Shown here in pieces: positions 1-64,000 of a stretch of DNA of 64,000 nucleotides. The notes under the pieces were generated by a model. The model had not been told where the DNA came from and made no database searches. It saw nothing but the letters and a program-made list of their open reading frames with translations. The stretch comes from Acidobacteriota bacterium. Lineage in GTDB: Bacteria; Acidobacteriota; UBA6911; RPQK01; JACQSY01. The stretch lies in contig JACQSY010000103.1 of NCBI GenBank assembly GCA_016211085.1, positions 1-64,000 on the forward strand, in the 5' to 3' direction. Numbering within the stretch: the first letter of the stretch is position 1; every line of letters starts with the position of its first letter. The position numbers and the translations under genes were made by a program.

Positions 1-349
1 CACTTCGCCCTGGCCTGCTTCTTTGAAAGGTAACTTCTGAGTTCTTTCATACTTCTCTTCCCTAAAACCCGAATCCTCACCAAGGGGGTACGATCTCTAT
101 TCCGTTTCCCAGGACAAAATAGGAGAAAAAAGTTGACCCTTTCTCACCCCGGTGATATATCCGTGCTTAATTGTAATTAGCGGGGCAGTTGTTATTCCTC
201 TACTTTTCATCAAGAAAGAATATTCAGTGGGGAAGGGGTGCCCCGCAATCGCGACAGAGAATAGTTGCGATTTGGGATCAGGCGGTTCTTACGGCGTGAG
301 TGCGTCGTTGCCACTGCAAATCTCTATTAATCGTTGACGAGGAAGAAAG
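1..349. other. Intergenic region before the first gene
   Basis: No convincing gene. The first 33 bases are open in frame 1 and end in TAA, but ten residues cannot be assigned to a gene. A 61-codon GTG-started frame (152-337) begins inside a predicted promoter, lacks a ribosome site and resembles nothing I know. The stretch does hold a good sigma-70-like promoter at 133-161 and an 8-bp inverted repeat (180-187 with 239-246), so most of it is probably the 5' leader of the gene at 350. Confidence 0.5.
133..161 (+). promoter_or_regulatory. Sigma-70-type promoter
   Basis: TTGACC at 133-138 is followed after 17 bp by TATATC at 156-161, with a TG extension at 153-154. It is the best -35/-10 pair in the window. 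A transcript from here would carry a leader of about 180 nt before the start codon at 350. Confidence 0.5.
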
Positions 350-2125
350 ATGAAACAACCTTTCGTACGTTTTCTTATTCTCACGTGGGTTGCGGCCTCC
401 TCCTGCACGCGCCAGCAGGAACAGCCGGCTCAGCAGTTCTCCTATCCGTCTCCACGCTACCCGGGTTATGTCCGCCCCCCCAAGACTGTGGACGACGTGC
501 TCCCTAACGCGCGCCAGGCTGTTCGACTGAACTGGGGCCGAACGCCCTTGGGTCAGGTCAACCCCGGGGAGCGCGTGCTGATTTTCACCAGTGGCAAAGC
601 GTACGAGGAGCCGAATTTTATTGTCTTGAAAGCCCTCGTGAAAGCATTTGAGGAGCGCAATATCGATGCCGTTTTTGTGTTGCCTGCGCCCATAGCAGAC
701 GTGGTGCGATTGACAGACTCCTTTGGATATCGAGGCTACACTTCGGAAAAAGGTTACATGGAGGCTGTGCGCTGGGTAGAGGGCTGGCCCGATCCGATGG
801 AGTCCCTGCAATGGCTGCGCCAGCGTAATCCTCAGCTTTACCAGAGGTTTTATCCCAACGGCTCCATGCTGGAGAACGGTAGGAGAACGCGGGTAGTGAC
901 GGAGGAGGAAGGAGGGCAAGTAGGAGGACAGTCCAGCCGGGAAGTAGGATATGTCAAGATTTCTCCTTCCATACTCGAGGAGTTGAAGACGAATCCTCAT
1001 TTCACCACATGGACGGGAGACACGCGTGACTTTCTTGAAAAGTATCCGCGTGAGTTCCACGCCGTCTTTTTCGGCAGCGGAGGCGGCCGTGGAAATCCTT
1101 ATCGTTACGGTGTACATGGGAGAAAGATTCTCGGGAATTTTATTTTTGAGGCGTATCCGGAGATCATGAGCCGTGTGGCTCTGTTTCCGGGCGACATCTG
1201 GCGGTTGGTGGAGGAACGCACCATCGAGCCGCTCGCCTGGGTGGAAGAGGTGCGCTTTAATGATCCTGAAGGTTCTGATCTTAAGTTTACGGTCACCGAG
1301 GAAGTGGCAAAGATGTGGGCCGAAGGATCATATTTACCTGCACACCTGTTCATGTTTCCGCACGGGATGTCCACGATTCGCCCCAGCCCGATGTATCCGC
1401 GCCTTACGCGTTGGCTCCCCCCGGTAGTTCCGGATGCTGACGGTGTTATTGCCTCGACGCGTAATCACACCGGAGTCTTCCCGCGGATGGAAGTTCGCTT
1501 TGAGAACAGCCGCGTAAAAGAAGTGCGTGGCGGCGGGGAGGTGGGTGACGTGATTCGCGCCTTCCTGGATCATCCGCGTCTGGGTACGGTGGTATACCCC
1601 TACCACGAGAAAGAGGCCGGCTACTGGTATTTATACGAGGGGGCTCTAGGCACCAATCCCAAGGCCTTTTTACGTTTCGACGAACTGATGAACGGCTGGC
1701 AGGCTTCGGAGCGAGACCATGCGGGGGTCATCCACTGGGCCTTGGGCGTCGGCATATACTCAGACCAGCCGGGAAAGGACGGGACGCGAGACAAATTCTT
1801 CAAGGAGAACAATGTTCCCAGAGGCCATGGATTTCACATGCACAATTTGCTGGGAACCTACCGGGTTCGCATTCGCGCCACCGATCGCTGGCTGACTTTG
1901 ATCGAAAAAGGACGCTTGACGGCGCTGGACAATCCTGAGGTGCGAGCCCTGGCCAGTCGCTACGGCAATCCAGATCAAATACTCCAGGACGAGTTTGTTC
2001 CGGATTACCCTGGCATCAACTCTCCTGGTGATTACCAGAAGGACTATGCACAAAATCCTTGGAAACATCTCGTGAAGGTGATGAAAGAAGTCGAGGAAGG
2101 AGCCTACCCTTATCTGATACGCTGA
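350..2125 (+). CDS. Secreted lipoprotein with M29 aminopeptidase/NicX-like fold
   Basis: The 591-residue product starts with a short hydrophobic stretch ending in a lipobox-like ASSC (Cys19), so it is probably exported and lipidated. No database family is certain. The C-terminal half (about residues 370-480) has the order seen in M29 metallopeptidases and NicX-type dioxygenases: a DGVI strand, a FENSRVKEVRGG hairpin, then YEGALGTNPKA and a RDHAGVIHWALG segment, which supply the Glu and His metal ligands of that family. M29 enzymes are usually about 410 residues and cytoplasmic, so the long N-terminus and lipoprotein signal are unusual. A metal-dependent hydrolase is an inference. The gene stands alone between its promoter and a hairpin. 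Confidence 0.75.
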   Translation: MKQPFVRFLILTWVAASSCTRQQEQPAQQFSYPSPRYPGYVRPPKTVDDVLPNARQAVRLNWGRTPLGQVNPGERVLIFTSGKAYEEPNFIVLKALVKAFEERNIDAVFVLPAPIADVVRLTDSFGYRGYTSEKGYMEAVRWVEGWPDPMESLQWLRQRNPQLYQRFYPNGSMLENGRRTRVVTEEEGGQVGGQSSREVGYVKISPSILEELKTNPHFTTWTGDTRDFLEKYPREFHAVFFGSGGGRGNPYRYGVHGRKILGNFIFEAYPEIMSRVALFPGDIWRLVEERTIEPLAWVEEVRFNDPEGSDLKFTVTEEVAKMWAEGSYLPAHLFMFPHGMSTIRPSPMYPRLTRWLPPVVPDADGVIASTRNHTGVFPRMEVRFENSRVKEVRGGGEVGDVIRAFLDHPRLGTVVYPYHEKEAGYWYLYEGALGTNPKAFLRFDELMNGWQASERDHAGVIHWALGVGIYSDQPGKDGTRDKFFKENNVPRGHGFHMHNLLGTYRVRIRATDRWLTLIEKGRLTALDNPEVRALASRYGNPDQILQDEFVPDYPGINSPGDYQKDYAQNPWKHLVKVMKEVEEGAYPYLIR

Positions 2126-2139
2126 AGTCGTTCTGTTCC

Positions 2140-2181
2140 AGGGCTCACCAGGGTTATAAAAACCGTCTCCTGGTGGGCCCT
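2140..2181 (+). terminator. Stem-loop after the M29-like gene
   Basis: AGGGCTCACCAGG (2140-2152) pairs with CCTGGTGGGCCCT (2169-2181) over 13 positions with one G-T wobble and a 16-nt loop. The following bases are only mildly T-rich, so it may be an imperfect terminator or an mRNA 3'-end stabiliser. Confidence 0.5.
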
Positions 2182-2267
2182 CAAGGTCTGTTATTTTCCC
2201 TTCAAAATCAATTGCTTAACGTTCTGAAAAGCCGTCAGCAGTTTGCTCGGGGTCGCTTTATTCGTAG

Positions 2268-2276
2268 TGATACAAT
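2268..2276 (+). promoter_or_regulatory. Extended -10 element upstream of relA/spoT
   Basis: TG at 2268-2269, one base, then TACAAT at 2271-2276 match an extended -10. The start codon lies 15 nt downstream, giving an inferred leader of about 9 nt. No clear -35 is visible. Confidence 0.4.
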
Positions 2277-2291
2277 AGGGGATGACCCATA

Positions 2292-4451
2292 ATGATTCGG
2301 TTCGAAGATCTGGCAGAGAAGGTCCAGCAGGCGCATCCGAACGCCGATTTGGACCTCTTAAGGAAAGCGTACATTTTTTCGGCTCGAGAGCATAAGGGCC
2401 AGGTCCGCCGTTCCGGAGAGCCTTACCTGTCTCATCCCCTTGAAGTCGCCAATATTCTTGCGGAACTGAAGTTGGACGTGGTCTGCGTGAGTGTAGGCCT
2501 GCTCCACGATGTGGTGGAAGACACTTACACGACGCTCGATAAAATCCGGGAATATTTTGGAGAGGATGTAGCGCACCTCGTTGATGGCGTGACCAAGATC
2601 AGCCAGATCAAATTCAGCTCACAGCTCGAGAAGCAAGTTGAGAACTTCAGAAAGCTGTTGATGGCCATGGTGGATGACATTCGCGTCATGTTGGTCAAGC
2701 TGGCTGACCGGTTGCACAACATGCGCACCCTTCAACATCTGCCTCCTGAGAAGAGGAAAGTGATCGCCCAGGAAACTTTGGATATTTATGCGCCCATAGC
2801 GCATCGCCTGGGAATGGCCAAGATTCGAAGCGAGCTGGAGGACCTGGCATTCAGCTACCTGGATCCGGTGTCTTACCAGAACATTGTTTCGCAAATCGAA
2901 GTGCGCAAGGCGAACTCAGAAAAGTTCATTCAGGAGATCAAAAAAGAGCTGAAGCTTCGCCTGCAAGAACAAGGGATCGAAGCGGAAATGCAGAGCCGCA
3001 TCAAGCGCGTGTACAGCATTCATCAGAAAATGAAGCGGCAAAAAATCGGCCTGGACCAAGTCTATGACTTTATTGCCATCCGGGTTCTAGTGGAAAACGT
3101 TCGCGACTGCTACACCGTTCTCGGCATTGTCAACAATCTCTGGAACCCCGTCCCTGGCCGCATTAAAGACTTCATTGCCATGCCACGGCGTAATCTCTAC
3201 CAGTCGTTGCATACAACGGTGATAGGCCACAATGGACATCCCTTCGAGCTGCAGATTCGCACCCACGAAATGCACCGTGTAGCCGAAGAGGGGATTGCCG
3301 CGCATTGGAAATACAAGGAAGGGAAGGTCCAGGAGGACAAGGATGACAAGCGTTTCTTGTGGCTGCGGCACCTTCTGGAATGGCAACGCGAGGTCAATGA
3401 TCCACACCAGTTCCTGAGCAATCTAAAAATTGATCTCTATCCGGAAGAAGTTTACACGTTTACTCCCAAGGGAGAGGTGATCACGTTGCCGCGAGGGGCT
3501 TCTCCGGTTGACTTTGCCTACGCCATTCACACTGAGATCGGTCACAAGTGTGTGGGGGCTCGGGTGAATGGGCGCATTGTGCCGCTGAAATACAAGCTCC
3601 GGAACGGAGAAATCGTGGAGATTCTGACTTCCAATGAGAGCCACCCCAGCCGTGACTGGCTTTCATTTGTCAAGACCTCGCGCGGCCGCAACAACATCCG
3701 CCGTTGGATCAATCTGAGACAAAAGGAAGAGGCCATCCAACTGGGGCAAAAGCTTCTCGATAAAGAGGCCCGGAGATTCAAGCTCAATCTGAAGAAATAC
3801 CAGGAAAAACTGGAACACCTGTCACGGGAGTTGCACTACCTGAGAGCGGAGGAGCTTTTTGCAGCAGTCGGCTTTGGAAAAGTTTCAGCGCGTCAGATTG
3901 TCAAACAGCTTGAGCCCGAAAAGACCAAAGAGGAAGAACAGAAGGAAGAATCCGGTCTCACGCACATGGTCAAAAAAGTGTTCCGGCGAACCGATTCGGC
4001 CATTCAAGTCAAAGGACACGATGACCTGTTGGTGTATCGCGCCAAGTGCTGCAACCCGATCCGTGGCGAAGAGATCATCGGCTATATCACCGTGGGCCGT
4101 GGAATCTCCGTGCACTCCACGAGTTGTCCTAACGTCGAGAACCTTCTCTTGAATCCGGAGCGAAAAATTGAGGTAGCGTGGACCAGGGACGGAGAGGATG
4201 AAACGCGTTACCCGGTTCGCTTGTCCATATACACCGAAGATCGAACCGGGGTCCTGGCTGAGATCACCTCCGTTGTTTCAAGCATCGACACCAACATTCT
4301 CAACGTCCAGGCGCGTACCCTTGAAGACAGTTATGGCATCATCGATATGACGGTGGAAATTGCCGACACCCGTCACCTTGAAAAAATAATGAATTTCATC
4401 AAGGGAATAGAAGGGGTACAGCAGGTAGAAAGGCCGCGAAAGAGCGCCTGA
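2292..4451 (+). CDS. relA: Bifunctional (p)ppGpp synthetase/hydrolase RelA/SpoT
   Basis: This 719-residue Rel enzyme makes and degrades the stringent-response alarmone (p)ppGpp in the cytoplasm. The N-terminal HD hydrolase carries LLHDVVEDT (residues 70-78). The synthetase domain follows, including RVYSIHQKMKRQ and the YQSLHTTVIG segment. A TGS domain (YTFTPKGEVITLPRGASPVDFAYAIH) comes at about residues 390-450, and a C-terminal ACT domain (SIYTEDRTGVLAEITSVVS) ends the protein. The intact HD motif suggests that hydrolysis is retained, so this is a bifunctional Rel rather than a synthase-only RelA. Length is typical. It is monocistronic and converges on rpmB. Confidence 0.96.
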   Translation: MIRFEDLAEKVQQAHPNADLDLLRKAYIFSAREHKGQVRRSGEPYLSHPLEVANILAELKLDVVCVSVGLLHDVVEDTYTTLDKIREYFGEDVAHLVDGVTKISQIKFSSQLEKQVENFRKLLMAMVDDIRVMLVKLADRLHNMRTLQHLPPEKRKVIAQETLDIYAPIAHRLGMAKIRSELEDLAFSYLDPVSYQNIVSQIEVRKANSEKFIQEIKKELKLRLQEQGIEAEMQSRIKRVYSIHQKMKRQKIGLDQVYDFIAIRVLVENVRDCYTVLGIVNNLWNPVPGRIKDFIAMPRRNLYQSLHTTVIGHNGHPFELQIRTHEMHRVAEEGIAAHWKYKEGKVQEDKDDKRFLWLRHLLEWQREVNDPHQFLSNLKIDLYPEEVYTFTPKGEVITLPRGASPVDFAYAIHTEIGHKCVGARVNGRIVPLKYKLRNGEIVEILTSNESHPSRDWLSFVKTSRGRNNIRRWINLRQKEEAIQLGQKLLDKEARRFKLNLKKYQEKLEHLSRELHYLRAEELFAAVGFGKVSARQIVKQLEPEKTKEEEQKEESGLTHMVKKVFRRTDSAIQVKGHDDLLVYRAKCCNPIRGEEIIGYITVGRGISVHSTSCPNVENLLLNPERKIEVAWTRDGEDETRYPVRLSIYTEDRTGVLAEITSVVSSIDTNILNVQARTLEDSYGIIDMTVEIADTRHLEKIMNFIKGIEGVQQVERPRKSA

Positions 4452-4475
4452 GCACCTATACCAATCGTTACAGAA

Positions 4476-4673
4476 TCAGCGCAGGGTTGGCTTCTGGACT
4501 TTTCCCGACTTCAGGCACTGCGTGCAAACCCGAATCGTACGGATGGTTCCGTTGGTGATGGCACGTACCTGCTGAAGATTGGGATTCCAACGCCGTTTGG
4601 ATAAGTTGTGGGCGTGGGAAACTCGGTGACCGAATTGAGGTCCTTTCCCGCACAATTCACATACCTTGGCCAT
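4476..4673 (-). CDS. rpmB: 50S ribosomal protein L28, zinc-binding form
   Basis: The 65-residue protein is L28 of the large ribosomal subunit. It begins [20 protein letters not shown] and ends with [11 protein letters not shown], giving two CxxC pairs (Cys5/Cys8 and Cys50/Cys53) that bind zinc in the C+ form. The [11 protein letters not shown] core is characteristic. It lies alone and convergent to relA, with the divergent thiolase gene behind it. Genomes with C+ ribosomal proteins often also have a C- paralogue induced by zinc limitation; none is in this window. Confidence 0.95.
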
Positions 4674-4745
4674 CAGTCCTCCAGAAAAAAACCACTATAG
4701 CATTTATAAAGCGGCGCTGACAACGGTTTCGCTGCCGAGGCTTTC

Positions 4746-4754
4746 TGCTATGAT
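4746..4754 (+). promoter_or_regulatory. Extended -10 adjacent to the thiolase start
   Basis: TG (4746-4747), C, then TATGAT (4749-4754) form an extended -10. The ATG at 4763 begins 9 nt after the box, so the predicted transcript would start 1-2 nt before the codon. There is no Shine-Dalgarno sequence, which supports a leaderless mRNA. Confidence 0.45.
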
Positions 4755-4762
4755 TGGGCATT

Positions 4763-5941
4763 ATGAAAAACGCTTTTATTGTATCTGCGTGCCGTACGCC
4801 TGTAGGCAAGTTTCTGGGAAGCTTAAAAGCTTTTTCGGCTGTGGAGCTCGGCGCCCTGGTGGTGCGAGAAGCGATTCGCCGGGCAGGGATTCCTCCTGAG
4901 GCGGTTGATGAGGTCATCATGGGCAACGTTTTAAGCGCCGGATTGGGGCAAAACCCCGCTCGTCAAGCGGCTTTGAAAGCAGGGATTCCGGTCAAGGTGG
5001 ACGCGGTGACCATAAACAAGGTTTGCGGCTCCGGCTTGAAGTCGGTGATGATGGCGGGGCAGGCCATCGCGTGCGGAGACGTGGAAGTTCTAGTTACCGG
5101 CGGGATGGAGAGCATGACCAATGCCCCCCATCTGCTGCCTCGCTCTCGCGAAGGGTACCGGATGGGAGGCGTTGAGATTGTTGACTCTATGTTGCACGAT
5201 GGCTTGACGGATTCCTTCCACAATTACTCAATGGGGTGTACTGCCGAGATCATAGCGGCGAAATACGGCGTGACTCGAGAAGAACAGGATCGATTTTCAC
5301 TGGAATCTCATCGTCGCGCGCTGGCGGCCCAGAAGGGAGGCTGTTTTAAGGCGGAAATTCTTCCGGTCGAAATTCTTCAAAAGGGCGGTAACCGGGTCTT
5401 CGATCAAGATGAAGGACCCCGGGAAGACATCTCGCTGGAAGGCCTGAAAAAGCTAAGGCCAGCTTTTCAGGAGAACGGTACGGTGACGGCGGGGAACTCA
5501 TCGCAGATCAGCGACGGTGCTGGGGCAGTGACCGTATTGTCTGAAACTGCGCTTAAAAGATATGGCGTTCGCCCCATGGCGCGCATTGCGGCTTCCGCTG
5601 CCAGCGGCATCGAACCGGAGCTTTTGCTGATGGCGCCCTTGGAAGCCATTCGAAAAGTACGCGCCCGCGCGGGCTGGAACGACTCGGACGTGGACCTCTA
5701 TGAGGTGAACGAAGCTTTTGCGGTCCAGTGCGTTGTGCTGGGCCGGGAAACTCCTTTGGACTTGAATCGCGTCAACGTTCATGGGGGGGCCGTGGCCCTG
5801 GGACATCCCATTGGCGCCAGCGGTGCTCGTGTTTTGACCACGCTGCTTTACGCGCTGCAGCAACGGGGACTGAAACGGGGGGTTGCCAGCCTATGCCTGG
5901 GGGGAGGAAACGCCGTGGCCATGGCGGTCGAAATGAGTTAA
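4763..5941 (+). CDS. Acetyl-CoA C-acyltransferase (thiolase)
   Basis: A thiolase of 392 residues that condenses or cleaves acetyl-CoA/acetoacetyl-CoA in the cytoplasm. The nucleophilic cysteine is in NKVCGSGLKSV (Cys88). The remaining active site is present as VNEAFA, GHPIGASGAR and CLGGGNAVA. The sequence looks like the biosynthetic acetyl-CoA acetyltransferase type (AtoB/PhaA). The upstream in-frame TTG at 4754 lies within the -10 box, so ATG 4763 is the better start. No fatty-acid oxidation partners are adjacent, so its pathway (butanoate, polyhydroxyalkanoate or beta-oxidation) cannot be fixed here. Confidence 0.93.
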   Translation: MKNAFIVSACRTPVGKFLGSLKAFSAVELGALVVREAIRRAGIPPEAVDEVIMGNVLSAGLGQNPARQAALKAGIPVKVDAVTINKVCGSGLKSVMMAGQAIACGDVEVLVTGGMESMTNAPHLLPRSREGYRMGGVEIVDSMLHDGLTDSFHNYSMGCTAEIIAAKYGVTREEQDRFSLESHRRALAAQKGGCFKAEILPVEILQKGGNRVFDQDEGPREDISLEGLKKLRPAFQENGTVTAGNSSQISDGAGAVTVLSETALKRYGVRPMARIAASAASGIEPELLLMAPLEAIRKVRARAGWNDSDVDLYEVNEAFAVQCVVLGRETPLDLNRVNVHGGAVALGHPIGASGARVLTTLLYALQQRGLKRGVASLCLGGGNAVAMAVEMS

Positions 5942-6145
5942 GCGGCAAGCTCAAGGCAATCCTGCGTTAGATCCCTTGAAATTTTCCCGGCAGACCGTCC
6001 GGGTCTCCTCGCACTTTTTTGTTGAGAAGCGTAATAAAGGTAGGGGCTGCCCGTGAGAAAATCCCCGGCATGCGGAAGAGGGGAGCATCCCTTATCACTG
6101 ATTTTGCCTTTTTTGGAGGTTCTTTTACGGGAGGCTTTTCCCGCA

Positions 6146-6985
6146 ATGAGGAGAGCAGTTTTGTTCAGTGCGGAAGGATATACTGGCAAAAACATGGGGA
6201 TGACATTTTGCCAAAAGTGCCTGGCGGCAAACGAGATTAAGAATACGTGTTGCAGCCACTGCGGCAGTGAGTTGATTTCGCCGAATATCCCGGCCTATCT
6301 GGACGGGGATTTGGCGGAGTTTTATGACGATGAGGTGTCTGCGCGCCTGAGCTTTCTGGAGCGGCAGGTGGAACATTTGAATTCCAAGCTGCGAGAAGTT
6401 CTGGAAATTAATCAGTATCTGGTTCAGGGGTTGTTTACGAACAGCTTTAAGGCCTCACTTTTAACGGGTTACTTTTTAAGGAATCAAGGGCGAGTTCAAG
6501 AGGCAGAGCGATGCTTTCACCGCTCGATTCACTTGAACAAGAGGTCCGTGTCCGCCAATTTATTTTTAGGAATCATGGCTTTGGAGAAGCAACGGTGGCG
6601 GGAGGCGATCAGCTTTTTTGAGCAAGGGTTGGCCATTGAGTCTTCCTCCGCAGCCGTACACTACATGGTGGGCGTGGCCCATTATTTAAGCGGCAAGCTG
6701 GGCAAGGCTTTAGGAGCGTTGCAGGCTGCGGTTCAGCTGGATCCCTTGTTTCATCCGGCGTACCTTTTGATGGCCAATATTGCCTTTAAGCGCGGGTGGA
6801 AGAGAAAATCTCAGGATTACCTGGGGAGAGTTATTCCGGAGCGGAAGGGGACCTTGAAATGGCCGGTTACGGAAAACGGGATGGGCCAGCTTTTTTTCCG
6901 TCAGGACGAAAATTTGCTTCACCAGCTGGGTGAAGACCAGTCGCTGGTGAGCTATTTATTGCGAGAAATTTCGCAGGGATCGTAA
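6146..6985 (+). CDS. Zinc-ribbon and TPR protein upstream of recA
   Basis: The predicted cytoplasmic protein has an N-terminal four-cysteine zinc ribbon (CQKC near the start, then CCSHCG), a short linker with a coiled-coil-like segment (SFLERQVEHLNSKLREVLEI), and about four tetratricopeptide repeats to the C-terminus. Function is unknown; TPR proteins usually scaffold others. The start is uncertain: GTG 6053 allows 310 residues, ATG 6146 has GGGAGG 11 nt upstream, and ATG 6194 or 6200 lies next to the ribbon. recA begins 9 bp after the stop with its ribosome site spanning the junction, so the two are likely co-transcribed. Confidence 0.75.
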   Translation: MRRAVLFSAEGYTGKNMGMTFCQKCLAANEIKNTCCSHCGSELISPNIPAYLDGDLAEFYDDEVSARLSFLERQVEHLNSKLREVLEINQYLVQGLFTNSFKASLLTGYFLRNQGRVQEAERCFHRSIHLNKRSVSANLFLGIMALEKQRWREAISFFEQGLAIESSSAAVHYMVGVAHYLSGKLGKALGALQAAVQLDPLFHPAYLLMANIAFKRGWKRKSQDYLGRVIPERKGTLKWPVTENGMGQLFFRQDENLLHQLGEDQSLVSYLLREISQGS

Positions 6986-6994
6986 AGGAGCATT

Positions 6995-8050
6995 ATGGAG
7001 CGAGTAGAAAAAGGGAAGGTCACCCAGGAAGACCAGAACAAGAAGCGCGCCATTGAAATGGCTTTAAGCCAGATCGAGCGCCAGTTCGGTAAAGGTTCGA
7101 TTATGAAACTGGGGGACCGGGCCACGTTTAACATCCCGATCATTCCTTCAGGGGCGCTGTCCATTGATTATGCCTTGGGCATCGGGGGCTTTCCGCGCGG
7201 GAGGGTCGTGGAAATCTTCGGGCCGGAATCGGGCGGAAAAACCACGATTGCCCTGCATGCAATTGCCGAAGCGCAGAAAGAAGGAGGATCGGCGGCCTTT
7301 ATTGACGCGGAGCACGCCCTGGACGCGGAATATGCGCGTCAGCTAGGAGTGGATATCGACGAGCTACTCATTTCTCAGCCCGACTGCGGCGAGCAGGCTT
7401 TGGAAATTGCCGAGATGCTGGTGCGCAGCGGCGCCATTGACATTCTGGTGGTGGATTCAGTAGCAGCCCTGGTCCCCCGAGCTGAGTTGGAGGGAGAAAT
7501 GGGAGATTCGCATGTGGGTCTCCAAGCCCGTCTGATGTCGCAAGCGTTGCGAAAGCTGACGGGAATCGTCTCCAAGTCTAATTCGTGCTTGATTTTTATC
7601 AACCAGATCCGTGAAAAGATCGGCGTCATGTTTGGAAACCCGGAAACTACAACCGGGGGCCGTGCCTTGAAATTTTATTCTTCAATCCGCCTGGAAATCC
7701 GCCGCATGGCTTCCATCAAAGAGGGAGAAGCCAACGTGGGGAGCCGCACCAAGGCAAAGGTGGTGAAAAACAAGCTGGCGCCTCCTTTTAAGGAAGCTGA
7801 ATTTGACATCACTTATGGACGCGGCATTTCGCGCGAGGGGGATTTACTGGATCTGGCGACCACCCACAAGATCGTGGAAAAAAGCGGTTCCTGGTTCAAT
7901 TACGGGCAGGAGCGGCTGGGGCAGGGGCGTGAAAATGCAAAGCAGTTTCTTAAGGATAATGCTCCAATTGCCCGCGAGATAGAACAAAAGCTTAAGGTGG
8001 TGCTGGGAATGGTCAAGCCCCTTCAAAAGGTGGAGTCAGCGGGCAAATAG
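6995..8050 (+). CDS. recA: Recombinase RecA
   Basis: RecA (351 residues) forms filaments on single-stranded DNA, drives homologous recombination and triggers LexA cleavage. The Walker A motif GPESGGKTT is at residues 76-84; most RecA proteins have GPESSGKTT, so one Ser is Gly here. The Walker B strand ([12 protein letters not shown]), loop L1 ([10 protein letters not shown]) and loop L2 with [22 protein letters not shown] are all intact. AAAGGAG precedes the ATG. I see no SOS box in the short gap before the gene, and no recX follows, so expression may depend on the zinc-ribbon/TPR gene's promoter. Confidence 0.97.
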
Positions 8051-8297
8051 TTCGGGGGGACACGCGCCGTGGCCAGCTTCCTTCCAGCAGAGAGCTTGCG
8101 CGTCCTTCCGTGGCATCTTCTTCCAAGTGTGTGACGGGTTGGCCCGGCAAACCGGAAGTACACGGCGTCCCGTGCCCCGGAATGTTGCGGAGCACGCGCA
8201 GGCGTGAGCAGCTCTGCATGCTCGGTTTCTTTATCCGAACGCGAGTGAAGTTCCCTTCTAGTCAGGTTTCCCTCTGGTAAGCTAAGATCATTTCGAT

Positions 8298-8371
8298 TCG
8301 GGGGTCGTCCAACGGTAGGACAGCGGCCTTTGGAGTCGCCAATCTTGGTTCGAATCCAAGCCCCCGAGCCA
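8298..8371 (+). tRNA. tRNA-Gln (anticodon UUG)
   Basis: A full cloverleaf can be drawn. The 7-bp acceptor pairs 8298-8304 with 8361-8367, the discriminator G is 8368, and CCA is encoded at 8369-8371. The anticodon stem GCGGC/GTCGC encloses loop CTTTGGA with anticodon TTG. The T arm is CTTGG-TTCGAAT-CCAAG. A TAAGAT box at 8283-8288 could be its -10. Confidence 0.93.
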
Positions 8372-8567
8372 CTCCAAAACCGGATGTCTCCCTCGTTCCC
8401 GTTTTTTTCCCCTTTGTGGGTTGGGAAACTTGTTCAGGACACTTCGTCAATCCTTCGACATGGATAGCTGCAGAATCGCGAGCGCGGGAGACTTCTTGCT
8501 TTTAGACGTGGCACCTCTCCTATTTCGCATTTCGTAAATCCTCCTTTCTCGTCTATTCTTCACAACG

Positions 8568-9428
8568 ATGCGACCGGTTCCGGCAATGATTCTAGCGGCC
8601 ATTTTCTGGAGCACCAGCGGTCTTCTAATCAAGGTGATTTCACTCGAAGCCGTTCCGCTGGCCGCCTGGCGTTCTCTGGTGGCTGGGCTGACCGTCTACT
8701 TTATTGCGCGCGCTCGGGGGGCGAGCCTAAAGCTTCCGGTATCGTCTCTTGAATGGTGGATTGTGGCCAGCTACGCCGTCAATCTCCTCCTTTTCGTTTC
8801 TGCCACCAAGCTGACGGCAGCGGCCAATGCGATCTTTCTTCAATACACGGCTCCGGTTTATGTGCTGATCTTTGAGCCACTAGTTTTTAGAACGCGCTTG
8901 AAAAGACGTGACGTCCTGATGGTCACTGTTGCTGTCTTCGGGATGTCTTTGTTTTTTTATGGAAAGCTTGAATCAGGCAGTCAGATCGGTAATCTCCTGG
9001 CGCTGGCGAGCGGCGTCGTGTTTGCATGCTTTGCGGTGCTCATGCGGCTCCGTCACCACCAGGAAGCTTCCACGTGGTCAGCACTGGTCTGGGGAAACTT
9101 CCTCTTGTTTGCTGCCGGCGCTGTATACGGCCTTATATCCTCCAAAATATTTTGGCCGACTGCTCCAGGAGATCTGCTGGGGGTGCTGTTCCTGGGCACT
9201 GTACAAATCGGCATCGCGTATGCTTTGTTCGCTTTTGCAATCACGCGCATTTCTGCACTCGAGGCAATACTTTTGGGAATGCTGGAGCCGCTGCTGAATC
9301 CTGTTTGGGTCTACCTGGGAACCGGAGAAGTGCCTTCGGCCGGGGCGTTGGTCGGGGGAATGATCATTCTGGGGGCGATTTTTCTAAGGGGCTGGATGCA
9401 GCATCGATCGGAGTCGCAAACAACATGA
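8568..9428 (+). CDS. EamA/DMT-family membrane transporter
   Basis: A 286-residue inner-membrane protein with about ten predicted transmembrane helices arranged as two EamA repeats, the drug/metabolite transporter architecture. The first repeat begins ILAAIFWSTSGLLIKV and the second LLALASGVVFACFAVLMR; both show the usual small-residue helices. Substrates in this family include amino acids, nucleosides and toxic metabolites, and none can be assigned here. The ATG is 9 nt after a TATTCT box (8554-8559), with no ribosome site. The downstream acyl-CoA ligase converges on it. Confidence 0.87.
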   Translation: MRPVPAMILAAIFWSTSGLLIKVISLEAVPLAAWRSLVAGLTVYFIARARGASLKLPVSSLEWWIVASYAVNLLLFVSATKLTAAANAIFLQYTAPVYVLIFEPLVFRTRLKRRDVLMVTVAVFGMSLFFYGKLESGSQIGNLLALASGVVFACFAVLMRLRHHQEASTWSALVWGNFLLFAAGAVYGLISSKIFWPTAPGDLLGVLFLGTVQIGIAYALFAFAITRISALEAILLGMLEPLLNPVWVYLGTGEVPSAGALVGGMIILGAIFLRGWMQHRSESQTT

Positions 9429-9494
9429 GTGATCAATCGACGTTTGAATTGGGAACTGCGGGGTTCGGGCTGGAATCCGCTCTTGCGTTTGGCT

Positions 9495-11084
9495 TCAGTG
9501 AACCCGGCGGATTTCACCGGACCAGTATTTTTCGCGAAGCTCGCGCTTGAGCACTTTGCCGGTCCCGCTCTTGGGGAGAGACTCCACAAATTCCACGTTG
9601 CGGGGAATTTTAAATCCCGCCAGGATGCGGCGGCAGTGGGAAACAAGGTCGGCCTCGCTTACCTTCGAAGTAGGCTTTAAGACCACCACGGCCTGCGGAG
9701 TTTCGCCCCACACCGGGTCCGGCACAGGGACCACCGCACACTCCAACACGGCTGGATGGGTCAGAAGCGCTTTCTCGACTTCCAGGCTGGAAATGTTCTC
9801 GCCCCCGCTTACAATCATGTCTTTCTTACGGTCCACGATGGTGACATAGCCGTCGGGATCAATGGTGGCAAGATCTCCGGTATGCAACCAGCCTCCGCGC
9901 AGCGTTTGCAGGGTTTCTTCCGGTCGATTCCAATAACCCGCCATGACGATATCGGCTCGAACGACAATTTCTCCCACAGAATTACCATCCCAAGGGAGTT
10001 CCTGGTCGTCGGCGTCAAAGATGGTGAGCTCTACCCCCAACACCGGGTAGCCGGTGCGTGATTGGACCTCGTGGCGGTCACATGCCGGCGCGAGTTGGGA
10101 CTTCATGCGCGCGGCGGTGAGAACAGGTGTGGTTTCCGTCAAGCCATAACTGGCAAAGCATTCGCATTTGAAAAGATCTTCCAGGTCGCGGATCAGCTGG
10201 GAGTTTGAAGCCGCACCACCCAGCATCACGTGTCGCAGGGACGAAGTGTCGAAACGCCCGCGAGCTGGAAAGTGCAGCAGGGATGTAGCCATGGTGGGAA
10301 CCATGGAAAACATCGTGACGCGATGCTGCTGTATCAGTTCGAAGACCTGTTGAGGCTCAAATTTCTTTAACAACACATGGCAACCCCCCGCGGCGGTCAG
10401 GTACTGAGGTGTTCCCCAGCCATTCACATGAAAAAGTGAGATGGTGTGGAGTTGCACATCCTGGTCGGTGACGCGAAGCAGCGACACCATCTGGAGCGCG
10501 TGAAGGTACAAATTGCGGTGGGTGAGCATCACGCCTTTGGGTGATGCGGTAGTGCCGGAGGTATAAAAGAGTTCGGCGACGGAGTCCTCGTCGATATCTT
10601 CCCAAACCAGGTCCGATCCTCTCTCCTGCTGGTTCAAGAGCTCTTCGTAGGTGAGATGCTCAACCCATGAAGGGTGTGCAGCGGGTTCTTGCAAAACAAA
10701 CTTGCGAACATCCTTTAGTTCGCCGCGAATTTGTTCAATGACTGGTAGAAAATCGGGATGGAAAAAAAGAATTTCGGCGCCGGCGTCGTTTAAAATGAAC
10801 GCAAAATCAGCAGGCGCCAGGCGGATGTTTAGCGGCAGTAAGATGCCGCCAGCCAGCGGAACGCCATAGTATGCCTCAAGGAGAGAGTGTGAATTGTAAG
10901 AGAGAAAAGCCACGCGACCAGAAGTCCGCAGATTCCACGAGCGAAGGAGGGCGGCCAAACGGCAACAGCGCTCAGCGTACTCTGCGTAGGTCCAGACAGA
11001 ATTCCCGTCGATGACGCCCACACGTGACGCAAACTGCCGGCGGGTCCTTGCAAGAAAACGAAGGGGAGTGAGCGGGAGCTTCAT
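9495..11084 (-). CDS. AMP-forming acyl-CoA synthetase
   Basis: An ANL-superfamily ligase of 529 residues that activates a carboxylic acid, probably a medium- or long-chain fatty acid, as acyl-AMP and then acyl-CoA. The P-loop YTSGTTASPKGVMLTHRN, the SYGLTETTP motif, the GWLHTGDLATIDPDGY hinge and the C-terminal KSGTGKVLKREL catalytic lysine are all present. Its ATG overlaps the stop of the upstream DtxR-type gene by 4 bp, so the two are translationally coupled. Link to metal regulation is unexplained. The exact acyl substrate cannot be read from the sequence. Confidence 0.92.
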   Translation of the reverse strand: MKLPLTPLRFLARTRRQFASRVGVIDGNSVWTYAEYAERCCRLAALLRSWNLRTSGRVAFLSYNSHSLLEAYYGVPLAGGILLPLNIRLAPADFAFILNDAGAEILFFHPDFLPVIEQIRGELKDVRKFVLQEPAAHPSWVEHLTYEELLNQQERGSDLVWEDIDEDSVAELFYTSGTTASPKGVMLTHRNLYLHALQMVSLLRVTDQDVQLHTISLFHVNGWGTPQYLTAAGGCHVLLKKFEPQQVFELIQQHRVTMFSMVPTMATSLLHFPARGRFDTSSLRHVMLGGAASNSQLIRDLEDLFKCECFASYGLTETTPVLTAARMKSQLAPACDRHEVQSRTGYPVLGVELTIFDADDQELPWDGNSVGEIVVRADIVMAGYWNRPEETLQTLRGGWLHTGDLATIDPDGYVTIVDRKKDMIVSGGENISSLEVEKALLTHPAVLECAVVPVPDPVWGETPQAVVVLKPTSKVSEADLVSHCRRILAGFKIPRNVEFVESLPKSGTGKVLKRELREKYWSGEIRRVH

Positions 11085-11740
11085 TCGACGCTGACGTGGA
11101 TCTGGCGAGCTAGAGCCTCGCTGATGGTGTGGTCCATGGGGCCGACCCGTAGGTGAAGAGGGCCGCCGAAGGGACCTTTGCGGACCAGTTCGACGGTCAC
11201 GTTAGGATAGATGCCAATGGTGGCCAGGTAACGCAGAACTTCAGGATCCCGATCACTCACCCTGCGAATGGTCGCTTTCCTGCCTATAGGGGCATCCCAC
11301 AAAAGAGAAAGGCTCTCGTGTTCGACCATGCCTTCTTTGCTGGGTATGGGATCGCCATGGGGATCTTGGGTGGGAAAGCCGAGTGCCTGGTCGATCTTTT
11401 CTTCAAATTCCTCAGAAATGACATGTTCCAGCTTTTCTGCTTCAGCATGAACTTTGTCCCAGCTGTAGCCCAGCATTTCCGCCAGATAGAGCTCGATCAG
11501 CCGGTGGTGACGAATGACCTCAAGAGCGATCTTCTTGCCGGAAGAGGTCAGGGAAACACCCTGATAAGGGGCATATTGAACGAGCTTCATCTCGGAAAGC
11601 TTCTGGAGCATGCTGGTGACGCTGGCTGCGGTACATTCAAGTGCCACCGCCAGTTCAGAGGTGGAAACCTTCTCTCCTTTTAAGGTGAGCTGGTAGATAG
11701 CCTTTAGATAATCTTCCATCACTCCGGTAATTACAGGCAC
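11081..11740 (-). CDS. DtxR/MntR-family metal-dependent repressor
   Basis: The 219-residue regulator begins with the winged helix typical of the family (MEDYLKAIYQLTLKGEKVSTSELAVAL), followed by the dimerisation/metal domain (HHRLIELYLAEMLGYSWDKVHAEAEKLEHVISEEFE) with its His/Glu ligands, and a C-terminal SH3-like FeoA domain (about residues 145-215). It should bind DNA when loaded with Fe(II) or Mn(II). The GTG at 11740 follows TATCAT (minus strand, 11752-11747) by 6 nt, so a leaderless start is possible; ATG 11719 is the alternative. It is coupled to the acyl-CoA ligase rather than to a metal transporter. Confidence 0.9.
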   Translation of the reverse strand: MPVITGVMEDYLKAIYQLTLKGEKVSTSELAVALECTAASVTSMLQKLSEMKLVQYAPYQGVSLTSSGKKIALEVIRHHRLIELYLAEMLGYSWDKVHAEAEKLEHVISEEFEEKIDQALGFPTQDPHGDPIPSKEGMVEHESLSLLWDAPIGRKATIRRVSDRDPEVLRYLATIGIYPNVTVELVRKGPFGGPLHLRVGPMDHTISEALARQIHVSVE

Positions 11741-11782
11741 GTTACTATGATAAGGGCTAAGGATTAAAATCTAAAGAGCGCC

Positions 11783-12685
11783 TCAGCGCTCCTGGTGGCG
11801 GCTGAGTGCCAGCGCCTGTTGAAACTGCAGCAGCCTGAGGCGTTTCCGGGCGGTTGCGGCGGCCTTGGATTCCGGCTCCAGGGCCAAGTAGCGTTTCCAG
11901 TGTTTAATTGCGCGGTCCGGCTGGCCCCATTTTTCACAAATCACGGCCAGGTTGTAATGGGCGTCTGCAAAGAGCGGATCAATTTCCAGCGCTTTCTCGT
12001 AAAACTCCGCTGCTTTTTCCACGCAGTTCATCTCATCCAACGCGTTGCCAAGATTAAAGCAGGCACGCGCGTGATACGGATCTCGTGCCAGGGCAAGGCG
12101 GTAGTAGCGCTCCGCCTCCAGGAACTTGCGCTGGTTATAGTAGATGGTTCCCATATTGACGTAAGCGTCAGCATAATCCGGGTCGAGTTTTACCACCTGC
12201 CGGTAAGCATTCAGCGCCAGCTCGTAAGTGGATTCGTGTCGGTCGTGAGACAACCCCTCTCTGAACCAGTCGTCTGCCGTCTTTTGTGATCCAAAGAGAC
12301 GCACCCGGTTTTCAATCTCCTTGGCAAACTCATCAACATCGAATTTAAACAACAGCTGCCCGGAGTGGTCGATCAGGCGGTTCTTATGGCTGATGATCAC
12401 GCGGTTTCCCACCACATAGATGCGCTTGTTGCAGAGATTTTCGTCGAATTCCGGAAAGCGTTTTTTCAATGCGCTGATGCTGTGCTTGATTTTCTTGGCA
12501 GGTATGCCGCGCCCCACAAGCCCTTCGGCAGTTTTCAGGCATATCAAATCCTGAAAACCGTAAAAGGTTCTACGCTTCTGCCGAAGACTGGGACTGACGA
12601 GCCCAATACGATGCCAATATTGAAGGCGACCTTCGCGAATGCTCAGGATATTGCAGACGTCCTGACGAGTGAAATACTGGTACAT
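11783..12685 (-). CDS. MerR-type DNA-binding protein with TPR repeats
   Basis: Residues 1-75 form a MerR-like winged helix (YFTRQDVCNILSIREGRLQYWHRIGLV, then TFYGFQDLICLKTAEGL). A linker domain with VGNRVIISHKNRLIDHSGQLLF follows, then three or four tetratricopeptide repeats (about residues 150-285, for example YADAYVNMGTIYYNQRKFLEAERYYRLALARDP, split here by eye). It lacks any small-molecule-binding domain I recognise, so the TPR array probably recruits a partner. Its target is unknown. It lies 21 bp downstream of the Ku gene on the same strand and may be co-transcribed with it. Confidence 0.83.
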   Translation of the reverse strand: MYQYFTRQDVCNILSIREGRLQYWHRIGLVSPSLRQKRRTFYGFQDLICLKTAEGLVGRGIPAKKIKHSISALKKRFPEFDENLCNKRIYVVGNRVIISHKNRLIDHSGQLLFKFDVDEFAKEIENRVRLFGSQKTADDWFREGLSHDRHESTYELALNAYRQVVKLDPDYADAYVNMGTIYYNQRKFLEAERYYRLALARDPYHARACFNLGNALDEMNCVEKAAEFYEKALEIDPLFADAHYNLAVICEKWGQPDRAIKHWKRYLALEPESKAAATARKRLRLLQFQQALALSRHQER

Positions 12686-12706
12686 AAGGTCCGACTCGTA
12701 GGGATT

Positions 12707-13546
12707 TCAAGCTCGTTTGCGCTTTTTTTCCTGGCGCACTTCGGATCGCACAGGGGTGCTGATGCGAGTTGCTGGTTTTTTGGGAGCGGTTGCTTCAAGG
12801 CTGCGTTTGAGCGCCTCCATCAGATCCACGACTTTGGCTGGGCGTTTTTGCTCTGTCACCAAAGCCGTCTTGCCTTCAATTTTCTGCCGGATTATGGTCA
12901 TCAAACGCTCGCGATATCGCTCTATCAGCATGTCTTCGCTGAATTCATCCGTGAGATTCTCGATGATCTGTTTGGCGAGTTGGAGCTCCTTCTCCCGAAT
13001 GTCCACGGTGGGGAGCTCGATCACTTCGTGAATATGCTTAAATTCTCCCTTGTGAAACAGGATATGTAGGAGCATGCCTCCGGCTGAGGGAGCAATGGCA
13101 CCAATGTACTCTTTGCCCCGCATCACGAACCTCGCCAGCGCAACGCGTGAGGTTTCCTGCATTCCTCTGAGGAGGAGCATATAGGCCTTCTCGGCCGCTT
13201 CCTGAGGAACCACGTAGTAGGTTCGGTTTAGATAGGTGGGTAGAACGTCATCGCTTTGCACAAAACCGAAGACATCGATAACGCGTGAGGATTCGCCTTC
13301 AGCTTTCTCAAAGTCCTCCTCGTTCATGACCACGTAATGATCTTTTTCATATTCATAACCACGCACGAGGTCACTGCGTTCAAGGTACTTCTGGCAGGTC
13401 GCGCAATAAAACTTCTGATTGATTCGCTGCAGGCACTCCTTATGCAGGAAGTTGAAGGCAAGGTCCCGGCTGGTCAGCGCTGTCTCCAGGCGCACCGGTA
13501 TCGAAACCAAGCCAAAACTGATTGATCCGGACCAAAGCGACGGCAT
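12707..13546 (-). CDS. ku: Bacterial Ku, non-homologous end-joining protein
   Basis: The 279-residue protein is a bacterial Ku homodimer subunit that rings double-strand DNA ends. The start MPSLWSGSISFGLVSIPV and the segments FHKGEFKHIHEVIELP and LAKQIIENLTDEFSEDML are highly typical. The C-terminus is short, lysine- and arginine-rich (KKPATRISTPVRS to KKRKRA), the part of bacterial Ku that contacts DNA and ligase. LigD, the usual partner, is not in the window. A CATC/CYCATCQKY pair of cysteines around residues 48-51 is also normal for the family. Divergent from leuB. Confidence 0.95.
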   Translation of the reverse strand: MPSLWSGSISFGLVSIPVRLETALTSRDLAFNFLHKECLQRINQKFYCATCQKYLERSDLVRGYEYEKDHYVVMNEEDFEKAEGESSRVIDVFGFVQSDDVLPTYLNRTYYVVPQEAAEKAYMLLLRGMQETSRVALARFVMRGKEYIGAIAPSAGGMLLHILFHKGEFKHIHEVIELPTVDIREKELQLAKQIIENLTDEFSEDMLIERYRERLMTIIRQKIEGKTALVTEQKRPAKVVDLMEALKRSLEATAPKKPATRISTPVRSEVRQEKKRKRA

Positions 13547-13573
13547 AATTCGCCTTTATTGGTGGTTTCAACA

Positions 13574-13582
13574 TGTTATCAT
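13574..13582 (+). promoter_or_regulatory. Extended -10 upstream of leuB
   Basis: TG (13574-13575), T, TATCAT (13577-13582) match an extended -10. The ATG at 13625 follows after a leader with a good GGAGAGGAAGG ribosome site. The same 78-bp gap must hold the Ku promoter on the other strand. Confidence 0.35.
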
Positions 13583-13624
13583 ATCACGCTCTAATAACGA
13601 GTTACATAAACGGGAGAGGAAGGA

Positions 13625-14704
13625 ATGAGCTCAAGAGTAGTCGCGCTTCCCGGGGATGGGATCGGGCCTGAGGTGGTCGAGGCTGGACTAGAGGTTCTTA
13701 GAGAGAGCGCGAAAAAATACGCCCTGGATATTGAGATTGAGCAGTACGCGATCGGTGGGAGAGGAATCGAGGAATATGGGGACCCGTTGCCTCCTGCGGT
13801 GTTGGAAGCATGTCGCAAGTCACGGGCCGTGCTCCTGGGTTCCGTAGGAGATGCGCGCTACGATTCCAACCCTCACCATCTGCGTCCTGAACGTGCCCTC
13901 CTCCAACTGCGCAAGGAACTGGGGTTATTTGCCAACTTGCGGCCCATCAAATGTCATGAAGCGCTCACTTTTGCATCTCCTTTAAAGCCTGAAATTGTCA
14001 AAGGAGTCGACATCCTGATTGTGCGGGAATTAATTGGGGGCATTTATTTTGGTGAGCCGCGGGGGCTGGAGACACGCAGCCAAGGGCGCGTCGGGTTTAA
14101 TTCAGAGGTTTACTATGACTTTGAAATTCAGCGCATTGCCCGCGTTGCTTTTGAGGCAAGCCGCTCTCGGGGAAGGCGGGTCACCAGTGTTGACAAATCC
14201 AACGTCCTGGAGAGTTCCCAATTATGGCGCAGCGTGGTGAGCGAGGCGGCCAATGAGTATGCCGACGTGAGCCTCAGCCATATTCTCGTCGATAACTGTG
14301 CCATGCAGTTGATTGCGCGCCCTCGGCAATTTGACGTGCTGCTGTGCACAAACATGTTCGGCGATATTTTGAGTGACGAGGCTGCCATGTTGACCGGCTC
14401 TATTGGAATGCTCCCTTCAGCAAGCGTGGGAGGTGAAACTGCTCTCTATGAGCCGGTCCACGGCACCGCGCCCGATATCGCCGGCAAGGGGAAGGCCAAC
14501 CCGCTGGCAACCATTGCATCGGTAGCCCTCTTGTTCCGGCATTCCTTTCAACGAGAAGATATCGCCCGCCGGATTGAAACCGCTGTCGAAATGACCCTCA
14601 ATCAGGGCGTGCGTACCGCCGATATCGCTCTTCCTTCAGATCAGGTCGTTGGTACCCGGGGAATGTTGGATTCCGTTCTGGAGAATCTTTCCTTGATTCG
14701 TTAA
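13625..14704 (+). CDS. leuB: 3-isopropylmalate dehydrogenase
   Basis: LeuB (359 residues) oxidatively decarboxylates 3-isopropylmalate in leucine synthesis, using NAD. Family hallmarks are GDGIGPEVV at the N-terminus, RELIGGIYFGEPRG, the KSNVLESSQLWR catalytic-lysine region, the metal-binding NMFGDILSDEAAMLTGS loop and the NAD-site segment EPVHGTAPDIAGKGKANP. The RELIGGIYFGEP loop distinguishes it from isocitrate and tartrate dehydrogenases. leuC, leuD and leuA are not adjacent, so the leucine pathway is split in this genome. A palindromic repeat element lies in the 3' gap. Confidence 0.95.
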   Translation: MSSRVVALPGDGIGPEVVEAGLEVLRESAKKYALDIEIEQYAIGGRGIEEYGDPLPPAVLEACRKSRAVLLGSVGDARYDSNPHHLRPERALLQLRKELGLFANLRPIKCHEALTFASPLKPEIVKGVDILIVRELIGGIYFGEPRGLETRSQGRVGFNSEVYYDFEIQRIARVAFEASRSRGRRVTSVDKSNVLESSQLWRSVVSEAANEYADVSLSHILVDNCAMQLIARPRQFDVLLCTNMFGDILSDEAAMLTGSIGMLPSASVGGETALYEPVHGTAPDIAGKGKANPLATIASVALLFRHSFQREDIARRIETAVEMTLNQGVRTADIALPSDQVVGTRGMLDSVLENLSLIR

Positions 14705-14734
14705 GCCTCAGAATTCGAAGTACGAATCCGAGGC
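14705..14734 (+). terminator. Stem-loop just after leuB
   Basis: GCCTC (14705-14709) and ATTCG (14713-14717) pair with CGAAT (14723-14727) and GAGGC (14730-14734), with a small internal loop. No T tract follows, and the right arm overlaps the start of the repeat element at 14730, so a terminator role is tentative. Confidence 0.3.
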
Positions 14735-14797
14735 GCGCGCGGAGCGCCAGCGAAGTAAGCGCTCCTGCAGCAGAAGTTCTCGTTGACGGGCGCCTCT
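14730..14797 (+). repeat. Palindromic interspersed repeat, copy A
   Basis: A 68-bp intergenic element with inverted ends GAGGCGC (14730-14736) and GCGCCTC (14790-14796). Its core AGCGCCAGCGAAGTAAGCGC is shared, in inverted orientation, with the element at 26700-26780. See the finding on the repeat family. Confidence 0.6.
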
Positions 14798-14872
14798 GAA
14801 CCACCTTGCATGTAGTTGAGTTCCGGCTTGGAATCGGGCGGCGGAGTTAACAGCTACCGGGAGGAGGAGAGG

Positions 14873-17857
14873 TCAAGGGGGCTTGATAGGTCGCTCCTCC
14901 CGGCTGTTACTCAAGGGGGAAACTGAGCTTTCTAAGGAGACAGTATAGGAGCGCCGCCGCCGCTGCAAGGTGACCCATATCACAAGATAAAAAAATCTGG
15001 GAAAAAAAAGCGTTGCCTTGCAGAGGGGCCGGAAAAGGGCGCTCAGCGGAGCTTCCTGCAGAAACGAGTCAGAACCCCGGCTGTAACTCAGCGTGTCCTG
15101 AGATGAAAAACAAATAAGCTGCTCATTAAAGATCAACGTCTCTTTCGCGGGGAACAGCCGGAACAGGAGTTTCTGCAGCTTGAAAACCGGCTTTCCCGTG
15201 AGCACCGCCGCTTTTACGGTGGGACGGTAAGCGAGCAGTGAAAACATCACCTTTAAATGGTTACAACCTCTCCCGTATGTAAACACCTTTTCAATTCCGG
15301 GCACATCCCTAAAGTGGTCTTGCTGGTCCCGCGGGGCCAGGACAGCCAAGCGTGTTTGGCCTAGGATGCTGGGATCCTGAACCATCTCCGCTGCTTTCTT
15401 ATGCAGTGCACCTTCATCAGTTTGGATCAGCAGGACCCTGTGCTCGATGCTCGTCTCGGGAAGGTCGAAAAGAATCGGCTCGCGACGAAAAATCCTAGGG
15501 AAGGTATTAGGCCACAGCCGATAACAATCCAATCGAGCGTTAAACACCAGTTTGCGGCGATAGGGGAAAAGAAAAAAGAGGAGCTTCGCGTTGCGGAAAA
15601 CCGGCCTGCCCGTAAAGATCGCAGCACAGGCCGCAGGACGAAAACGGAGCGCTTTGAAAACGGCCTTGAGGCCGGCATGGAAGGAACCCCTAGAAAGCCA
15701 TTCCAGTTTTTTGATCTCGGCGAAATCCTCAAAGGATTTCCGGTCTTCCCAACGGCAAAGAGCGAGAATCTCGCAAGAAGGAAAAATCCGGGCTCGCAGG
15801 AGTCTTGCCGCTTCCCGCACGTAGAGAGGGTGTTCCGTCTGTATGAGTAGGATCTTCTGAGGGTTTGCCAGAATTTCTTCAAACAAGTAGCGGTCCCTTC
15901 GAAAGATCAGTGGCAGGGTGGTGGGGTTGAGCGAATAGCACCCCAGTTGGGCGTTAACCACGACCCGGCGGAGCACCGGGAACAAAAAGAAAAGCAGCTT
16001 GGCCTTGCGAAAAACCGGCCGTCCGGTGAAGATGGCTGCGGCACTATAAGGACGAAAACGCAGCATACGGATCAGGGTGCGGCAATTCTTGAAAAGCGAT
16101 CGCTTGGAAAACCAGGCAAGCGTATCGATATCCGCGCAACCCTCCAGGAATTCGCGATCCTCCCACCTGCAAAGAACCAAAATTTCAGACGAAGGAAAAA
16201 TCTTAGTCTTGAGCAGGCGAGCCGCTTCACGAACATAGCGAGGATCTTCTGTTTGTATCAGCAGGATTCTTCGAGGCGTTAAAGGGATCTCTTCAAATAA
16301 GTAGCGATCCTTTCGAAAGACCAGTGGAAAAGTGCGGGGGTTAAGCGAGTAGCACCCAAGTTGGGCGTTGACCACCACCCGGCGAAGCACCGGGAACAAA
16401 AAGAAAAGCAGCTTGGCCTTGCGAAAAACCGGCCGTCCGGTAAAGATGGCTGCGGCTCTATAAGGACGGAAACGCAGCAGCCGGATCAGGGTGCGGCAAT
16501 TCCTCCAGAACAATCTCTTGGAGAACCAGCAAAGTGTGTCGATATCAGGGCAGCTGGCCAGGAACTCGCGATCCTGCCACCTGCAAAGAGCCAGAATTTC
16601 CGAGGAAGGAGAAACCTTGGTTTTCAGCAGGCGGGCGGCTTTGCGAACGTAGCGCGGGTCCTCAGTCTGAATGAGCAGGATTCTTTCATGCGCAGGTTGA
16701 AACGTGAAAAGGTCCTTGCGGAAGATTCGGGGCAAAGTACCGAAGGTCAGTGGATAGCAATCGAGTTGTGCATTGGTTACCAGTCTTCGGCGGATGGGGA
16801 AAAGAAAAAAAAGCAGCTTGGTCTTCCTGAAGACCGGCCGGCCGGTAAATATGGCTGAGAGAAGGTCAGGGCGAAAACGCAGCGCTTGCAGCAGCGTCCG
16901 CCAATTCTGCTGAAAAGAGTTCCTGGAGAACCAAGCAATCTGATCCAGGTCTGCGCAAGCTTCGATTTCGTTTTGATCCTCATTTCGGCAGAGCGCGAGG
17001 ATTTCGCACCGCGGGAAGACTTTGGATTTTAGCAGGCGGGCTGTTTCACAAACATAGCGAGGACTTTCCGTTTGTATCAATAGGATGCGTGGATGGTTTT
17101 TCCAGGCAGCGCGGCCGGAGGAAAGGCGGTAAGCTAAGAATCGTGTCATGGAACGTAGGCTGCCTTCGAGGTGATCGCCATTCTCATTGACAATGACGAT
17201 CCGCCGGATGCGGCTGAAGAAGGGAAGAAGTTTTAAACTGAGATAGCCTTTTTCTCCAGAGAAAAAAGCTAACACCGAATCGAACTTGCGGGTTCGAATG
17301 AGCTGCCACGCTTTTCGTGCGGATCCTGGTGCTTTGAAAACGCGGGAATCTTCTGAGATCAACGCGCTCCAACGCTTCTCGGTTCGTTTCAAAGTGAATT
17401 CTCGACAACTCGGGATCAGGAGCACGTTCCCGCTCAGTCGCCAAACGGGGAAGTCCTTGGCAAAATCCAGGAACTCAGGCGGGCATTTGTAGGGCGGAGC
17501 GAAGATTGATTTCAACAGAAGCCACTTGCCCACAGGAGACACGTGGCCCTGATAGTCGCACTCTGTGAGTTGACCCGGCAAAGAGGCCGCCCGCTTTCTT
17601 ATTCTGGAGTACCCACGGTTCAGAAGAGGAAACACTATGAGGTCAAACTCTGGGATCTGTCGCGCGTCCTCGACGAAATAAGTACCTTCAACCAGTGAAA
17701 ATGTTTTGAGGCATTCCTGTACTTGGGGGTGCGAGGACATAAGGCGGTGAATTTCCCACTCGGGGTGCAATTCACGCAGGCGGTTGTGCACGTAGAAGAA
17801 CTGAGGCAAGTGGCAACATTGAACCAAAAGAACTCTTTTCTGTGCTTTTACGTTCAC
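14873..17857 (-). CDS. Tandem-repeat protein of a polysaccharide gene cluster
   Basis: The 994-residue product has two diverged N-terminal segments (about 1-256) and then five tandem copies of a 138-residue domain: 257-391, 392-529, 530-667, 668-805 and 806-935. Each copy has an (R/K)ILLIQTE strand, an EILALCRWED strand, an AAIFTGRPVFRKAKLLFFLFP segment and VNAQLxCY. This looks like the N-terminal half of a GT-B Rossmann fold, as in polysaccharide glycosyltransferases, but I see no nucleotide-sugar site. Residues 945-964 are a hydrophobic, possibly membrane-anchoring segment followed by arginines. GTG overlaps the upstream gene by 4 bp and has GGAGGAG 7 nt before it. Function unknown; a scaffold or repeated sugar-binding role is speculative. 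Confidence 0.8.
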   Translation of the reverse strand: MNVKAQKRVLLVQCCHLPQFFYVHNRLRELHPEWEIHRLMSSHPQVQECLKTFSLVEGTYFVEDARQIPEFDLIVFPLLNRGYSRIRKRAASLPGQLTECDYQGHVSPVGKWLLLKSIFAPPYKCPPEFLDFAKDFPVWRLSGNVLLIPSCREFTLKRTEKRWSALISEDSRVFKAPGSARKAWQLIRTRKFDSVLAFFSGEKGYLSLKLLPFFSRIRRIVIVNENGDHLEGSLRSMTRFLAYRLSSGRAAWKNHPRILLIQTESPRYVCETARLLKSKVFPRCEILALCRNEDQNEIEACADLDQIAWFSRNSFQQNWRTLLQALRFRPDLLSAIFTGRPVFRKTKLLFFLFPIRRRLVTNAQLDCYPLTFGTLPRIFRKDLFTFQPAHERILLIQTEDPRYVRKAARLLKTKVSPSSEILALCRWQDREFLASCPDIDTLCWFSKRLFWRNCRTLIRLLRFRPYRAAAIFTGRPVFRKAKLLFFLFPVLRRVVVNAQLGCYSLNPRTFPLVFRKDRYLFEEIPLTPRRILLIQTEDPRYVREAARLLKTKIFPSSEILVLCRWEDREFLEGCADIDTLAWFSKRSLFKNCRTLIRMLRFRPYSAAAIFTGRPVFRKAKLLFFLFPVLRRVVVNAQLGCYSLNPTTLPLIFRRDRYLFEEILANPQKILLIQTEHPLYVREAARLLRARIFPSCEILALCRWEDRKSFEDFAEIKKLEWLSRGSFHAGLKAVFKALRFRPAACAAIFTGRPVFRNAKLLFFLFPYRRKLVFNARLDCYRLWPNTFPRIFRREPILFDLPETSIEHRVLLIQTDEGALHKKAAEMVQDPSILGQTRLAVLAPRDQQDHFRDVPGIEKVFTYGRGCNHLKVMFSLLAYRPTVKAAVLTGKPVFKLQKLLFRLFPAKETLIFNEQLICFSSQDTLSYSRGSDSFLQEAPLSALFRPLCKATLFFPRFFYLVIWVTLQRRRRSYTVSLESSVSPLSNSREERPIKPP
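15857..16684 (-). repeat. Two near-identical 414-bp coding repeats
   Basis: Repeat units 2 (16271-16684) and 3 (15857-16270) of the gene are offset by exactly 414 bp. Bases 15972-16027 and 16386-16441 are identical over 56 nt, and surrounding bases differ at only a few positions. The flanking units (16685-17089, 15443-15856, 15053-15442) are much more diverged. Confidence 0.9.
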
Positions 17858-20148
17858 CTAGCCACTCCTCCGCCTTTTGCCAGTTCTTCGTAAAGTTGAA
17901 CCAGCTGTTTGCCTAGTAGATCCCAGCGATAGCGGCGAACGGCGGTCTCGCGGCCAGCGGCCCCGAGACGCGCCGCAAATTCCGAATTTTCCAGCAACGC
18001 CACCGTCCAGAGCGCAAAATCCTCCGCTGCGTCCGCGATCATAACGTTCTCTCCATGAGAGCACTCGATGCCCAGGCAAGCCAGTGGTGTGCCTACAACG
18101 GCTCTGCCCGCAGACCAGGCTTCTAGAATTTTCCCGCGTATGCCCACCCCCGTGCGCAGCGGAACGACTACCACCCGAGCCAAGCGATAGTAGTCACGAA
18201 TATCGGGTACAAAACCGGTCACGGTGATATTCGGATGTGCGCCTTTTTCCAGGATGGATCGCGGCGGACTCGAGCCTACAACGTAGAGGTGGGCCTGCGG
18301 GCGCACGTCGAGTATCCGTGGAAAGATATCCTCACAAAAGAAGTGGACGGCATCCACATTGGGCTGGTGCCGAAACGCGCCCACGAACAACACGCCGTTG
18401 GGATCGCTTTCGAGAGGGTCTTCGAATTTGAAGTACTCGGTATCCACACCCGTGTTCACAACGAACAGCTTGGAAGAGTCGAGATAGCCGGTCAGGAAAC
18501 TGCGATCCACATCGGTGACACAGACCACTGTGTCCACCTGACGACAGAGGTTGATTTCCCGATATAGGGTCTGCAGCGTATTGTATTTCTTTCGCAGCTT
18601 ACCAACGACACGCTTCTCCAGCGGGATTAAACTCTGGTGGGCCGCGTAATTCACTTCGATTTCAGTGACTATTTTGCGACTCCCGTTGACGAGATCCGCG
18701 AACTGCGCCATTTGCGTCCATTCGAAGTGCACAATGTCAAAGCGCTTTCTTTGCAGCAGGGTGCGAAGCCGTTCTCTAAATTCCAGGCTGTTGAATTCTT
18801 CAAACGGCTCATAAGGGAACAGGGACACAGGGAGAAATCCGCGTCGCAGGACTGTCACCACTTCTTCGCAATAGGGTGCGAGCTCAGAGGTTTGGCGTTC
18901 TTCGCGAGCGTTCTCTACAAAGCTGATGAGGCTGACTCGATGTTTCTTGGATACCTCTCGCAGCAGTTGAAACACACGGCCGGCGCCGCCGTGTTGCCCT
19001 AATTGAGGTAAGTAAGCGCTGACAATCAGGATGCGCAGCGAATCCTGGAGATGCGCCTCGCCGGCTGTCGCTAAAGATGGTGGATTACTCCAGCCGGGCA
19101 GCTGCAGGTTGAGGAGCTCAAAATCTGAATAAATGCGGGAAGGCTCGGCGATTCGAAAATGAAAAATGTCCAGGAGACGATGCAGACTGCGCAAGTAGGT
19201 CTGGGGGGAGAACCTCTCAAAGAAGAAAAACGGAATCATCAGCAAATGAGGAACCAGAAAGTTCCACTGAAAATTCCTCCACGCGTACCAGAGCTTGCGT
19301 TGTTCAATGAGCTGTTGCAGCTCCTCCTGTTTAAAGCGCGCCGAACTGCTGCTGCGGTGCTTGTGCAGTACGCGGCTGCGGGGTGCCAGCAGAATTTTCC
19401 AGCCGCGGCGCCAGGCGCGATAACCGAGGTCCGTGTCTTCAAAGTAGCAGGGCGAAAAGACTTCGGAAAATCCACCAAGGGCCAGAAAGGCTTTGCGATT
19501 GAAAGCGGAGGAGCCGCCGCCCGCCCAAAAGACTGGCGTCTCCTTTTCACTATCGACCGCTTGGTGGGAGAGGTGCAGGTAGCCTCTTCGCCAGCAGCCC
19601 CGTGTAAACCCGGTTTCCTCACGCCGTTTGCCTTCTGGAAACAGGATTTGAGATGTGACTGCGAACACTGCGGCATCGGAAAAAGGCGACAGCAAAGGAT
19701 CCAGAAAACCGTGCTCCACAATCATGTCGTTGTTAAGAAGGACCACGATGTCATGTTTTGAAGCCTCCACACCCCGATTGTTTCCCTCACCAAAACCAAG
19801 ATTTTCGGGCAGCGCAAGGATGCGAATAGAGGGATACGTTTCCCGGACCCACTCCACGCTATCGTCGCTGCTTCCGTTGTCCACCAGAATAATTTCGTGG
19901 GGTTTTCCACTGCTTTGGACAGCGTGCACCAGAGCGGGAAGGCTTTCTTGCAGAAGTGTTCTGCCGTTCCAGTTGAGAACCACGATCGAGCACAATTCGC
20001 GGGTCGGGGAAACACTGCTGGGAAGGGCCGTACAGCAGCGGCAAACCTTCCGTCGCAGAAACCCAAGAAAGTCCGCTATGGCAAAACAAGCCAGCAGCAG
20101 GAGCTGAAAGGGAAGAAACACCAACCAGAGTGCCATCCGCACGATCAT
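17854..20148 (-). CDS. Two-domain glycosyltransferase (GT2-GT4 fusion)
   Basis: A 764-residue fusion that probably adds two successive sugars to a surface polysaccharide at the cytoplasmic face. An N-terminal hydrophobic helix (residues 2-31) may anchor it. The GT2 domain (about 50-330) has VVLNWNGR, LVDNGSSDDS, LLNNDM as the metal motif and a FEDTDLGYRAWRRGW acceptor-side segment as in rhamnosyltransferases. The GT4 domain (about 370-760) has HGGAGRVFQLL near its start, NTGVDTEYF, VGAFRHQPN, and the GVGIRGKILEAWSAGRAVV nucleotide-sugar loop with its catalytic glutamate. ATGA overlaps join it to both neighbours. Confidence 0.92.
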   Translation of the reverse strand: MIVRMALWLVFLPFQLLLLACFAIADFLGFLRRKVCRCCTALPSSVSPTRELCSIVVLNWNGRTLLQESLPALVHAVQSSGKPHEIILVDNGSSDDSVEWVRETYPSIRILALPENLGFGEGNNRGVEASKHDIVVLLNNDMIVEHGFLDPLLSPFSDAAVFAVTSQILFPEGKRREETGFTRGCWRRGYLHLSHQAVDSEKETPVFWAGGGSSAFNRKAFLALGGFSEVFSPCYFEDTDLGYRAWRRGWKILLAPRSRVLHKHRSSSSARFKQEELQQLIEQRKLWYAWRNFQWNFLVPHLLMIPFFFFERFSPQTYLRSLHRLLDIFHFRIAEPSRIYSDFELLNLQLPGWSNPPSLATAGEAHLQDSLRILIVSAYLPQLGQHGGAGRVFQLLREVSKKHRVSLISFVENAREERQTSELAPYCEEVVTVLRRGFLPVSLFPYEPFEEFNSLEFRERLRTLLQRKRFDIVHFEWTQMAQFADLVNGSRKIVTEIEVNYAAHQSLIPLEKRVVGKLRKKYNTLQTLYREINLCRQVDTVVCVTDVDRSFLTGYLDSSKLFVVNTGVDTEYFKFEDPLESDPNGVLFVGAFRHQPNVDAVHFFCEDIFPRILDVRPQAHLYVVGSSPPRSILEKGAHPNITVTGFVPDIRDYYRLARVVVVPLRTGVGIRGKILEAWSAGRAVVGTPLACLGIECSHGENVMIADAAEDFALWTVALLENSEFAARLGAAGRETAVRRYRWDLLGKQLVQLYEELAKGGGVAR

Positions 20149-21455
20149 GGGAGCAGCTCGACACTGAAAATGATGACTCCCAGCTCTCGCTGGTCGGACG
20201 ATTGGGGTGGCCGTTCCGCAGTGGGCACGCGCAGGCGTACCTCTACCATGCGCTCGCCGAGGTCATTAAAGGGAAGAAAGTATTCCAAGGTGAAGTTCAA
20301 AGGGGAATCGAAGAAATGCTCCCCAATGCGGGTTCCTTCCACCCATACCTCCAAATGATTGGAGCGATGGGTGAAACCTGAAAGGCGTATGATTCGAGGC
20401 GAGGTGCGCGTCTGTAGATAACACACGGCCTCGCGTGATATCCATCGGAATTTGTCACCCGACTCCGACTCCTCGCGCCAGTACCATCCTCTGCCGAGTT
20501 GATGGTTGAAGAGCCCTTGTCGAAAATTTAAAACGGATGAGAAATCGCCCATATCTCCGTTGGATGGTTGGTGCTTCTCGTAATACCAGGAGTGTTTAAG
20601 TTTGAGGCGCTGTGATTCTTTCATACCACGATGCACGAGAATTCCCCAGAACTCCGCATGTGGATACCATCCCAGTCCGGCGTAAAGAAGGGGAGTGCGC
20701 CACGGAAAGAGCCGTAAATATTGCCGGCGATCCAATCCACAAGGTAGATCGTGAAGCAGCTCGAACCTGCTGTCCGCGATGGCTCGCCGCAGTCGGCGAG
20801 GCGTGAGGAGCTGAATGCGACTGAAACTGCCATGCTCTTGCAGGAACCCCGGGTTGAAGAGACCAATGTAACCATCTCTTAAAGAAGAAGGCAAATAATG
20901 CGGGAAGTACAGTTCAGAATGGGCGTCATACGGGTGCCACCAGTTAGGCGTGGTAAAAAAAACCATTCCCAGAGGCTTTAAGACGCGGGCCAGTTCGGAA
21001 AAGCACCGTAGCTGCCAATCAAAGCCGCCGGTAAGGTGTTCAATCACGTCGAAAGCAAAAATGTAATCGAAGCAAGAATCTTCGAAAGGGAAATGTGTAG
21101 CGTTGCATCGGAGAAAATGCCGGTTGTGGGCGGGCCTTGTGAATTGGAGCACATGCGAGTGATAGTCTCCGCCTGCGTAGAGTGCACATTGAGATGAGAT
21201 CAGTTCTCCCAGGCCCCCCGTGCCACATCCAATATCCAGCACGCGCTTTCCACGAAAGTCAATTAAGACCAGTTTTGAAAAGTTCTCCAAAAGTTGGCGA
21301 TTACGTTCGCGGCTTCTTTTCCAATAATCCACCCAGCGTTGGATCGAAGCCTCATCATCAGGGGAAAAGATCGTACGGGCCGTGTCTTCGAGCGACCGCC
21401 GTTTCATGTTGTAAGACTGAGGTCCTCCACCAGTTGCTTTTGTGGTGCGCGTCAC
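20145..21455 (-). CDS. Class I SAM methyltransferase of the polysaccharide operon
   Basis: The N-terminal half (about residues 60-200) is a Rossmann SAM methyltransferase: VLDIGCGTGGLGELI is motif I, and FDYIFAFDVIEHL the substrate-side strand. The C-terminal region (about 300-436) is beta-rich, with FTLEYFLPFNDLGERMVEVRLRVP, and may recognise the glycan. It opens the operon that continues with the GT2-GT4 fusion and the repeat protein, all with 4-bp overlaps. It could methylate a sugar to cap a chain, by analogy with O-antigen methyltransferases. GTG 21455 gives 436 residues; ATG 21407 (420) is also possible. Confidence 0.85.
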   Translation of the reverse strand: MTRTTKATGGGPQSYNMKRRSLEDTARTIFSPDDEASIQRWVDYWKRSRERNRQLLENFSKLVLIDFRGKRVLDIGCGTGGLGELISSQCALYAGGDYHSHVLQFTRPAHNRHFLRCNATHFPFEDSCFDYIFAFDVIEHLTGGFDWQLRCFSELARVLKPLGMVFFTTPNWWHPYDAHSELYFPHYLPSSLRDGYIGLFNPGFLQEHGSFSRIQLLTPRRLRRAIADSRFELLHDLPCGLDRRQYLRLFPWRTPLLYAGLGWYPHAEFWGILVHRGMKESQRLKLKHSWYYEKHQPSNGDMGDFSSVLNFRQGLFNHQLGRGWYWREESESGDKFRWISREAVCYLQTRTSPRIIRLSGFTHRSNHLEVWVEGTRIGEHFFDSPLNFTLEYFLPFNDLGERMVEVRLRVPTAERPPQSSDQRELGVIIFSVELLP

Positions 21456-21558
21456 ACTGTCGGCATGCTCCGAGCGGTAGCATAAGGAAGCGCAGCGGAG
21501 TGGTCAAGGCAGGCGGCATGGTTGCGAGACGAAGGTGTCGTATAATATTTTTAACCTT

Positions 21559-22158
21559 ATGAAAAAGAATGTTCTTCTGCTACTGATGACAGTTCTTTCC
21601 TTCTCAATAGCCTCGGCGGCCACGGTTCGAACGGTGAACCTGTTTGAAATGGTGGCGCTGGCCGAACGTGTTTTCTGGGGGCGTTGTGTGGCGGTGGAAA
21701 ACCAGCTCGAGGAAGGAACCAGTTTCCCTATTGTCCGGTACACGTTTGAGGTGCTTGACGGCATTAAAGGCGTTCACACGGGAGAAACCATCGTCTTCAA
21801 ACAGGCGTCTTCTGGATTAGGGGGTATTGCTGGGCTGCCCCAATACCAGAAGGGTAAAGAGGTGCTGCTGTTTCTCTATTCGGAGAGCGATTCGGGCCTG
21901 ACCAGTCCGGTGGGAATGGCGCAAGGGGCATTTCGGGTCACCAAGACTCCTGATCAGCAGGTGAGTTTCATTAACGGGGTCCAAAACGAGAACTTGGCTG
22001 TGAATCTCTCCCCGGTGGACATAGCGGAATCCGGGCTGTCCCTTCCTGAAGTCGAGCAGATGAAGTCGCGGGGACCAATCACGCGACAAGCTCTCACTGC
22101 AGTGGTCGAAAAGATAAACAATTATCAGCTCAAGAAAAAGACTCGCTCGTGGCGATAA
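21559..22158 (+). CDS. Secreted protein of unknown function
   Basis: The 199-residue protein has a clear signal peptide (MKKNVLLLLMTVLSFSIASA, cleavage after ASA) and a mature domain rich in beta strands, with YTFEVLDGIKGVHTGETIVFKQ near its middle. I do not recognise the family with certainty; secreted single-domain proteins like this often sit beside secreted metalloproteases. TATAAT (21541-21546) lies 12 nt before ATG 21559 and there is no Shine-Dalgarno sequence. The protease gene follows after 48 bp on the same strand, so the pair is probably co-expressed. Confidence 0.75.
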   Translation: MKKNVLLLLMTVLSFSIASAATVRTVNLFEMVALAERVFWGRCVAVENQLEEGTSFPIVRYTFEVLDGIKGVHTGETIVFKQASSGLGGIAGLPQYQKGKEVLLFLYSESDSGLTSPVGMAQGAFRVTKTPDQQVSFINGVQNENLAVNLSPVDIAESGLSLPEVEQMKSRGPITRQALTAVVEKINNYQLKKKTRSWR

Positions 22159-22206
22159 GAAGAGTATTTTCTTGTTGCTCAGCAACTGATGCTACGAGGC
22201 AAGCGA

Positions 22207-25200
22207 GTGAATAACGTCAATTCCAACTCATACACTTCACCTTTCCGGCTGATTTTTCTGGTCTGCCTGGCCGCTGCCGGTCGACTGCTCCTGGCAGGGG
22301 GACCCACATTTGTCGGCTCTGGTGGACTGCCGTTTATGTGGGATCCCACAGTGGGGGTTCCTTACGCAATAGATCAGGGTCCGTTGGGGAGTTTAAACAA
22401 CGAGGACGCAGAGCAACTGGTTCGCGACGCCTTTGAAGCATGGAAGGGCGTGGAGACGGCGACCCTCACTTTTTCAGAGCAGGAGCCGCTGAGCACCGAT
22501 CTCAATGGTCAAAATTACCGAAGCTTTATGGGGAGTCAGCTTCACCCTGAGAACCCCATTATTTTTGATAGTGACGGAAGCATCATCGCAGACCGACTTG
22601 GGGTTGAGGCGAAGGACGTTGTTTTAGGTTTTGCGGGAATCCGGTTTGCCGACACTCAAACGCAGCGTTTTCAGTCAGGTTGGGTGGTCCTGAATGGGAC
22701 CCGTGCCAATCACAGCGCTTTCAAGGTAGTGGTGGTGCACGAAGTGGGACACCTATTAGGGCTCGACCATACTCAGGCCGGGCGCCCTTTTGCTGAGGAT
22801 GGCAACTTGCTCAATAACAACTCAGTTCCGGTCATGTATCCAGTGGCTCAGGTTGGGGGATCCACCCAGCCTCTGCGAGATGACCAAGTCTGGTTTTCGT
22901 GGTTGTATCCGGAACCGATTTTCCGCCCGTCTACAGGAACGATCAAAGGGCAGGTTTTTCGCAGAACCGGAGGCGCTTTTCAGGGCGCCAATGTGGTGGC
23001 CGTTCCTATTGACTCCAGCTTGATTGAGCAGCGCAGAGAGATGGTCTCGGTGGTTTCGGATTTCTTAATTACCAATGATGGAAGCTATGAGCTGCCGGGA
23101 CTGACTCCGGGTGACTATTACGTCTATATCGAGCCTTTGGATTCCGACTTTACGAGGGGAAGCGGCGTAGGTCCGTACGACGCACGCTTCAGCAATTTCA
23201 TCAAGGATTATTACAACGCGGCCAATGAAAGCGGCACGGATTCCGATAACCCCAATGAGAAGACCGTGATCCGGGTGGCGGCAGGGCAGACCGTCTCCGG
23301 CATCAACCTGGTTTCTAATGAAAACATCAATGATCTGGACGCACTGACTGACGATGATGAGATGACGTTTGAATTCCCGGCCGGCTTTAGTTTCCCCTTT
23401 TACGGAAAGGCCTACCGGGAGGTAGTGGTCAACAGTGACGGCAATCTTACGTTCACCGGGGGTGACAGCCAACCAGGGGCAGCACGCAGCCGGGAACGTT
23501 TTCTAACCGGGCTGCCCCGCATTGCCCCGTTATTTACCGACCTGGATCCCGGCTCTCGGGGCGATGACAAGAAAGTTACGGCAACTGCCGGTACCGGCGA
23601 GTTGACGTTCGCGTGGGAAAATGTGCCTGAGTTTACCGATAGCGGTGAAACACGTCCCGGCAATCGCTTCTCAGTGACTTTGTATGCCAACGGAGATATC
23701 CGTTTCAAATATGAGTCAATCCAGGTGACGCCGGATTTAGACAACTTACAGGTGATTGTGGGAATTTCTCCAGGAAAGGCCAGCGTCAATAGCGTGGCCA
23801 CAGATTTTTCCACCCGAAGCTTGCCGATACGCTATCGAAGCGCGCCGGTCTTTGAGGCCTTTGAGGGCTCCAGCTTTGACCTGAGCGGCAAGGAAATTCT
23901 GTTTAAGACGGCGGACAGCCTGGCGACGATCGCTGACCTGTTCTTTCCTTTTTACCAGGGCAACAGCCAGAACTTTACCGGTTATGCGGTGACCAATCAC
24001 GCGCCGGTGGATGCAGAGTTGCTTTTTCAGGCTTTTGGCCGCCAGGGGGAGCCTTTACCCTTTGCCGATAACCCGCACATCGAGACGCTGGGGCCGCAGA
24101 AACAGTTGGCAAGGCTTGGCAGCGAGCTATTCGGAACCAGCCTTGCCACCCTTCAGAACGGCTGGGTTAAGGTAGGTTCCACCCGTCCGGAAATGGCAAG
24201 CTTTTTCCAGTTCGGCAATGGATTGACGGGATCGCTGACGAAGATGGATGGCTCGGTAGCGATTCGTGCCGCCTCTAAGGTCCTTTTCTTCACGCGGATT
24301 TATCAAGGGCCGGCCAGTTTCCCCAGTCTGAGCGGACCCCGCGATGCGACCACCCTTCTCAGCATCGCCAACCCGAGCACCACGGAAAGCATCACGCTGC
24401 TGCTCAAGATAGTGAACGCGGCCGGGCAGCCTTTGGCTGCGGAAGTGAGCCGCACGCTCGCCGCCCAAGGACAGCTCATTGAGTCGGTCGGCTCGCTTTT
24501 CGGATTGCCTGGCTCCGTTTCGGGAGGAATGATCCGGGTAGATGTGACGGGCGGAGTAGGTGCGGTTGGATTCCAACTCGTCGAGCTCGAAGACACCGTG
24601 CTTGGCCTCAACGCTTCACCTGCTGGCACTGCCAATCTTGCTTATTCTGCGCAGCTGGCCAATGGGACGGCGGAAGGGCTCTCAATTTTTACGAACATCA
24701 AACTCGTCAATACCGCAGGTGTTCCACGCTCCGTGACTTTGCGTGCCTTCAGGGAAGACGGGTCTGTGATTGGAGTGTTTGGCCCGAGCGGCCTGGTGCT
24801 CAATCCCAATCAATCGTTTGAACGCGACGTGGCGGACGTTTTTGGTTTGGGACCGACCACCAGTCCCGCCATTACCGGTTCCATCGTTGTTGAAGCCGAT
24901 GGCCCAGGCATTATTGGTGATGTCATTTTTGGCGATCCGCGACGGATTGACTTTGCGGCCGCCATGCCGCTGCAGTCGGTGCTCTTCAAACGCGCCATCT
25001 TCAGCCAGGTCTCCAACGGGTCGCTGGATCCCTCGCGGCCATCCTTGAACACGTTTACCGGGCTGGCGTTTTTTAACCCGAACGCTGCGGCTGCCGAAGT
25101 CACAATCCAAGTGTTCCGTTCTGATGGAACTCTGGTCGGCTCGAAATCTCTGAGCCTCGGGCCTAACCGGAGGCTGTCGGAAACCGTGCAACAGTTGATT

Positions 25201-25329
25201 CCTGCATCGGCAGGCCTACTGCGCGGCTATATTGTGATCGAGTCGACCCAACCTTTGGTTGCCCAAGAGCTCTTCGGCAATGTGACCTTACAATTCCTCT
25301 CGGCGGTGCCTCCTTCTGTTGTGCAGTGA
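22207..25329 (+). CDS. Secreted matrixin-like zinc metalloprotease
   Basis: A roughly 1040-residue secreted protein. A signal peptide (FRLIFLVCLAAAGRLLLAG) leads into a metzincin-type catalytic domain with HEVGHLLGLDH (22738-22770), three histidine zinc ligands, and VPVMYP as the Met-turn. Next come a carboxypeptidase-regulatory-like fold (GTIKGQVFRRTG to GLTPGDYYVYIEP), a NIDO-like segment (INDLDALTDDDEMTF to FSVTLYANGDIRFKY), and long beta-sandwich tails. It probably degrades extracellular protein. GTG 22207 has GAGG 7 nt upstream; an in-frame ATG at 22189 has none. The 199-residue secreted protein precedes it. Confidence 0.88.
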   Translation: MNNVNSNSYTSPFRLIFLVCLAAAGRLLLAGGPTFVGSGGLPFMWDPTVGVPYAIDQGPLGSLNNEDAEQLVRDAFEAWKGVETATLTFSEQEPLSTDLNGQNYRSFMGSQLHPENPIIFDSDGSIIADRLGVEAKDVVLGFAGIRFADTQTQRFQSGWVVLNGTRANHSAFKVVVVHEVGHLLGLDHTQAGRPFAEDGNLLNNNSVPVMYPVAQVGGSTQPLRDDQVWFSWLYPEPIFRPSTGTIKGQVFRRTGGAFQGANVVAVPIDSSLIEQRREMVSVVSDFLITNDGSYELPGLTPGDYYVYIEPLDSDFTRGSGVGPYDARFSNFIKDYYNAANESGTDSDNPNEKTVIRVAAGQTVSGINLVSNENINDLDALTDDDEMTFEFPAGFSFPFYGKAYREVVVNSDGNLTFTGGDSQPGAARSRERFLTGLPRIAPLFTDLDPGSRGDDKKVTATAGTGELTFAWENVPEFTDSGETRPGNRFSVTLYANGDIRFKYESIQVTPDLDNLQVIVGISPGKASVNSVATDFSTRSLPIRYRSAPVFEAFEGSSFDLSGKEILFKTADSLATIADLFFPFYQGNSQNFTGYAVTNHAPVDAELLFQAFGRQGEPLPFADNPHIETLGPQKQLARLGSELFGTSLATLQNGWVKVGSTRPEMASFFQFGNGLTGSLTKMDGSVAIRAASKVLFFTRIYQGPASFPSLSGPRDATTLLSIANPSTTESITLLLKIVNAAGQPLAAEVSRTLAAQGQLIESVGSLFGLPGSVSGGMIRVDVTGGVGAVGFQLVELEDTVLGLNASPAGTANLAYSAQLANGTAEGLSIFTNIKLVNTAGVPRSVTLRAFREDGSVIGVFGPSGLVLNPNQSFERDVADVFGLGPTTSPAITGSIVVEADGPGIIGDVIFGDPRRIDFAAAMPLQSVLFKRAIFSQVSNGSLDPSRPSLNTFTGLAFFNPNAAAAEVTIQVFRSDGTLVGSKSLSLGPNRRLSETVQQLIPASAGLLRGYIVIESTQPLVAQELFGNVTLQFLSAVPPSVVQ

Positions 25330-25387
25330 GCGGCAGAAAAATCACTTATTCCTGTTAGCCCAAGGAGTGGTGTCAGCAGTCTCTGTT

Positions 25388-25738
25388 ATGGTCAGGGCAG
25401 GAATGCTAGGTGACGCGCAGGAGACGGTATTTGCCCATCGCAGCGAAGAAGAATTCGCACGCTTCCTGGATTTTTATCAAATCGAGTGGCGTTACGAGCC
25501 CGCGTGTTTTCCACTGGAGTGGGACGAGAAGGGACGTGTAATCGAAAGCTTCACTCCTGATTTTTATCTGCCTCAGTTCGATTTATATGTCGAGCTTACC
25601 ACCATGAAGCAGAGTCTGGTCACGAGAAAGAACCGCAAGATTCGCCGCATGCGGGAACTTTATCCGGATGTTAAGGTGAAAATCCTGTACGGTCGTGACT
25701 ACCGGAAATTGCTTTTCAAGTTCGGTGTGCTTGAGTGA
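25388..25738 (+). CDS. Small PD-(D/E)XK nuclease-like protein upstream of hpt
   Basis: The 116-residue protein contains FTPDFYLPQFDLYVELTTMK (about residues 55-74), which reads as the D...(E)xT strand pair of a restriction-endonuclease-like core, then a basic helix (RKNRKIRRMRELYPD) and a final strand VKILYGRDY. I could not confirm the active-site lysine. Its stop overlaps the GTG of hpt (25735) by 4 bp, implying coupling. Start alternatives are 25388 and 25403; the latter has AGGG 6 nt upstream. A function in nucleic-acid handling is inferred only from the motif. Confidence 0.6.
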   Translation: MVRAGMLGDAQETVFAHRSEEEFARFLDFYQIEWRYEPACFPLEWDEKGRVIESFTPDFYLPQFDLYVELTTMKQSLVTRKNRKIRRMRELYPDVKVKILYGRDYRKLLFKFGVLE

Positions 25739-26298
25739 AAGAAGTTCCTTTATCGAATCGTCCGCACTTGGTTCCTGCCGTTGTAAAAGAGGTGGTGTTT
25801 GATCAGGAGGCCATTGCGAAACGCATTGGAGAGCTGGCGGCCGAGATTTCTCACAGCTACCGTGACCTCAGACCAGTGCTGGTAGTGATCTTAAAGGGCG
25901 CTTTTGTCTTCGCTTGCGATTTGATCCGGCAGATGAAGGTGGAGCTTACCCTGGATTTCATTGCCAAGAGCCCTTACTTGGCGAGCCGTGGTGGCGAGGT
26001 GAAGATCATTAAGGATCTGGAACAGGACATCTCCGGCCGACATGTGCTCTTGTTGGAGGACATCGTCGATACGGGGCTTACCTTGAACTACCTAGTGCGC
26101 GTGCTGTCATCTCGGGAACCGGCTTCTCTGGCCATCTGCTCCCTATTGGATCGACCTGCCCTTCGTCTGGCCGATATTCCACTCCGGTACGTAGGATTCA
26201 ACGTGACTGATGAATTTCTGATTGGCTATGGTTTGGACTATCGCGATCGATATCGGAACCTTCCCTACATTGCTACCATGAAAATCGAAGGGGCCTGA
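25735..26298 (+). CDS. hpt: Hypoxanthine phosphoribosyltransferase
   Basis: Hpt (187 residues) transfers phosphoribose from PRPP to hypoxanthine or guanine in purine salvage. The PRPP-binding signature is LLLEDIVDTGLTLN, the characteristic I-V-D-T-G-T/L loop; LVVILKGAFVFACDLIR and YVGFNVTDEFLIGYGLDY complete the fold. The GTG start overlaps the preceding gene by 4 bp. Family length is about 180 residues, so this is complete. The identity is clear although the two-base selectivity cannot be judged. Confidence 0.93.
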   Translation: MKEVPLSNRPHLVPAVVKEVVFDQEAIAKRIGELAAEISHSYRDLRPVLVVILKGAFVFACDLIRQMKVELTLDFIAKSPYLASRGGEVKIIKDLEQDISGRHVLLLEDIVDTGLTLNYLVRVLSSREPASLAICSLLDRPALRLADIPLRYVGFNVTDEFLIGYGLDYRDRYRNLPYIATMKIEGA

Positions 26299-26368
26299 GG
26301 AATCCCTTAAATGTCAAAATTTAAGATGCTCCTGATGTCGGGGTGTCTTCACCGGTGGGGCTGATGAC

Positions 26369-26614
26369 GTGACCATTAGTGAGCGGGCAGGCTTGTTGAT
26401 TCTGTTTGGCTTGATTTTCACGGTTTTTTACGCAGTCGCGATTTCCGTCATTCTGGGAATTCGAGAAAACTACCTTCGTTATTACCAGAAAGCTGATCTT
26501 CAGTGGACGGGTCCTCGACCCGGGAAACGGTTCCAGCCGGTGCGGTGGTTCTGGCTGGTTCTTGCGGGAGGTATTAGTTCATGGCTGACGGTCCACTGGA
26601 TCATTCTCCGGTGA
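26369..26614 (+). CDS. Small two-helix membrane protein
   Basis: The 81-residue frame has two hydrophobic helices (about residues 8-29 and 60-79) separated by a charged, aromatic-rich loop (RENYLRYYQKADLQWTGPRPGKR). The loop would face the cytoplasm if the first helix enters by the usual positive-inside rule. I do not recognise it. GTG 26369 is the only plausible start. Support is moderate: codon use is ordinary and no longer frame competes. Confidence 0.5.
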   Translation: MTISERAGLLILFGLIFTVFYAVAISVILGIRENYLRYYQKADLQWTGPRPGKRFQPVRWFWLVLAGGISSWLTVHWIILR

Positions 26615-26699
26615 GCAGCAAGATGTAAAGAGTGCTCCTCGAGGCAATAAACATGGAGCGCTTGCGGAAAAGGGTAGGGAATACACAGCCACCGTCTTT

Positions 26700-26780
26700 C
26701 AGAGGCGCATCAACCGCAGGGAGCGCTCCTGGGGCAGGCACAGAAGCGCTTACTTCGCTGGCGCTCTGTGCGCGCCTCTG
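26700..26780 (-). repeat. Palindromic interspersed repeat, copy B
   Basis: Ends CAGAGGCGC (26700-26708) and GCGCCTCTG (26772-26780) are perfect 9-bp inverted repeats. Read on the minus strand, its first 38 bases nearly match copy A at 14730-14767, including AGCGCCAGCGAAGTAAGCGC, and the far end matches again. It lies in the gap between a small membrane gene and the aquaporin gene. Confidence 0.6.
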
Positions 26781-26801
26781 ATACTACGCGGTTAGGCGAA
26801 A

Positions 26802-27476
26802 TCAAGGCCGTGGCTGGGCTTCGCCGCCGCTGTGGAAAAAAGTGTCGTAAGTGAAAGCAGCGGCAAAGGCGCCAAGGAAAGGACCCATGATATACATCCA
26901 CCAATAGGACAGATCTCCGGTTGCAATGGCTGGGCCGAAGGTGCGCGCTGGGTTCATGGAGGCCCCTGTCAGAGCTCCGCCCATGAGGATGTCCATGGTC
27001 AGAACGAATCCTATGGCCAGGCCCACGGCGTTGCCAGACCTACCCACAACAGCAGTCCCGTAGATGGTGATCACCAGCAGAAAGGTGAGGATTGCTTCCA
27101 GGAGGATGGTCTTGCCGGCATCGCTCGTGAGAAGGCCAATCGTGGCACCCAGCCCATTGACGTTCCCTATGATGCCGCGCAGAGCAAAACCCGCCAGAGC
27201 AGCGCCGAACAACTGAGCAGCCCAATACCAAAGAACGCTGACCCAGGTCATCCGTTGCCGGACGAGCATGGCAAAGGTGACGGCGGGGTTGGCGTGGGCA
27301 CCCGAAATGGGGCCCCAGGTATAAACAATGACCATCAGCGCAATCCCATGTGCGAGGGCTACGCCCACCAAGCCGGCGCCCGATGTGGTCGCCAGGGCGC
27401 CAGCGCCGGCTCCAATAAAGACGAGAGTAAAGGTGCCGATCAGTTCAGCAATTGCAGGCTTAAGGTTCGGATTCAT
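26802..27476 (-). CDS. aqpZ: Aquaporin/MIP-family channel
   Basis: A 224-residue inner-membrane channel of the MIP family. Both pore motifs are intact: GAHANPAVT in the first half and GASMNPARTF in the second, each an NPA box, with about six transmembrane helices and a final GPFLGAFAAAFTYDTFF helix. Glycerol channels usually have GLA(R)/D residues after the second NPA; here GASMNPAR suggests a water channel (AqpZ-like), but this is a guess from one feature. The gene is divergent from the DUF4202 gene with a 65-bp shared promoter region. Confidence 0.9.
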   Translation of the reverse strand: MNPNLKPAIAELIGTFTLVFIGAGAGALATTSGAGLVGVALAHGIALMVIVYTWGPISGAHANPAVTFAMLVRQRMTWVSVLWYWAAQLFGAALAGFALRGIIGNVNGLGATIGLLTSDAGKTILLEAILTFLLVITIYGTAVVGRSGNAVGLAIGFVLTMDILMGGALTGASMNPARTFGPAIATGDLSYWWMYIMGPFLGAFAAAFTYDTFFHSGGEAQPRP

Positions 27477-27518
27477 GGTGAAAACCTCTCCCTCTCAAAC
27501 GATTGATGTTGATAACAC

Positions 27519-27527
27519 TGTTATAAT
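27519..27527 (+). promoter_or_regulatory. Extended -10 upstream of the DUF4202 gene
   Basis: TG (27519-27520), T, TATAAT (27522-27527) is a perfect extended -10. The start codon is 15 nt away, so the leader would be about 8 nt without a ribosome site. Confidence 0.45.
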
Positions 27528-27541
27528 TTTGTTCCACGTCC

Positions 27542-28132
27542 ATGGACAAGGAAGAAATTCAAGCGGCTTTCGACGCCTTTGATACAGCCAATCAACTTGA
27601 CCCCAATCTGGAGATTGATGGAGGTGTCGCCTGCCCTCGGGAGTATTTGTACGCCAAAAGGCTGACAGAATGGATTAGGAAGCTTGAAAAGGAACCTTCA
27701 GAGGAGCTGTTGTTGGCAGCGCGATGCCAGCACATTGAACGCTGGAAAATCCCTCGAACGCAATTTCCTCCGGGTAGGAAAGGATATCTCGAGTGGCGTG
27801 AGACCCTGGCTCGTTTTCACGCCAGGAGGATGCGTGAAATTCTGGGAACATTGAATTATCCCCAGGACGTGATTCAGCGAATCGAATCGTTGAATCTGAA
27901 GAGAAACATCAAAAGCGATCCCCAAACGCAGACGATGGAAGACGCGCTTTGTCTGGTTTTTCTTCAATACCAGTTCCACGAGTTTGTTGCCAAGACAGGC
28001 GAAAACGACGTGCTACGCATTGTACGGAAAACATGGAAGAAAATGAGTCCAAACGCCCAGAAGCACGCACTGGCGCTTGATTTTCATCCCAATGACAGAG
28101 AACTGATCACCCGAGCGCTCTCGACTCTATGA
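27542..28132 (+). CDS. DUF4202-family protein
   Basis: The 196-residue protein matches the DUF4202 pattern in my memory: DAFDTANQLDPN near the N-terminus, AARCQHIERWKIPRTQFP in the middle, GYLEWRETLARFHARR, and the C-terminal HPNDRELITRAL. Histidines in RCQHIERW and RFHARR and the late Asp/His suggest an HD-like metal-dependent enzyme, but this is inference; the family has no settled function. It is monocistronic with a near-leaderless start and divergent from the aquaporin. Confidence 0.78.
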   Translation: MDKEEIQAAFDAFDTANQLDPNLEIDGGVACPREYLYAKRLTEWIRKLEKEPSEELLLAARCQHIERWKIPRTQFPPGRKGYLEWRETLARFHARRMREILGTLNYPQDVIQRIESLNLKRNIKSDPQTQTMEDALCLVFLQYQFHEFVAKTGENDVLRIVRKTWKKMSPNAQKHALALDFHPNDRELITRALSTL

Positions 28133-28136
28133 TCTC

Positions 28137-28394
28137 TTAATGAATTTTCTTAATGTCAGTGGCCTGAGGAGCAGACCACGCTCCAAGGCTTGTGCGCACC
28201 CTTGACTTCAGGACTTCGCGGCTGTCTCCAGTTTCGTCCAGGAGTGAAAACATAAATATCTTTCCATCGATGCAATGAACGCAGATTTCCCACCCTCCCC
28301 CTGAATCCATTGGAAGAGCATAAGCCAGGCTGCAGATTTGCCCTCGCTCTCTAATAATGTCTTCGACTATTCTTTCAATTTCAGTTTGGGTCAT
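28137..28394 (-). CDS. Small hypothetical protein
   Basis: The 85-residue frame begins MTQTEIERIVEDIIRERG and contains GGGWEICVHCIDGKIFMFSL, then a charged tail. The composition suggests a small alpha/beta protein; there are three cysteines (positions about 20-50) but no zinc motif. No function recognised. It converges on the DUF4202 gene with 4 bp between stops and sits 53 bp downstream of nothing else on its own strand except the methyltransferase gene's end. Confidence 0.45.
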   Translation of the reverse strand: MTQTEIERIVEDIIRERGQICSLAYALPMDSGGGWEICVHCIDGKIFMFSLLDETGDSREVLKSRVRTSLGAWSAPQATDIKKIH

Positions 28395-28447
28395 TTATTC
28401 GCTCCAGCGTTTTTTGGGAAAGCCCATCATAAACAAATCCTGGCCGA

Positions 28448-29161
28448 CTAAGAAATGCCTGGATAAAGGACCGCAACAAACCGAAAGGCCCAGCGCCGCC
28501 GGAGGGTGAAAGAGCGCGCAGCGCTGCTCAACAAGTTGTGCAATTCCTGTCTGCGAAACGCCTTCAGGACAGAGAGCGGTCCGTCATGATCCACCACCTT
28601 GGAGCGAGAAAATAAAAAATTTGCTAAATGAATGCCTGCGTAGGCCAGCCAATGGCGATGCAGGTCAACAACGATGACGGCGTGGCGGGCGTAAGTGATG
28701 CACTTCTGCAAGAGGAGTTGTATCTCGGCGTCTGGAAAATGATGCAGAAATGAGGAACAAAAGAGCAGGTCACAACACTTTCGACGGAGCGGCGCTGCGA
28801 AAGCGTCGGCCTGAATCAGGTGCAGTGCCGGCAAGGGAAAAGACTCTAGGGCGTATTGACACGCCTGCTGGTTGCGGTCGATGGCAACCAACTGGAGGCT
28901 GATTCCTTCTGACTGTGCCCATCTTAAGACGGCTGCAGCGATGTCGGCCGACCCCGCTCCTAGGTCGACAATGCGCAGGACTCGGTTCTCAGCTCCCAAT
29001 GTGCGCAGGATGGGCTTCAGCGTCTTTAATACCGCACGAGTCCCTCCGAGCCACGTATTTACTTGTCGCAAGCCCTGCATCGCCAGGCGCGTTTCAGAGG
29101 GATTCACCCTTCCTGGAAGATCCAGGAGTTCGGGCTGAAGGCTACGCGTGGAGAAATCCAT
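28448..29161 (-). CDS. Class I SAM-dependent methyltransferase
   Basis: A 237-residue enzyme from ATG 29161 (upstream ATG 29173 adds four residues). The N-terminus MDFSTRSLQPELLDLPG and QVNTWLGGTRAVL form the cap typical of methyltransferases found beside type III polyketide synthases. Motif I is VDLGAGSADIAAAVL, motif II LVAIDRNQQAC, and SSFLHHFPDAE the later strand. A hydrophobic segment (WLAYAGIHLANFLFS) suggests a lipophilic substrate. No polyketide synthase is adjacent here, so the methyl acceptor is unknown. Confidence 0.85.
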   Translation of the reverse strand: MDFSTRSLQPELLDLPGRVNPSETRLAMQGLRQVNTWLGGTRAVLKTLKPILRTLGAENRVLRIVDLGAGSADIAAAVLRWAQSEGISLQLVAIDRNQQACQYALESFPLPALHLIQADAFAAPLRRKCCDLLFCSSFLHHFPDAEIQLLLQKCITYARHAVIVVDLHRHWLAYAGIHLANFLFSRSKVVDHDGPLSVLKAFRRQELHNLLSSAARSFTLRRRWAFRFVAVLYPGIS

Positions 29162-29249
29162 CATCAAGAGCATAGTATTCCAGGACCTCGACTGCGAAAA
29201 GGGGCTGTTTTGAAAGACCTTAAGTTATTTACTCCGTTTCAAGTCAGGT

Positions 29250-29741
29250 ATGGAGAATTCACCTCAGATCCCTTCTGCCCTCATCGCTATTCTCCTGAAC
29301 CGATTGGGATTTGAAGCAAGTAAATCGGGCTGGAGCGCTTATTGCCTGAGGTCAACGTCTGACCTGGGCGGCAAGAACGTTACTTCCCCTGCCAAGTTGT
29401 ACGAAGCCATTTACGCGGGCCGTCCGCTCTTGCTTCTGTGTCCCGAAGGGACCACCACCCGCCTGGCGCGGCGCGCCGGTGGCTGTTGGATTGCTCATCC
29501 TGAAGATGCGCCTGGCATCCGCAAAACGCTCCTCGCTTTGTTTGAACGCTGGAAAAGCGGTTGGCCGATTGAAAGCCCGCGCCAGGAAGCTGTCTCTTTT
29601 TACAGCCGTATCCATCAGTCCTCTCGCCTTCTAAGGTTTCTCTCCTCTGTGGCAAACCCCCTGGCATCCTCTCACACCTCCTGCCTGCAACGCGCACCGC
29701 GCGGAACACTTCCGGCTGCGGCCGGGATCCTTCCTAAATAA
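29250..29741 (+). pseudogene. C-terminal remnant of a GT4 glycosyltransferase
   Basis: Only the nucleotide-sugar half of a GT4 enzyme is present: TSPAKLYEAIYAGRPLLLLCPEG followed by LARRAGGCWIAHPEDAPGIRKTLLALFERWKSG (split here by eye), the usual E-x7-G-x2-P loop and C-terminal helix. The 163-residue frame has no GT4 N-terminal domain; an intact enzyme has about 370 residues. The first 40 residues do not fit the family and upstream only 76 bp separate it from the divergent methyltransferase. It is best read as a truncated or decayed gene. A GT9 gene lies downstream on the other strand. Confidence 0.7.
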
Positions 29742-29825
29742 GATCTCTGTTTGCTCGCCGCTCAACTCCGCGACCTGCTCCCAGTGTCCCGTCTCTGAAA
29801 TACCTTTTTGCAGACACTGGCAGGA

Positions 29826-30803
29826 TCAGGATCTTTTCAGCAGTTCCAGGACCGTTTTCCGTAGGATGTCTTCGGGAGCTTCGAAAGGCAGCGCGCGCGA
29901 TTTCTCTCCGGAAGGCTGCCAAACGCGCGGGTCAGTCGGCCCGAAAAAAGCAACTAGGGCGGTTCCACTGGCTGAAGCCAGATGTGAAATCCCGCTGTCA
30001 TTTCCGATCAACAGGCGGCATTGCTTGAGCACACCTGCCAGCAATCGGACCGGAAGCCTATCCAGGAGCGGCGGTGCAGCCTTGCCCCAATGACTCAAGA
30101 AGGCGCGAACCGCCTCCCCGTCGGCCTCTCCTGAAATCAATAAGAGCTGGACACGGCAATCCTTTGCCAGCCAGTCTGCGAGCCGCGCGAACTTTTCCGC
30201 CGGCCAGTTCTTGCGCGGATTTCCGCTTCCCGGATGGAGTGCCACTGTCGGGTTGCTTGAATCCTGTCCAAAGTCCTGCAGCAGAGCCCTTGCCTTTAGA
30301 TCGTCGTCCTGCTTTAGGTAGAGACGTGGTTGGAGATCAGAGACCACAATTCCGGCAGCCTCCGCTATCGAGGCAAATTGCTGGACAGCTGGAACCCCAT
30401 CTTCTTTAGGAGACGGAATCATCAGGACGGGGATCCCCAGGCGCTGAAGGTTCCCTTCAAGAAGGCCCTCCCGATCATTGAGGAAGCTGACAACCAGATT
30501 AAAAGTCTTCAAAAAGTGGGAAAAGGGAAGCTGGTCCAGCTCTGTTTCCGAAAGAGGTCGAAAGAAAGAGGAGAAGCCCGCCTGATCTATGGAGTGGCCC
30601 GCATCTGCGTAATGACGGTCCACGACAAGGTCGAGGTGAGAAGAACGTCCCATCACGTGAATTTTGGCCAACGGCCAGCCTTCACGCAGCGCGTTGAGCA
30701 GCGGCAGGATCAAAAGAAAATCGCCCAGGCCGCCTCCGCGGATCACCAGTACGCTTTTGAGATCCCGGGGAACAATTCCAACTAAACCAGGGGCATGCTT
30801 CAT
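29826..30803 (-). CDS. Glycosyltransferase family 9 (heptosyltransferase-type)
   Basis: The 325-residue GT9 enzyme has the N-terminal VLVIRGGGLGDFLLILPLLNAL and the C-terminal ADP-heptose-site strands VALHPGSGNPRKNWP and LIGNDSGISHLASASGTALVAFFGPTDPRVWQP (split by eye). GT9 enzymes add heptose or related sugars to lipid A core. ATG 30803 precedes MKHAPGLVGIVP; longer starts would run into ilvD. It follows ilvD by 80 bp on the same strand. Exact acceptor cannot be inferred; a lipopolysaccharide-core or surface-glycan role is likely. Confidence 0.88.
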   Translation of the reverse strand: MKHAPGLVGIVPRDLKSVLVIRGGGLGDFLLILPLLNALREGWPLAKIHVMGRSSHLDLVVDRHYADAGHSIDQAGFSSFFRPLSETELDQLPFSHFLKTFNLVVSFLNDREGLLEGNLQRLGIPVLMIPSPKEDGVPAVQQFASIAEAAGIVVSDLQPRLYLKQDDDLKARALLQDFGQDSSNPTVALHPGSGNPRKNWPAEKFARLADWLAKDCRVQLLLISGEADGEAVRAFLSHWGKAAPPLLDRLPVRLLAGVLKQCRLLIGNDSGISHLASASGTALVAFFGPTDPRVWQPSGEKSRALPFEAPEDILRKTVLELLKRS

Positions 30804-30882
30804 AAGGGACGTGAGGCCGTGTCTTGAATTTCGGCGCCAGCGCCGCGCCGGAAGAATCCAATGTAATTTCGGGGGCGAGATC

Positions 30883-32556
30883 CTAGCCGGTGGTGGCTCC
30901 CTCAGAAGCCGATGAGACCAACCGCGCATATTTGGCGAGTGCTCCACTCTTGTAACGTGGAGAAGGTGCTTTCCATTTACGCAATCTCGTTCGAATCTCT
31001 GTATTGCTGATTTCGACGTCCAGGCGCCTTTTCTTAATATCCAGAACAATCATGTCGCCATTCTTTAAAACGGCCAAAGGACCGCCGACCGCCGCTTCCG
31101 GAGAAATATGTCCTACAACAAATCCGTGTGAGGCTCCTGAGAAGCGGCCATCCGTGATCAATGCCACGCTGTTTCCCAGGCCGGCGCCCTGCACGGCTGC
31201 CGTTACTGCCAGCATCTCCCGCATCCCAGGTCCGCCTTTCGGCCCTTCGTAGCGAATGACAATAACGTCGCCCGGTTTGATCTTTCCAAGCTTTACCGCG
31301 CGAAAGGCGTCCTCTTCGCGATTGAAAACCCGGGCGGGTCCGCGATGTGCGTCGCGCTCATATCCAGAAAGCTTGACGACACAGCCGTCGGGTGCCAGAT
31401 TTCCTCGGAGGATCAATAGACCTCCGGTTTTTTTCAAGGGTTTATCTGGGGGATGGATGACCAGTTGCCCGCGCACTTCAGGAGCTTTTTGCACCTCTTC
31501 ACCAATGGTTTTTCCCGTAACTGTCAATTCATTTGGGTAAAGAAGTCCGGCTTCGAGAAGGTAACGGCCCACCAATGGCATGCCTCCGGCTTCAAACATG
31601 TCAGGCGCTGTGTATTTTCCGGAGGGCTTCAGGTCGGCCAACACCGGGGTCTTTTCCGAGATCTTGTCGAAGTCGTCGATGGACAGTCGCACCCCCGCCT
31701 CCTTGGCAAACGCCACCAGGTGCAGCACGGAGTTAGTGGAACCCCCGGTTGCCACCACGCCTGCAATGGCGTTCAGAAGCGCGTTACGGGTCACGATTTG
31801 ACGCGGTCGTATCCCTTGCTGAAGCAAACTCATCACCAGACGCCCACATTCAAAGGCAACTTCCGCTTTCCGCGGGTGTGGAGCAGGCACTCCGTTAAAT
31901 CCCATGGGCGATACTCCCAGCATCTCCAGAGCGGTGGACATAGTGTTGGCGGTAAATTGGCCGCCGCACGCCCCTGCGCCCGGACATGCATGACTTTCGA
32001 TTCCGTGAAGTTCCTCTGCCGTGATTCGACCTGCATTGTGCGCGCCGATGGCCTCAAAAACATCCTGAACCGTCAAACGCCGGCCTTGATACTCTCCAGG
32101 CATGATCGAGCCGCTATAAAGTGCCAGCGAAGGGATATTGAGCCGAAGCATTGCCATTAAAGAGCCGGGTGCCGTCTTGTCGCAGCCGGTGATAGTCACC
32201 AGGGCGTCAAAAAGATGTCCCCGCGACACCAGTTCGATCGAGTCGGCGATGATCTCTCTGCTGACCAGAGAAGACTTCATTCCTTCCGTGCCCATGGCGA
32301 TGCCGTCGGTCACCGTGATGGTGTTGAATTCGATGGGCAATCCGCCGGCCGCCCTGATGCCCTCTTTGACTTTTTCAGCAAGGGCGCGGTGGTTGTAGTT
32401 ACATGGCGTGATTTCAATCCAACAGTGAGCCACCCCTATCAGGGGGCGCTTCAGATCCTCGTCTGTGAACCCGATTGCTTTAAAGTAAGAACGGGCCGCA
32501 GCTCGATCTGGGCCGTCCAGTAAAACACGACTGTTGTAGCGCATGTCAGAAGTCAT
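30883..32556 (-). CDS. ilvD: Dihydroxy-acid dehydratase
   Basis: IlvD (557 residues from ATG 32556) dehydrates dihydroxy acids to 2-ketoisovalerate and 2-keto-3-methylvalerate in valine/isoleucine synthesis, using an Fe-S cluster. Cysteines in [16 protein letters not shown] (Cys45, Cys52), TGCDKTAPG and [15 protein letters not shown] are present, the last motif being a hallmark. Three in-frame ATGs lie close together (32574, 32565, 32556); GGAAAGG is 9 nt before the third, so I chose it. A TATAAT box on the minus strand (32593-32588) supplies a promoter. The IPVHPP or other partners are not adjacent. Confidence 0.95.
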
Positions 32557-32587
32557 CTGTTTCATCCTTTCCATCGTGCAGGGCGAA

Positions 32588-32593
32588 ATTATA
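32588..32593 (-). promoter_or_regulatory. -10 box of ilvD
   Basis: The minus-strand reading of 32593-32588 is TATAAT. The first in-frame ATG (32574) is 13 nt away and the ribosome-site-supported ATG at 32556 is 31 nt away. No -35 was resolved. Confidence 0.45.
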
Positions 32594-32668
32594 ACCTAAC
32601 ACCGAAGGACTGTTGCACTTGATCTATGCCTCACAAATGATCTACCTTGTCAGGGGAATCAACCATAA

Positions 32669-33076
32669 ATGGCTGGAAAAAATCCCTACATTGAGGAAGT
32701 CAGCGTTCAGCTGCCTGAAACGCGCTACAAGATCACTTTCGTGAGTGAAGGTCGCGTTGTCGAAGTGGACCCATCGCAAATACCCTTCCAGAGAACCGGC
32801 TTGCCGGGAAGCATCCTCGACATCGCCCTGGGCAACGGGATTGAAATTGATCACGCATGTGGAGGCGTGGTGGCTTGTTCCACCTGTCACATTCATGTGC
32901 TGCAAGGGCTGGAATCGTGTAACGAGCCCACGGAGGACGAACAAGACATGCTTGACATGGCCCCCGACCTCTCGCCGAAATCGCGGCTGTCTTGCCAATG
33001 TGTGCCCGATGGCACGCAGGATGTGGTTGTGGAGGTTCCTGCATGGAACCGCAACCTGGTCCGCGAAAGTCATTAG
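32669..33076 (+). CDS. fdx: [2Fe-2S] ferredoxin, adrenodoxin/Isc type
   Basis: The 135-residue ferredoxin has the adrenodoxin-type ligand spacing: Cys64, Cys70 and Cys73 in ACGGVVACSTCH, and a fourth at Cys109, with IPFQRTGLPGSILDIALGNG before the cluster. Such ferredoxins serve in Fe-S assembly or supply electrons to P450s or other oxygenases. It has AGGGGAATC ahead of its ATG and is divergent from ilvD. The EgtD-like gene follows 78 bp downstream on the same strand. A role as electron donor to the MNIO locus 3.5 kb away is possible but unsupported. Confidence 0.92.
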   Translation: MAGKNPYIEEVSVQLPETRYKITFVSEGRVVEVDPSQIPFQRTGLPGSILDIALGNGIEIDHACGGVVACSTCHIHVLQGLESCNEPTEDEQDMLDMAPDLSPKSRLSCQCVPDGTQDVVVEVPAWNRNLVRESH

Positions 33077-33154
33077 GTTCCTGGCCGTCTTCGAACTACC
33101 AGGTCTCCGTGCCTCGCTTGGCGTTTAAGGGAAAACGCAGAAGAGAAAATTGCG

Positions 33155-34114
33155 GTGGCAGAGTCACTTATCTCGGTCGATATTGTCCTCACTGAAGAGG
33201 AACTCACCCGCGATTTCACGGAATCACTCCGGCGTAGAGACTTAAAAGAGTTTTTTTTCTACTGGCTTCCCATCTCGGTGCAAGCATGGCTGAGTCTTTG
33301 CACGGACGGAGCCTACAAGAACTTCTGGCGCTCCCGCACGCTTCTTCAACACCACCTCTACGAAATGATCGAAGCCTTGCCTTGGGATTTGGCAGAGGTG
33401 GTCAGCCTGGGCTCAGGCCAGGGAATCAAGGACCGCGCGCTGATGGAGGCGCTGCGTACCAGAAACCCGACGGTTGTTTATCGTCCGGTAGACGCCAGTC
33501 AGTCGCTGTTGGAACTTGCACTTCGCGAAATGTCTTCAATGGGAATCCCTACGCGTGGGCTCAAGGCCGATATCAGCAAGCCGGAACAGCTTTACTGTTG
33601 CTTGGGAGCCGCCGCTGGCGGTCCGAGGCTGGTTCTGCTGTTGGGAAACACGTTGGGCGCCTTTGATCCACTGCAATACTGCCAGGGTCTTAGGCTGCTG
33701 CTTCGTAAAGGGGATTACCTCCTCATCGATGGAGAGATATTCGATCCCGCATCGACACTGGCCGGTTATGACAATCCTCAGAATCGCCGCTTTGCTATGG
33801 GACCCTTGATGAGTGTCGGCATTAGTGAAGAAGTGGGAACACTGGTCTTTGAAACTGTAACAGATGAAAGGCTACCCGGATTGTACCGGCTGCAAAAACA
33901 CTTCGAATTCCTCCAGCCGTGCCGCGTCTTGGTGGCGGGTAACTTCATTGAGTTCTCCCCCTCAGAGCGTGTCCGTATGAATTTTTCGTACAAGTATTCC
34001 ATGCAATCTTTTGAGGAGCTGGTATGCAAACGCGCGGGGATGGTTCCTTTAAAGAGATTTTTGAGCGCCGATCTGAACTTTACGATGTTTCTGGCGCAAG
34101 CACCGACATCGTGA
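33155..34114 (+). CDS. EgtD-like SAM methyltransferase
   Basis: The 319-residue protein has the EgtD/DUF2260 histidine-specific methyltransferase layout: VVSLGSGQGIKDRALMEAL as the SAM loop, YRPVDASQSLLE, LVLLLGNTLGAFDPLQYCQG, AGYDNPQNRRFAMGPL, and SYKYSMQSFEELVCKRAGM near the end. EgtD trimethylates histidine to hercynine in ergothioneine synthesis. Here the substrate-binding segment usually written as E-x-S-x-K-Y reads N-F-S-Y-K-Y, so the conserved Glu appears to be Asn; the substrate may differ. GTG 33155. Its stop overlaps the ABC ATPase start. EgtB-type sulfoxide synthase is absent from the window. Confidence 0.75.
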   Translation: MAESLISVDIVLTEEELTRDFTESLRRRDLKEFFFYWLPISVQAWLSLCTDGAYKNFWRSRTLLQHHLYEMIEALPWDLAEVVSLGSGQGIKDRALMEALRTRNPTVVYRPVDASQSLLELALREMSSMGIPTRGLKADISKPEQLYCCLGAAAGGPRLVLLLGNTLGAFDPLQYCQGLRLLLRKGDYLLIDGEIFDPASTLAGYDNPQNRRFAMGPLMSVGISEEVGTLVFETVTDERLPGLYRLQKHFEFLQPCRVLVAGNFIEFSPSERVRMNFSYKYSMQSFEELVCKRAGMVPLKRFLSADLNFTMFLAQAPTS

Positions 34115-34854
34115 ATCCAGCCATAGACCTTTTGGATGTTTTCTTTCAGCGAGAAAATCGCAAGATAATTTCCAACTTTAGCCTGCGGATCGATTACGGG
34201 GAGATCTGTGTCCTGCTGGGACGCAGCGGCTGCGGAAAAACTACGGTGCTCAAGCTGATCAACCGGTTGCTTGAACCTGCACGCGGTGAGATCCGAGTCG
34301 ATGGGAGATCCACGAAGGAGTGGGACCCCATCCAATTAAAACGACACATTGGCTATGTTATCCAGGAAGTGGGCCTGTTTCCCCACATGACGGTCGGGGC
34401 CAACCTGGGCCTGCTCCTCAAGCTTGAGCGCTGGGAAGCGGAGCGCATTGACCAAAGAGTGAAGGAACTGCTCGAGATGATCGGTCTGGAACCACAGCAG
34501 TTTGGCAAGCGATATCCTTCAGAGCTTTCGGGAGGCCAACGTCAACGCGTAGGCGTCGCGCGCGCCCTGGCGCTGGACCCGCCTATTTTGCTGATGGATG
34601 AACCCTTCGGAGCGCTTGATCCTCTGACTCGACAGGAAATACAGGCGGAGTTTCTTGCACTTCAGGGCCGGCTGAAGAAAACGGTGGTGCTGGTTACCCA
34701 TGACTTGCGAGAGGCCCTCCTTCTAGGTACGCGAATCGTGCTCTTGAGAGAAGGCCGAATTGCTGCCCTGGGCACGCCTCAGGAACTCCTGTCCTCGCGA
34801 GATGTCGAAATTATGCAGTACCTGAAACCGCTTCGTGATGTTCATGTGTTGTGA
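34111..34854 (+). CDS. OpuC/ProV-type ABC transporter ATP-binding protein
   Basis: The ATPase (about 247 residues) powers import of a quaternary-amine osmolyte or related betaine. It has Walker A LLGRSGCGKTT, signature SGGQRQRVGVARALALDPP and Walker B LLMDEPFGALD. It is shorter than ProV, lacking the C-terminal CBS pair, so it looks like the OpuCA family's CBS-less subset. GTG 34111 shares GTGA with the stop of the EgtD-like gene; an upstream in-frame ATG (34024) lies deep in that gene and is less likely. It is followed by permease and binding protein. Confidence 0.9.
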   Translation: MNPAIDLLDVFFQRENRKIISNFSLRIDYGEICVLLGRSGCGKTTVLKLINRLLEPARGEIRVDGRSTKEWDPIQLKRHIGYVIQEVGLFPHMTVGANLGLLLKLERWEAERIDQRVKELLEMIGLEPQQFGKRYPSELSGGQRQRVGVARALALDPPILLMDEPFGALDPLTRQEIQAEFLALQGRLKKTVVLVTHDLREALLLGTRIVLLREGRIAALGTPQELLSSRDVEIMQYLKPLRDVHVL

Positions 34855-34866
34855 GGAATTTTGGAA

Positions 34867-35508
34867 ATGGAACTAGCTGAATTCTTACTTGAAAATCGCG
34901 CTGAGGTCACGCGACTCATCGGACAGCATGTGAGCCTGGTTCTGCTCTCGACGGTGCTGGCATGTGCAGTAGGGATTCCTGCAGGTTTAGTGATGACGCG
35001 CAGCCACTGGTTCGAGAAAGCGGGACTCGGTTTTGCAAACGTGGTACAGACGATTCCCAGTCTGGCTCTCTTCGGTTTCTTGATCCCTGTTCCGGCAATC
35101 GGCGGAATTGGAGCGCGCACTGCCATTGTTGCCATGGTCCTTTACGCGCTTCTCCCAATCGTTCGTAATACCTACGCCGGAATTAGAGGGGTCGAAGAAT
35201 CGGTACTGGAAGCGGGCCGTGGACTCGGGCTTACGCCCTCCCAACTCATGTGGCACATTCAGATTCCCTTGTCGCTTGACGTCATCATGGCCGGCGTTAG
35301 GGTGGCGGCCATTACGTCTGTGGGAGTCGCCACCATTGCGGCAGCCATCGGCGCCGGAGGCCTGGGAATGTACATTTTTCGCGGAGTGGCTAGCGTCAAC
35401 AGCACATTGATACTGGCCGGGGCGGTCCCGGCAGCGCTGATGGCGCTCATGGTTGACTTCGCACTGGGGAGGCTGGAGGTGCACTTGCGCCGCCATAAGA
35501 GAAGCTAA
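34867..35508 (+). CDS. OpuC-type ABC transporter permease
   Basis: The 213-residue inner-membrane protein has about five transmembrane helices and the binding-protein-dependent permease signature EAGRGLGLTPSQLMWHIQIPLSL in its cytoplasmic loop, the EAA motif contacting the ATPase. ATG 34867 has GAGG 10 nt upstream; TTG 34861 is a second candidate. It lies 12 bp after the ATPase gene and 9 bp before the binding-protein gene, forming a typical glycine-betaine/osmoprotectant importer. Confidence 0.92.
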   Translation: MELAEFLLENRAEVTRLIGQHVSLVLLSTVLACAVGIPAGLVMTRSHWFEKAGLGFANVVQTIPSLALFGFLIPVPAIGGIGARTAIVAMVLYALLPIVRNTYAGIRGVEESVLEAGRGLGLTPSQLMWHIQIPLSLDVIMAGVRVAAITSVGVATIAAAIGAGGLGMYIFRGVASVNSTLILAGAVPAALMALMVDFALGRLEVHLRRHKRS

Positions 35509-35517
35509 CCTCAGTCA

Positions 35518-36390
35518 ATGACAACACGATCCATTTTCATCTGGTTGCTTTCCTTACTGGCGGTCTCCTGTCGATCCGGGGAGCGCATTGTGGTGGGCTC
35601 CAAGAACTTCACCGAACAGATTATTCTTGGAGAGTTACTCGCACAACACATCGAAAACGAAACCGGGCTGCCGGTCGAACGTAAGCTTAATCTGGGCGGC
35701 ACCTTTCTGTGTCACCAGGCCCTTCTCTCTGGAGAAGTCGACGTTTATGTCGAATACACCGGGACGGCGCTCACCGCCATTCTCAAGAAGACGCCCCTTA
35801 CTGACCCGGAGAAGGTCTTGAGCGAGGTACGATCCGCATATGCACCCTGGGACATCGAATGGCTGGACCCCCTTGGATTTAACAACAGCTTTGCCATCAT
35901 CGTCCGCGGAAGCGATGCTCGAAGGCTGCACATTGAGACCATCTCCGATGCGTCGCGTTTTACCCCCCAGTGGAGGGCTGGCTTTGGCTATGAGTTCATA
36001 GAACGCGCAGACGGATTGAAAGGCTTGTCGCAAACCTATCGGCTGGTATTCAGGGAGCCTTCGAAGGTGATGGAACTGGGTCTGATTTATAAAGCGCTGG
36101 CTGACGGCCAGGTGGATCTGATTGCCGGCGATACAACCAGCGGTCTGATTTCAGCTCTGGATCTGGTGGTGTTGACGGACGACCGGCACTATTTCCCGCC
36201 CTATCAAGCGGTCCCTTTGATTCGAAAAGACACGCTGTCAAAATATCCGGCGCTGAGGCCAGCCCTCGAGAGGCTGAGAGGCATCCTGAACGAAAATCTC
36301 ATGCGGGAGCTCAACTTCGCTGTTGATGGCCGCAAGCAGCCGGTCGAGACCGTTGTGCGCTCCCTTTTGAGCCGCCAGCTGAATCCCTAG
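35518..36390 (+). CDS. Osmoprotectant-family substrate-binding lipoprotein
   Basis: A 290-residue periplasmic lipoprotein (signal helix FIWLLSLLAVSC with lipobox Cys18) of the OpuAC/OpuBC family. VGSKNFTEQIILGELLAQHIEN is the family N-terminus, and GEVDVYVEYTGTALTAIL and LTDDRHYFPPYQAVPLIR follow. These proteins bind glycine betaine, choline, proline betaine, or in some cases trimethylhistidine derivatives. The SBP is separate, unlike fused EgtU. It completes the importer coupled to the EgtD-like methyltransferase. Confidence 0.92.
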   Translation: MTTRSIFIWLLSLLAVSCRSGERIVVGSKNFTEQIILGELLAQHIENETGLPVERKLNLGGTFLCHQALLSGEVDVYVEYTGTALTAILKKTPLTDPEKVLSEVRSAYAPWDIEWLDPLGFNNSFAIIVRGSDARRLHIETISDASRFTPQWRAGFGYEFIERADGLKGLSQTYRLVFREPSKVMELGLIYKALADGQVDLIAGDTTSGLISALDLVVLTDDRHYFPPYQAVPLIRKDTLSKYPALRPALERLRGILNENLMRELNFAVDGRKQPVETVVRSLLSRQLNP

Positions 36391-36397
36391 CAAAAAG

Positions 36398-36426
36398 TGG
36401 AAAATAGCTGAAGCAGGGAATATAAT
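36398..36426 (+). promoter_or_regulatory. Promoter of the small-peptide gene
   Basis: TGGAAA (36398-36403; four of six -35 matches) is 17 bp from a perfect TATAAT (36421-36426). Transcription should begin near 36433, 25 nt before the peptide start, in the 67-bp gap after the transporter operon. The peptide gene is thus separately promoted. Confidence 0.5.
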
Positions 36427-36457
36427 AACTTAAACCTTTCATGCCTCGGAGGTGGAC

Positions 36458-36535
36458 ATGAAAAAATCCCTGGAAAGGAAAGCTGTGGACGAGGGCGTCG
36501 TCGTCGTTGAGAAGGCGAACCTCGTCCCGACCTGA
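36458..36535 (+). CDS. 25-aa peptide gene: putative RiPP precursor or leader peptide
   Basis: ATG 36458 follows GGAGG by 5 nt, the strongest ribosome site in the neighbourhood. The 25-residue peptide starts MKKSLERKAVDEG, then has four valines (codons 14-17) and ends EKANLVPT. It has no cysteine, so any modification must target other residues, for example Asn21, Asp11 or Thr25. A hairpin overlaps its stop and a terminator follows, then the MNIO gene. I infer a RiPP precursor because a small gene next to an MNIO oxidase and a partner protein is the usual arrangement. The alternative is an attenuator leader peptide, suggested by the Val run. Confidence 0.6.
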   Translation: MKKSLERKAVDEGVVVVEKANLVPT

Positions 36536-36546
36536 CACTAGTCGGG
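36526..36546 (+). other. Hairpin overlapping the peptide stop codon
   Basis: CCCGAC (36526-36531) pairs with GTCGGG (36541-36546) with a 9-nt loop that contains the end of the TGA (36533-36535). It could serve mRNA stability, or a pause/regulatory hairpin if the peptide is an attenuator. Confidence 0.45.
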
Positions 36547-36552
36547 TCGACA

Positions 36553-36571
36553 CCCGGCTGGTTCAGCCGGG
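36553..36571 (+). other. Strong GC hairpin between peptide and terminator
   Basis: CCCGGCTG (36553-36560) and CAGCCGGG (36564-36571) form an 8-bp stem with a 3-nt loop. It lies between the stop-codon hairpin and the terminator. No T tract follows it directly. Confidence 0.6.
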
Positions 36572-36578
36572 CTAAGAA

Positions 36579-36613
36579 GGACCCTCGGACAAGATTCTGA
36601 GGGTCCTTTTTTT
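36579..36613 (+). terminator. Rho-independent terminator after the peptide gene
   Basis: GGACCCTC (36579-36586) pairs with GAGGGTCC (36599-36606) with a 12-nt loop, followed by seven Ts (36607-36613). It would stop most transcripts between the peptide and the MNIO gene, favouring excess peptide, unless the downstream promoter is used. Confidence 0.85.
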
Positions 36614-36621
36614 GTTATGAT
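36613..36621 (+). promoter_or_regulatory. Extended -10 at the MNIO gene start
   Basis: TG (36613-36614), T, TATGAT (36616-36621) is an extended -10 ending 5 nt before ATG 36627. Predicted +1 falls on or next to the A of the start codon. The box lies in two tandem copies of TTTGTTATGA (36611-36620 and 36621-36630). No ribosome site is visible. Confidence 0.4.
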
Positions 36622-36626
36622 TTGTT

Positions 36627-37433
36627 ATGAATAGAGCGAAAGTCTCGGCAGGCGCTTTTTATAATCCTCATCTTGCCGATGAGATCCTTGGCGCAGCCTC
36701 TCTTGTCGACCATTTGGCCATGGCCGATCCTCCAGAGAAGTCCGATCCGCATTTTTCAAAAATTCGGGAGCAGTTCACGCTCCTGCTGCACGATTTCATT
36801 GGACAGCTCTCCGATCCTGTACCACGCCATTCCCTGCAACGAGCGCGTGAACTGGCCGACTTGTACGGTTCACCCTGGATTGCAGAGCACTTTCAATGCG
36901 TGCATACGCAGGACGGGCGCTACAATGTAGATTACGTTTTTCCCCCGCTATATACCGAGGAATTTCTCGAGCGCTATATAGAAAACGCGGTGGTTTTGAA
37001 ACAAGCAGTGGGAAGACCGCTCGCCATTGAAAACATTCCCCGTTACTTCTCAGTCGATCTGGATGAAATGACCGAGGGCCAGTTTCTCAGGAAATTCTTT
37101 GAGACAAGCGGGTGCAGCTTGATTCTCGATATTTCCCACGCATGGCTGGGCGCTTACTACCAGGGCCGCTCGCCTCAGGATTACATTACCGACCTGCCGT
37201 TGGAGTATGTACAGGAGCTGCATATTGCTGGGGTTGCGCACTACTCCGATTTGGAAGGTCCCTGGATCGGCCCGGTCGAACCTACTGAAGAAATGTTAAA
37301 GCTGGCGGCGTGGACTTTTGAGAGACTGCCCAATTGCCAGGCGGTTACTTTTGACGCGTTTTCAACCCTTCTGAAGCCCGGTATGATTCCCCGCACCATG
37401 GAGCGCATACGTAGGGAGTTGAACCTCGGATGA
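36627..37433 (+). CDS. DUF692-family multinuclear non-heme iron oxidase (MNIO)
   Basis: The 268-residue protein matches the DUF692/MNIO fold: WIAEHFQ (84-90), LAIENIPRY (132-140), LILDISHAW (165-173), ELHIAG (197-202) and TFDAF (241-245). MNIO enzymes (MbnB, TglH, ApyH) use two or three irons and oxygen to rearrange side chains of peptide precursors, acting on Cys in MbnB/TglH and on Asp in ApyH. Candidate ligands are Glu87, His88, Glu135, Asp168, His171 and His199. The segment that often reads D-x-H near residues 205-215 is YSDLEGPWIGP, so the metal site may be atypical. Its stop overlaps the partner gene (ATGA). Confidence 0.8.
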   Translation: MNRAKVSAGAFYNPHLADEILGAASLVDHLAMADPPEKSDPHFSKIREQFTLLLHDFIGQLSDPVPRHSLQRARELADLYGSPWIAEHFQCVHTQDGRYNVDYVFPPLYTEEFLERYIENAVVLKQAVGRPLAIENIPRYFSVDLDEMTEGQFLRKFFETSGCSLILDISHAWLGAYYQGRSPQDYITDLPLEYVQELHIAGVAHYSDLEGPWIGPVEPTEEMLKLAAWTFERLPNCQAVTFDAFSTLLKPGMIPRTMERIRRELNLG

Positions 37434-38224
37434 GTTCGCGCAACGCTCAGGACGTCATTTTGCGCCTTTTGGCAGACGGGCCCTACCGCAGACAGGTCCT
37501 TTCGGGAAAGGCTGCGCCGGAGGAGCTGAAGGTTGCATCGCGGATCCAGGTGGAAGGATTACAGCGCTTTGCGGTTTTTCTCGCTCGTCATTTTTATCGC
37601 GAGCGCGTGGTCCACCTGCTTAAGTACTCGCGAGCCCTCTCCAGCCTGACAGGCCGGTCCCCCGAATCGGTGCTTAAGACGCCCGCCTTCAATGCTCTGA
37701 TACCTGAAGTGGTTCTGGGAAGCCGCGCAACCGCCCTACAGGTTGCGGCGCTGCTGCGAGATTTTCTGGTCAACGACTGCGAAAACATCCAGCAAAAGCT
37801 TCCGTATTGGAAAGACCTGGTTCAGTACGAGACAGCCTTTTTTGTCACTGATTCACCCCTGGAGCAGGGAAAAGACCCTGCGGGACCTTTCCCATTTGTA
37901 GCCCCAGGCATCCAGATTCTCAATCTGGATTGGGATCTTCCCTCGATTTTCCCCTCGATCATGGACGCAGCTGCGAGAAGAACAACTCAAGGTTCAAGAA
38001 AGCCCACACGATTGCTGATGTGCCGTGCGGCGGGCGGCGAAGTAACCGTAGCCCGGTGTTCAGATTCAGTTGAGAAGATACTGCGGATGTTGGACGGAAA
38101 TACGGATCCGGAAAAGTTGCAGTCGGTCTTAGGAAAGGATGAGGCCTGGATCCGCCAGACCCTCTCGTCGCTTTTTCAAATAGGCGTCCTGGAAGCGCCG
38201 CTGCTTCCGCACCCTGCTAGATAA
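37430..38224 (+). CDS. MNIO partner protein with PqqD-like C-terminal domain
   Basis: The 264-residue protein has an alpha-helical N-terminal region (about 1-150) with no match I can name, and a C-terminal winged-helix-like segment (about 195-257): GEVTVARCSDSVEKILRMLDGNT, then VLGKDEAWIRQTLSSLFQIGVL (split by eye). This resembles the RiPP recognition element of PqqD and of MNIO partner proteins (MbnC/TglI type). It probably binds the peptide leader and presents it to the oxidase. ATG 37430 overlaps the MNIO stop by 4 bp. Two cysteines occur in the C-terminal domain. No transporter or protease gene follows. Confidence 0.75.
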   Translation: MSSRNAQDVILRLLADGPYRRQVLSGKAAPEELKVASRIQVEGLQRFAVFLARHFYRERVVHLLKYSRALSSLTGRSPESVLKTPAFNALIPEVVLGSRATALQVAALLRDFLVNDCENIQQKLPYWKDLVQYETAFFVTDSPLEQGKDPAGPFPFVAPGIQILNLDWDLPSIFPSIMDAAARRTTQGSRKPTRLLMCRAAGGEVTVARCSDSVEKILRMLDGNTDPEKLQSVLGKDEAWIRQTLSSLFQIGVLEAPLLPHPAR

Positions 38225-38404
38225 GCCAGGCGCTCTGCAAGCCTTCCCGACTCGCGGCTGCGCTGCTAAATCGCCTTGAAAATGCACGCGCGCACGGGAG
38301 CGTTCACCGGAGTACGCGCGCGCTCCGGGCGCCAGAAGCGTTTGTTCTAAGTCGCGAGTTCAATGATCTGGTTGCAATTGCAGGTCAGGCCTTGGCTCGT
38401 TGAG
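38225..38404. other. GC-rich intergenic region
   Basis: No gene. It has CACGCGCGCACGGGAGCG and CGCGCGCGCTCCGGGCGCC, which can fold together and weakly resemble half of the palindromic repeat element. It could act as a stem-loop at the 3' end of the MNIO operon. Confidence 0.35.
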
Positions 38405-38716
38405 CTAAGCGCCCGGTTTCCAGCGACGCTTTACATCAGCAGCGAACTTTTCGTATTCACGCACCGGCAAAACTTCTTCAAACTCCAGGTGGTGAGCCAT
38501 AGGGAGCGCCGACATGAGAATCTGGTCCAGTTCGTCGTGGGAATCCACATTCAGGATCGCGATAACCCGGCGCTGTCCTGAGACCTTGTAGGCGGCCAGC
38601 AGCTTTCCTGCGGCCTTTGCCGGAAGCGCAGCATCAGCTTCCCGGTCCCAGAGATCCCAAAGCTCCTCCGGGCTCATCCCCTTGGGGTCGACGCGAGAGT
38701 TCACGAAAAAAAGCAT
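38405..38716 (-). CDS. Muconolactone delta-isomerase-like protein
   Basis: The 103-residue protein has the muconolactone-isomerase-like ferredoxin-fold pattern: MLFFVNSRVDPKGMSPEELW, a GQRRVIAILNVDSHDELDQIL strand-helix and SALPMAHHLEFEEVLPVREYEKF. True isomerases are decamers in aromatic degradation, but many small homologues of this type are found without that pathway, so the function is probably not the classical one. AAAGGAG precedes the ATG. It faces the MNIO operon tail. Confidence 0.8.
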   Translation of the reverse strand: MLFFVNSRVDPKGMSPEELWDLWDREADAALPAKAAGKLLAAYKVSGQRRVIAILNVDSHDELDQILMSALPMAHHLEFEEVLPVREYEKFAADVKRRWKPGA

Positions 38717-38829
38717 GAGATCTCCTTTCCTTGTCTTAGAGACATTCTAGGGTGGCAAACCTGGTTAATGAAGCGATGGATCATGATAAACAGGTTTTCC
38801 CCGGACCTCAAATCAGGGTCAAGCGGTCA

Positions 38830-38838
38830 TGCTAAACT
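38830..38838 (+). promoter_or_regulatory. Extended -10 upstream of the M28 peptidase
   Basis: TG (38830-38831), C, TAAACT (38833-38838). ATGCTAAACT occurs also at 52874-52883 and 59504-59513, before other genes. Confidence 0.4.
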
Positions 38839-38869
38839 GAGTGTCACGTCGAAAAGGATCGTGAAAACA

Positions 38870-40534
38870 ATGAAAAATCGATATTCATTGCTGGTCTGGA
38901 CCTGGATATTGATCTGGCAAAATCTATTGCATGCACAAAAGGGGAACGACGCCGTGAAAATCCAGCCTTCCAATATCCGTGCTCATGTCCGCTTTCTTTC
39001 CTCCGACTTAATGGAAGGGAGGCTTCCCGCCACCCGCGGAGGAGACCTGGCGGCTCACTATATAGCCACTCAATTCGAGCTGGCGGGTCTCAAGCCGGTG
39101 AATAAAGATTCTTATTTTCAAATGGTGCCCATGGTAGGTATGAATGCGGATCCGAACATGCAGATGGTGCTGGACCGCCAGGGGAGTTCACTTGAGCTGA
39201 ATTACCGGAAAGATTTTGTAGCCTGGGCGGGAATCGAAAAAGAAGAGGTCACGATTCGCAACGGGGAAGTGGTTTTTGTAGGTTACGGGATCTCGGCGCC
39301 TGAGGTGCCTTGGGACGACTACAAAGGCACCGATGTACGCGGCAAGATTCTCATGATGCTTGTAAATGATCCTCCCTCCGACGATCCCGGGTTTTTTGGA
39401 GGCAAGGCCCTGACCTATTACGGCCGCTGGACTTACAAACTGGAGGAAGCGGCCCGGCGAGGTGCCCTGGGTGTGCTGCTGGTCCACAACACCGATATGG
39501 CAGGGTATCCATGGCAGGTTGTGGAAGGGTCCTGGACCGGCGAGCAATTCTCACTTCCCCAGGAAGTTGAAAAAAGCAGCGTCATCGAGGCTTGGATCAC
39601 CGAAGCTCGCGCCGACGAGGTCTTGAAAGCGGCAGGTTTGAATTTTGCTCAAGCCCGCGAGCGGGCGGGAAAAGCTGATTTCAGATCCGTCCCGCTCGGA
39701 TGGTCCATGAATCTCTCTGTGAATTCTTCCATCCGCAAGGTGGAATCTCCCAATGTCGTGGGATTACTCGAAGGAATTGATGCCCGGTTGAAAAACGAAA
39801 TCATCCTGATCACTACTCATTATGATCATCTGGGTATCGGAATCGAGGTAGAGGGCGACTCCATTTACAATGGCGCCTTTGATAACGCTTCCGGGACCGG
39901 TGGCATGCTTGAATTGGCTCGCGTCATGGCGGCTCAACGGCCGCGGTGGTCGATCCTGTTCGCCGCCGTGACCGCCGAAGAGCAGGGATTGATCGGCTCA
40001 GAGTATTATGCTCGCCATCCGCTGTTCCCACTGTCTCGAACTGCCGCCAATATCAATTTCGACAGCATAAGCGTTTGGGAGGAGTCGGAAAATATCATCA
40101 CAATGGGAGCGGAACGTTCTTCTCTTGATGAAGTGGTCAGGAACGTGGCCTCAGAAATGAGAATCGTAATCTCCCCAGATCCCTTTCCGGAAAAAGGTCA
40201 TTTTTTCCGTTCGGATCAGTTCAGCCTGGTCAAGGTGGGAGTTCCTGCCGTTTATTTGGATCCTGGTTTGATGATTCGCGGCAAACCTGAAGGGTGGGGA
40301 GAACGAATGATGAACGAGTACACGGAAAAAAGATACCACCAACCCAGCGATGAGTTTGACCCGTCTTGGAGTTTCGAAGGGGCCGCCCAAATGATGGAGT
40401 TTGCACGGCGGACCGCCCTGAAAATTGCAAATAGCGAATCCATGCCACGCTGGAAACCCGGAGACCAATTCGAGGCACTCCGCAAGAAGAACCTCGCTGA
40501 GGAAGGGAAGTCTCCCTCAGCCCTGGTGCGCTAG
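38870..40534 (+). CDS. Secreted M28-family metallopeptidase with PA domain
   Basis: From ATG 38870 the product has 554 residues with a signal peptide (MKNRYSLLVWTWILIWQNLLHAQ, split by eye). A PA domain (about 120-260) is inserted in the catalytic domain. The zinc ligands are in THYDHLGIG, FDNASGTGGMLELARVM, VTAEEQGLIGSEYYA and the later RSDQFSLVKVGVPAVYL. M28 enzymes are di-zinc aminopeptidases; substrates here are presumably peptides outside the cell or in the periplasm. The two Asp/His motifs and EE pair are intact. GTG 38861 is a possible alternative start. Confidence 0.9.
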   Translation: MKNRYSLLVWTWILIWQNLLHAQKGNDAVKIQPSNIRAHVRFLSSDLMEGRLPATRGGDLAAHYIATQFELAGLKPVNKDSYFQMVPMVGMNADPNMQMVLDRQGSSLELNYRKDFVAWAGIEKEEVTIRNGEVVFVGYGISAPEVPWDDYKGTDVRGKILMMLVNDPPSDDPGFFGGKALTYYGRWTYKLEEAARRGALGVLLVHNTDMAGYPWQVVEGSWTGEQFSLPQEVEKSSVIEAWITEARADEVLKAAGLNFAQARERAGKADFRSVPLGWSMNLSVNSSIRKVESPNVVGLLEGIDARLKNEIILITTHYDHLGIGIEVEGDSIYNGAFDNASGTGGMLELARVMAAQRPRWSILFAAVTAEEQGLIGSEYYARHPLFPLSRTAANINFDSISVWEESENIITMGAERSSLDEVVRNVASEMRIVISPDPFPEKGHFFRSDQFSLVKVGVPAVYLDPGLMIRGKPEGWGERMMNEYTEKRYHQPSDEFDPSWSFEGAAQMMEFARRTALKIANSESMPRWKPGDQFEALRKKNLAEEGKSPSALVR

Positions 40535-40562
40535 AGGGCTGGCTGATTGCAAGTAGTTGACC

Positions 40563-42428
40563 ATGTGGGTCCGCCTTAATCAGGTCGGCAAAGAGTTTTC
40601 AGGAGAGTGGCTCTTTGCCGAGATCAATGTCCAGCTTAATCGCGGTGATCACGTGGGTTTGATCGGCCGCAACGGGTCTGGCAAGACCACCCTGCTTCAG
40701 CTGATGGCCGGCAAGATCCTTCCGGACGCGGGGTTTATTGAGCGGCCCTCCCGGCTGGTTATTGCCAGCGTCGAGCAAATCCCGGATTTCACCGCTGAAT
40801 ACTCCGTCCGCGAAGAGGCCTTGAAAGTCTTCCGCGGTTTCAAGCTTACTGAGGCGCGGCTGCAGCAGCTTGAAGCCGAAATGTCGCACTCCAAGGAGGT
40901 CCCAATCAAAACCGCCTCGGAGTACGAGCGGTTGCGAGCAAGATTGGCCCTGCACGGAGGCTACGATTACCAAGCCCAGACTGAGGCCGTCCTGATGGGG
41001 CTGGGATTCTCCAAGACGGAGTTGGAACGTCGCTGCACCGAGGTGAGCGGAGGGCAGCAAAGCCGCCTGTTGCTCGCCAAGGCGCTTCTGGAACCTGCTG
41101 ACTTACTACTGCTCGATGAGCCGACCAACCATTTGGATGTGAGCGGTCTTTTGTGGCTGACGCATTTTTTGCGCGAGTGGCGCGGGACTTTTGTGGTAAT
41201 CAGTCATGATCGAGAATTCTTGGATCAGGTCACCGCGCGGAGCTGGGAACTCGAGGGCAAACGGCTTTTCGATTACAAGGGAAACTTCAGTGCGGCACGC
41301 GGTCTAAGGAGCGAACGGGTGCGCCTCCAGGAAAAGCACTATCAAGAACAAGAGGCCTGGAAACTGCAAACCGAAGACTTCATACGCCGCAATATTGCAG
41401 GCCAGAAAACCCGGCAGGCTCAGTCGCGGCGCAAGAAGTTGGAAAAGGCGCGCTGGGTCGAAAAGCCAGTGACGGAAAACGTGACCTTGAACTTCTCCAT
41501 TCCTGAGGCTGAGCGAGGAGGTGCCCTCAGCTTCGAGCTTGAGAGTGGCGTCGTAGGGCTCCAGGATCACGTGCTGATCCGGGATGTCCATTTGCGGCTT
41601 CACAGAGGGGATCGCGTCGCGATCATAGGGCCGAACGGTTGCGGGAAGACCACGCTCCTGAAGACGCTTAAAGGAGAATTTCAACTGCTGGCGGGAAAGC
41701 TCACTTGGGGAGCCCATCCTCGTGTAGGCTGGTATTCGCAAAACCCGGTTTTTCCTCCCTCCGTGACGGTCTATGACTGCCTGGGCGCACTGAATGCCAC
41801 GTTGACGGATTTTGAAATCCGTTCTCTGGCTGCGCGGTTCCTCTTCACGCAAGATGACGTCCACAAGGGCGTCGCCGAGTTGAGCGGTGGCGAGCGGAGC
41901 CGTCTGGCGCTGGCCAGGCTTTTCCATCGTCCTTCAAACATCCTGGTTCTTGATGAGCCCACCAATCATCTGGATATTGCAAGCCGTGAAGCACTGGAGC
42001 AGGCACTGTCCCTCTACCAGGGCACTTTGCTGGTCATTTCACACGATCTGTATTTTATTCGGAGCGTGGCCCGGCGTTTTTTCATGGTCCGGGATCAATG
42101 CCTGGTACCGTTAAAGAGGCTGGAGGAATTCTCCGACCTTCAGCAGCCGGTGCGCGAGGACACAAAGACCGGGAAGCAACGAACGCGCGACAGGTCGGAA
42201 GGTCTTTCCAAAAATGAGCTTCGCCGGCGACAGGAAAAGCTTGCGCAGCTTGAGAAGGAGATTGAGTTGCTGGAGAGCCGGCGCAATCAACTGCTGCAAC
42301 GACTGCAAGAAACTGCCCATGACCATCTGCGGTTTCGAGATCTCCAACACGAGCACCACCGCGTCGAGCAAGGCCTCGAAGAGTTTTACCGTGAATGGGA
42401 GCGCACCGCCCTCGACCTGGAACCTTGA
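40563..42428 (+). CDS. uup: ABC-F ATPase, Uup type
   Basis: The 621-residue soluble protein has two ABC domains: [15 protein letters not shown] with signature [17 protein letters not shown], then [18 protein letters not shown] with [15 protein letters not shown], and Walker B motifs [11 protein letters not shown] and [15 protein letters not shown]-terminal coiled coil (about 550-620) is rich in Lys/Glu/Arg. ABC-F proteins act on the ribosome or on DNA structures rather than as transporters; the coiled-coil tail fits Uup/EttA-like paralogues. It lacks transmembrane helices. ATG 40563 is preferred to TTG 40557. Confidence 0.93.
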
Positions 42429-42467
42429 CCGTGAAACCTCAAGGATGACATGCTGCAAAAATGCGCC

Positions 42468-43589
42468 CTATCCCAGAGTCTTGCGGAAGCGAAGGGCGCT
42501 GACGGTCAGAAAAAGAAAACCCATGAGGGCCAGTGCGGCAATGTTTTCCCAAAGCTCGAGCCATCCTGCGCCCCGTAAGACGATGCCCCGCATGACCTCA
42601 ATAAAATAGCTGGCGGGAATCAAGTAGCCTACCCACTGCATAACCGCCGGCATTGATTCGCGCGGAAAGACAAAACCGGAGAGAAGAATGGAAGGGAGAA
42701 TAACGAAATAAGCCATCTGCATAGCCTGCACTTGATTTTGCGCCCGCGTGGAAATGAGCAAGCCGATTCCCAGCGCAGTTAGGAGAAAGAGCACAGCCAC
42801 CGCCAACAGGAGCAGCAAATTACCCTGAATCGGTACGTCAAAGATCCAGCGCATTACCACCAGGACGCCGCACGTTTCCAAAAAGGCGATGACGCAATAC
42901 GGCGCCAGCTTTCCCAGCATCAAACCGGCCGGACGTACCGGTGTCACCAAGAGCTGCTCGAGCGTCCCTCGCTCCCGCTCTCGAACAATGGAGAAAGCAG
43001 TCAAAAACGTGGTGATGATTTGCAAGATGATCGCAATCAGGCCGGGCACCATAAAGTTGGCGCTGCGCATATCGGGGTTGAAGAGCATTTTGGGGCGAAC
43101 CTCCACCGCCAGCGCGGGTTCGGGGACAGGATGCTGCTCCAGGAGCCGGCGTAACGATTGGCTCAATCCCACCGAGTTGGAGACAGCTACTGCTTGCGAA
43201 GCGATGGAGGAATCAGACCCGTCAATAAGCACCAGAACCGTCGCTCTGCCCCATTTCAGCAGGTTGTCGGTGTAATCTGCAGGGATCTTGATACCGATCT
43301 TCACTTCGCCGGCTACGATCAGGTCGTTCAACTCTTGATCCGATTGGGCCCAGCGCACAATCTGAAAGTACTCCGTATTGGTGAAAGCATCGATAATTTC
43401 CCGGCTCGCCCGGCGGTGGTCTAGGTTGTAGACAGCGGTGCGAATATTCCTGACGTTGGTGTTGATGGCGTAGCCAAACATCAGAAGCTGAAACAGCGGA
43501 AGCGCCAGAATTAAGAAAAGGGTAAAAGGATCACGCCGGATTTGAATAGTTTCCTTATAGAGGACGGAAAAGATTCCCCGGAACATCAA
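42468..43589 (-). CDS. ABC-2-type exporter permease
   Basis: The 373-residue inner-membrane protein has six transmembrane helices: one near residues 20-42 (PFTLFLILALPLFQLLMFGYAI) and five in the second half, where RERERGTLEQLLVTPVRPAGLML is the ABC-2 family signature. A large extracytoplasmic domain (about 45-180) separates them, as in YbhR/YhhJ. It pairs with the ATPase encoded upstream (4-bp overlap) and an HlyD-type adaptor, forming a tripartite exporter like YbhFSR. No TolC gene is near. Confidence 0.9.
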   Translation of the reverse strand: MMFRGIFSVLYKETIQIRRDPFTLFLILALPLFQLLMFGYAINTNVRNIRTAVYNLDHRRASREIIDAFTNTEYFQIVRWAQSDQELNDLIVAGEVKIGIKIPADYTDNLLKWGRATVLVLIDGSDSSIASQAVAVSNSVGLSQSLRRLLEQHPVPEPALAVEVRPKMLFNPDMRSANFMVPGLIAIILQIITTFLTAFSIVRERERGTLEQLLVTPVRPAGLMLGKLAPYCVIAFLETCGVLVVMRWIFDVPIQGNLLLLLAVAVLFLLTALGIGLLISTRAQNQVQAMQMAYFVILPSILLSGFVFPRESMPAVMQWVGYLIPASYFIEVMRGIVLRGAGWLELWENIAALALMGFLFLTVSALRFRKTLG

Positions 43590-44530
43590 ACCCTGGCGGC
43601 CTCCTGGCGCCGCGTTAACAAAACGAAAACGTCTTCGAGAGAAGGTTCAATCGGCCGCACCAGGATACTGGTCACGCCTTGGATCTGCAGGTCTCTTTCA
43701 ATGTCCGATTCGGAGGCTGAGGCGTCAGCAAGCAAGTGGATGGCTTGTCCAAAGATGGTGGCGTCTCGCACATAAGGGGCTGTTCTGAGTATGCGCAGCG
43801 CTTGCGTAATAGGATGGCAGTTGATTTCGAGGCGTCGTGTTCCTGAAGGATTGACTTCGGGAAGTTTCTTCAGGCCTTCCGGCTCCCCGGTGGCGATCAG
43901 CTGTGAGAGGTAAATGTAGCCTACGCTAGTACATCGTTCCGCCTCATCCATGTAGTGAGTGGTAACAAAAAGCGTAATTCCCTGACTGGAAAAGTGAAAA
44001 AAAAGGTCCCACAATTCGCGCCGCGCCACCGGATCGATTCCCGCCGTGGGCTCGTCCAAAAACATAATGCGGGGTTGATGCAGGATTGCACCTGCCAGCG
44101 CGAGCCTTTGCTTCAGCCCTCCGGAGAGCGTGCCTGCCAGTTGGCGACCCCGTCCTGAAAGATCGAGCAGTTGCATGACCTCCCGGCTGCGATTCTGCAG
44201 AAGCCTTCCGGAGAGCCCGTAAATACTTCCAAAAAAATGCAGGTTCTCTTCCACGGTGAGGTCCTCGTAGAGACTGAAACGCTGGGACATGTAGCCGATT
44301 TGTTCGCGGATCGCCTCCGGATCCTGGCGCACGTTTTTTCCAGCGATCCAAGCCGTGCCGGAAGTCGGCTCTAGCAGCCCGCAGAGAAGCTTGATTACCG
44401 TGGATTTCCCGGAGCCGTTCGGACCAAGAAAACCATAGATCTCTCCCTCGTTCACCTCGAGGCTGACCGAATTGACAGCCGTCAGGGTCCCGAAACGCTT
44501 GGTCAATTCTTGAAGGAGAATGGCAGTCAT
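43586..44530 (-). CDS. ABC exporter ATP-binding protein
   Basis: The ATPase (about 314 residues) energises the ABC-2 permease next door. It has FLGPNGSGKSTVIKLLCGLL (split across the P-loop), signature LSGGLKQRLALAGAILHQP and Walker B IMFLDEPTAGID, followed by a C-terminal domain carrying the helical bundle typical of YbhF-like exporters. ATG 44530 is favoured; TTG 44548 extends it by six residues. It lies between the adaptor and the permease in one operon. Confidence 0.93.
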   Translation of the reverse strand: MTAILLQELTKRFGTLTAVNSVSLEVNEGEIYGFLGPNGSGKSTVIKLLCGLLEPTSGTAWIAGKNVRQDPEAIREQIGYMSQRFSLYEDLTVEENLHFFGSIYGLSGRLLQNRSREVMQLLDLSGRGRQLAGTLSGGLKQRLALAGAILHQPRIMFLDEPTAGIDPVARRELWDLFFHFSSQGITLFVTTHYMDEAERCTSVGYIYLSQLIATGEPEGLKKLPEVNPSGTRRLEINCHPITQALRILRTAPYVRDATIFGQAIHLLADASASESDIERDLQIQGVTSILVRPIEPSLEDVFVLLTRRQEAARV

Positions 44531-44570
44531 CACCAATGATTTTTCCAACGCTCCCGGCGCGCCACCCTTT

Positions 44571-45716
44571 CTACTTTTCCGCAGAAAGGTCTGCTTTAAC
44601 TTCTGCAGCCATACCGGGACGCAGGCCTGTGGGATCGCGCGGACGCACTCTCACCGCAAAGACCTGGTGTTCACGCTCTTCGCGCGTTTGGATGTTGCGA
44701 GGCGTAAACTCGCCCTGGTGGGCGATCGAGGCAATGGTCCCGGGAAATTCCCGCCCTGGAAAAGTGTCCACGCTTATTTGTACCGGCTTGCCGGGCCGCA
44801 GCAAAGCCAAGTGGCTCTCCGGCACGTAAACTTTGACATAGACCTGATCGGGTTCAAGAAGCGTGATGATGGACGCGTGTGCAGCCGCCAGGTCCCCAGG
44901 GCGAACTGAAAGAGACTCCACCACGCCTGCAGCCGGGGCCCGGATCTCCGTCTCTGAAAGTTGTGCTTCGATCGCTTGCAACTGGGCGCGGGCCTGCTCC
45001 ACGTTGGCAGCGGCTGCGTCAATGTCCTCGCGGCGAAAACCGGCCTGCACCAGACGCAGCCGAGCTTCGGCTTCTGCAGCCTGGCTTTCTGCTGCGCGGA
45101 TTTCCTCGGCCCGGTTCCCCGCCAGGAGCAGATTGAGATTTTCCTCCAGTGCTTGTTCCTGGGACTGAGCACGCTCGAGACCAGTTCGAGCGTCATCCAC
45201 CATCTGGCGGGAAACGACACCCTTCTCCAGAAGGGCCGAGAGACGCTGGTAAACCACCTGTGCATTGCGAGTATTCGCCCGTGCAGCCTCTAATTCGGCG
45301 TGTGCCCGTTCGATCTCTTCTGAACGCGCACCGCTTTGAAGCAGTTCAAGCCGCGCGCGGGCCGCGTCGGCCGCAGCCCGAGCCTGGGCAATCTCCTCGG
45401 GGCGAAAACCGCGTCTTAGCTTATCCAGTTGCGCCATTGCCTCTCTGAGCATGGCAAACGCCTGCTCCTTGCGCGCCGGCAGGTCGTAAGCGTCTAATCG
45501 CACCAGGAGCTCTCCCTGGGAGGCGAGCTGCCCTTCTTGCACCAGCACTTCTGAGATGCGACCACCCACTCTTGAGCCCAGTGCCACCTCCTCTGCCTCT
45601 ACAGTGCCGGAAAAAACGAGCGTCTGGTGATCGCGTGAAGGGATATAGAAAAAGAGTGCAACTCCAGCCACCAGCAGGATCAGGATCAATGTGGCCGCCC
45701 ACGCGGTTTTCCTCAC
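44571..45716 (-). CDS. HlyD/RND-like membrane fusion adaptor
   Basis: A 381-residue periplasmic adaptor with an N-terminal membrane helix (WAATLILILLVAGVALFFYI), a biotinyl-lipoyl-like barrel sandwich (GTVEAEEVALGSRVGGRISEV and later RAPAAGVVESLSVRPGD), and a long alpha-hairpin with Ala/Glu/Arg repeats (about 90-260) that bridges to an outer-membrane channel. GTG start. It begins the adaptor-ATPase-permease operon. The cargo is not predictable; such exporters carry drugs, lipids or siderophores. Confidence 0.91.
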   Translation of the reverse strand: MRKTAWAATLILILLVAGVALFFYIPSRDHQTLVFSGTVEAEEVALGSRVGGRISEVLVQEGQLASQGELLVRLDAYDLPARKEQAFAMLREAMAQLDKLRRGFRPEEIAQARAAADAARARLELLQSGARSEEIERAHAELEAARANTRNAQVVYQRLSALLEKGVVSRQMVDDARTGLERAQSQEQALEENLNLLLAGNRAEEIRAAESQAAEAEARLRLVQAGFRREDIDAAAANVEQARAQLQAIEAQLSETEIRAPAAGVVESLSVRPGDLAAAHASIITLLEPDQVYVKVYVPESHLALLRPGKPVQISVDTFPGREFPGTIASIAHQGEFTPRNIQTREEREHQVFAVRVRPRDPTGLRPGMAAEVKADLSAEK

Positions 45717-45795
45717 GGGCGGATTTTAGGAGGGGCGAGAAGGCGGAGTCAAATCAAGCACGTGCTTGAGGCAATTTCGCTGTGTTCCGATCCTG

Positions 45796-45804
45796 TGTTA
45801 GCAT
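45796..45804 (+). promoter_or_regulatory. Extended -10 adjacent to ispH start
   Basis: TG (45796-45797), T, TAGCAT (45799-45804) end 8 nt before ATG 45813, with no ribosome site between. Leader length would be about 2 nt. The same gap must serve the divergent exporter operon. Confidence 0.35.
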
Positions 45805-45812
45805 GAATCTCA

Positions 45813-46766
45813 ATGCTGCAAAAAGTGGTGCTGGCGAGCCCGCACGGATTCTGTGCCGGTGTGGTGCGAGCGATCGACGTTGTAAACCTGGCCCTGAAGG
45901 TTTATCCCAAGCCTTTGTACGTGCGCAAAGAGATTGTCCATAATGCTCATGTGGTGCAAGAGCTGCGTGCCAAAGGTGTGATCTTTGTGGAGACACTTGA
46001 GGAGGTGCCATTCGGCAAGACGGTGATCTTTAGCGCCCATGGCGTCGCACCGGACGTCTGGGAAAAAGCTCGTAAAAAAGCCCTGAGCATTATTGATGCC
46101 ACCTGCCCATTGGTGACTAAAGTCCACATGGAAGCACTGCGCTATGCCGGCCAGAACTACACCATCATCCTTATTGGACACAAAGGGCATGATGAGGTGA
46201 TCGGAACCATGGGGGAAGCCCCGGAGCATATCCGGCTGGTCAGCACGCTGGAAGAAGTCGAGAAGCTCGAGGTTCCTGATCCCGGCCGCATTGCTTATCT
46301 CACTCAGACAACTCTCAGCCTCGAGGACACGCGCCAGATCATCGAGGCGCTGCGCGCGAAATTTCCCAAGATCCAGGGACCTCCTTCCGAGGACATTTGC
46401 TATGCAACTCAAAACCGCCAAATGGCTGTAAGAGAACTGGCGCGAGTGTCCGATCTGATCCTGGTCGTGGGGGCTGAAAATAGCTCCAACTCGAATCGCC
46501 TGCGTGAAGAATCCATCAAAGCAGGTACCCCCGCTTATTTAATCGATGATCACCGCTCTATTCGGGAAGAGTGGCTCAAAAATATTTCCGTCCTGGGGTT
46601 GACCTCGGGGGCATCGACCCCTGAGGTTTTAGTGGACCAGGTCATCGAGTATCTGAAACAGCGCAGTGGCGTCCAGGTGGAACACTTGGTTGCCCGGGAA
46701 GAGAATGTCCATTTTGCGCTTCCCTCCAACTTACTTTCCGATCTGCGAACCGCCCGGATTGTCTAG
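45813..46766 (+). CDS. ispH: 4-hydroxy-3-methylbut-2-enyl diphosphate reductase
   Basis: IspH (LytB, 317 residues) makes IPP and DMAPP in the last MEP step with a [4Fe-4S] cluster held by Cys14 (HGFCAGVVRA), Cys98 (DATCPLVTK) and Cys196 (EDICYATQNR). The active-site glutamate region GHKGHDEVIGTMGE and the substrate SSNSNRL loop are present. It implies isoprenoids come from the MEP route. It heads a run of co-oriented genes: the aldo/keto reductase begins 2 bp after its stop. Confidence 0.96.
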   Translation: MLQKVVLASPHGFCAGVVRAIDVVNLALKVYPKPLYVRKEIVHNAHVVQELRAKGVIFVETLEEVPFGKTVIFSAHGVAPDVWEKARKKALSIIDATCPLVTKVHMEALRYAGQNYTIILIGHKGHDEVIGTMGEAPEHIRLVSTLEEVEKLEVPDPGRIAYLTQTTLSLEDTRQIIEALRAKFPKIQGPPSEDICYATQNRQMAVRELARVSDLILVVGAENSSNSNRLREESIKAGTPAYLIDDHRSIREEWLKNISVLGLTSGASTPEVLVDQVIEYLKQRSGVQVEHLVAREENVHFALPSNLLSDLRTARIV

Positions 46767-46768
46767 GC

Positions 46769-47875
46769 GTGCTGCTTCCTGGGAAGGCCACTGCTGAAGG
46801 CACGCACTCTTATCAGGTTCAATCCGAAGCCCAGCGTGAACACTTCCGTCGCCTCCACGGCTTGACATTTTCCACCATCGGAATGGGAACCTATCTGGGT
46901 GATCCTGATTCAAAAGACGACGCGAAATACGAAGAGGCTATCAGGATAGCACTTGGAATGGGTTGCAATGTTTTCGACTGTGCCATCAATTACCGCTGCA
47001 TGCGCAGCGAGAAGGCGGTAGGCCGCGCCCTGGCTCGAGCGTTGCAAAGCGGGTTTCAACGAAATCAGGTGGTAGTTTCCACAAAGGGAGGCTTTATTCC
47101 CTTTCAAGATGAACCAGCGGCAGATGTTTCAGAATATTTTCGTGAGCGATATGTAGAGCCTGGGATCTGCAGTTCCGAGGACCTGGCAGGGGGCTGCCAC
47201 TGCATGACGCCGCGCTACTTGAAACATGAGCTGGAAACCAGCCGCAGTAATCTGGGGCTGGAAACGATTGACATTTACTACCTGCACAACCCTGAAACGC
47301 AGCGCTCGCAGGTGACGGGTGGCGAGTTCTCCCGAAGAATTCGAGCGGCTTTTGAGTTCTTGGAACAAGCATGCGCAGAAAACCAGATCGGACTTTATGG
47401 GACGGCAACCTGGAATGGATTTCGAGTGGCGCCGGTACATCCCGAGCACCTTTCGCTCAGAGAGCTTTTGAAAATAGCTGCCGAAACGGGTGGCGAGGAG
47501 CATCATTTCCGGGTCTTGCAGCTCCCTTTCAATTTGGCTATGACCGAGGCGCTTACGCAGGCCACGCAGGATTCCGGTAGCGGAAAAGTTTCTTTGCTGC
47601 GCGCAGCGGATGAAAACAACATGATTGTCATGACCAGTGCTTCCCTATGTCAGGGAAGACTTGCCCGGGGGCTTCCCAATTTTGTTTCTGAGTGTCTACC
47701 CGGACTTCAGTCGGATGTGCAAAGAGCACTTCAATTTGCCCGTTCCGCGCCTGGAGTTACCACGGCGCTGGTGGGAATGAAGGAAGTCGAGCACGCCAGA
47801 CACAACCTGGTTTTGAGTGGTGTCCCCCCGGCAAGCGTGGAACAATTCAATAGCCTGTTTGGTTCCGCGGGTTAG
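46769..47875 (+). CDS. Aldo/keto reductase
   Basis: The 368-residue NADPH-dependent oxidoreductase has the AKR barrel with a catalytic Asp/Tyr near NVFDCAINYR, a Lys in VVVSTKGGF and a His in IYYLHNPET, the usual tetrad. The N-terminal STIGMGTYLGDPDSKDD is typical of the family. A 40-residue insertion with CHCMTPRYLKHELETSRSNLG distinguishes it from AKR1-5 and suits the YdhF/L-glyceraldehyde-like subset. Two bp after ispH with GTG start, so probably co-transcribed. Confidence 0.88.
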   Translation: MLLPGKATAEGTHSYQVQSEAQREHFRRLHGLTFSTIGMGTYLGDPDSKDDAKYEEAIRIALGMGCNVFDCAINYRCMRSEKAVGRALARALQSGFQRNQVVVSTKGGFIPFQDEPAADVSEYFRERYVEPGICSSEDLAGGCHCMTPRYLKHELETSRSNLGLETIDIYYLHNPETQRSQVTGGEFSRRIRAAFEFLEQACAENQIGLYGTATWNGFRVAPVHPEHLSLRELLKIAAETGGEEHHFRVLQLPFNLAMTEALTQATQDSGSGKVSLLRAADENNMIVMTSASLCQGRLARGLPNFVSECLPGLQSDVQRALQFARSAPGVTTALVGMKEVEHARHNLVLSGVPPASVEQFNSLFGSAG

Positions 47876-47906
47876 ATGGTCCTTTTGTAATTCTTTCGCA
47901 ACGACA

Positions 47907-49619
47907 GTGAAGCAGCCTGAATCCACTTCGCTCTATCCAATCAAGACCCTTCGTGACCTGATATTGCTGTCGACCGATCAGTATGGGAACCGGATCGCGC
48001 TCCAGAGTAAACAGGCGGGCGCTTATGTCCCACTCACCTACCGGGAACTGCTGGAGAAGGTGGAAAGGCTGGCCTGTGGATTCTTCAGGCTTGGCCTGCG
48101 CAAAGGCGACCGGGTAGGCCTGCTCTCGGAAAACTGCACTGAATGGGCACTGTGTTATTTGGCAGCTGTGGGCAGCGGGTTGACCGCTGTTCCGATCGAC
48201 AAGGATCTGAAGCCGCCGGAAATTTGCCACATATTGAGCTATTCGGAGTCGAAGGCCCTGGTGTGTGCTTCTGAGTTTCTCGACGCCCTCCAAGGCTTAA
48301 ATCAGGATCTGCCACACCTGGAACGCATCATAACCCTGAAGGCAGGAAACTGCTCAGATCGTACTTATCAGGGACTGCTGGAGCTTGGATATCGGCAAGG
48401 TCCCGGCTTTCATGCTTTCCGAGAGGCGGAGGTGGACGGTGAGGATATCGCTTCAATCATCTTTACCTCAGGGACGACAGGTAGTTCCAAAGCAGTGATG
48501 CTGACCCACCGAAATATTGCCGCGAATATTATGGCCACTTCACAGGTCATCGCTCTTTCGTGCGAGGACGTGGTGCTGTCGGTTTTGCCCCTTCACCACA
48601 CCTACGAGTGTACCTGCGGTTTCTTGATTCCGTTGTATCAGGGCTGCTCTGTTTGCCATGCCGAGAGCTTGAGACGGATCCCTGACAATCTCCGTGAAAC
48701 GCGGGCCAGCGTCATGCTTGGAGTACCCCTGCTCTTTGAAACCATGTATCGGCGAATTGAGGCAGGCATCAGAGAAGCCGGTGAATGGAAATTCAAAACC
48801 GCCAAACTGATTGCCTCAGGACTCGAGCTGCTGCTGGGCGCCGCGACCCGTCGCATGATTTTTCGCCGTTTGCATCAGAATCTCGGGGGGCGGTTTCGGC
48901 TGTGCATCTCGGGCGGAGCGGCTATTGATCCTAGAATATCGCGGGGATTTAGAGAGCTGGGCATTTGTTTTATCCAGGGCTACGGCATGACTGAGGCATC
49001 GCCAATCATCGCCGTAAATCGTCTGGATCGCTTTAGGGACGAGGCAGCAGGAATCGCCCTTCCTGGTGTGGAAATCAAGATCGTCGATGGAGAGATTCTG
49101 GTCCGAGGTCCCAACATCATGAAAGGTTACTATCGCAACGAGCTTGCGACGCGCGAGGCCTTGCAAGAAGGCTGGTTGTACACGGGAGATCTCGGATTTG
49201 TCGACGGGAAAGGCTTTCTTCATATCACCGGGCGCAAAAAATCGGTCATCGTTACTCCCAACGGGAAAAATGTCTATCCGGAAGAAGTGGAATATGCTCT
49301 GAACCAGAGCCCGTACATTCTGGAGTCGGTGGTTTGGGGAGGTCCAGAGGAAGAACCCGCCAAAGTCGAGGTTCAAGCCATTGTGGTTCCCAGAATCGAG
49401 GTGTTCGACCGCCAATTTGGCCCACGGGGGTACGATGAAGAAAAGGTCCGCTGCATTTTGGAGAGCGAGATAAAACGTTGCTGTCAGTCCCTGGCCAACT
49501 ACAAGCGGGTCAAGAGCTTTGTGATTCGAAACCAGGAATTTGAAAAGACCACCACTCGCAAAATCAAACGCTATCTCTACACCGGTAAGCCCCGGCCTAT
49601 TACCACGAGTGGTCTGTAG
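47907..49619 (+). CDS. Long-chain acyl-CoA synthetase, AMP-forming
   Basis: An ANL ligase of 570 residues that activates fatty acids as acyl-CoA or for acyl-ACP. SIIFTSGTTGSSKAVMLTHRNI is the P-loop (split across T/G), QGYGMTEASPIIAVNR the adenylate site, LYTGDLGFVDGKGFLHITGRKKSV the hinge and KTTTRKIKRYLY a C-terminal lysine motif. It differs from the one at 9495 and lacks that gene's regulator. GTG 47907 begins KQPESTSLYP; a longer frame from 47817 overlaps the reductase gene. The tail overlaps the next gene's upstream region but not its chosen start. Confidence 0.9.
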   Translation: MKQPESTSLYPIKTLRDLILLSTDQYGNRIALQSKQAGAYVPLTYRELLEKVERLACGFFRLGLRKGDRVGLLSENCTEWALCYLAAVGSGLTAVPIDKDLKPPEICHILSYSESKALVCASEFLDALQGLNQDLPHLERIITLKAGNCSDRTYQGLLELGYRQGPGFHAFREAEVDGEDIASIIFTSGTTGSSKAVMLTHRNIAANIMATSQVIALSCEDVVLSVLPLHHTYECTCGFLIPLYQGCSVCHAESLRRIPDNLRETRASVMLGVPLLFETMYRRIEAGIREAGEWKFKTAKLIASGLELLLGAATRRMIFRRLHQNLGGRFRLCISGGAAIDPRISRGFRELGICFIQGYGMTEASPIIAVNRLDRFRDEAAGIALPGVEIKIVDGEILVRGPNIMKGYYRNELATREALQEGWLYTGDLGFVDGKGFLHITGRKKSVIVTPNGKNVYPEEVEYALNQSPYILESVVWGGPEEEPAKVEVQAIVVPRIEVFDRQFGPRGYDEEKVRCILESEIKRCCQSLANYKRVKSFVIRNQEFEKTTTRKIKRYLYTGKPRPITTSGL

Positions 49620-49644
49620 GTTGGGCTATAATAATCGTGCACTT

Positions 49645-50460
49645 ATGAATGCCCTGGAATTACAAAACATTGCAGCGATCCAACTGGAACGCGTCAAGGC
49701 TGTTTACGGGCCGGTTCGCAGCTGGCGCGTGGGAATGTCGCTGGGTATAGATCTTTTGTGCGTTAACTCGATTTGTTCCTTTAATTGCAGCTATTGTCAG
49801 TTGGGCTTCATTCAGGTGCAGATCAATCAGCGCCATTGTTTTGTGCCGACGGCTAAAGTTCTGGACGATCTCGAGCAGTCTGACTGGGAATCTGCTGATA
49901 TCATCACATTTTCCGGGAGCGGCGAACCTACGCTTGCTTCCAATTTGGGCGAGGTGATCGCAAGAGTGAAGGAGCGCACCGGCAAGCCGGTGCTAGTGCT
50001 GACCAATGGAACGCTTTTGGGCGAGCCGGATGTCCAAGAGGAACTTTTGCTCGCTGATCGCGTATACCTGAAGCTGGATGCAGGCACCGAGACCACGTTT
50101 CGCCGTATCAATCGTCCGGTGCCCGGCGTGACGCTGCAGGGAATTGTTGAAGCCGGAGCCCGCTTTCGCAAAGTGTACGGCGGAATTCTTGCAGCGCAGA
50201 TCATGCTAACCCGAAGCAATCTGCATGAGGTTGCAGAAATCGCTTCGCTGCTCAAGAGGATCAAGCCAGATGAAGTGCAGCTTAATACACCCACGCGTCC
50301 TTATCCGCGAGAATGGGTGCCGGAGACGCGCGGAAGTCACGACGGCGTCAGCTACGCCGCCCGTCCCTTGAAGACGATTTCTCAAGAAGAAGCCGCACAA
50401 GCGGAGAGCCAGCTGCGCCAGGACACCGGCCTGCGAATCGTTTCAGTTTATGGCAGATAA
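49645..50460 (+). CDS. TYW1-like radical SAM protein
   Basis: The 271-residue enzyme binds a [4Fe-4S] cluster through CSFNCSYC (Cys44, Cys48, Cys51) and continues with the (beta/alpha) barrel: ITFSGSGEPTLASNLG, VLTNGTLL, VYLKLDAGTE. The N-terminus YGPVRSWRVGMSLGIDLLC is characteristic of COG0731, the wyosine-synthase-like group whose bacterial members have unknown functions. The ATG at 49645 lies 13 nt after TATAAT (49627-49632). It overlaps queF by 11 bp, so a queuosine or tRNA-modification role is plausible. Confidence 0.86.
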   Translation: MNALELQNIAAIQLERVKAVYGPVRSWRVGMSLGIDLLCVNSICSFNCSYCQLGFIQVQINQRHCFVPTAKVLDDLEQSDWESADIITFSGSGEPTLASNLGEVIARVKERTGKPVLVLTNGTLLGEPDVQEELLLADRVYLKLDAGTETTFRRINRPVPGVTLQGIVEAGARFRKVYGGILAAQIMLTRSNLHEVAEIASLLKRIKPDEVQLNTPTRPYPREWVPETRGSHDGVSYAARPLKTISQEEAAQAESQLRQDTGLRIVSVYGR

Positions 50461-50833
50461 AGTTCGAAGCGTCCTCGAAGTCGTGCCCAATGAAAGCCGA
50501 GGCCGTCACTACGAGGTCAATATTTCCTGCCCGGAATTTACTGCCTTTTGTCCCAAGACAGGGCAGCCCGATTTTGCAACCATCCACATAAAATATGTAC
50601 CGGATCGGCTTCTGGTGGAATTAAAGTCACTGAAGCTCTACCTTGCCGGTTACCGCAGCGTGGGAATTTTCCACGAGCACGTCACCAACCGGATCCTCGA
50701 TGATTTTGTAACAGCCTGTAAGCCGATGCGCTGCGAAGTGGTGGGAGACTTCAATGTCCGCGGCGGAATAAAAACGATCGTCCGCGCCGCCTATGAACGG
50801 AATCGCAAAGCACGAAAACCCAGGCGACGCTAA
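50450..50833 (+). CDS. queF: 7-cyano-7-deazaguanine reductase
   Basis: QueF (127 residues) reduces preQ0 to preQ1 with NADPH in queuosine synthesis. The signature segments are EFTAFCPKTGQPDFATIHIKY, where the catalytic Cys lies, and the ELKSLKLYLAGYR QueF motif (split by eye), followed by FHEHVTNRILDD. Its length and domain are those of the short, type I unimodular form. The ATG lies inside the end of the radical SAM gene, in an 11-bp overlap. Other que genes are not in the window. Confidence 0.95.
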   Translation: MADKVRSVLEVVPNESRGRHYEVNISCPEFTAFCPKTGQPDFATIHIKYVPDRLLVELKSLKLYLAGYRSVGIFHEHVTNRILDDFVTACKPMRCEVVGDFNVRGGIKTIVRAAYERNRKARKPRRR

Positions 50834-50856
50834 CCAAAAGTCCACGTGAATCTTAA

Positions 50857-51858
50857 ATGAACGTTTTCTCCCTCACTCGCGAACTGGTCAATATCCCTTC
50901 TCTTTCTGGACAAGAGCAGGAAATCGGCGAGTTTCTATTCGGCTATCTTTCAGAAAAAGGATGGGAGTGCAGCAAACAGCCGGTTGAAGGCACTCGCTTC
51001 AACCTCCTCGCCTGCCAGGGAATTCCTGAAATCCTGTTGAGCACGCACCTGGATACAGTGCCGCCGTTTTTCTCGGCCCGCGAGGATGACGCATTCCTTT
51101 ACGGGCGCGGCGCCTGCGATGCGAAAGGAATTGCCGCAGCCATGATTTGTGCTGTCGAGGAACTCCCGCTTGGCGACCGCCGCGGCTTGGGGCTGCTTTT
51201 TGTCGTGGGAGAAGAGACCGATAGCATTGGGGCGCAAACGGCCGCCCAGGCCACACCACGCGTGTCCTACGTAATAGACGGTGAGCCTACCGACAACCAG
51301 CTGGTGACCGGCCACAAGGGAGTGATCTATGCACGAATCTCTGCAACCGGAATAGCGGCCCATTCCGCCTACCCCGACAAAGGAGATTCCGCAATTGACA
51401 AGCTGGTGGAGGCACTGAGGCGTTTGAAAACTGTAGCTTTCCCTGTGAGCCCGTTCTGGGGGAAAACCTTCGTTAACGTCGGATTGATTCGTGGCGGACA
51501 AGCCCCCAACGTGGTGCCGGACCGGGCGGAGGCTGAAATCCTCATTCGCACGGTTGCACACAGTTCCGAGTACATACCGCTCTTGGAGCCGGTGGTTTCC
51601 GGTTTGGCATCGCTTGAAATTATCCGCAGAAGCGAGCCCCAGCAGATGCGTGCCGTGGATGGGTTTGAAACCAAGATCGTTGGTTACGGAACCGATATTC
51701 CGGCGCTGCGAACTTTGGGAGAACCCTTGCTGTTTGGGCCGGGTTCCATTTTTGATGCACACGCCGCCGGCGAAAAGATCTCCAAGCATGAACTTCATGA
51801 GGCGGTTTGCCATTACCAGAATTTAATCTTTAGACTCAGGAAGAGTCTGCAGCGCTGA
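50857..51858 (+). CDS. M20-family zinc peptidase/deacylase
   Basis: The 333-residue hydrolase resembles ArgE/DapE/carboxypeptidase G2. The dinuclear zinc site comprises the His of STHLDTVPPF, the Asp of RGACDAKGIAA and the EE of VGEETDS, with a late FDAHAAGEKISKHEL segment. Substrate may be an N-acyl amino acid or dipeptide; DapE-type desuccinylation is possible but cannot be distinguished by eye. It starts 23 bp after queF on the same strand. Confidence 0.88.
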   Translation: MNVFSLTRELVNIPSLSGQEQEIGEFLFGYLSEKGWECSKQPVEGTRFNLLACQGIPEILLSTHLDTVPPFFSAREDDAFLYGRGACDAKGIAAAMICAVEELPLGDRRGLGLLFVVGEETDSIGAQTAAQATPRVSYVIDGEPTDNQLVTGHKGVIYARISATGIAAHSAYPDKGDSAIDKLVEALRRLKTVAFPVSPFWGKTFVNVGLIRGGQAPNVVPDRAEAEILIRTVAHSSEYIPLLEPVVSGLASLEIIRRSEPQQMRAVDGFETKIVGYGTDIPALRTLGEPLLFGPGSIFDAHAAGEKISKHELHEAVCHYQNLIFRLRKSLQR

Positions 51859-51913
51859 TCCGTTTTATGAAGTCCTTTCCCGGTGGGATCGATCGACCTG
51901 CCTTTAACCTTGC

Positions 51914-52834
51914 ATGAAGCTGCTGCGTCATGTCTTTTTAAAGCTGGCGCAAAATCCCACGGTGATGCGGCTCCTCAGCCAGACAGGCATGAAGTGGGGC
52001 TATGCACGGCGTTTCATCGCCGGAGGGACTGCTGAAGAAGCGCTTCCAGTGGTTCGCCGCTTAAACCGCCGCGGGGTCCTGGCATCGCTTGACGTGGTGG
52101 GCGAGGAAGTTCATGAGCCTGAAGAGGCAGCCCGCGCCACGAGGACCTACAGGGAACTACTGCGCCGCATCCACCGTGAACAAGTGCAGGCAAACATCTC
52201 CATCAAACTCACGCAAATTGGCTTGAACTTAAATCGCGAGCTTTGTGCGTTTCACCTCAGCTCCATCCTGGAACAAGCGCGAGACCTGAACAACTTCGTG
52301 AGGATCGACATGGAGAGTTCCCGTTATACCGAAGCCACCTTGAGCCTGTTTCGGGAATGCTACCCCTCCTTTGCCGGACATGTCGGCGTGGTGATTCAGG
52401 CTTATCTCTATCGGAGCAGAGAAGATATCGCAGCCTTGATTCCTCTTGGCTGCAATATCCGGCTTTGTAAGGGTGCCTACCTGGAACCTCCGGAAATTGC
52501 TTTTCCAGAAAAATCAGACGTGGATCGAAATTTCTTGCTGCTGCTCGAGCGGCTGCTGGGCTCACCCTGTTACACGGCGGTCGCAACTCACGACGAAAAG
52601 ATAATCGTTCGTGCCCTCACCCTGTTGCAACGCGATCCCGGCGCCGCAGCCCGATGCGAGTTTCAAATGCTCTACGGGATTCGGAATCGGCGTTTATTCC
52701 AGCTCCAAAAATTGGGATATCAAACGCGCGTCTACATTCCTTTTGGAAGTTCCTGGGCTCCCTACTTCATGCGCCGCCTGGCCGAGCGTCCCGCCAACGT
52801 CCTGTTTATCCTTTCCAATCTGCTGCGCCGGTAA
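51914..52834 (+). CDS. Proline dehydrogenase
   Basis: The 306-residue FAD enzyme oxidises proline to pyrroline-5-carboxylate. Signature stretches are NISIKLTQIGL, FVRIDMESSRYTEATLSL (FAD-side), LCKGAYLEPPE, TAVATHDEKI, QMLYGIRNRR and VYIPFGSSWAPYFMRRLAERP (split by eye). The last contains the catalytic arginines. It is a single-domain enzyme, not fused to P5C dehydrogenase, which is normal for many bacteria. It is co-oriented with the M20 gene. Confidence 0.93.
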   Translation: MKLLRHVFLKLAQNPTVMRLLSQTGMKWGYARRFIAGGTAEEALPVVRRLNRRGVLASLDVVGEEVHEPEEAARATRTYRELLRRIHREQVQANISIKLTQIGLNLNRELCAFHLSSILEQARDLNNFVRIDMESSRYTEATLSLFRECYPSFAGHVGVVIQAYLYRSREDIAALIPLGCNIRLCKGAYLEPPEIAFPEKSDVDRNFLLLLERLLGSPCYTAVATHDEKIIVRALTLLQRDPGAAARCEFQMLYGIRNRRLFQLQKLGYQTRVYIPFGSSWAPYFMRRLAERPANVLFILSNLLRR

Positions 52835-52874
52835 GACGAGCCCGGGGCTGAAGGCGTCGCTGCAGCTGCCAACA

Positions 52875-52883
52875 TGCTAAACT
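52875..52883 (+). promoter_or_regulatory. Extended -10 upstream of the GGDEF gene
   Basis: TG (52875-52876), C, TAAACT (52878-52883), with the ATGCTAAACT sequence shared with two other promoters in the window. The ATG follows after 35 nt with GGAGGAGG. Confidence 0.4.
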
Positions 52884-52918
52884 GAATCCAACGGAGGAGG
52901 CCCCTTCGAGCTTTTTTA

Positions 52919-54457
52919 ATGAAGGACCTGCAATCCTGGTATCGGGAAGGGCTCAAGGCCCGCATCGACGCTCTCCTGGCGGCGCTAAAAGGGCTTCGAG
53001 AAAATCGCGTGGATGCAGTCGCATCCATCAAGCGGATGGCCCGCTCGTTCTCCTCTTCTTCAAGGTCTTACGGGTTTCCCCATATCACAGACGCAGCCGA
53101 GCGTCTCGAACGCAGCTCGGACCAGGCGCTGCCCAAAGAAGCCGAGAGGCTGATCCGAGTGCTGCAGCAAACCGTAGAGGAGGGCGACACGCAAAAAATC
53201 GCCATCCTGCTGGTTGATGACGATCCAGAGGTGGCACTCCTGGTCAAATCAGTACTTTCCGCACCCACACGCGAGGTTGTGGTCGCCGATTGCAGCGCGG
53301 CAGCCCAGGATCTGCTCGCCTCACGCGAGGTCGCACTGATTCTCCTGGATTTGATGCTGCCGGATACCGACGGGAGAAATCTGATTGTCCGGCTCAAGGA
53401 GAATTCCGCTACCGCTGGCATCCCCATTTTTGTGTTATCTGCGCACAGCAATCCTCAAGTCCGCATGGAATGCCTGGCGCTTGGGGCTGAAGAGTTCTTT
53501 GAAAAGCCGATAGATCCGGAAATGCTGGCTGCCTTAATTATGCTCAAACTCCAGCGCTATGCTGAATCCAGCCGGGAATCGCGCCGCGATTCGCTGACCG
53601 ATCTTCCCAACCGTGCCGCCTTCAAAGAAGCATTTGAGCGTGAACTTTCTCTCGCCGGGCGGGCTGGTTATCCGGTTACCATGGCGCTGCTCGATCTTGA
53701 CCATTTCAAGGAAGTCAATGATCAATACGGGCACAGCTTCGGGGATCAGGTGCTGCAAGCTATAGCGCGAGAGATGATGCTCGGATTGCGCAAGCCCGAT
53801 TTTATGGCGCGATGGGGAGGGGAAGAGTTCATCATGTTTTTTCCAAACACCCGGATCGAAGGAGCGGTTCGTGCATTGACTAAAATGCAGGAGAGGGTTC
53901 AAGACAACGTAATCGAAGGGCCTGAAGGTGCCATCATCCAGATGACTTTTTCAGCAGGAGTGTTCGAAGTCCCTCACCATTCGTCTCTCGACGATGCTGT
54001 TGCCCGAGCCGACCGGTTTCTATACATTGCCAAGGCAAAAGGTCGCAACTGCGTTGTTGCTTCCGAGGAACCACCTTCTCCAGCGGTCAGGAGAATTTTG
54101 TTGGCCGAAGATGACGAACTCACGGCGGCCCTTGTCAAATACCTGTTGAACCAAGAAGGCCTGGAGGTCATTCACGTAACAGACGGCACTGAAGCGCTTG
54201 CCGCAGCCTTGCGGAATAATCTGAGCTTGGCCATCCTGGACATTCGCCTGCCGGGGCTCGACGGATTTGAGCTCCTGACACGCCTCCGGCAGAATCTTTC
54301 CAGCGCGGGCCTGCCGGTGGTTGTGCTCACCTCCATGGCAGAAGAATCGGCTGTGGCGCGCGGTTTTCGTACCGGCGCAGACGATTACATTGTGAAGCCA
54401 TTCTCACCTGTGGAATTCCTCCTTCGCGTCCGACGACTTATTAAAAGCGGACGCTAA
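52919..54457 (+). CDS. Diguanylate cyclase with Hpt-like, REC, GGDEF, REC domains
   Basis: The 512-residue protein makes c-di-GMP. Order: Hpt-like four-helix region (about 10-90), REC (95-212, phosphoacceptor in LILLDLMLPDTDG), GGDEF (220-385) and a second REC (391-510, LAILDIRLPGLDG). The active site reads RWGGEEF, and R-K-P-D precedes it by five residues as an inhibitory I-site. The Hpt-like region has ARSFSSSSRSYGF where Hpt domains have A-H-x-L-K-G, so the phosphate-accepting His is Arg. No histidine kinase is nearby. ATG has GGAGGAGG upstream. Confidence 0.9.
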   Translation: MKDLQSWYREGLKARIDALLAALKGLRENRVDAVASIKRMARSFSSSSRSYGFPHITDAAERLERSSDQALPKEAERLIRVLQQTVEEGDTQKIAILLVDDDPEVALLVKSVLSAPTREVVVADCSAAAQDLLASREVALILLDLMLPDTDGRNLIVRLKENSATAGIPIFVLSAHSNPQVRMECLALGAEEFFEKPIDPEMLAALIMLKLQRYAESSRESRRDSLTDLPNRAAFKEAFERELSLAGRAGYPVTMALLDLDHFKEVNDQYGHSFGDQVLQAIAREMMLGLRKPDFMARWGGEEFIMFFPNTRIEGAVRALTKMQERVQDNVIEGPEGAIIQMTFSAGVFEVPHHSSLDDAVARADRFLYIAKAKGRNCVVASEEPPSPAVRRILLAEDDELTAALVKYLLNQEGLEVIHVTDGTEALAAALRNNLSLAILDIRLPGLDGFELLTRLRQNLSSAGLPVVVLTSMAEESAVARGFRTGADDYIVKPFSPVEFLLRVRRLIKSGR

Positions 54458-54503
54458 TGCTCTCTTTCGAGTGAATCCACCTTAGAGTTTCTGGTTTTGG
54501 ATG

Positions 54504-54509
54504 TATACT
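54504..54509 (+). promoter_or_regulatory. -10 box of the sigma-54 regulator gene
   Basis: TATACT (54504-54509) is preceded by ATG at 54501-54503. Start codon 54559 is 50 nt away. No clear -35. Confidence 0.3.
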
Positions 54510-54558
54510 AACGGTCCTGCGCCACTCACTGGTACGGAAGTCGGGGGAATCCGGTCTT

Positions 54559-55956
54559 ATGGACCACATTCTGGTAGTGGATGATGATCGCACTATTCTA
54601 ACGCTGATTGAACGCATCCTCAAAGATGAGGGATATCAGGTTACCGCCAGCAGCAACAGCCATGAAGCGCTTGAACTCCTGCAACGAGACGACGGCTTTG
54701 ACTTGATTGTTTCTGACCTTCAAATGCCGGGTATGGATGGGATCGAGTTGCTCAAGGCCTCCCGCAGCGCAGATGCCGAACGCCCTTTTATCTTTGTGAC
54801 CGGTTTTGCCTCCTCGGAGAGCGCCATAGAGGCTTTGAAACTGGGCGCATTCGATTACATCACCAAGCCTTTTATCATCGAAGAGTTTAAGAACCTGGTT
54901 CGCAATGCTCTGGTGGCAAGAACGCTCAAAAGAAAGGTGCGTGTGCTCGAAACTGAAAGGATGCAGGAGAGCCCGTTGGTCGGTATTTCGCTTCCCATGC
55001 TGGAGATCTACAAACTGATCGGGGCCGTGTCCGTGACTCAGAGCACCGTCTTGATCATCGGTGAAAGTGGAACCGGCAAAGAGCTCATTGCACGCGCAAT
55101 CCACGACGCCAGCCCCTGGAAAGACCGCCCCTTCGTGTCCATTAACTGCGGGGCCTTTCCAGAAACCCTGCTGGAGAGCGAGTTGTTCGGATACGTGAAG
55201 GGCGCGTTTACCGGAGCCGTTACCCACAAGAAAGGACTGTTCGAAGCCGCCGACGGCGGCACCTTGTTCCTGGATGAAGTGGGGGAGATGTCGCCTGCCA
55301 TGCAGGTGAAGATTCTCCGTGCATTGCAGGATCGCAAGATCCGCCGAGTTGGGGGGACGGAAGAGATTTCAGTGTCGGTGCGGGTGATTGCTGCCACTAA
55401 TCGGTCGCTGGAAAAGGAGATCGAGAATGGGAATTTTCGAGAAGACCTTTACTACCGATTGGCGGTGATTCCGATCCAGGTGCCCCCGCTTCGGGAACGT
55501 AAGGGAGATGTGCCGGCACTGGTTCACCGCTTTATACAAAAATACAATCGGCGCTTGAAGCGGAATATCAAAGGAATTGCCGAAGAAGCCGTGACCTTGC
55601 TGGAAGAGTATGCGTGGCCGGGAAACGTTCGGGAGTTGGAAAACATTATCGAACGTGCTATGACGCTCGAAAATTCCGACTACCTTCAAGCGGAGCGATT
55701 GCCGGAGCACTTGCGATGTAAGGCGGCACGAGGACGGGTGGATGTTCCCCGAATCACGGTTGATGAAGGTCTGGACCTGAAACAATGGCTTGAAGAAGCC
55801 GAGAAAAGAATAATTGAACAGGCGCTTTTGCTGGTGCAGGGGAACCAGACCAGGGCGGCGCAACTACTGCGTCTCTCCTATCCCTCCCTCCGACATCGTT
55901 TGCAAGTGCTGAAGATTCGAAGCGGGGATCGTGAGGAGGGGGAGGCTTACAGCTGA
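54559..55956 (+). CDS. Sigma-54-dependent response regulator
   Basis: The 465-residue NtrC-type activator has REC (phosphoacceptor Asp53 in LIVSDLQMPGMDG), an AAA+ domain (about 140-370: GESGTGKE Walker A, GYVKGAFTGAVTHKKG with the GAFTGA sigma-54 loop, and EVGEMSPAMQVK) and a Fis-type C-terminal helix-turn-helix (about 420-460, NQTRAAQLLRLSYPSLRHRL). It activates sigma-54 promoters in response to an unlinked histidine kinase. It follows the GGDEF gene by 101 bp, and may be in the same signalling pathway, though this is only proximity. Confidence 0.94.
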   Translation: MDHILVVDDDRTILTLIERILKDEGYQVTASSNSHEALELLQRDDGFDLIVSDLQMPGMDGIELLKASRSADAERPFIFVTGFASSESAIEALKLGAFDYITKPFIIEEFKNLVRNALVARTLKRKVRVLETERMQESPLVGISLPMLEIYKLIGAVSVTQSTVLIIGESGTGKELIARAIHDASPWKDRPFVSINCGAFPETLLESELFGYVKGAFTGAVTHKKGLFEAADGGTLFLDEVGEMSPAMQVKILRALQDRKIRRVGGTEEISVSVRVIAATNRSLEKEIENGNFREDLYYRLAVIPIQVPPLRERKGDVPALVHRFIQKYNRRLKRNIKGIAEEAVTLLEEYAWPGNVRELENIIERAMTLENSDYLQAERLPEHLRCKAARGRVDVPRITVDEGLDLKQWLEEAEKRIIEQALLLVQGNQTRAAQLLRLSYPSLRHRLQVLKIRSGDREEGEAYS

Positions 55957-55967
55957 AGCTGGTCGGG

Positions 55968-56846
55968 TCAACGACTCAAGCGTATGACGTATTTTCGGAA
56001 CGCCCGAAAGCTGGGGAAGTAATCGTCATGCGGAAAACGCTGACGGCAGGCTTCTTCTGAAAATCCCTTGCCACCCAAAATAACCGGGATGCGAAAATTC
56101 TGGGCGGTTCGGGAAAGTCGTTGAAACTCCCGCGCAGCGTTTTTGCCATTGCAGGGCTGAGTCGACACCACGCACACCAAATTGACCGGCTCCTTTTCAA
56201 CCATCTCCGCCATGGCTTCATAGGGAACGTTCACGCCTAGATTCATGCATTCCCAACCTTCAACTTCCACGATGCGTGAGATGGCATTGACTGTGGGTGT
56301 GCAGTAGCAATTCAAAGGAGCGGCGCATAAAGCCAGCTTTCCATTTTGGAGGCGCCGAATCAACCGGGGGAACAAAAAGTAAAGCGCATCCTCCAGATTG
56401 GTAGTGATGAGCTTTTGTTGTGCGAGTGAGATCTCCTTTTTGACGTGCTTGTTGGTGGCATCATCCGAAACCGGGACCAGAATATCGTCATACAGGTCTA
56501 CGATCCCCATGCCACGCATGCATAAGCGTTCCAAAAGATTCTGAACTTTATAGCGTTGATTCTGGCTGGACAGATAAAAAACAAGTTGGCGGACTTTATC
56601 AAACTTCTTCTCATTGACGGCTACTTCAATATCGGGATCTTCCCACTCTTCGGTCTGCAGTAGGCCGGTTGCTTCAAAGCCGCGCTGCATTTGAAAGCTG
56701 CATATGTCGGAGAGTGCAAAGCGCCGGTGTCCGCCCGCAGTTCGAGAGCAGCGTAGTTCTCCACGATCGGCCCACCTCTTTATAGTGGACTCGCTCACAT
56801 TCCACATCTGGGCCAATTCACGGCTCGTATATCTCCGGTCGTTCAT
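55968..56846 (-). CDS. MerR-type regulator with B12-binding-like fold
   Basis: The N-terminus is a MerR helix-turn-helix (RYTSRELAQMWNVSESTIKRWADRGEL), and the C-terminal 170 residues resemble the cobalamin-binding fold of CarH/LitR. The region where those proteins have E-x-H or D-x-H-x-x-G reads APLNCYCTPTVNAISRIVEVEGW (split by eye), with no histidine ligand; LGVNVP and VSTQPCNGKN follow, and VILGGKGFSEEAC ends it. Either it does not bind B12 or uses another ligand, perhaps another cofactor or Cys. Its target is unknown. It is divergent from the glycine-zipper gene with 170 bp between. Confidence 0.78.
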   Translation of the reverse strand: MNDRRYTSRELAQMWNVSESTIKRWADRGELRCSRTAGGHRRFALSDICSFQMQRGFEATGLLQTEEWEDPDIEVAVNEKKFDKVRQLVFYLSSQNQRYKVQNLLERLCMRGMGIVDLYDDILVPVSDDATNKHVKKEISLAQQKLITTNLEDALYFLFPRLIRRLQNGKLALCAAPLNCYCTPTVNAISRIVEVEGWECMNLGVNVPYEAMAEMVEKEPVNLVCVVSTQPCNGKNAAREFQRLSRTAQNFRIPVILGGKGFSEEACRQRFPHDDYFPSFRAFRKYVIRLSR

Positions 56847-57016
56847 TGCTGATTCGAAAAGGTTTTGTCTGTAATTGCCGCCTGTCCAATGCTCTGAAAT
56901 GAGCTATACGGAATGATAGGGTGCGCCGCCGCGATCAGTCAACGTCGAAAATGCTCCCAGGCGTCCGAGAAACTTTTGAAGCAAATCTTCATCCTACCTA
57001 AACGGGAGGTATATCT

Positions 57017-57535
57017 ATGTTCCCAAAAAGCTTGTTTGCAATCTCTATGCTGGGAGCACTGCTGATTTCCAGCTGCGGAGGCGGACCTTATGCAGACCCC
57101 GCATGGTTGAAGGATCGCTACGGGGTCACCAATGCTTTCACCGACACCGTGTCCACTCCCGCTGGCTCTGTTGATGCCACCATTGTCCCAGTCACGCTTG
57201 CGGACGGTCGCAAGGCCCAGATGGTAATCCCCCGAGATAGGATGGAGCACAACCTGTACCTTCGTGACCAAGCAGGTGTTTACCCGGTGCGACTTGAGCA
57301 GCGAAGTGTCGACCGCGAAGAGTTCGTTCGGTCCCGTCCGGTAGTAGTTGAACGAAGCGTAGAGAGCGAACCTAGCAAAAAGCGCTCTCTGAAAAAGGAA
57401 GTTCTGATCGTGGCGGGTAGCGCCGGCGCCGGTGCGGCTGTTGGCGGCTTGGCGGGTGGCGGAAAAGGAGCCGCTATCGGGGCCCTGTCCGGCGGCATTG
57501 CCGGCTTGGTCTACGATCTTGCGACCCGCAAGTAA
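57017..57535 (+). CDS. Glycine-zipper lipoprotein
   Basis: A 172-residue outer-membrane-type lipoprotein. The signal MFPKSLFAISMLGALLISSC has lipobox Cys20. The C-terminal 45 residues are a glycine zipper (AGSAGAGAAVGGLAGGGKGAAIGALSGGIAGL), where small residues alternate, like the 17-kDa/SmpA-associated lipoproteins and OmpA-linked cell-envelope proteins (split by eye). Function is structural or unknown. GGGAGG precedes the ATG; a strong terminator follows at 57543. Confidence 0.82.
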   Translation: MFPKSLFAISMLGALLISSCGGGPYADPAWLKDRYGVTNAFTDTVSTPAGSVDATIVPVTLADGRKAQMVIPRDRMEHNLYLRDQAGVYPVRLEQRSVDREEFVRSRPVVVERSVESEPSKKRSLKKEVLIVAGSAGAGAAVGGLAGGGKGAAIGALSGGIAGLVYDLATRK

Positions 57536-57542
57536 ACCCGCG

Positions 57543-57579
57543 AGCAAAGCCGTCTGATAATCGGCGGCTTTGCTTTTTT
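57543..57579 (+). terminator. Rho-independent terminator
   Basis: AGCAAAGCCG (57543-57552) pairs perfectly with CGGCTTTGCT (57565-57574), followed by five Ts (57575-57579). It lies 8 bp after the glycine-zipper gene. Confidence 0.88.
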
Positions 57580-57625
57580 CGTTCAGCGCATTGACAACCG
57601 GACCTGGAATTCTCACGATAAGCTG

Positions 57626-58237
57626 TTGGCTCCCACTCAACGCGAGATCGACAAGGCCTACACACGCCTGGCAGCACGCTACGACCGCATCGCAGAGCCG
57701 CTGCATCGGGATCGAATAAGAATTTCATCGCTGGTTCGGGAGGCCCATCCCGGCCGGCTTCTGATCGTGGGAATCGGTACCGGACTCGACCTGCCTCACC
57801 TGGCTTTTGTTCCCGAGATTTTCGGCCTGGATTTTAATTCGGCAATGCTGGAGAGAGCCCGACAGCGCGCTTTCTTAAACAGAGCGGCCAGGCTGCTTCG
57901 TGCAGACGCACAATGTCTTCCTTTTGATGATGAGCAGTTTGATGCTGTAATGCTGGTGTTGATCCTTGCAATCGTGCCGCAACCGGAAATCGCGCTGGTG
58001 GAAGCCATCCGAGTGGTTCGTTGCGGCGGCCATCTCGTGGTCTACGATAAGTTCGCCCCCGCCTGGCTCCGCTCTGCCCCGGGATTCCAGAGGCTCAGCC
58101 GGTTCGTTCATCGCCATGGGACTCGTCTCGACCTCTCCGATGAGCTGGTACGGATCGATTCCAATCTGGAGTTGATCCGTGAATTCCGAGGAGCAGCCTG
58201 GGGATACTGGAAAGGTTTTCTCCTGCAAAAAATTTAA
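57626..58237 (+). CDS. Class I SAM methyltransferase, UbiE-like
   Basis: The 203-residue protein has LLIVGIGTGLDLPHL (motif I), GLDFNSAMLERA and a LPFDDEQFDAVMLVLILAIVPQPE segment, as in COQ5/UbiE-like lipid and small-molecule methyltransferases. A C-terminal hydrophobic/basic region includes LRSAPGFQRLSRFVH. The start codon is TTG 57626; no ribosome site is evident. It overlaps the downstream gene on the opposite strand by 4 bp (58234). Substrate unknown. Confidence 0.82.
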   Translation: MAPTQREIDKAYTRLAARYDRIAEPLHRDRIRISSLVREAHPGRLLIVGIGTGLDLPHLAFVPEIFGLDFNSAMLERARQRAFLNRAARLLRADAQCLPFDDEQFDAVMLVLILAIVPQPEIALVEAIRVVRCGGHLVVYDKFAPAWLRSAPGFQRLSRFVHRHGTRLDLSDELVRIDSNLELIREFRGAAWGYWKGFLLQKI

Positions 58238-59505
58238 TCCAGATGCTGTAGTTGAGTGACTGTCTCAAAATGAAAGGTCTGCGGGAACAAATCCAAGAGT
58301 ATGGTTTTGACCGGATGGTAGAAACCCTTCAGCCGGCTTAAGTCCCGGGCTAGCGTGGGGGGCTCACAGGAAACATACACCAGCCTCTTCGGTCCCCGCT
58401 CACTGATCTCTTGGAGCAGCTTTGGTGAGAGTCCGGCGCGCGGTGGGTCCACAATGATACAGTCAGCGTGCTCACTCACCGGCAGCCCAGACGCCGCGTC
58501 CGCCAGAAGAAAAGAGACGTTGCCTCTCCCATTCCGGATCGCGTTGGCCTCGGCCAGGACGATGTTGGCAGGGTTCTTGTCCAGCCCCAGAACCCGGGCG
58601 AATTGAAGCGAGACAGCAAGCGAGAAAAAGCCGATTCCGCAGTAAAGATCGAACACCAGATCCCCGCTCCCTGCCATGTCCCCCACCGCTCGACTCAAGC
58701 GAGGATTGAGATAACGGTTGGTTTGGAAAAAACTGTTGGGACCCACATCGTAACGAAGTCCTTCAACCGTAAAAACAAGCCGCGTTGCCAGAAGCGGGTG
58801 AAGCAGCAGGACCGGCTCAATCACCCACTGAAGCTCTAATGCTTTCAATTTCGGCAGTGGCGGAAATGTTTCCAAACCCAGCTGTCCCTGTTCATTAATC
58901 CACAGCTGCAAAGAATGGCAGCCCACGATGGCCGGATGACCTTGTAAAGTTTGCAGCAAACCATTGAGTTCGTCCGGCAACAACCAGCAGTAGTCCAGGA
59001 CTACAGGCTCGTGGGAGCGCTCCCTGAAAAGCGCCGTCTGCCCCCTTCGGGTCACCCGAAGGCTGAAACGCGCCCGGTAATAAAAAGGCGGGGAAGCAAT
59101 GACCTCTAGTTCGATTGAAGGATTGAGAACATGCGCTCGCTCCAGCAGCTCGAGGAGGATGGCGCGCTTGCTCTCTAGTTGCTCCGAGTAGTGGACGTGC
59201 TGCCATTGGCATCCTCCACAACCCTGCTTGTAGAAGGTGCACGGAGGCTCAACCCGCGCCGCTGAACTCTCAACCACCTGTTCGATTTTTCCGATGTCGT
59301 AGCTTCTGTGGGACTCGACAATGTGGGTTTCCAGCAAATCGCCGGGAGCGGAGCGGGGAACAAGAAGGGCCTTTCCCTTGGTCCGACCCAAACCATAGCC
59401 CCGGTATAGCAGCTTCTCGATTTTGCACCTAGCCACAGCAACTAATCTGATGGGCGGCCCTCGCGTCGTCAAGGCGCGCCGGAAAATGGTTGAAACTTTG
59501 AACAT
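58234..59505 (-). CDS. rlmD: 23S rRNA (uracil-5-)-methyltransferase, RlmD/RumA type
   Basis: The 423-residue TrmA-family enzyme methylates uracil in RNA. A TRAM domain (IEKLLYRGYGLGR) leads into an Fe-S cluster motif (Cys89, Cys96, Cys99 in CTFYKQGCGGC, with a fourth Cys in VVLDYCWLLPDE). The SAM site FDLYCGIGFFSLAVS and catalytic Cys in VYVSCEPPTLARDL are present. ATG 59505 or an internal GTG at 59436 could start translation. It is convergent with the UbiE-like gene and divergent from the barrel gene by 19 bp. Confidence 0.88.
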   Translation of the reverse strand: MFKVSTIFRRALTTRGPPIRLVAVARCKIEKLLYRGYGLGRTKGKALLVPRSAPGDLLETHIVESHRSYDIGKIEQVVESSAARVEPPCTFYKQGCGGCQWQHVHYSEQLESKRAILLELLERAHVLNPSIELEVIASPPFYYRARFSLRVTRRGQTALFRERSHEPVVLDYCWLLPDELNGLLQTLQGHPAIVGCHSLQLWINEQGQLGLETFPPLPKLKALELQWVIEPVLLLHPLLATRLVFTVEGLRYDVGPNSFFQTNRYLNPRLSRAVGDMAGSGDLVFDLYCGIGFFSLAVSLQFARVLGLDKNPANIVLAEANAIRNGRGNVSFLLADAASGLPVSEHADCIIVDPPRAGLSPKLLQEISERGPKRLVYVSCEPPTLARDLSRLKGFYHPVKTILLDLFPQTFHFETVTQLQHLD

Positions 59506-59513
59506 GCTAAACT
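59505..59513 (+). promoter_or_regulatory. Extended -10 adjacent to the barrel gene
   Basis: TG (59505-59506), C, TAAACT (59508-59513), 11 nt before ATG 59525, third copy of the ATGCTAAACT sequence. The box overlaps the rlmD start codon on the other strand. Confidence 0.4.
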
Positions 59514-59524
59514 ATATTTTCACT

Positions 59525-60358
59525 ATGTCAAAATTCCTGGGGATCGTGTTCTTTTTCTCGTGCCACCCACTCCTGGCACAGTCTGGCAATGAGCCTTTTG
59601 AAATTACCGACAATTCGTTTCTCATTGAGGAAGCCTTCAACCAGGAAGCAGGCGTCTTGCAAAATATTTTTACGGCCCACTGGGTGCGTGACGTTGACAA
59701 GAGCGGCCAGGATGAATGGAGTTTTTCGTTTACCCAGGAGTGGCCGATCGCGGGTCAGACCCATCAGTTTTCCTTTGTGCTCCCTTTCGGACGCTTGAGC
59801 GGGGATCCCGCGCGTGGCATTGCCAAGGCTGCGGCCGGTTTAGGAGATTTGCTGATCAATTACCGGTTCCAGGCGACGACGGAAGAGGAGAATGGAAGCG
59901 CTTTTGCACCTCGAGCTACCCTGATTGTTCCAACCGGTGATGAAGAGGAGGGGTTTGGAGGAGGCGCGGCGGGGTTTCAGTTCAACTTACCATTGAGTAA
60001 ACAACGTGGAGATTTTTACTTTCACGGAAACGCCGGGATGACAGTTCTTCCCGAAGCGGGTGAGGATCCACAAAACAGTACCGTCTGGGGCTATCACCTC
60101 GGTGGGAGTGTGATTTGGAGAGCCAATCGCAGCATCAACGTGCTGTTCGAGACGCTGCTGGATGTGAGTGATGAGTTAGGGGAAGAGGGCAGCACGGAAA
60201 AAAATCCAGCCGTCTTCCTCTCGCCGGGTCTTCGTTGGGGGAAATGGGTGGGGAAGACGCAGGTGGTCAGTGGAATTGGACTACCTTTTGTGTTGAGTGA
60301 GGATTCTCAGGATTTTTCAGTGTTTCTTTATCTTTCCCTGGAATTCCCATTTCAATGA
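59525..60358 (+). CDS. Outer-membrane beta-barrel (transport/porin-like)
   Basis: A 277-residue secreted protein: signal peptide MSKFLGIVFFFSCHPLLAQ, then alternating beta-strands ending in the canonical C-terminal phenylalanine (LSLEFPFQ with an aromatic near the end). The pattern TDNSFLIEEAFNQEAGVLQNIF, FSFVLPFGRLSG and GDLLINYRFQ resembles phenol-degradation MetA/OMPP1-like barrels, but Bacteroidetes-type OprF-like barrels also fit (long segments split by eye). Inferred as a passive channel. It is 19 bp from the divergent rlmD. Confidence 0.75.
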   Translation: MSKFLGIVFFFSCHPLLAQSGNEPFEITDNSFLIEEAFNQEAGVLQNIFTAHWVRDVDKSGQDEWSFSFTQEWPIAGQTHQFSFVLPFGRLSGDPARGIAKAAAGLGDLLINYRFQATTEEENGSAFAPRATLIVPTGDEEEGFGGGAAGFQFNLPLSKQRGDFYFHGNAGMTVLPEAGEDPQNSTVWGYHLGGSVIWRANRSINVLFETLLDVSDELGEEGSTEKNPAVFLSPGLRWGKWVGKTQVVSGIGLPFVLSEDSQDFSVFLYLSLEFPFQ

Positions 60359-60375
60359 CCTCACTGGGGATTCCC

Positions 60376-63300
60376 TCAGCCGCCGTCGTGCTCTTCGGCT
60401 GAAGCTATTGCTTCTCGGACGGCGAAGTATCGCGCCTGAGGATGGTGCAGGACCAGCGCGCTGACAGAGGCTTCCGGTTCCATCATGTATTCCTCGGTCA
60501 GTGCAATTCCAATCTCCTCCGGTTGAAGCAGCGACCATAATTTTTTCTGGTCTGAAAGATCGGGACACGCCGGGTAACCGAACGAGTACCGTTTGCCTCG
60601 GTAGCGACCCTGCAGCCGGTCCTGAATCGTGACGGTCGCCGGGTCCGGGAATCCCCAAAGGCCCCGCAATTTCGCATGCAACCATTCGGCGAGAGCTTCG
60701 GCTGTTTCAACGGCTAGAGCCTGGACAGCATGGCTCTTTAAGTATTCACCCTGCTTTTTGTACGCTTCGTAGGCTTGGCGGATCCCCAGTCCTGCCGTCA
60801 CTGCAAAAAGACAAATGGAGTCGCTAGGTCGACTGTTGTCGCCTTTGGGTATGACATAGTCGGCCAGGCAAAGTCCCGGGGGTCCGGATTGGCGCGGAAA
60901 CTCAAATTGGCAAAGTACGTCTCCCCCGTCATTCAGGAGAAGGATCGAATCTTGGTCGCTGAGGGCACGAAAGAACTGCCAGACTGCATGAGCCTGCATT
61001 AGGCCGCGGCGACATTCCTCCTTTAAACTTTCAAAAAGCTCCTGAAGCATGCGGGCTTTTTCATCCCCTGTGGCGAGAAGTGAAGAGACGCCCCCCTTAA
61101 GACCCATATGCTTGCCGTATAGCATGCTGGGATTCACGTAAGGCCAAACCTCGTCCAAGCGAATGTTGCGGAGCACATGGCGTTTAAAATCGGGCGGGGT
61201 GGGTGGAGTGTCGAGCAGGGAAACGCTGCGCTGCGCTGGGAATACGACCGGTGCCGTGGACCCACGACCCGCGCGTTGTCGCTCGACTGCTGCGCGCTCC
61301 TTCTGAAGTTCCTGGACCAAAATCGTCCGTCGCTCAGGATCGAGCAAGCGCCTCGCCAGCTCCAGCCCGCTCATGGCGTCCTCGGCATAAGCCACGATTC
61401 CCTTATATGCAGGACCGATGCGCAGATGAGTAAAAGCGCGGCTAAGAGCCGCACCTCCAACCAGCATAGGCACTGTCGCGCCTGCCTGGGAAAGTTCAGC
61501 GGCCGTCACCACCATTTGTTGAGCCGACTTCACGAGCAGCCCGGAAAGCCCTATCAGATCCGGCTCATGTTTCCTTATGGCCTCGATTAGGTCGTGGGGA
61601 GGCACCTTGATACCCAGATTGATCACCTGGTAACCATTGTTGGAAAGAATAATGTCCACCAGGTTTTTTCCAATATCATGGACGTCTCCTTTTACAGTGG
61701 CCAGCAAGACCTTTCCTCGGCTGGCGCTTTCGGCCCTTTCCATATAAGGCTCGAGAAAGGCCACGGCCGCTTTCATGGCTTCAGCGCTCTGCAGGACCTC
61801 AGCCACAATCAGCTCGTTGTTGTTAAAGAGGCGGCCTACTTCATCCATCCCCCTCATCAGCGGACCGTTAATGATTTCAAGGGGAGTCGCTTCCTTCAAT
61901 TTTGCCGTGAGATCTTCAATCAGCCCGTCTTTGCTGCCCTCCACAATGTAGGCGCTGAGGCGATCGTCGAGCGGCAATTGCGAGGATTCCCGCTTGGGTC
62001 GCGAAGCGCCACGAAAATGATTGACGAAAGCGGTGACGGTTTCCTCACTGGTATGAAACAGCACTTTATCCGCCAGTTCCTTTTCTTCAGCCGGAATGCT
62101 GGCGTAACGCTCGAGTTTCTCCGAGTTCACGATGGCCAGGTCCAACCCCGCCTTGGTACAGTGATACAGAAAAACTGAATTCAAAACTTCACGTCCTGCA
62201 GGGGGAAGACCAAACGATACATTGCTGATTCCGAGAATGGTCTTGCACAGCGGAAGTTCCTGTTTGATCAAACGGAGGGCTTCAATGGTTTCCCTCGCGG
62301 ACCCCAGATAATTGGCGTCTCCCGTAGCGCAGGGAAAGACCAGAGGATCAATAAAGATGTCGGTGGGTCTTACGCCGTATTCGTGCACCAGCAGGTTGTA
62401 GGAGCGAAGCGCAATCGCCTGCTTTCGCTCTCGAGTAACGGCCATGCCCTTTTGGCGATCCTCATCGATGGTTCCCACCACCAGAGCGGCACCAAACTTC
62501 TTGGCCAAAGGCACCACCCTCCTGAAGCGTTCCTCGCCGTCCTCCAGATTGATGGAGTTGAGGACCGACTTGCCCTGACAGAAGGTCAAAGCCTCTTCCA
62601 TCACCGCCGCGTCGGTGGTGTCGATCATCAGCGGCACCTTGACCTTGGTGATGACATGTGACAAGAATCGTCTCATGTCGGCTGCTTCGTCGCGATCAGG
62701 ATCTTGCAGGCAAATGTCGATGACTTGAGCTCCGTTTCGGACTTGGCGGCGTGCAATTTCGCTGGCTTCCTCGAAGCGGGACTCCGCTATGAGCTGCTTA
62801 AAAACGCGACTGCCCAACACGTTGGTGCGTTCGCCCACCAGCACCGGACGTGTTGCCTCCTCAATTTCCAGGTTCTCGATCCCTGAGAGAAAAACCCGCT
62901 GGTGCACTGGAATAGGGCGGGGAGCCCGCCCCTCGACGGCCTGAACCAGAGCGGCCACATGTTGCGCCGTGGTGCCACAACAACCTCCCACCAGATTCAG
63001 CCAGCCCTCATCGATAAACCGGGAAAGCACACCTGCGATCATTGCTGGAGTTTCCAGATAGCGCCCTTCCTCGTCCGGCAGCCCTGCATTAGGCAAGCAG
63101 GCAACCCGTGTCCTGGCGAGTTCAGAAAGAGTTCGAATGTGATCGGTCATCAACTCGGGGCCCGTGGAGCAGTTGAGTCCTATGTAGAGGAGCGGGAAGT
63201 GTTCGAGGCTGGTGACGACGGCATCAATGGCCTGTCCGGCCAGCGTCGTCCCCATTGGCTCTATGGTGACTGAGACAGCTACCGGCACTGAGAAACCAAG

Positions 63301-63855
63301 CTCCCGAAAAGCGTCTTGAACGCCAATAAGTCCGGCCTTGATATTTCGCAAGTCCTGGCCGGTTTCCAGGAGGAGGTAATCTACCCCTCCACACAACAGT
63401 GCATGGGCCTGCTTGCCAAAGTGATGGACCAGTTCCTGAAAGCTGACTCCCCCGGTTACGGAAATGGCCCTGGTGGTGGGCCCCATGGCGCCGGCCACGA
63501 AGCGGGGATGATCCTCTGTAGAAAATTCGTCGCAAAGAGAACGCGCCAGTCGTGCAGCCGCCGCGGTAATTTCAAAGGCCCGCTGCTCCAGGCCATACTC
63601 AGCCAGGACCAGCTCCGTGCTGCCAAAGGTATTGGTTTCCAGGATGTCGGCTCCCACTTCCAGATAGCCCCGATGAATGTCGGCAATGACGTCGGGCCGG
63701 GTGAGCGCCAGAAATTCATTGCAGCCCTCGTAATCAGCTCCTCCAAAATCATCTGGACCCAGGCTGCAGGCCTGGATGGCTGTCCCCATGGCCCCGTCCA
63801 GAACGAGAATCCGTTGCTGGAGAAGCGTATTTAAGATCTGAATTCTCTCGGTCAT
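60376..63855 (-). CDS. metH: Cobalamin-dependent methionine synthase
   Basis: MetH (1159 residues) transfers methyl from 5-methyl-THF to homocysteine through cobalamin. In order: homocysteine domain with zinc cysteines (GLNCSTGPELM, VGGCCGTTAQH), pterin domain, cobalamin module with GDVHDIGKNLVDIILSNNG (the His ligand), and C-terminal SAM-dependent reactivation domain (RGKRYSFGYPACPD). Start ATG 63855 overlaps the upstream gene's stop (TGA at 63854-63852). The sequence is complete. A nearby convergent barrel gene is unrelated. Confidence 0.95.
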   Translation of the reverse strand: MTERIQILNTLLQQRILVLDGAMGTAIQACSLGPDDFGGADYEGCNEFLALTRPDVIADIHRGYLEVGADILETNTFGSTELVLAEYGLEQRAFEITAAAARLARSLCDEFSTEDHPRFVAGAMGPTTRAISVTGGVSFQELVHHFGKQAHALLCGGVDYLLLETGQDLRNIKAGLIGVQDAFRELGFSVPVAVSVTIEPMGTTLAGQAIDAVVTSLEHFPLLYIGLNCSTGPELMTDHIRTLSELARTRVACLPNAGLPDEEGRYLETPAMIAGVLSRFIDEGWLNLVGGCCGTTAQHVAALVQAVEGRAPRPIPVHQRVFLSGIENLEIEEATRPVLVGERTNVLGSRVFKQLIAESRFEEASEIARRQVRNGAQVIDICLQDPDRDEAADMRRFLSHVITKVKVPLMIDTTDAAVMEEALTFCQGKSVLNSINLEDGEERFRRVVPLAKKFGAALVVGTIDEDRQKGMAVTRERKQAIALRSYNLLVHEYGVRPTDIFIDPLVFPCATGDANYLGSARETIEALRLIKQELPLCKTILGISNVSFGLPPAGREVLNSVFLYHCTKAGLDLAIVNSEKLERYASIPAEEKELADKVLFHTSEETVTAFVNHFRGASRPKRESSQLPLDDRLSAYIVEGSKDGLIEDLTAKLKEATPLEIINGPLMRGMDEVGRLFNNNELIVAEVLQSAEAMKAAVAFLEPYMERAESASRGKVLLATVKGDVHDIGKNLVDIILSNNGYQVINLGIKVPPHDLIEAIRKHEPDLIGLSGLLVKSAQQMVVTAAELSQAGATVPMLVGGAALSRAFTHLRIGPAYKGIVAYAEDAMSGLELARRLLDPERRTILVQELQKERAAVERQRAGRGSTAPVVFPAQRSVSLLDTPPTPPDFKRHVLRNIRLDEVWPYVNPSMLYGKHMGLKGGVSSLLATGDEKARMLQELFESLKEECRRGLMQAHAVWQFFRALSDQDSILLLNDGGDVLCQFEFPRQSGPPGLCLADYVIPKGDNSRPSDSICLFAVTAGLGIRQAYEAYKKQGEYLKSHAVQALAVETAEALAEWLHAKLRGLWGFPDPATVTIQDRLQGRYRGKRYSFGYPACPDLSDQKKLWSLLQPEEIGIALTEEYMMEPEASVSALVLHHPQARYFAVREAIASAEEHDGG

Positions 63856-64000
63856 TTCTTGAGTCCCGTCGCAATCACTACACGGAACGGGGGGCCGGTT
63901 TCTTTGGCCACCCTCTCGCACTGGATCTTGCCAAAGCCTATCGCATGAAGCCATTTTCTCAAGGTACGTGTTGGAAAACCAAGCCAACGGTGGCGCAACT
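63852..64000 (-). CDS. Partial C-terminus of a methyltransferase-like gene upstream of metH
   Basis: Reading leftward from 64000, an open frame encodes about 48 residues ending in RVVIATGLKK. Before that come RTLRKWLHAIGFGKI and KETGPPFRVVI. The stop overlaps the metH ATG (ATGA at 63855-63852). A tail of this shape ends ArsR-fused SAM methyltransferases that often precede metH or metF, so I infer that family, but only the final part is visible and the gene continues beyond the window. Confidence 0.5.
   Translation of the reverse strand, partial: LRHRWLGFPTRTLRKWLHAIGFGKIQCERVAKETGPPFRVVIATGLKK

Follow-up and report, generated by a model that had tools for sequence, protein, structure and literature searches.

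The reactions of MNIOs with Cys have been studied extensively, and selenocysteine (Sec) in RiPP precursors is known from radical SAM systems. The closest described system is TglHI of the 3-thiaglutamate (pearlin) pathway in Pseudomonas syringae, in which an MNIO and its RRE-type partner act on the C-terminal Cys of a short scaffold peptide, a residue added post-translationally from Cys-tRNA. TglHI has been tested with a Sec analogue, and TglA-Sec proved to be an inhibitor (PMC9016710). The HvfABC system and the bufferins are 5-thiooxazole MNIO RiPPs with Cys-containing precursors. The selenobacteriocin and thio(seleno)oxazole RiPPs (TIGR04081) have genetically encoded Sec in an SGUG motif with two Sec, and their enzyme is a radical SAM protein (PMC13188914, Table 1). 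Selenoneine (SenABC) and ergothioneine (EgtABCDE) are made by known routes from free histidine that involve EgtB or SenA, and EgtUV-type importers belong to the same context.

Here, a locus in a soil Acidobacteriota genome (3.5 Mb, 152 contigs, 87% complete) was studied by computation throughout. The window, that is, the whole 64,000-nucleotide stretch of DNA analysed, holds an MNIO gene preceded by a small ORF. We consider it highly likely that this locus makes a Sec-containing MNIO substrate, with an in-frame UGA read as Sec and the product modified by the MNIO.

Organization of the locus and its relatives

The features of the locus are collected in Table 1. The original prediction placed a promoter in front of the small ORF, and this is borne out: the promoter-like site matches at 10 of 12 positions, with 0.2 such sites expected in shuffles, and -10 boxes of the TATAAG/TATAAA type are seen by eye at the equivalent place in related loci. 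The hairpins and terminator that it described between the small ORF and the MNIO gene are present as well (the terminator was called at 36574-36611), and an Rfam search of the intergenic region gave sub-threshold matches only. The ORF of 25 codons with a strong ribosome site, the DUF692/MNIO gene and the overlapping partner gene with a PqqD-like/RRE end were likewise recovered: the ORF starts at 36458 and has a GGAGGT Shine-Dalgarno on its 5' side, and the two downstream genes overlap by 4 nt. The combination of a short conserved precursor, an MNIO and an RRE-type partner supports the RiPP-type arrangement that had been proposed.

Table 1. Features of the locus, with positions in the window
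Feature	Position	Strand	Remarks
EgtD-like (Methyltransf_33) SAM methyltransferase	33155..34114	+	Conserved cluster member
ABC transporter ATPase, betaine/ProV-OpuA type	34024..34854	+	Translation probably starts downstream of 34024
ABC transporter permease, betaine type	34861..35508	+	
OpuAC-family substrate-binding protein	35518..36390	+	Family includes betaine and ergothioneine binders
Sigma-70-like promoter of peptide gene	36398..36426	+	TGGAAA-17-TATAAT; 10/12 consensus match
Predicted selenopeptide gene, MKKSLERKAVDEGVVVVEKANLVPT-Sec-His-stop	36458..36541	+	27 residues if TGA is Sec; ORF, Shine-Dalgarno, conservation, codon pattern
TGA, predicted Sec codon	36533..36535	+	Next codons CAC (His, 36536-36538) and TAG (stop, 36539-36541); TGA-CAC invariant; SelB and tRNA-Sec in genome
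SECIS-like hairpin, CCCGGCUG-GUU-CAGCCGGG	36553..36571	+	Loop 25 nt after UGA; within bSECIS constraints (PMC13188914)
Intrinsic terminator	36574..36613	+	Between peptide gene and MNIO gene
MNIO (DUF692), distinct clade	36627..37433	+	Site 1/2 ligands H55, H88, E135, D168 and H199 kept; site-3 ligands replaced
MNIO partner	37430..38224	+	Helical DUF2063-like domain and C-terminal RRE-like fold; Foldseek TglI, NGO1945

A scan of one genome per species across 84,980 species returned seven close homologues of the MNIO, each from Acidobacteria and with 66-68% identity; those with a named source are without exception Acidobacteria metagenome-assembled genomes. A search of 396 genomes of the phylum added one further homologue, in genome G131, at 71% identity. 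Nine distinct loci were counted, with G356 treated as a duplicate of locus L004, and no relative was found among viral contigs.

Comparison of the flanks reveals a conserved set of seven genes that encode the peptide, the MNIO, the partner, the methyltransferase, the ATPase, the permease and the OpuAC binding protein. The locus had been taken for a minimal three-gene unit without an adjacent transporter, and neither statement holds: an OpuA-type ABC transporter (34024-36390) lies directly upstream and belongs to the conserved cluster. The EgtD-like methyltransferases of the relatives are 43-47% identical to the window copy, and the binding protein is conserved where the contig extends far enough; in G396 the permease gene has no such match after it. 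The relatives have peptide, MNIO, partner, methyltransferase and ABC genes in this order, whereas in the window the set opens with the methyltransferase and ABC genes. G131 has the order of the window, and its contig ends inside the ATPase gene. That the set stays together through a rearranged order argues for one pathway formed by the seven genes.

Close relatives of the methyltransferase (E < 1e-60) are almost limited to these genomes: they occur in 3 of the 396 phylum genomes, of which two have the MNIO and the third, G005, does not. The EgtD-like gene of G005 (L069, G005:C169) encodes a protein with 41% identity and is isolated, with a contig end 0.4 kb away; it was rejected as a cluster member, as there are no cluster genes in 8.7 kb and the contig edge lies on the other side. 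Two neighbours in the window were likewise set aside. A 2Fe-2S ferredoxin gene (32669-33076) lies directly upstream of the EgtD-like gene and is unmatched in the flanks of the other loci; it may supply electrons locally or be a mere bystander. Downstream of the cluster, a peptidase-like ORF (38768-40534, M28-like by eye) was not matched in the other loci and is probably not the maturation protease. No protease conserved in the cluster was found in the flank comparison of related loci.

The peptide ORF and its in-frame UGA

In every one of the nine distinct loci, the MNIO gene is preceded by an ORF of 17-26 codons that ends in LVPT and carries a Shine-Dalgarno sequence, so that the check suggested in the original prediction, a small ORF with a conserved C-terminus beside homologous MNIO genes, was positive in every locus. 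Single-base codon differences between the aligned peptide ORFs are mostly silent in the reading frame (113 synonymous versus 52 non-synonymous), in contrast to the other two frames (14:149 and 28:145). This codon pattern points to translation of the ORF and to selection on it. The peptide matched no NCBIfam or Pfam family, and NCBIfam gave no match with Cys written for Sec either; no paper was found on an LVPT motif. The third positions of the CTC, CCG and ACC codons within LVPT (36521-36532) are invariant in all nine loci although they are free to vary, which suggests that the RNA itself is constrained upstream of the UGA as well as in the hairpin described below.

LVPT is followed by TGA, CAC and a stop codon in each of the nine distinct loci. 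The final stop is TAA in six of them, TAG in the window and in L012, and TGA in L004, and the codon directly 3' of Thr is never TAA or TAG. The coding stretch downstream of the UGA is only one codon long. When the DNA pattern LVPT-TGN-CAY-TRR was searched in the 396 phylum genomes, it was found in exactly the three that have the MNIO clade (0/393 among the others), while a reversed control pattern gave scattered, unrelated matches. The same search detected no Cys homologue of the peptide. An aligned Cys homologue is the usual clinching evidence for Sec, and is supporting rather than obligatory.

A conserved hairpin lies 3' of the UGA, with its loop 18-25 nt downstream and an invariant GU at the loop in 9/9 loci. 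Three pairs of its stem are maintained across the nine loci through changes on both sides. The bSECIS constraints are a loop 16-37 nt after the UGA, a G in the first two loop positions and an MFE <= -7.5 (PMC13188914), and all nine loci fall within them, with a fold of -11.8 in L008. Random TGA positions in the window pass the bSECIS model at a rate of 35%; a SECIS prediction from one sequence alone is weak evidence at this background, and the weight of the argument therefore rests on conservation and not on a single fold. On this basis, the hairpin at 36553-36571 is likely a SECIS element.

The genome encodes a full-length SelB (382.9 bits versus a cut-off of 242), and a tRNA-Sec with a UCA anticodon was identified in it and in seven relatives (8/9 genomes). 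SelB was detected in five of the nine genomes, and SelB and/or tRNA-Sec in all nine; the four in which SelB was not found (G356, which is 63% complete, G399, G400 and G401) all have tRNA-Sec. Co-occurrence with SelB is a weak test of Sec, because 253 of the 396 phylum genomes have SelB.

The conserved UGA-CAC-stop and SECIS-like hairpin, together with the presence of SelB and tRNA-Sec, argue that the TGA is read as Sec, and the peptide probably ends in LVPT-Sec-His. The original prediction ended the ORF at this TGA, which was not confirmed: the codon most likely specifies Sec, with the ORF running on to the TAG. Its view of a peptide without Cys, and hence of non-thiol chemistry, is very probably wrong, since the conserved UGA-CAC-stop reads Sec-His. 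The targets that it put forward find no support, as the homologues have N, S or A at the position of Asn21, Asp11 is not conserved, and the conserved UGA-CAC-stop, read here as Sec-His, lies directly 3' of Thr25. Annotation pipelines end such a peptide at the TGA and leave its key residue invisible; other "cysteine-free" precursors may hide one likewise.

The MNIO, its partner and the clustered proteins

The MNIO scores 102.9 bits with the PF05114 profile (gathering cut-off 25) and is the sole PF05114 match in its genome. Its scores are far below the cut-off of every NCBIfam MNIO equivalog tested: 95.8 bits for BufB (cut-off 310), 82.1 for ApyH (400), 61.6 for HvfB (360), 31.6 for ChrH (600) and 12.0 for MbnB (325). 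The AlphaFold2 model (pLDDT 82) is a TIM-barrel whose top Foldseek matches are 8hci, 8hi7, 3bww and 7tcr, and the modelled fold is nearest to TglH.

The iron site 1/2 ligands listed in Table 1 are present in 9/9 members of the clade and in 29/29 other MNIOs; the last carboxylate of this site looks like D243 instead of Glu, in a region of weak alignment. Iron site 3 is altered. The Asn found at this site in 29/29 other MNIOs is replaced by His171 in 9/9 clade members, and the DTH motif, which provides the site-3 Asp and His, is absent from the clade, unlike in the 29 other MNIOs. Residue 136, which follows the bridging Glu and is usually Asn, is N, Q or S in the clade. Membership in the MNIO superfamily stands despite the altered site. 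In HvfB, single alanine replacements of N175, D242 and H244 each abolish activity (PMC13419390). The replacement here of site-3 residues that are essential in HvfB makes plain 5-thiooxazole formation less likely, and the chemistry of the enzyme is probably a different one. The altered site constitutes a natural test of the function of site 3, a matter that the MNIO field has yet to settle.

A Pfam search of the partner protein gave no match. Its AlphaFold2 model (pLDDT 89.5) was matched by Foldseek to TglI in 8hi7 and 8hci (E 1.7e-5 for 8hi7) and to NGO1945 (3dee, E 7.9e-4), which identifies the modelled fold as the known MNIO partner/RRE fold, like that of TglI. The partner has a C-terminal tail motif, SFSSSHVGS, in six of the nine loci (L002:4804-5640, L003 and L005-L008) that is absent from the window, L004 and L012, and looks like a separate functional tail.

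The methyltransferase falls within Pfam Methyltransf_33 (76.6 bits) and scores 57.2 bits with NCBIfam EgtD, for which the cut-off is 290.9. At the positions of EgtD Asn166 and Glu282, which we take to be the histidine-binding residues, Asn is changed to A, I or V and Glu to N or S, so these putative histidine-binding residues are not conserved. The binding protein scores 144 bits with EgtUC, 163-174 bits with carnitine/choline binders and 171 bits with 8dp6; these values do not discriminate, and the protein was rejected as proof of ergothioneine uptake. No EgtB above the cut-off was found in the nine genomes.

Proposed pathway and comparison with known systems

Our best model is that the product is a selenium-containing RiPP, or a product built on a RiPP scaffold, in which the terminal Sec-His is oxidatively remodelled. 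Sequence features suggest that the in-frame UGA would be translated as Sec, directed by the SECIS just 3' of it, to give a scaffold peptide ending Leu-Val-Pro-Thr-Sec-His. From their family function, the MNIO and the RRE-type partner would bind this peptide and oxidatively modify the C-terminal Sec, probably together with the adjacent His. Clustering and family functions further suggest that the modified C-terminal unit would be released and N-methylated by the EgtD-like enzyme, and that the betaine-type ABC importer would take up the N-methylated product or a relative. A more specific proposal is that a C-Se bond is formed from Sec to the His imidazole, giving a selenoneine-type seleno-histidine betaine whose α-amine is trimethylated by the EgtD-like enzyme, with OpuAC-type uptake. 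We favour this chemistry because it uses every conserved part, namely the Sec-His end, the EgtD family and the importer, and fits the finding of no EgtB above the cut-off in the nine genomes; it is put forward tentatively, as a somewhat unlikely outcome, because the methyltransferase residues are changed, the binding protein is ambiguous and no protease was found. Since TglA-Sec inhibits TglHI, a Sec-using MNIO would need adapted chemistry.

Other explanations were weighed against this model. If the TGA were a true stop, the precursor would end in LVPT, and the residue modified by the MNIO would lie near the C-terminus and be Thr, Val, Pro or an acidic/amide one. The invariance of LVPT fits this explanation, as does the existence of non-Cys MNIO substrates: the ApyA pathway, which includes an MNIO, gives C-terminal β-amino-α-keto acids (PMC10635010). 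A true stop is nevertheless improbable, for it leaves unexplained the conserved TGA and CAC with three kinds of stop, the hairpin at SECIS distance and the lack of TAA or TAG after Thr in nine loci. A regulatory role for the small ORF, as a leader (attenuator) whose hairpins and terminator respond to selenium supply or to where the ribosome stands, would agree with the order of ORF, hairpin and terminator and with the constraint on the third positions of the LVPT codons, and is in our judgement very unlikely. It would leave the MNIO and its partner without a substrate at a locus where they form, with a short conserved peptide, the standard RiPP arrangement; Sec read-through would shift the ribosome by two codons only, which makes a poor switch, and RiPP operons often have a terminator after the gene for the precursor.

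The remaining alternative competes with the preferred chemistry, accepts Sec insertion and shares ground with our best model. Sec would be the sole target, converted to a selenooxazole in the manner of the 5-thiooxazole of HvfA and bufferins or subjected to a TglH-like β-carbon excision, while His would serve for recognition or metal binding only and the methyltransferase would act elsewhere. This is a realistic possibility, short of probable, given the known MNIO reactions on Cys, the folds nearest to TglHI and the thio(seleno)oxazole RiPPs from radical SAM enzymes cited in PMC13188914; the replaced site-3 residues, the invariant C-terminal His and the clustered EgtD-family methyltransferase speak against it.

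With UGA-encoded Sec as the preferred reading, the locus would hold the first MNIO with Sec as its natural substrate and the first selenium-based pathway of this enzyme family, and its product would be among very few natural products from genetically encoded selenium. No MNIO-linked family is listed among the 119 prokaryotic selenoprotein families of the 2026 Table 1 (PMC13188914), none with a natural Sec substrate occurs in NCBIfam, and no paper joining both topics was found in a literature search of incomplete coverage.

The locus shares with TglHI, the best fold match for both the MNIO and the partner, the pairing of these two proteins, a short scaffold peptide and, if the prediction is right, a chalcogen residue at the C-terminus. 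It differs in that Sec is predicted to be UGA-encoded and followed by His, in its iron-site-3 ligands, and in that the conserved cluster showed no PEARL gene. HvfABC and the bufferins belong to the same Pfam family, and BufB is the best NCBIfam match; their precursors are of another type, and the MNIO described here is without the site-3 Asn and DTH ligands. With TIGR04081 the locus would have in common that the RiPP precursor contains Sec encoded in its gene; the enzyme there is not an MNIO, and the Sec is not part of a C-terminal Sec-His. An EgtD-family methyltransferase, an OpuAC-family importer and a predicted His-chalcogen substrate are shared with the selenoneine and ergothioneine systems, from which the locus is set apart by the finding of no EgtB above the cut-off in the nine genomes and by a methyltransferase diverged at the putative histidine-binding residues. 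If the model is correct, an EgtD-family enzyme and an importer are linked to a Sec-His peptide, and a ribosomal origin of selenium-histidine antioxidants becomes a testable idea.
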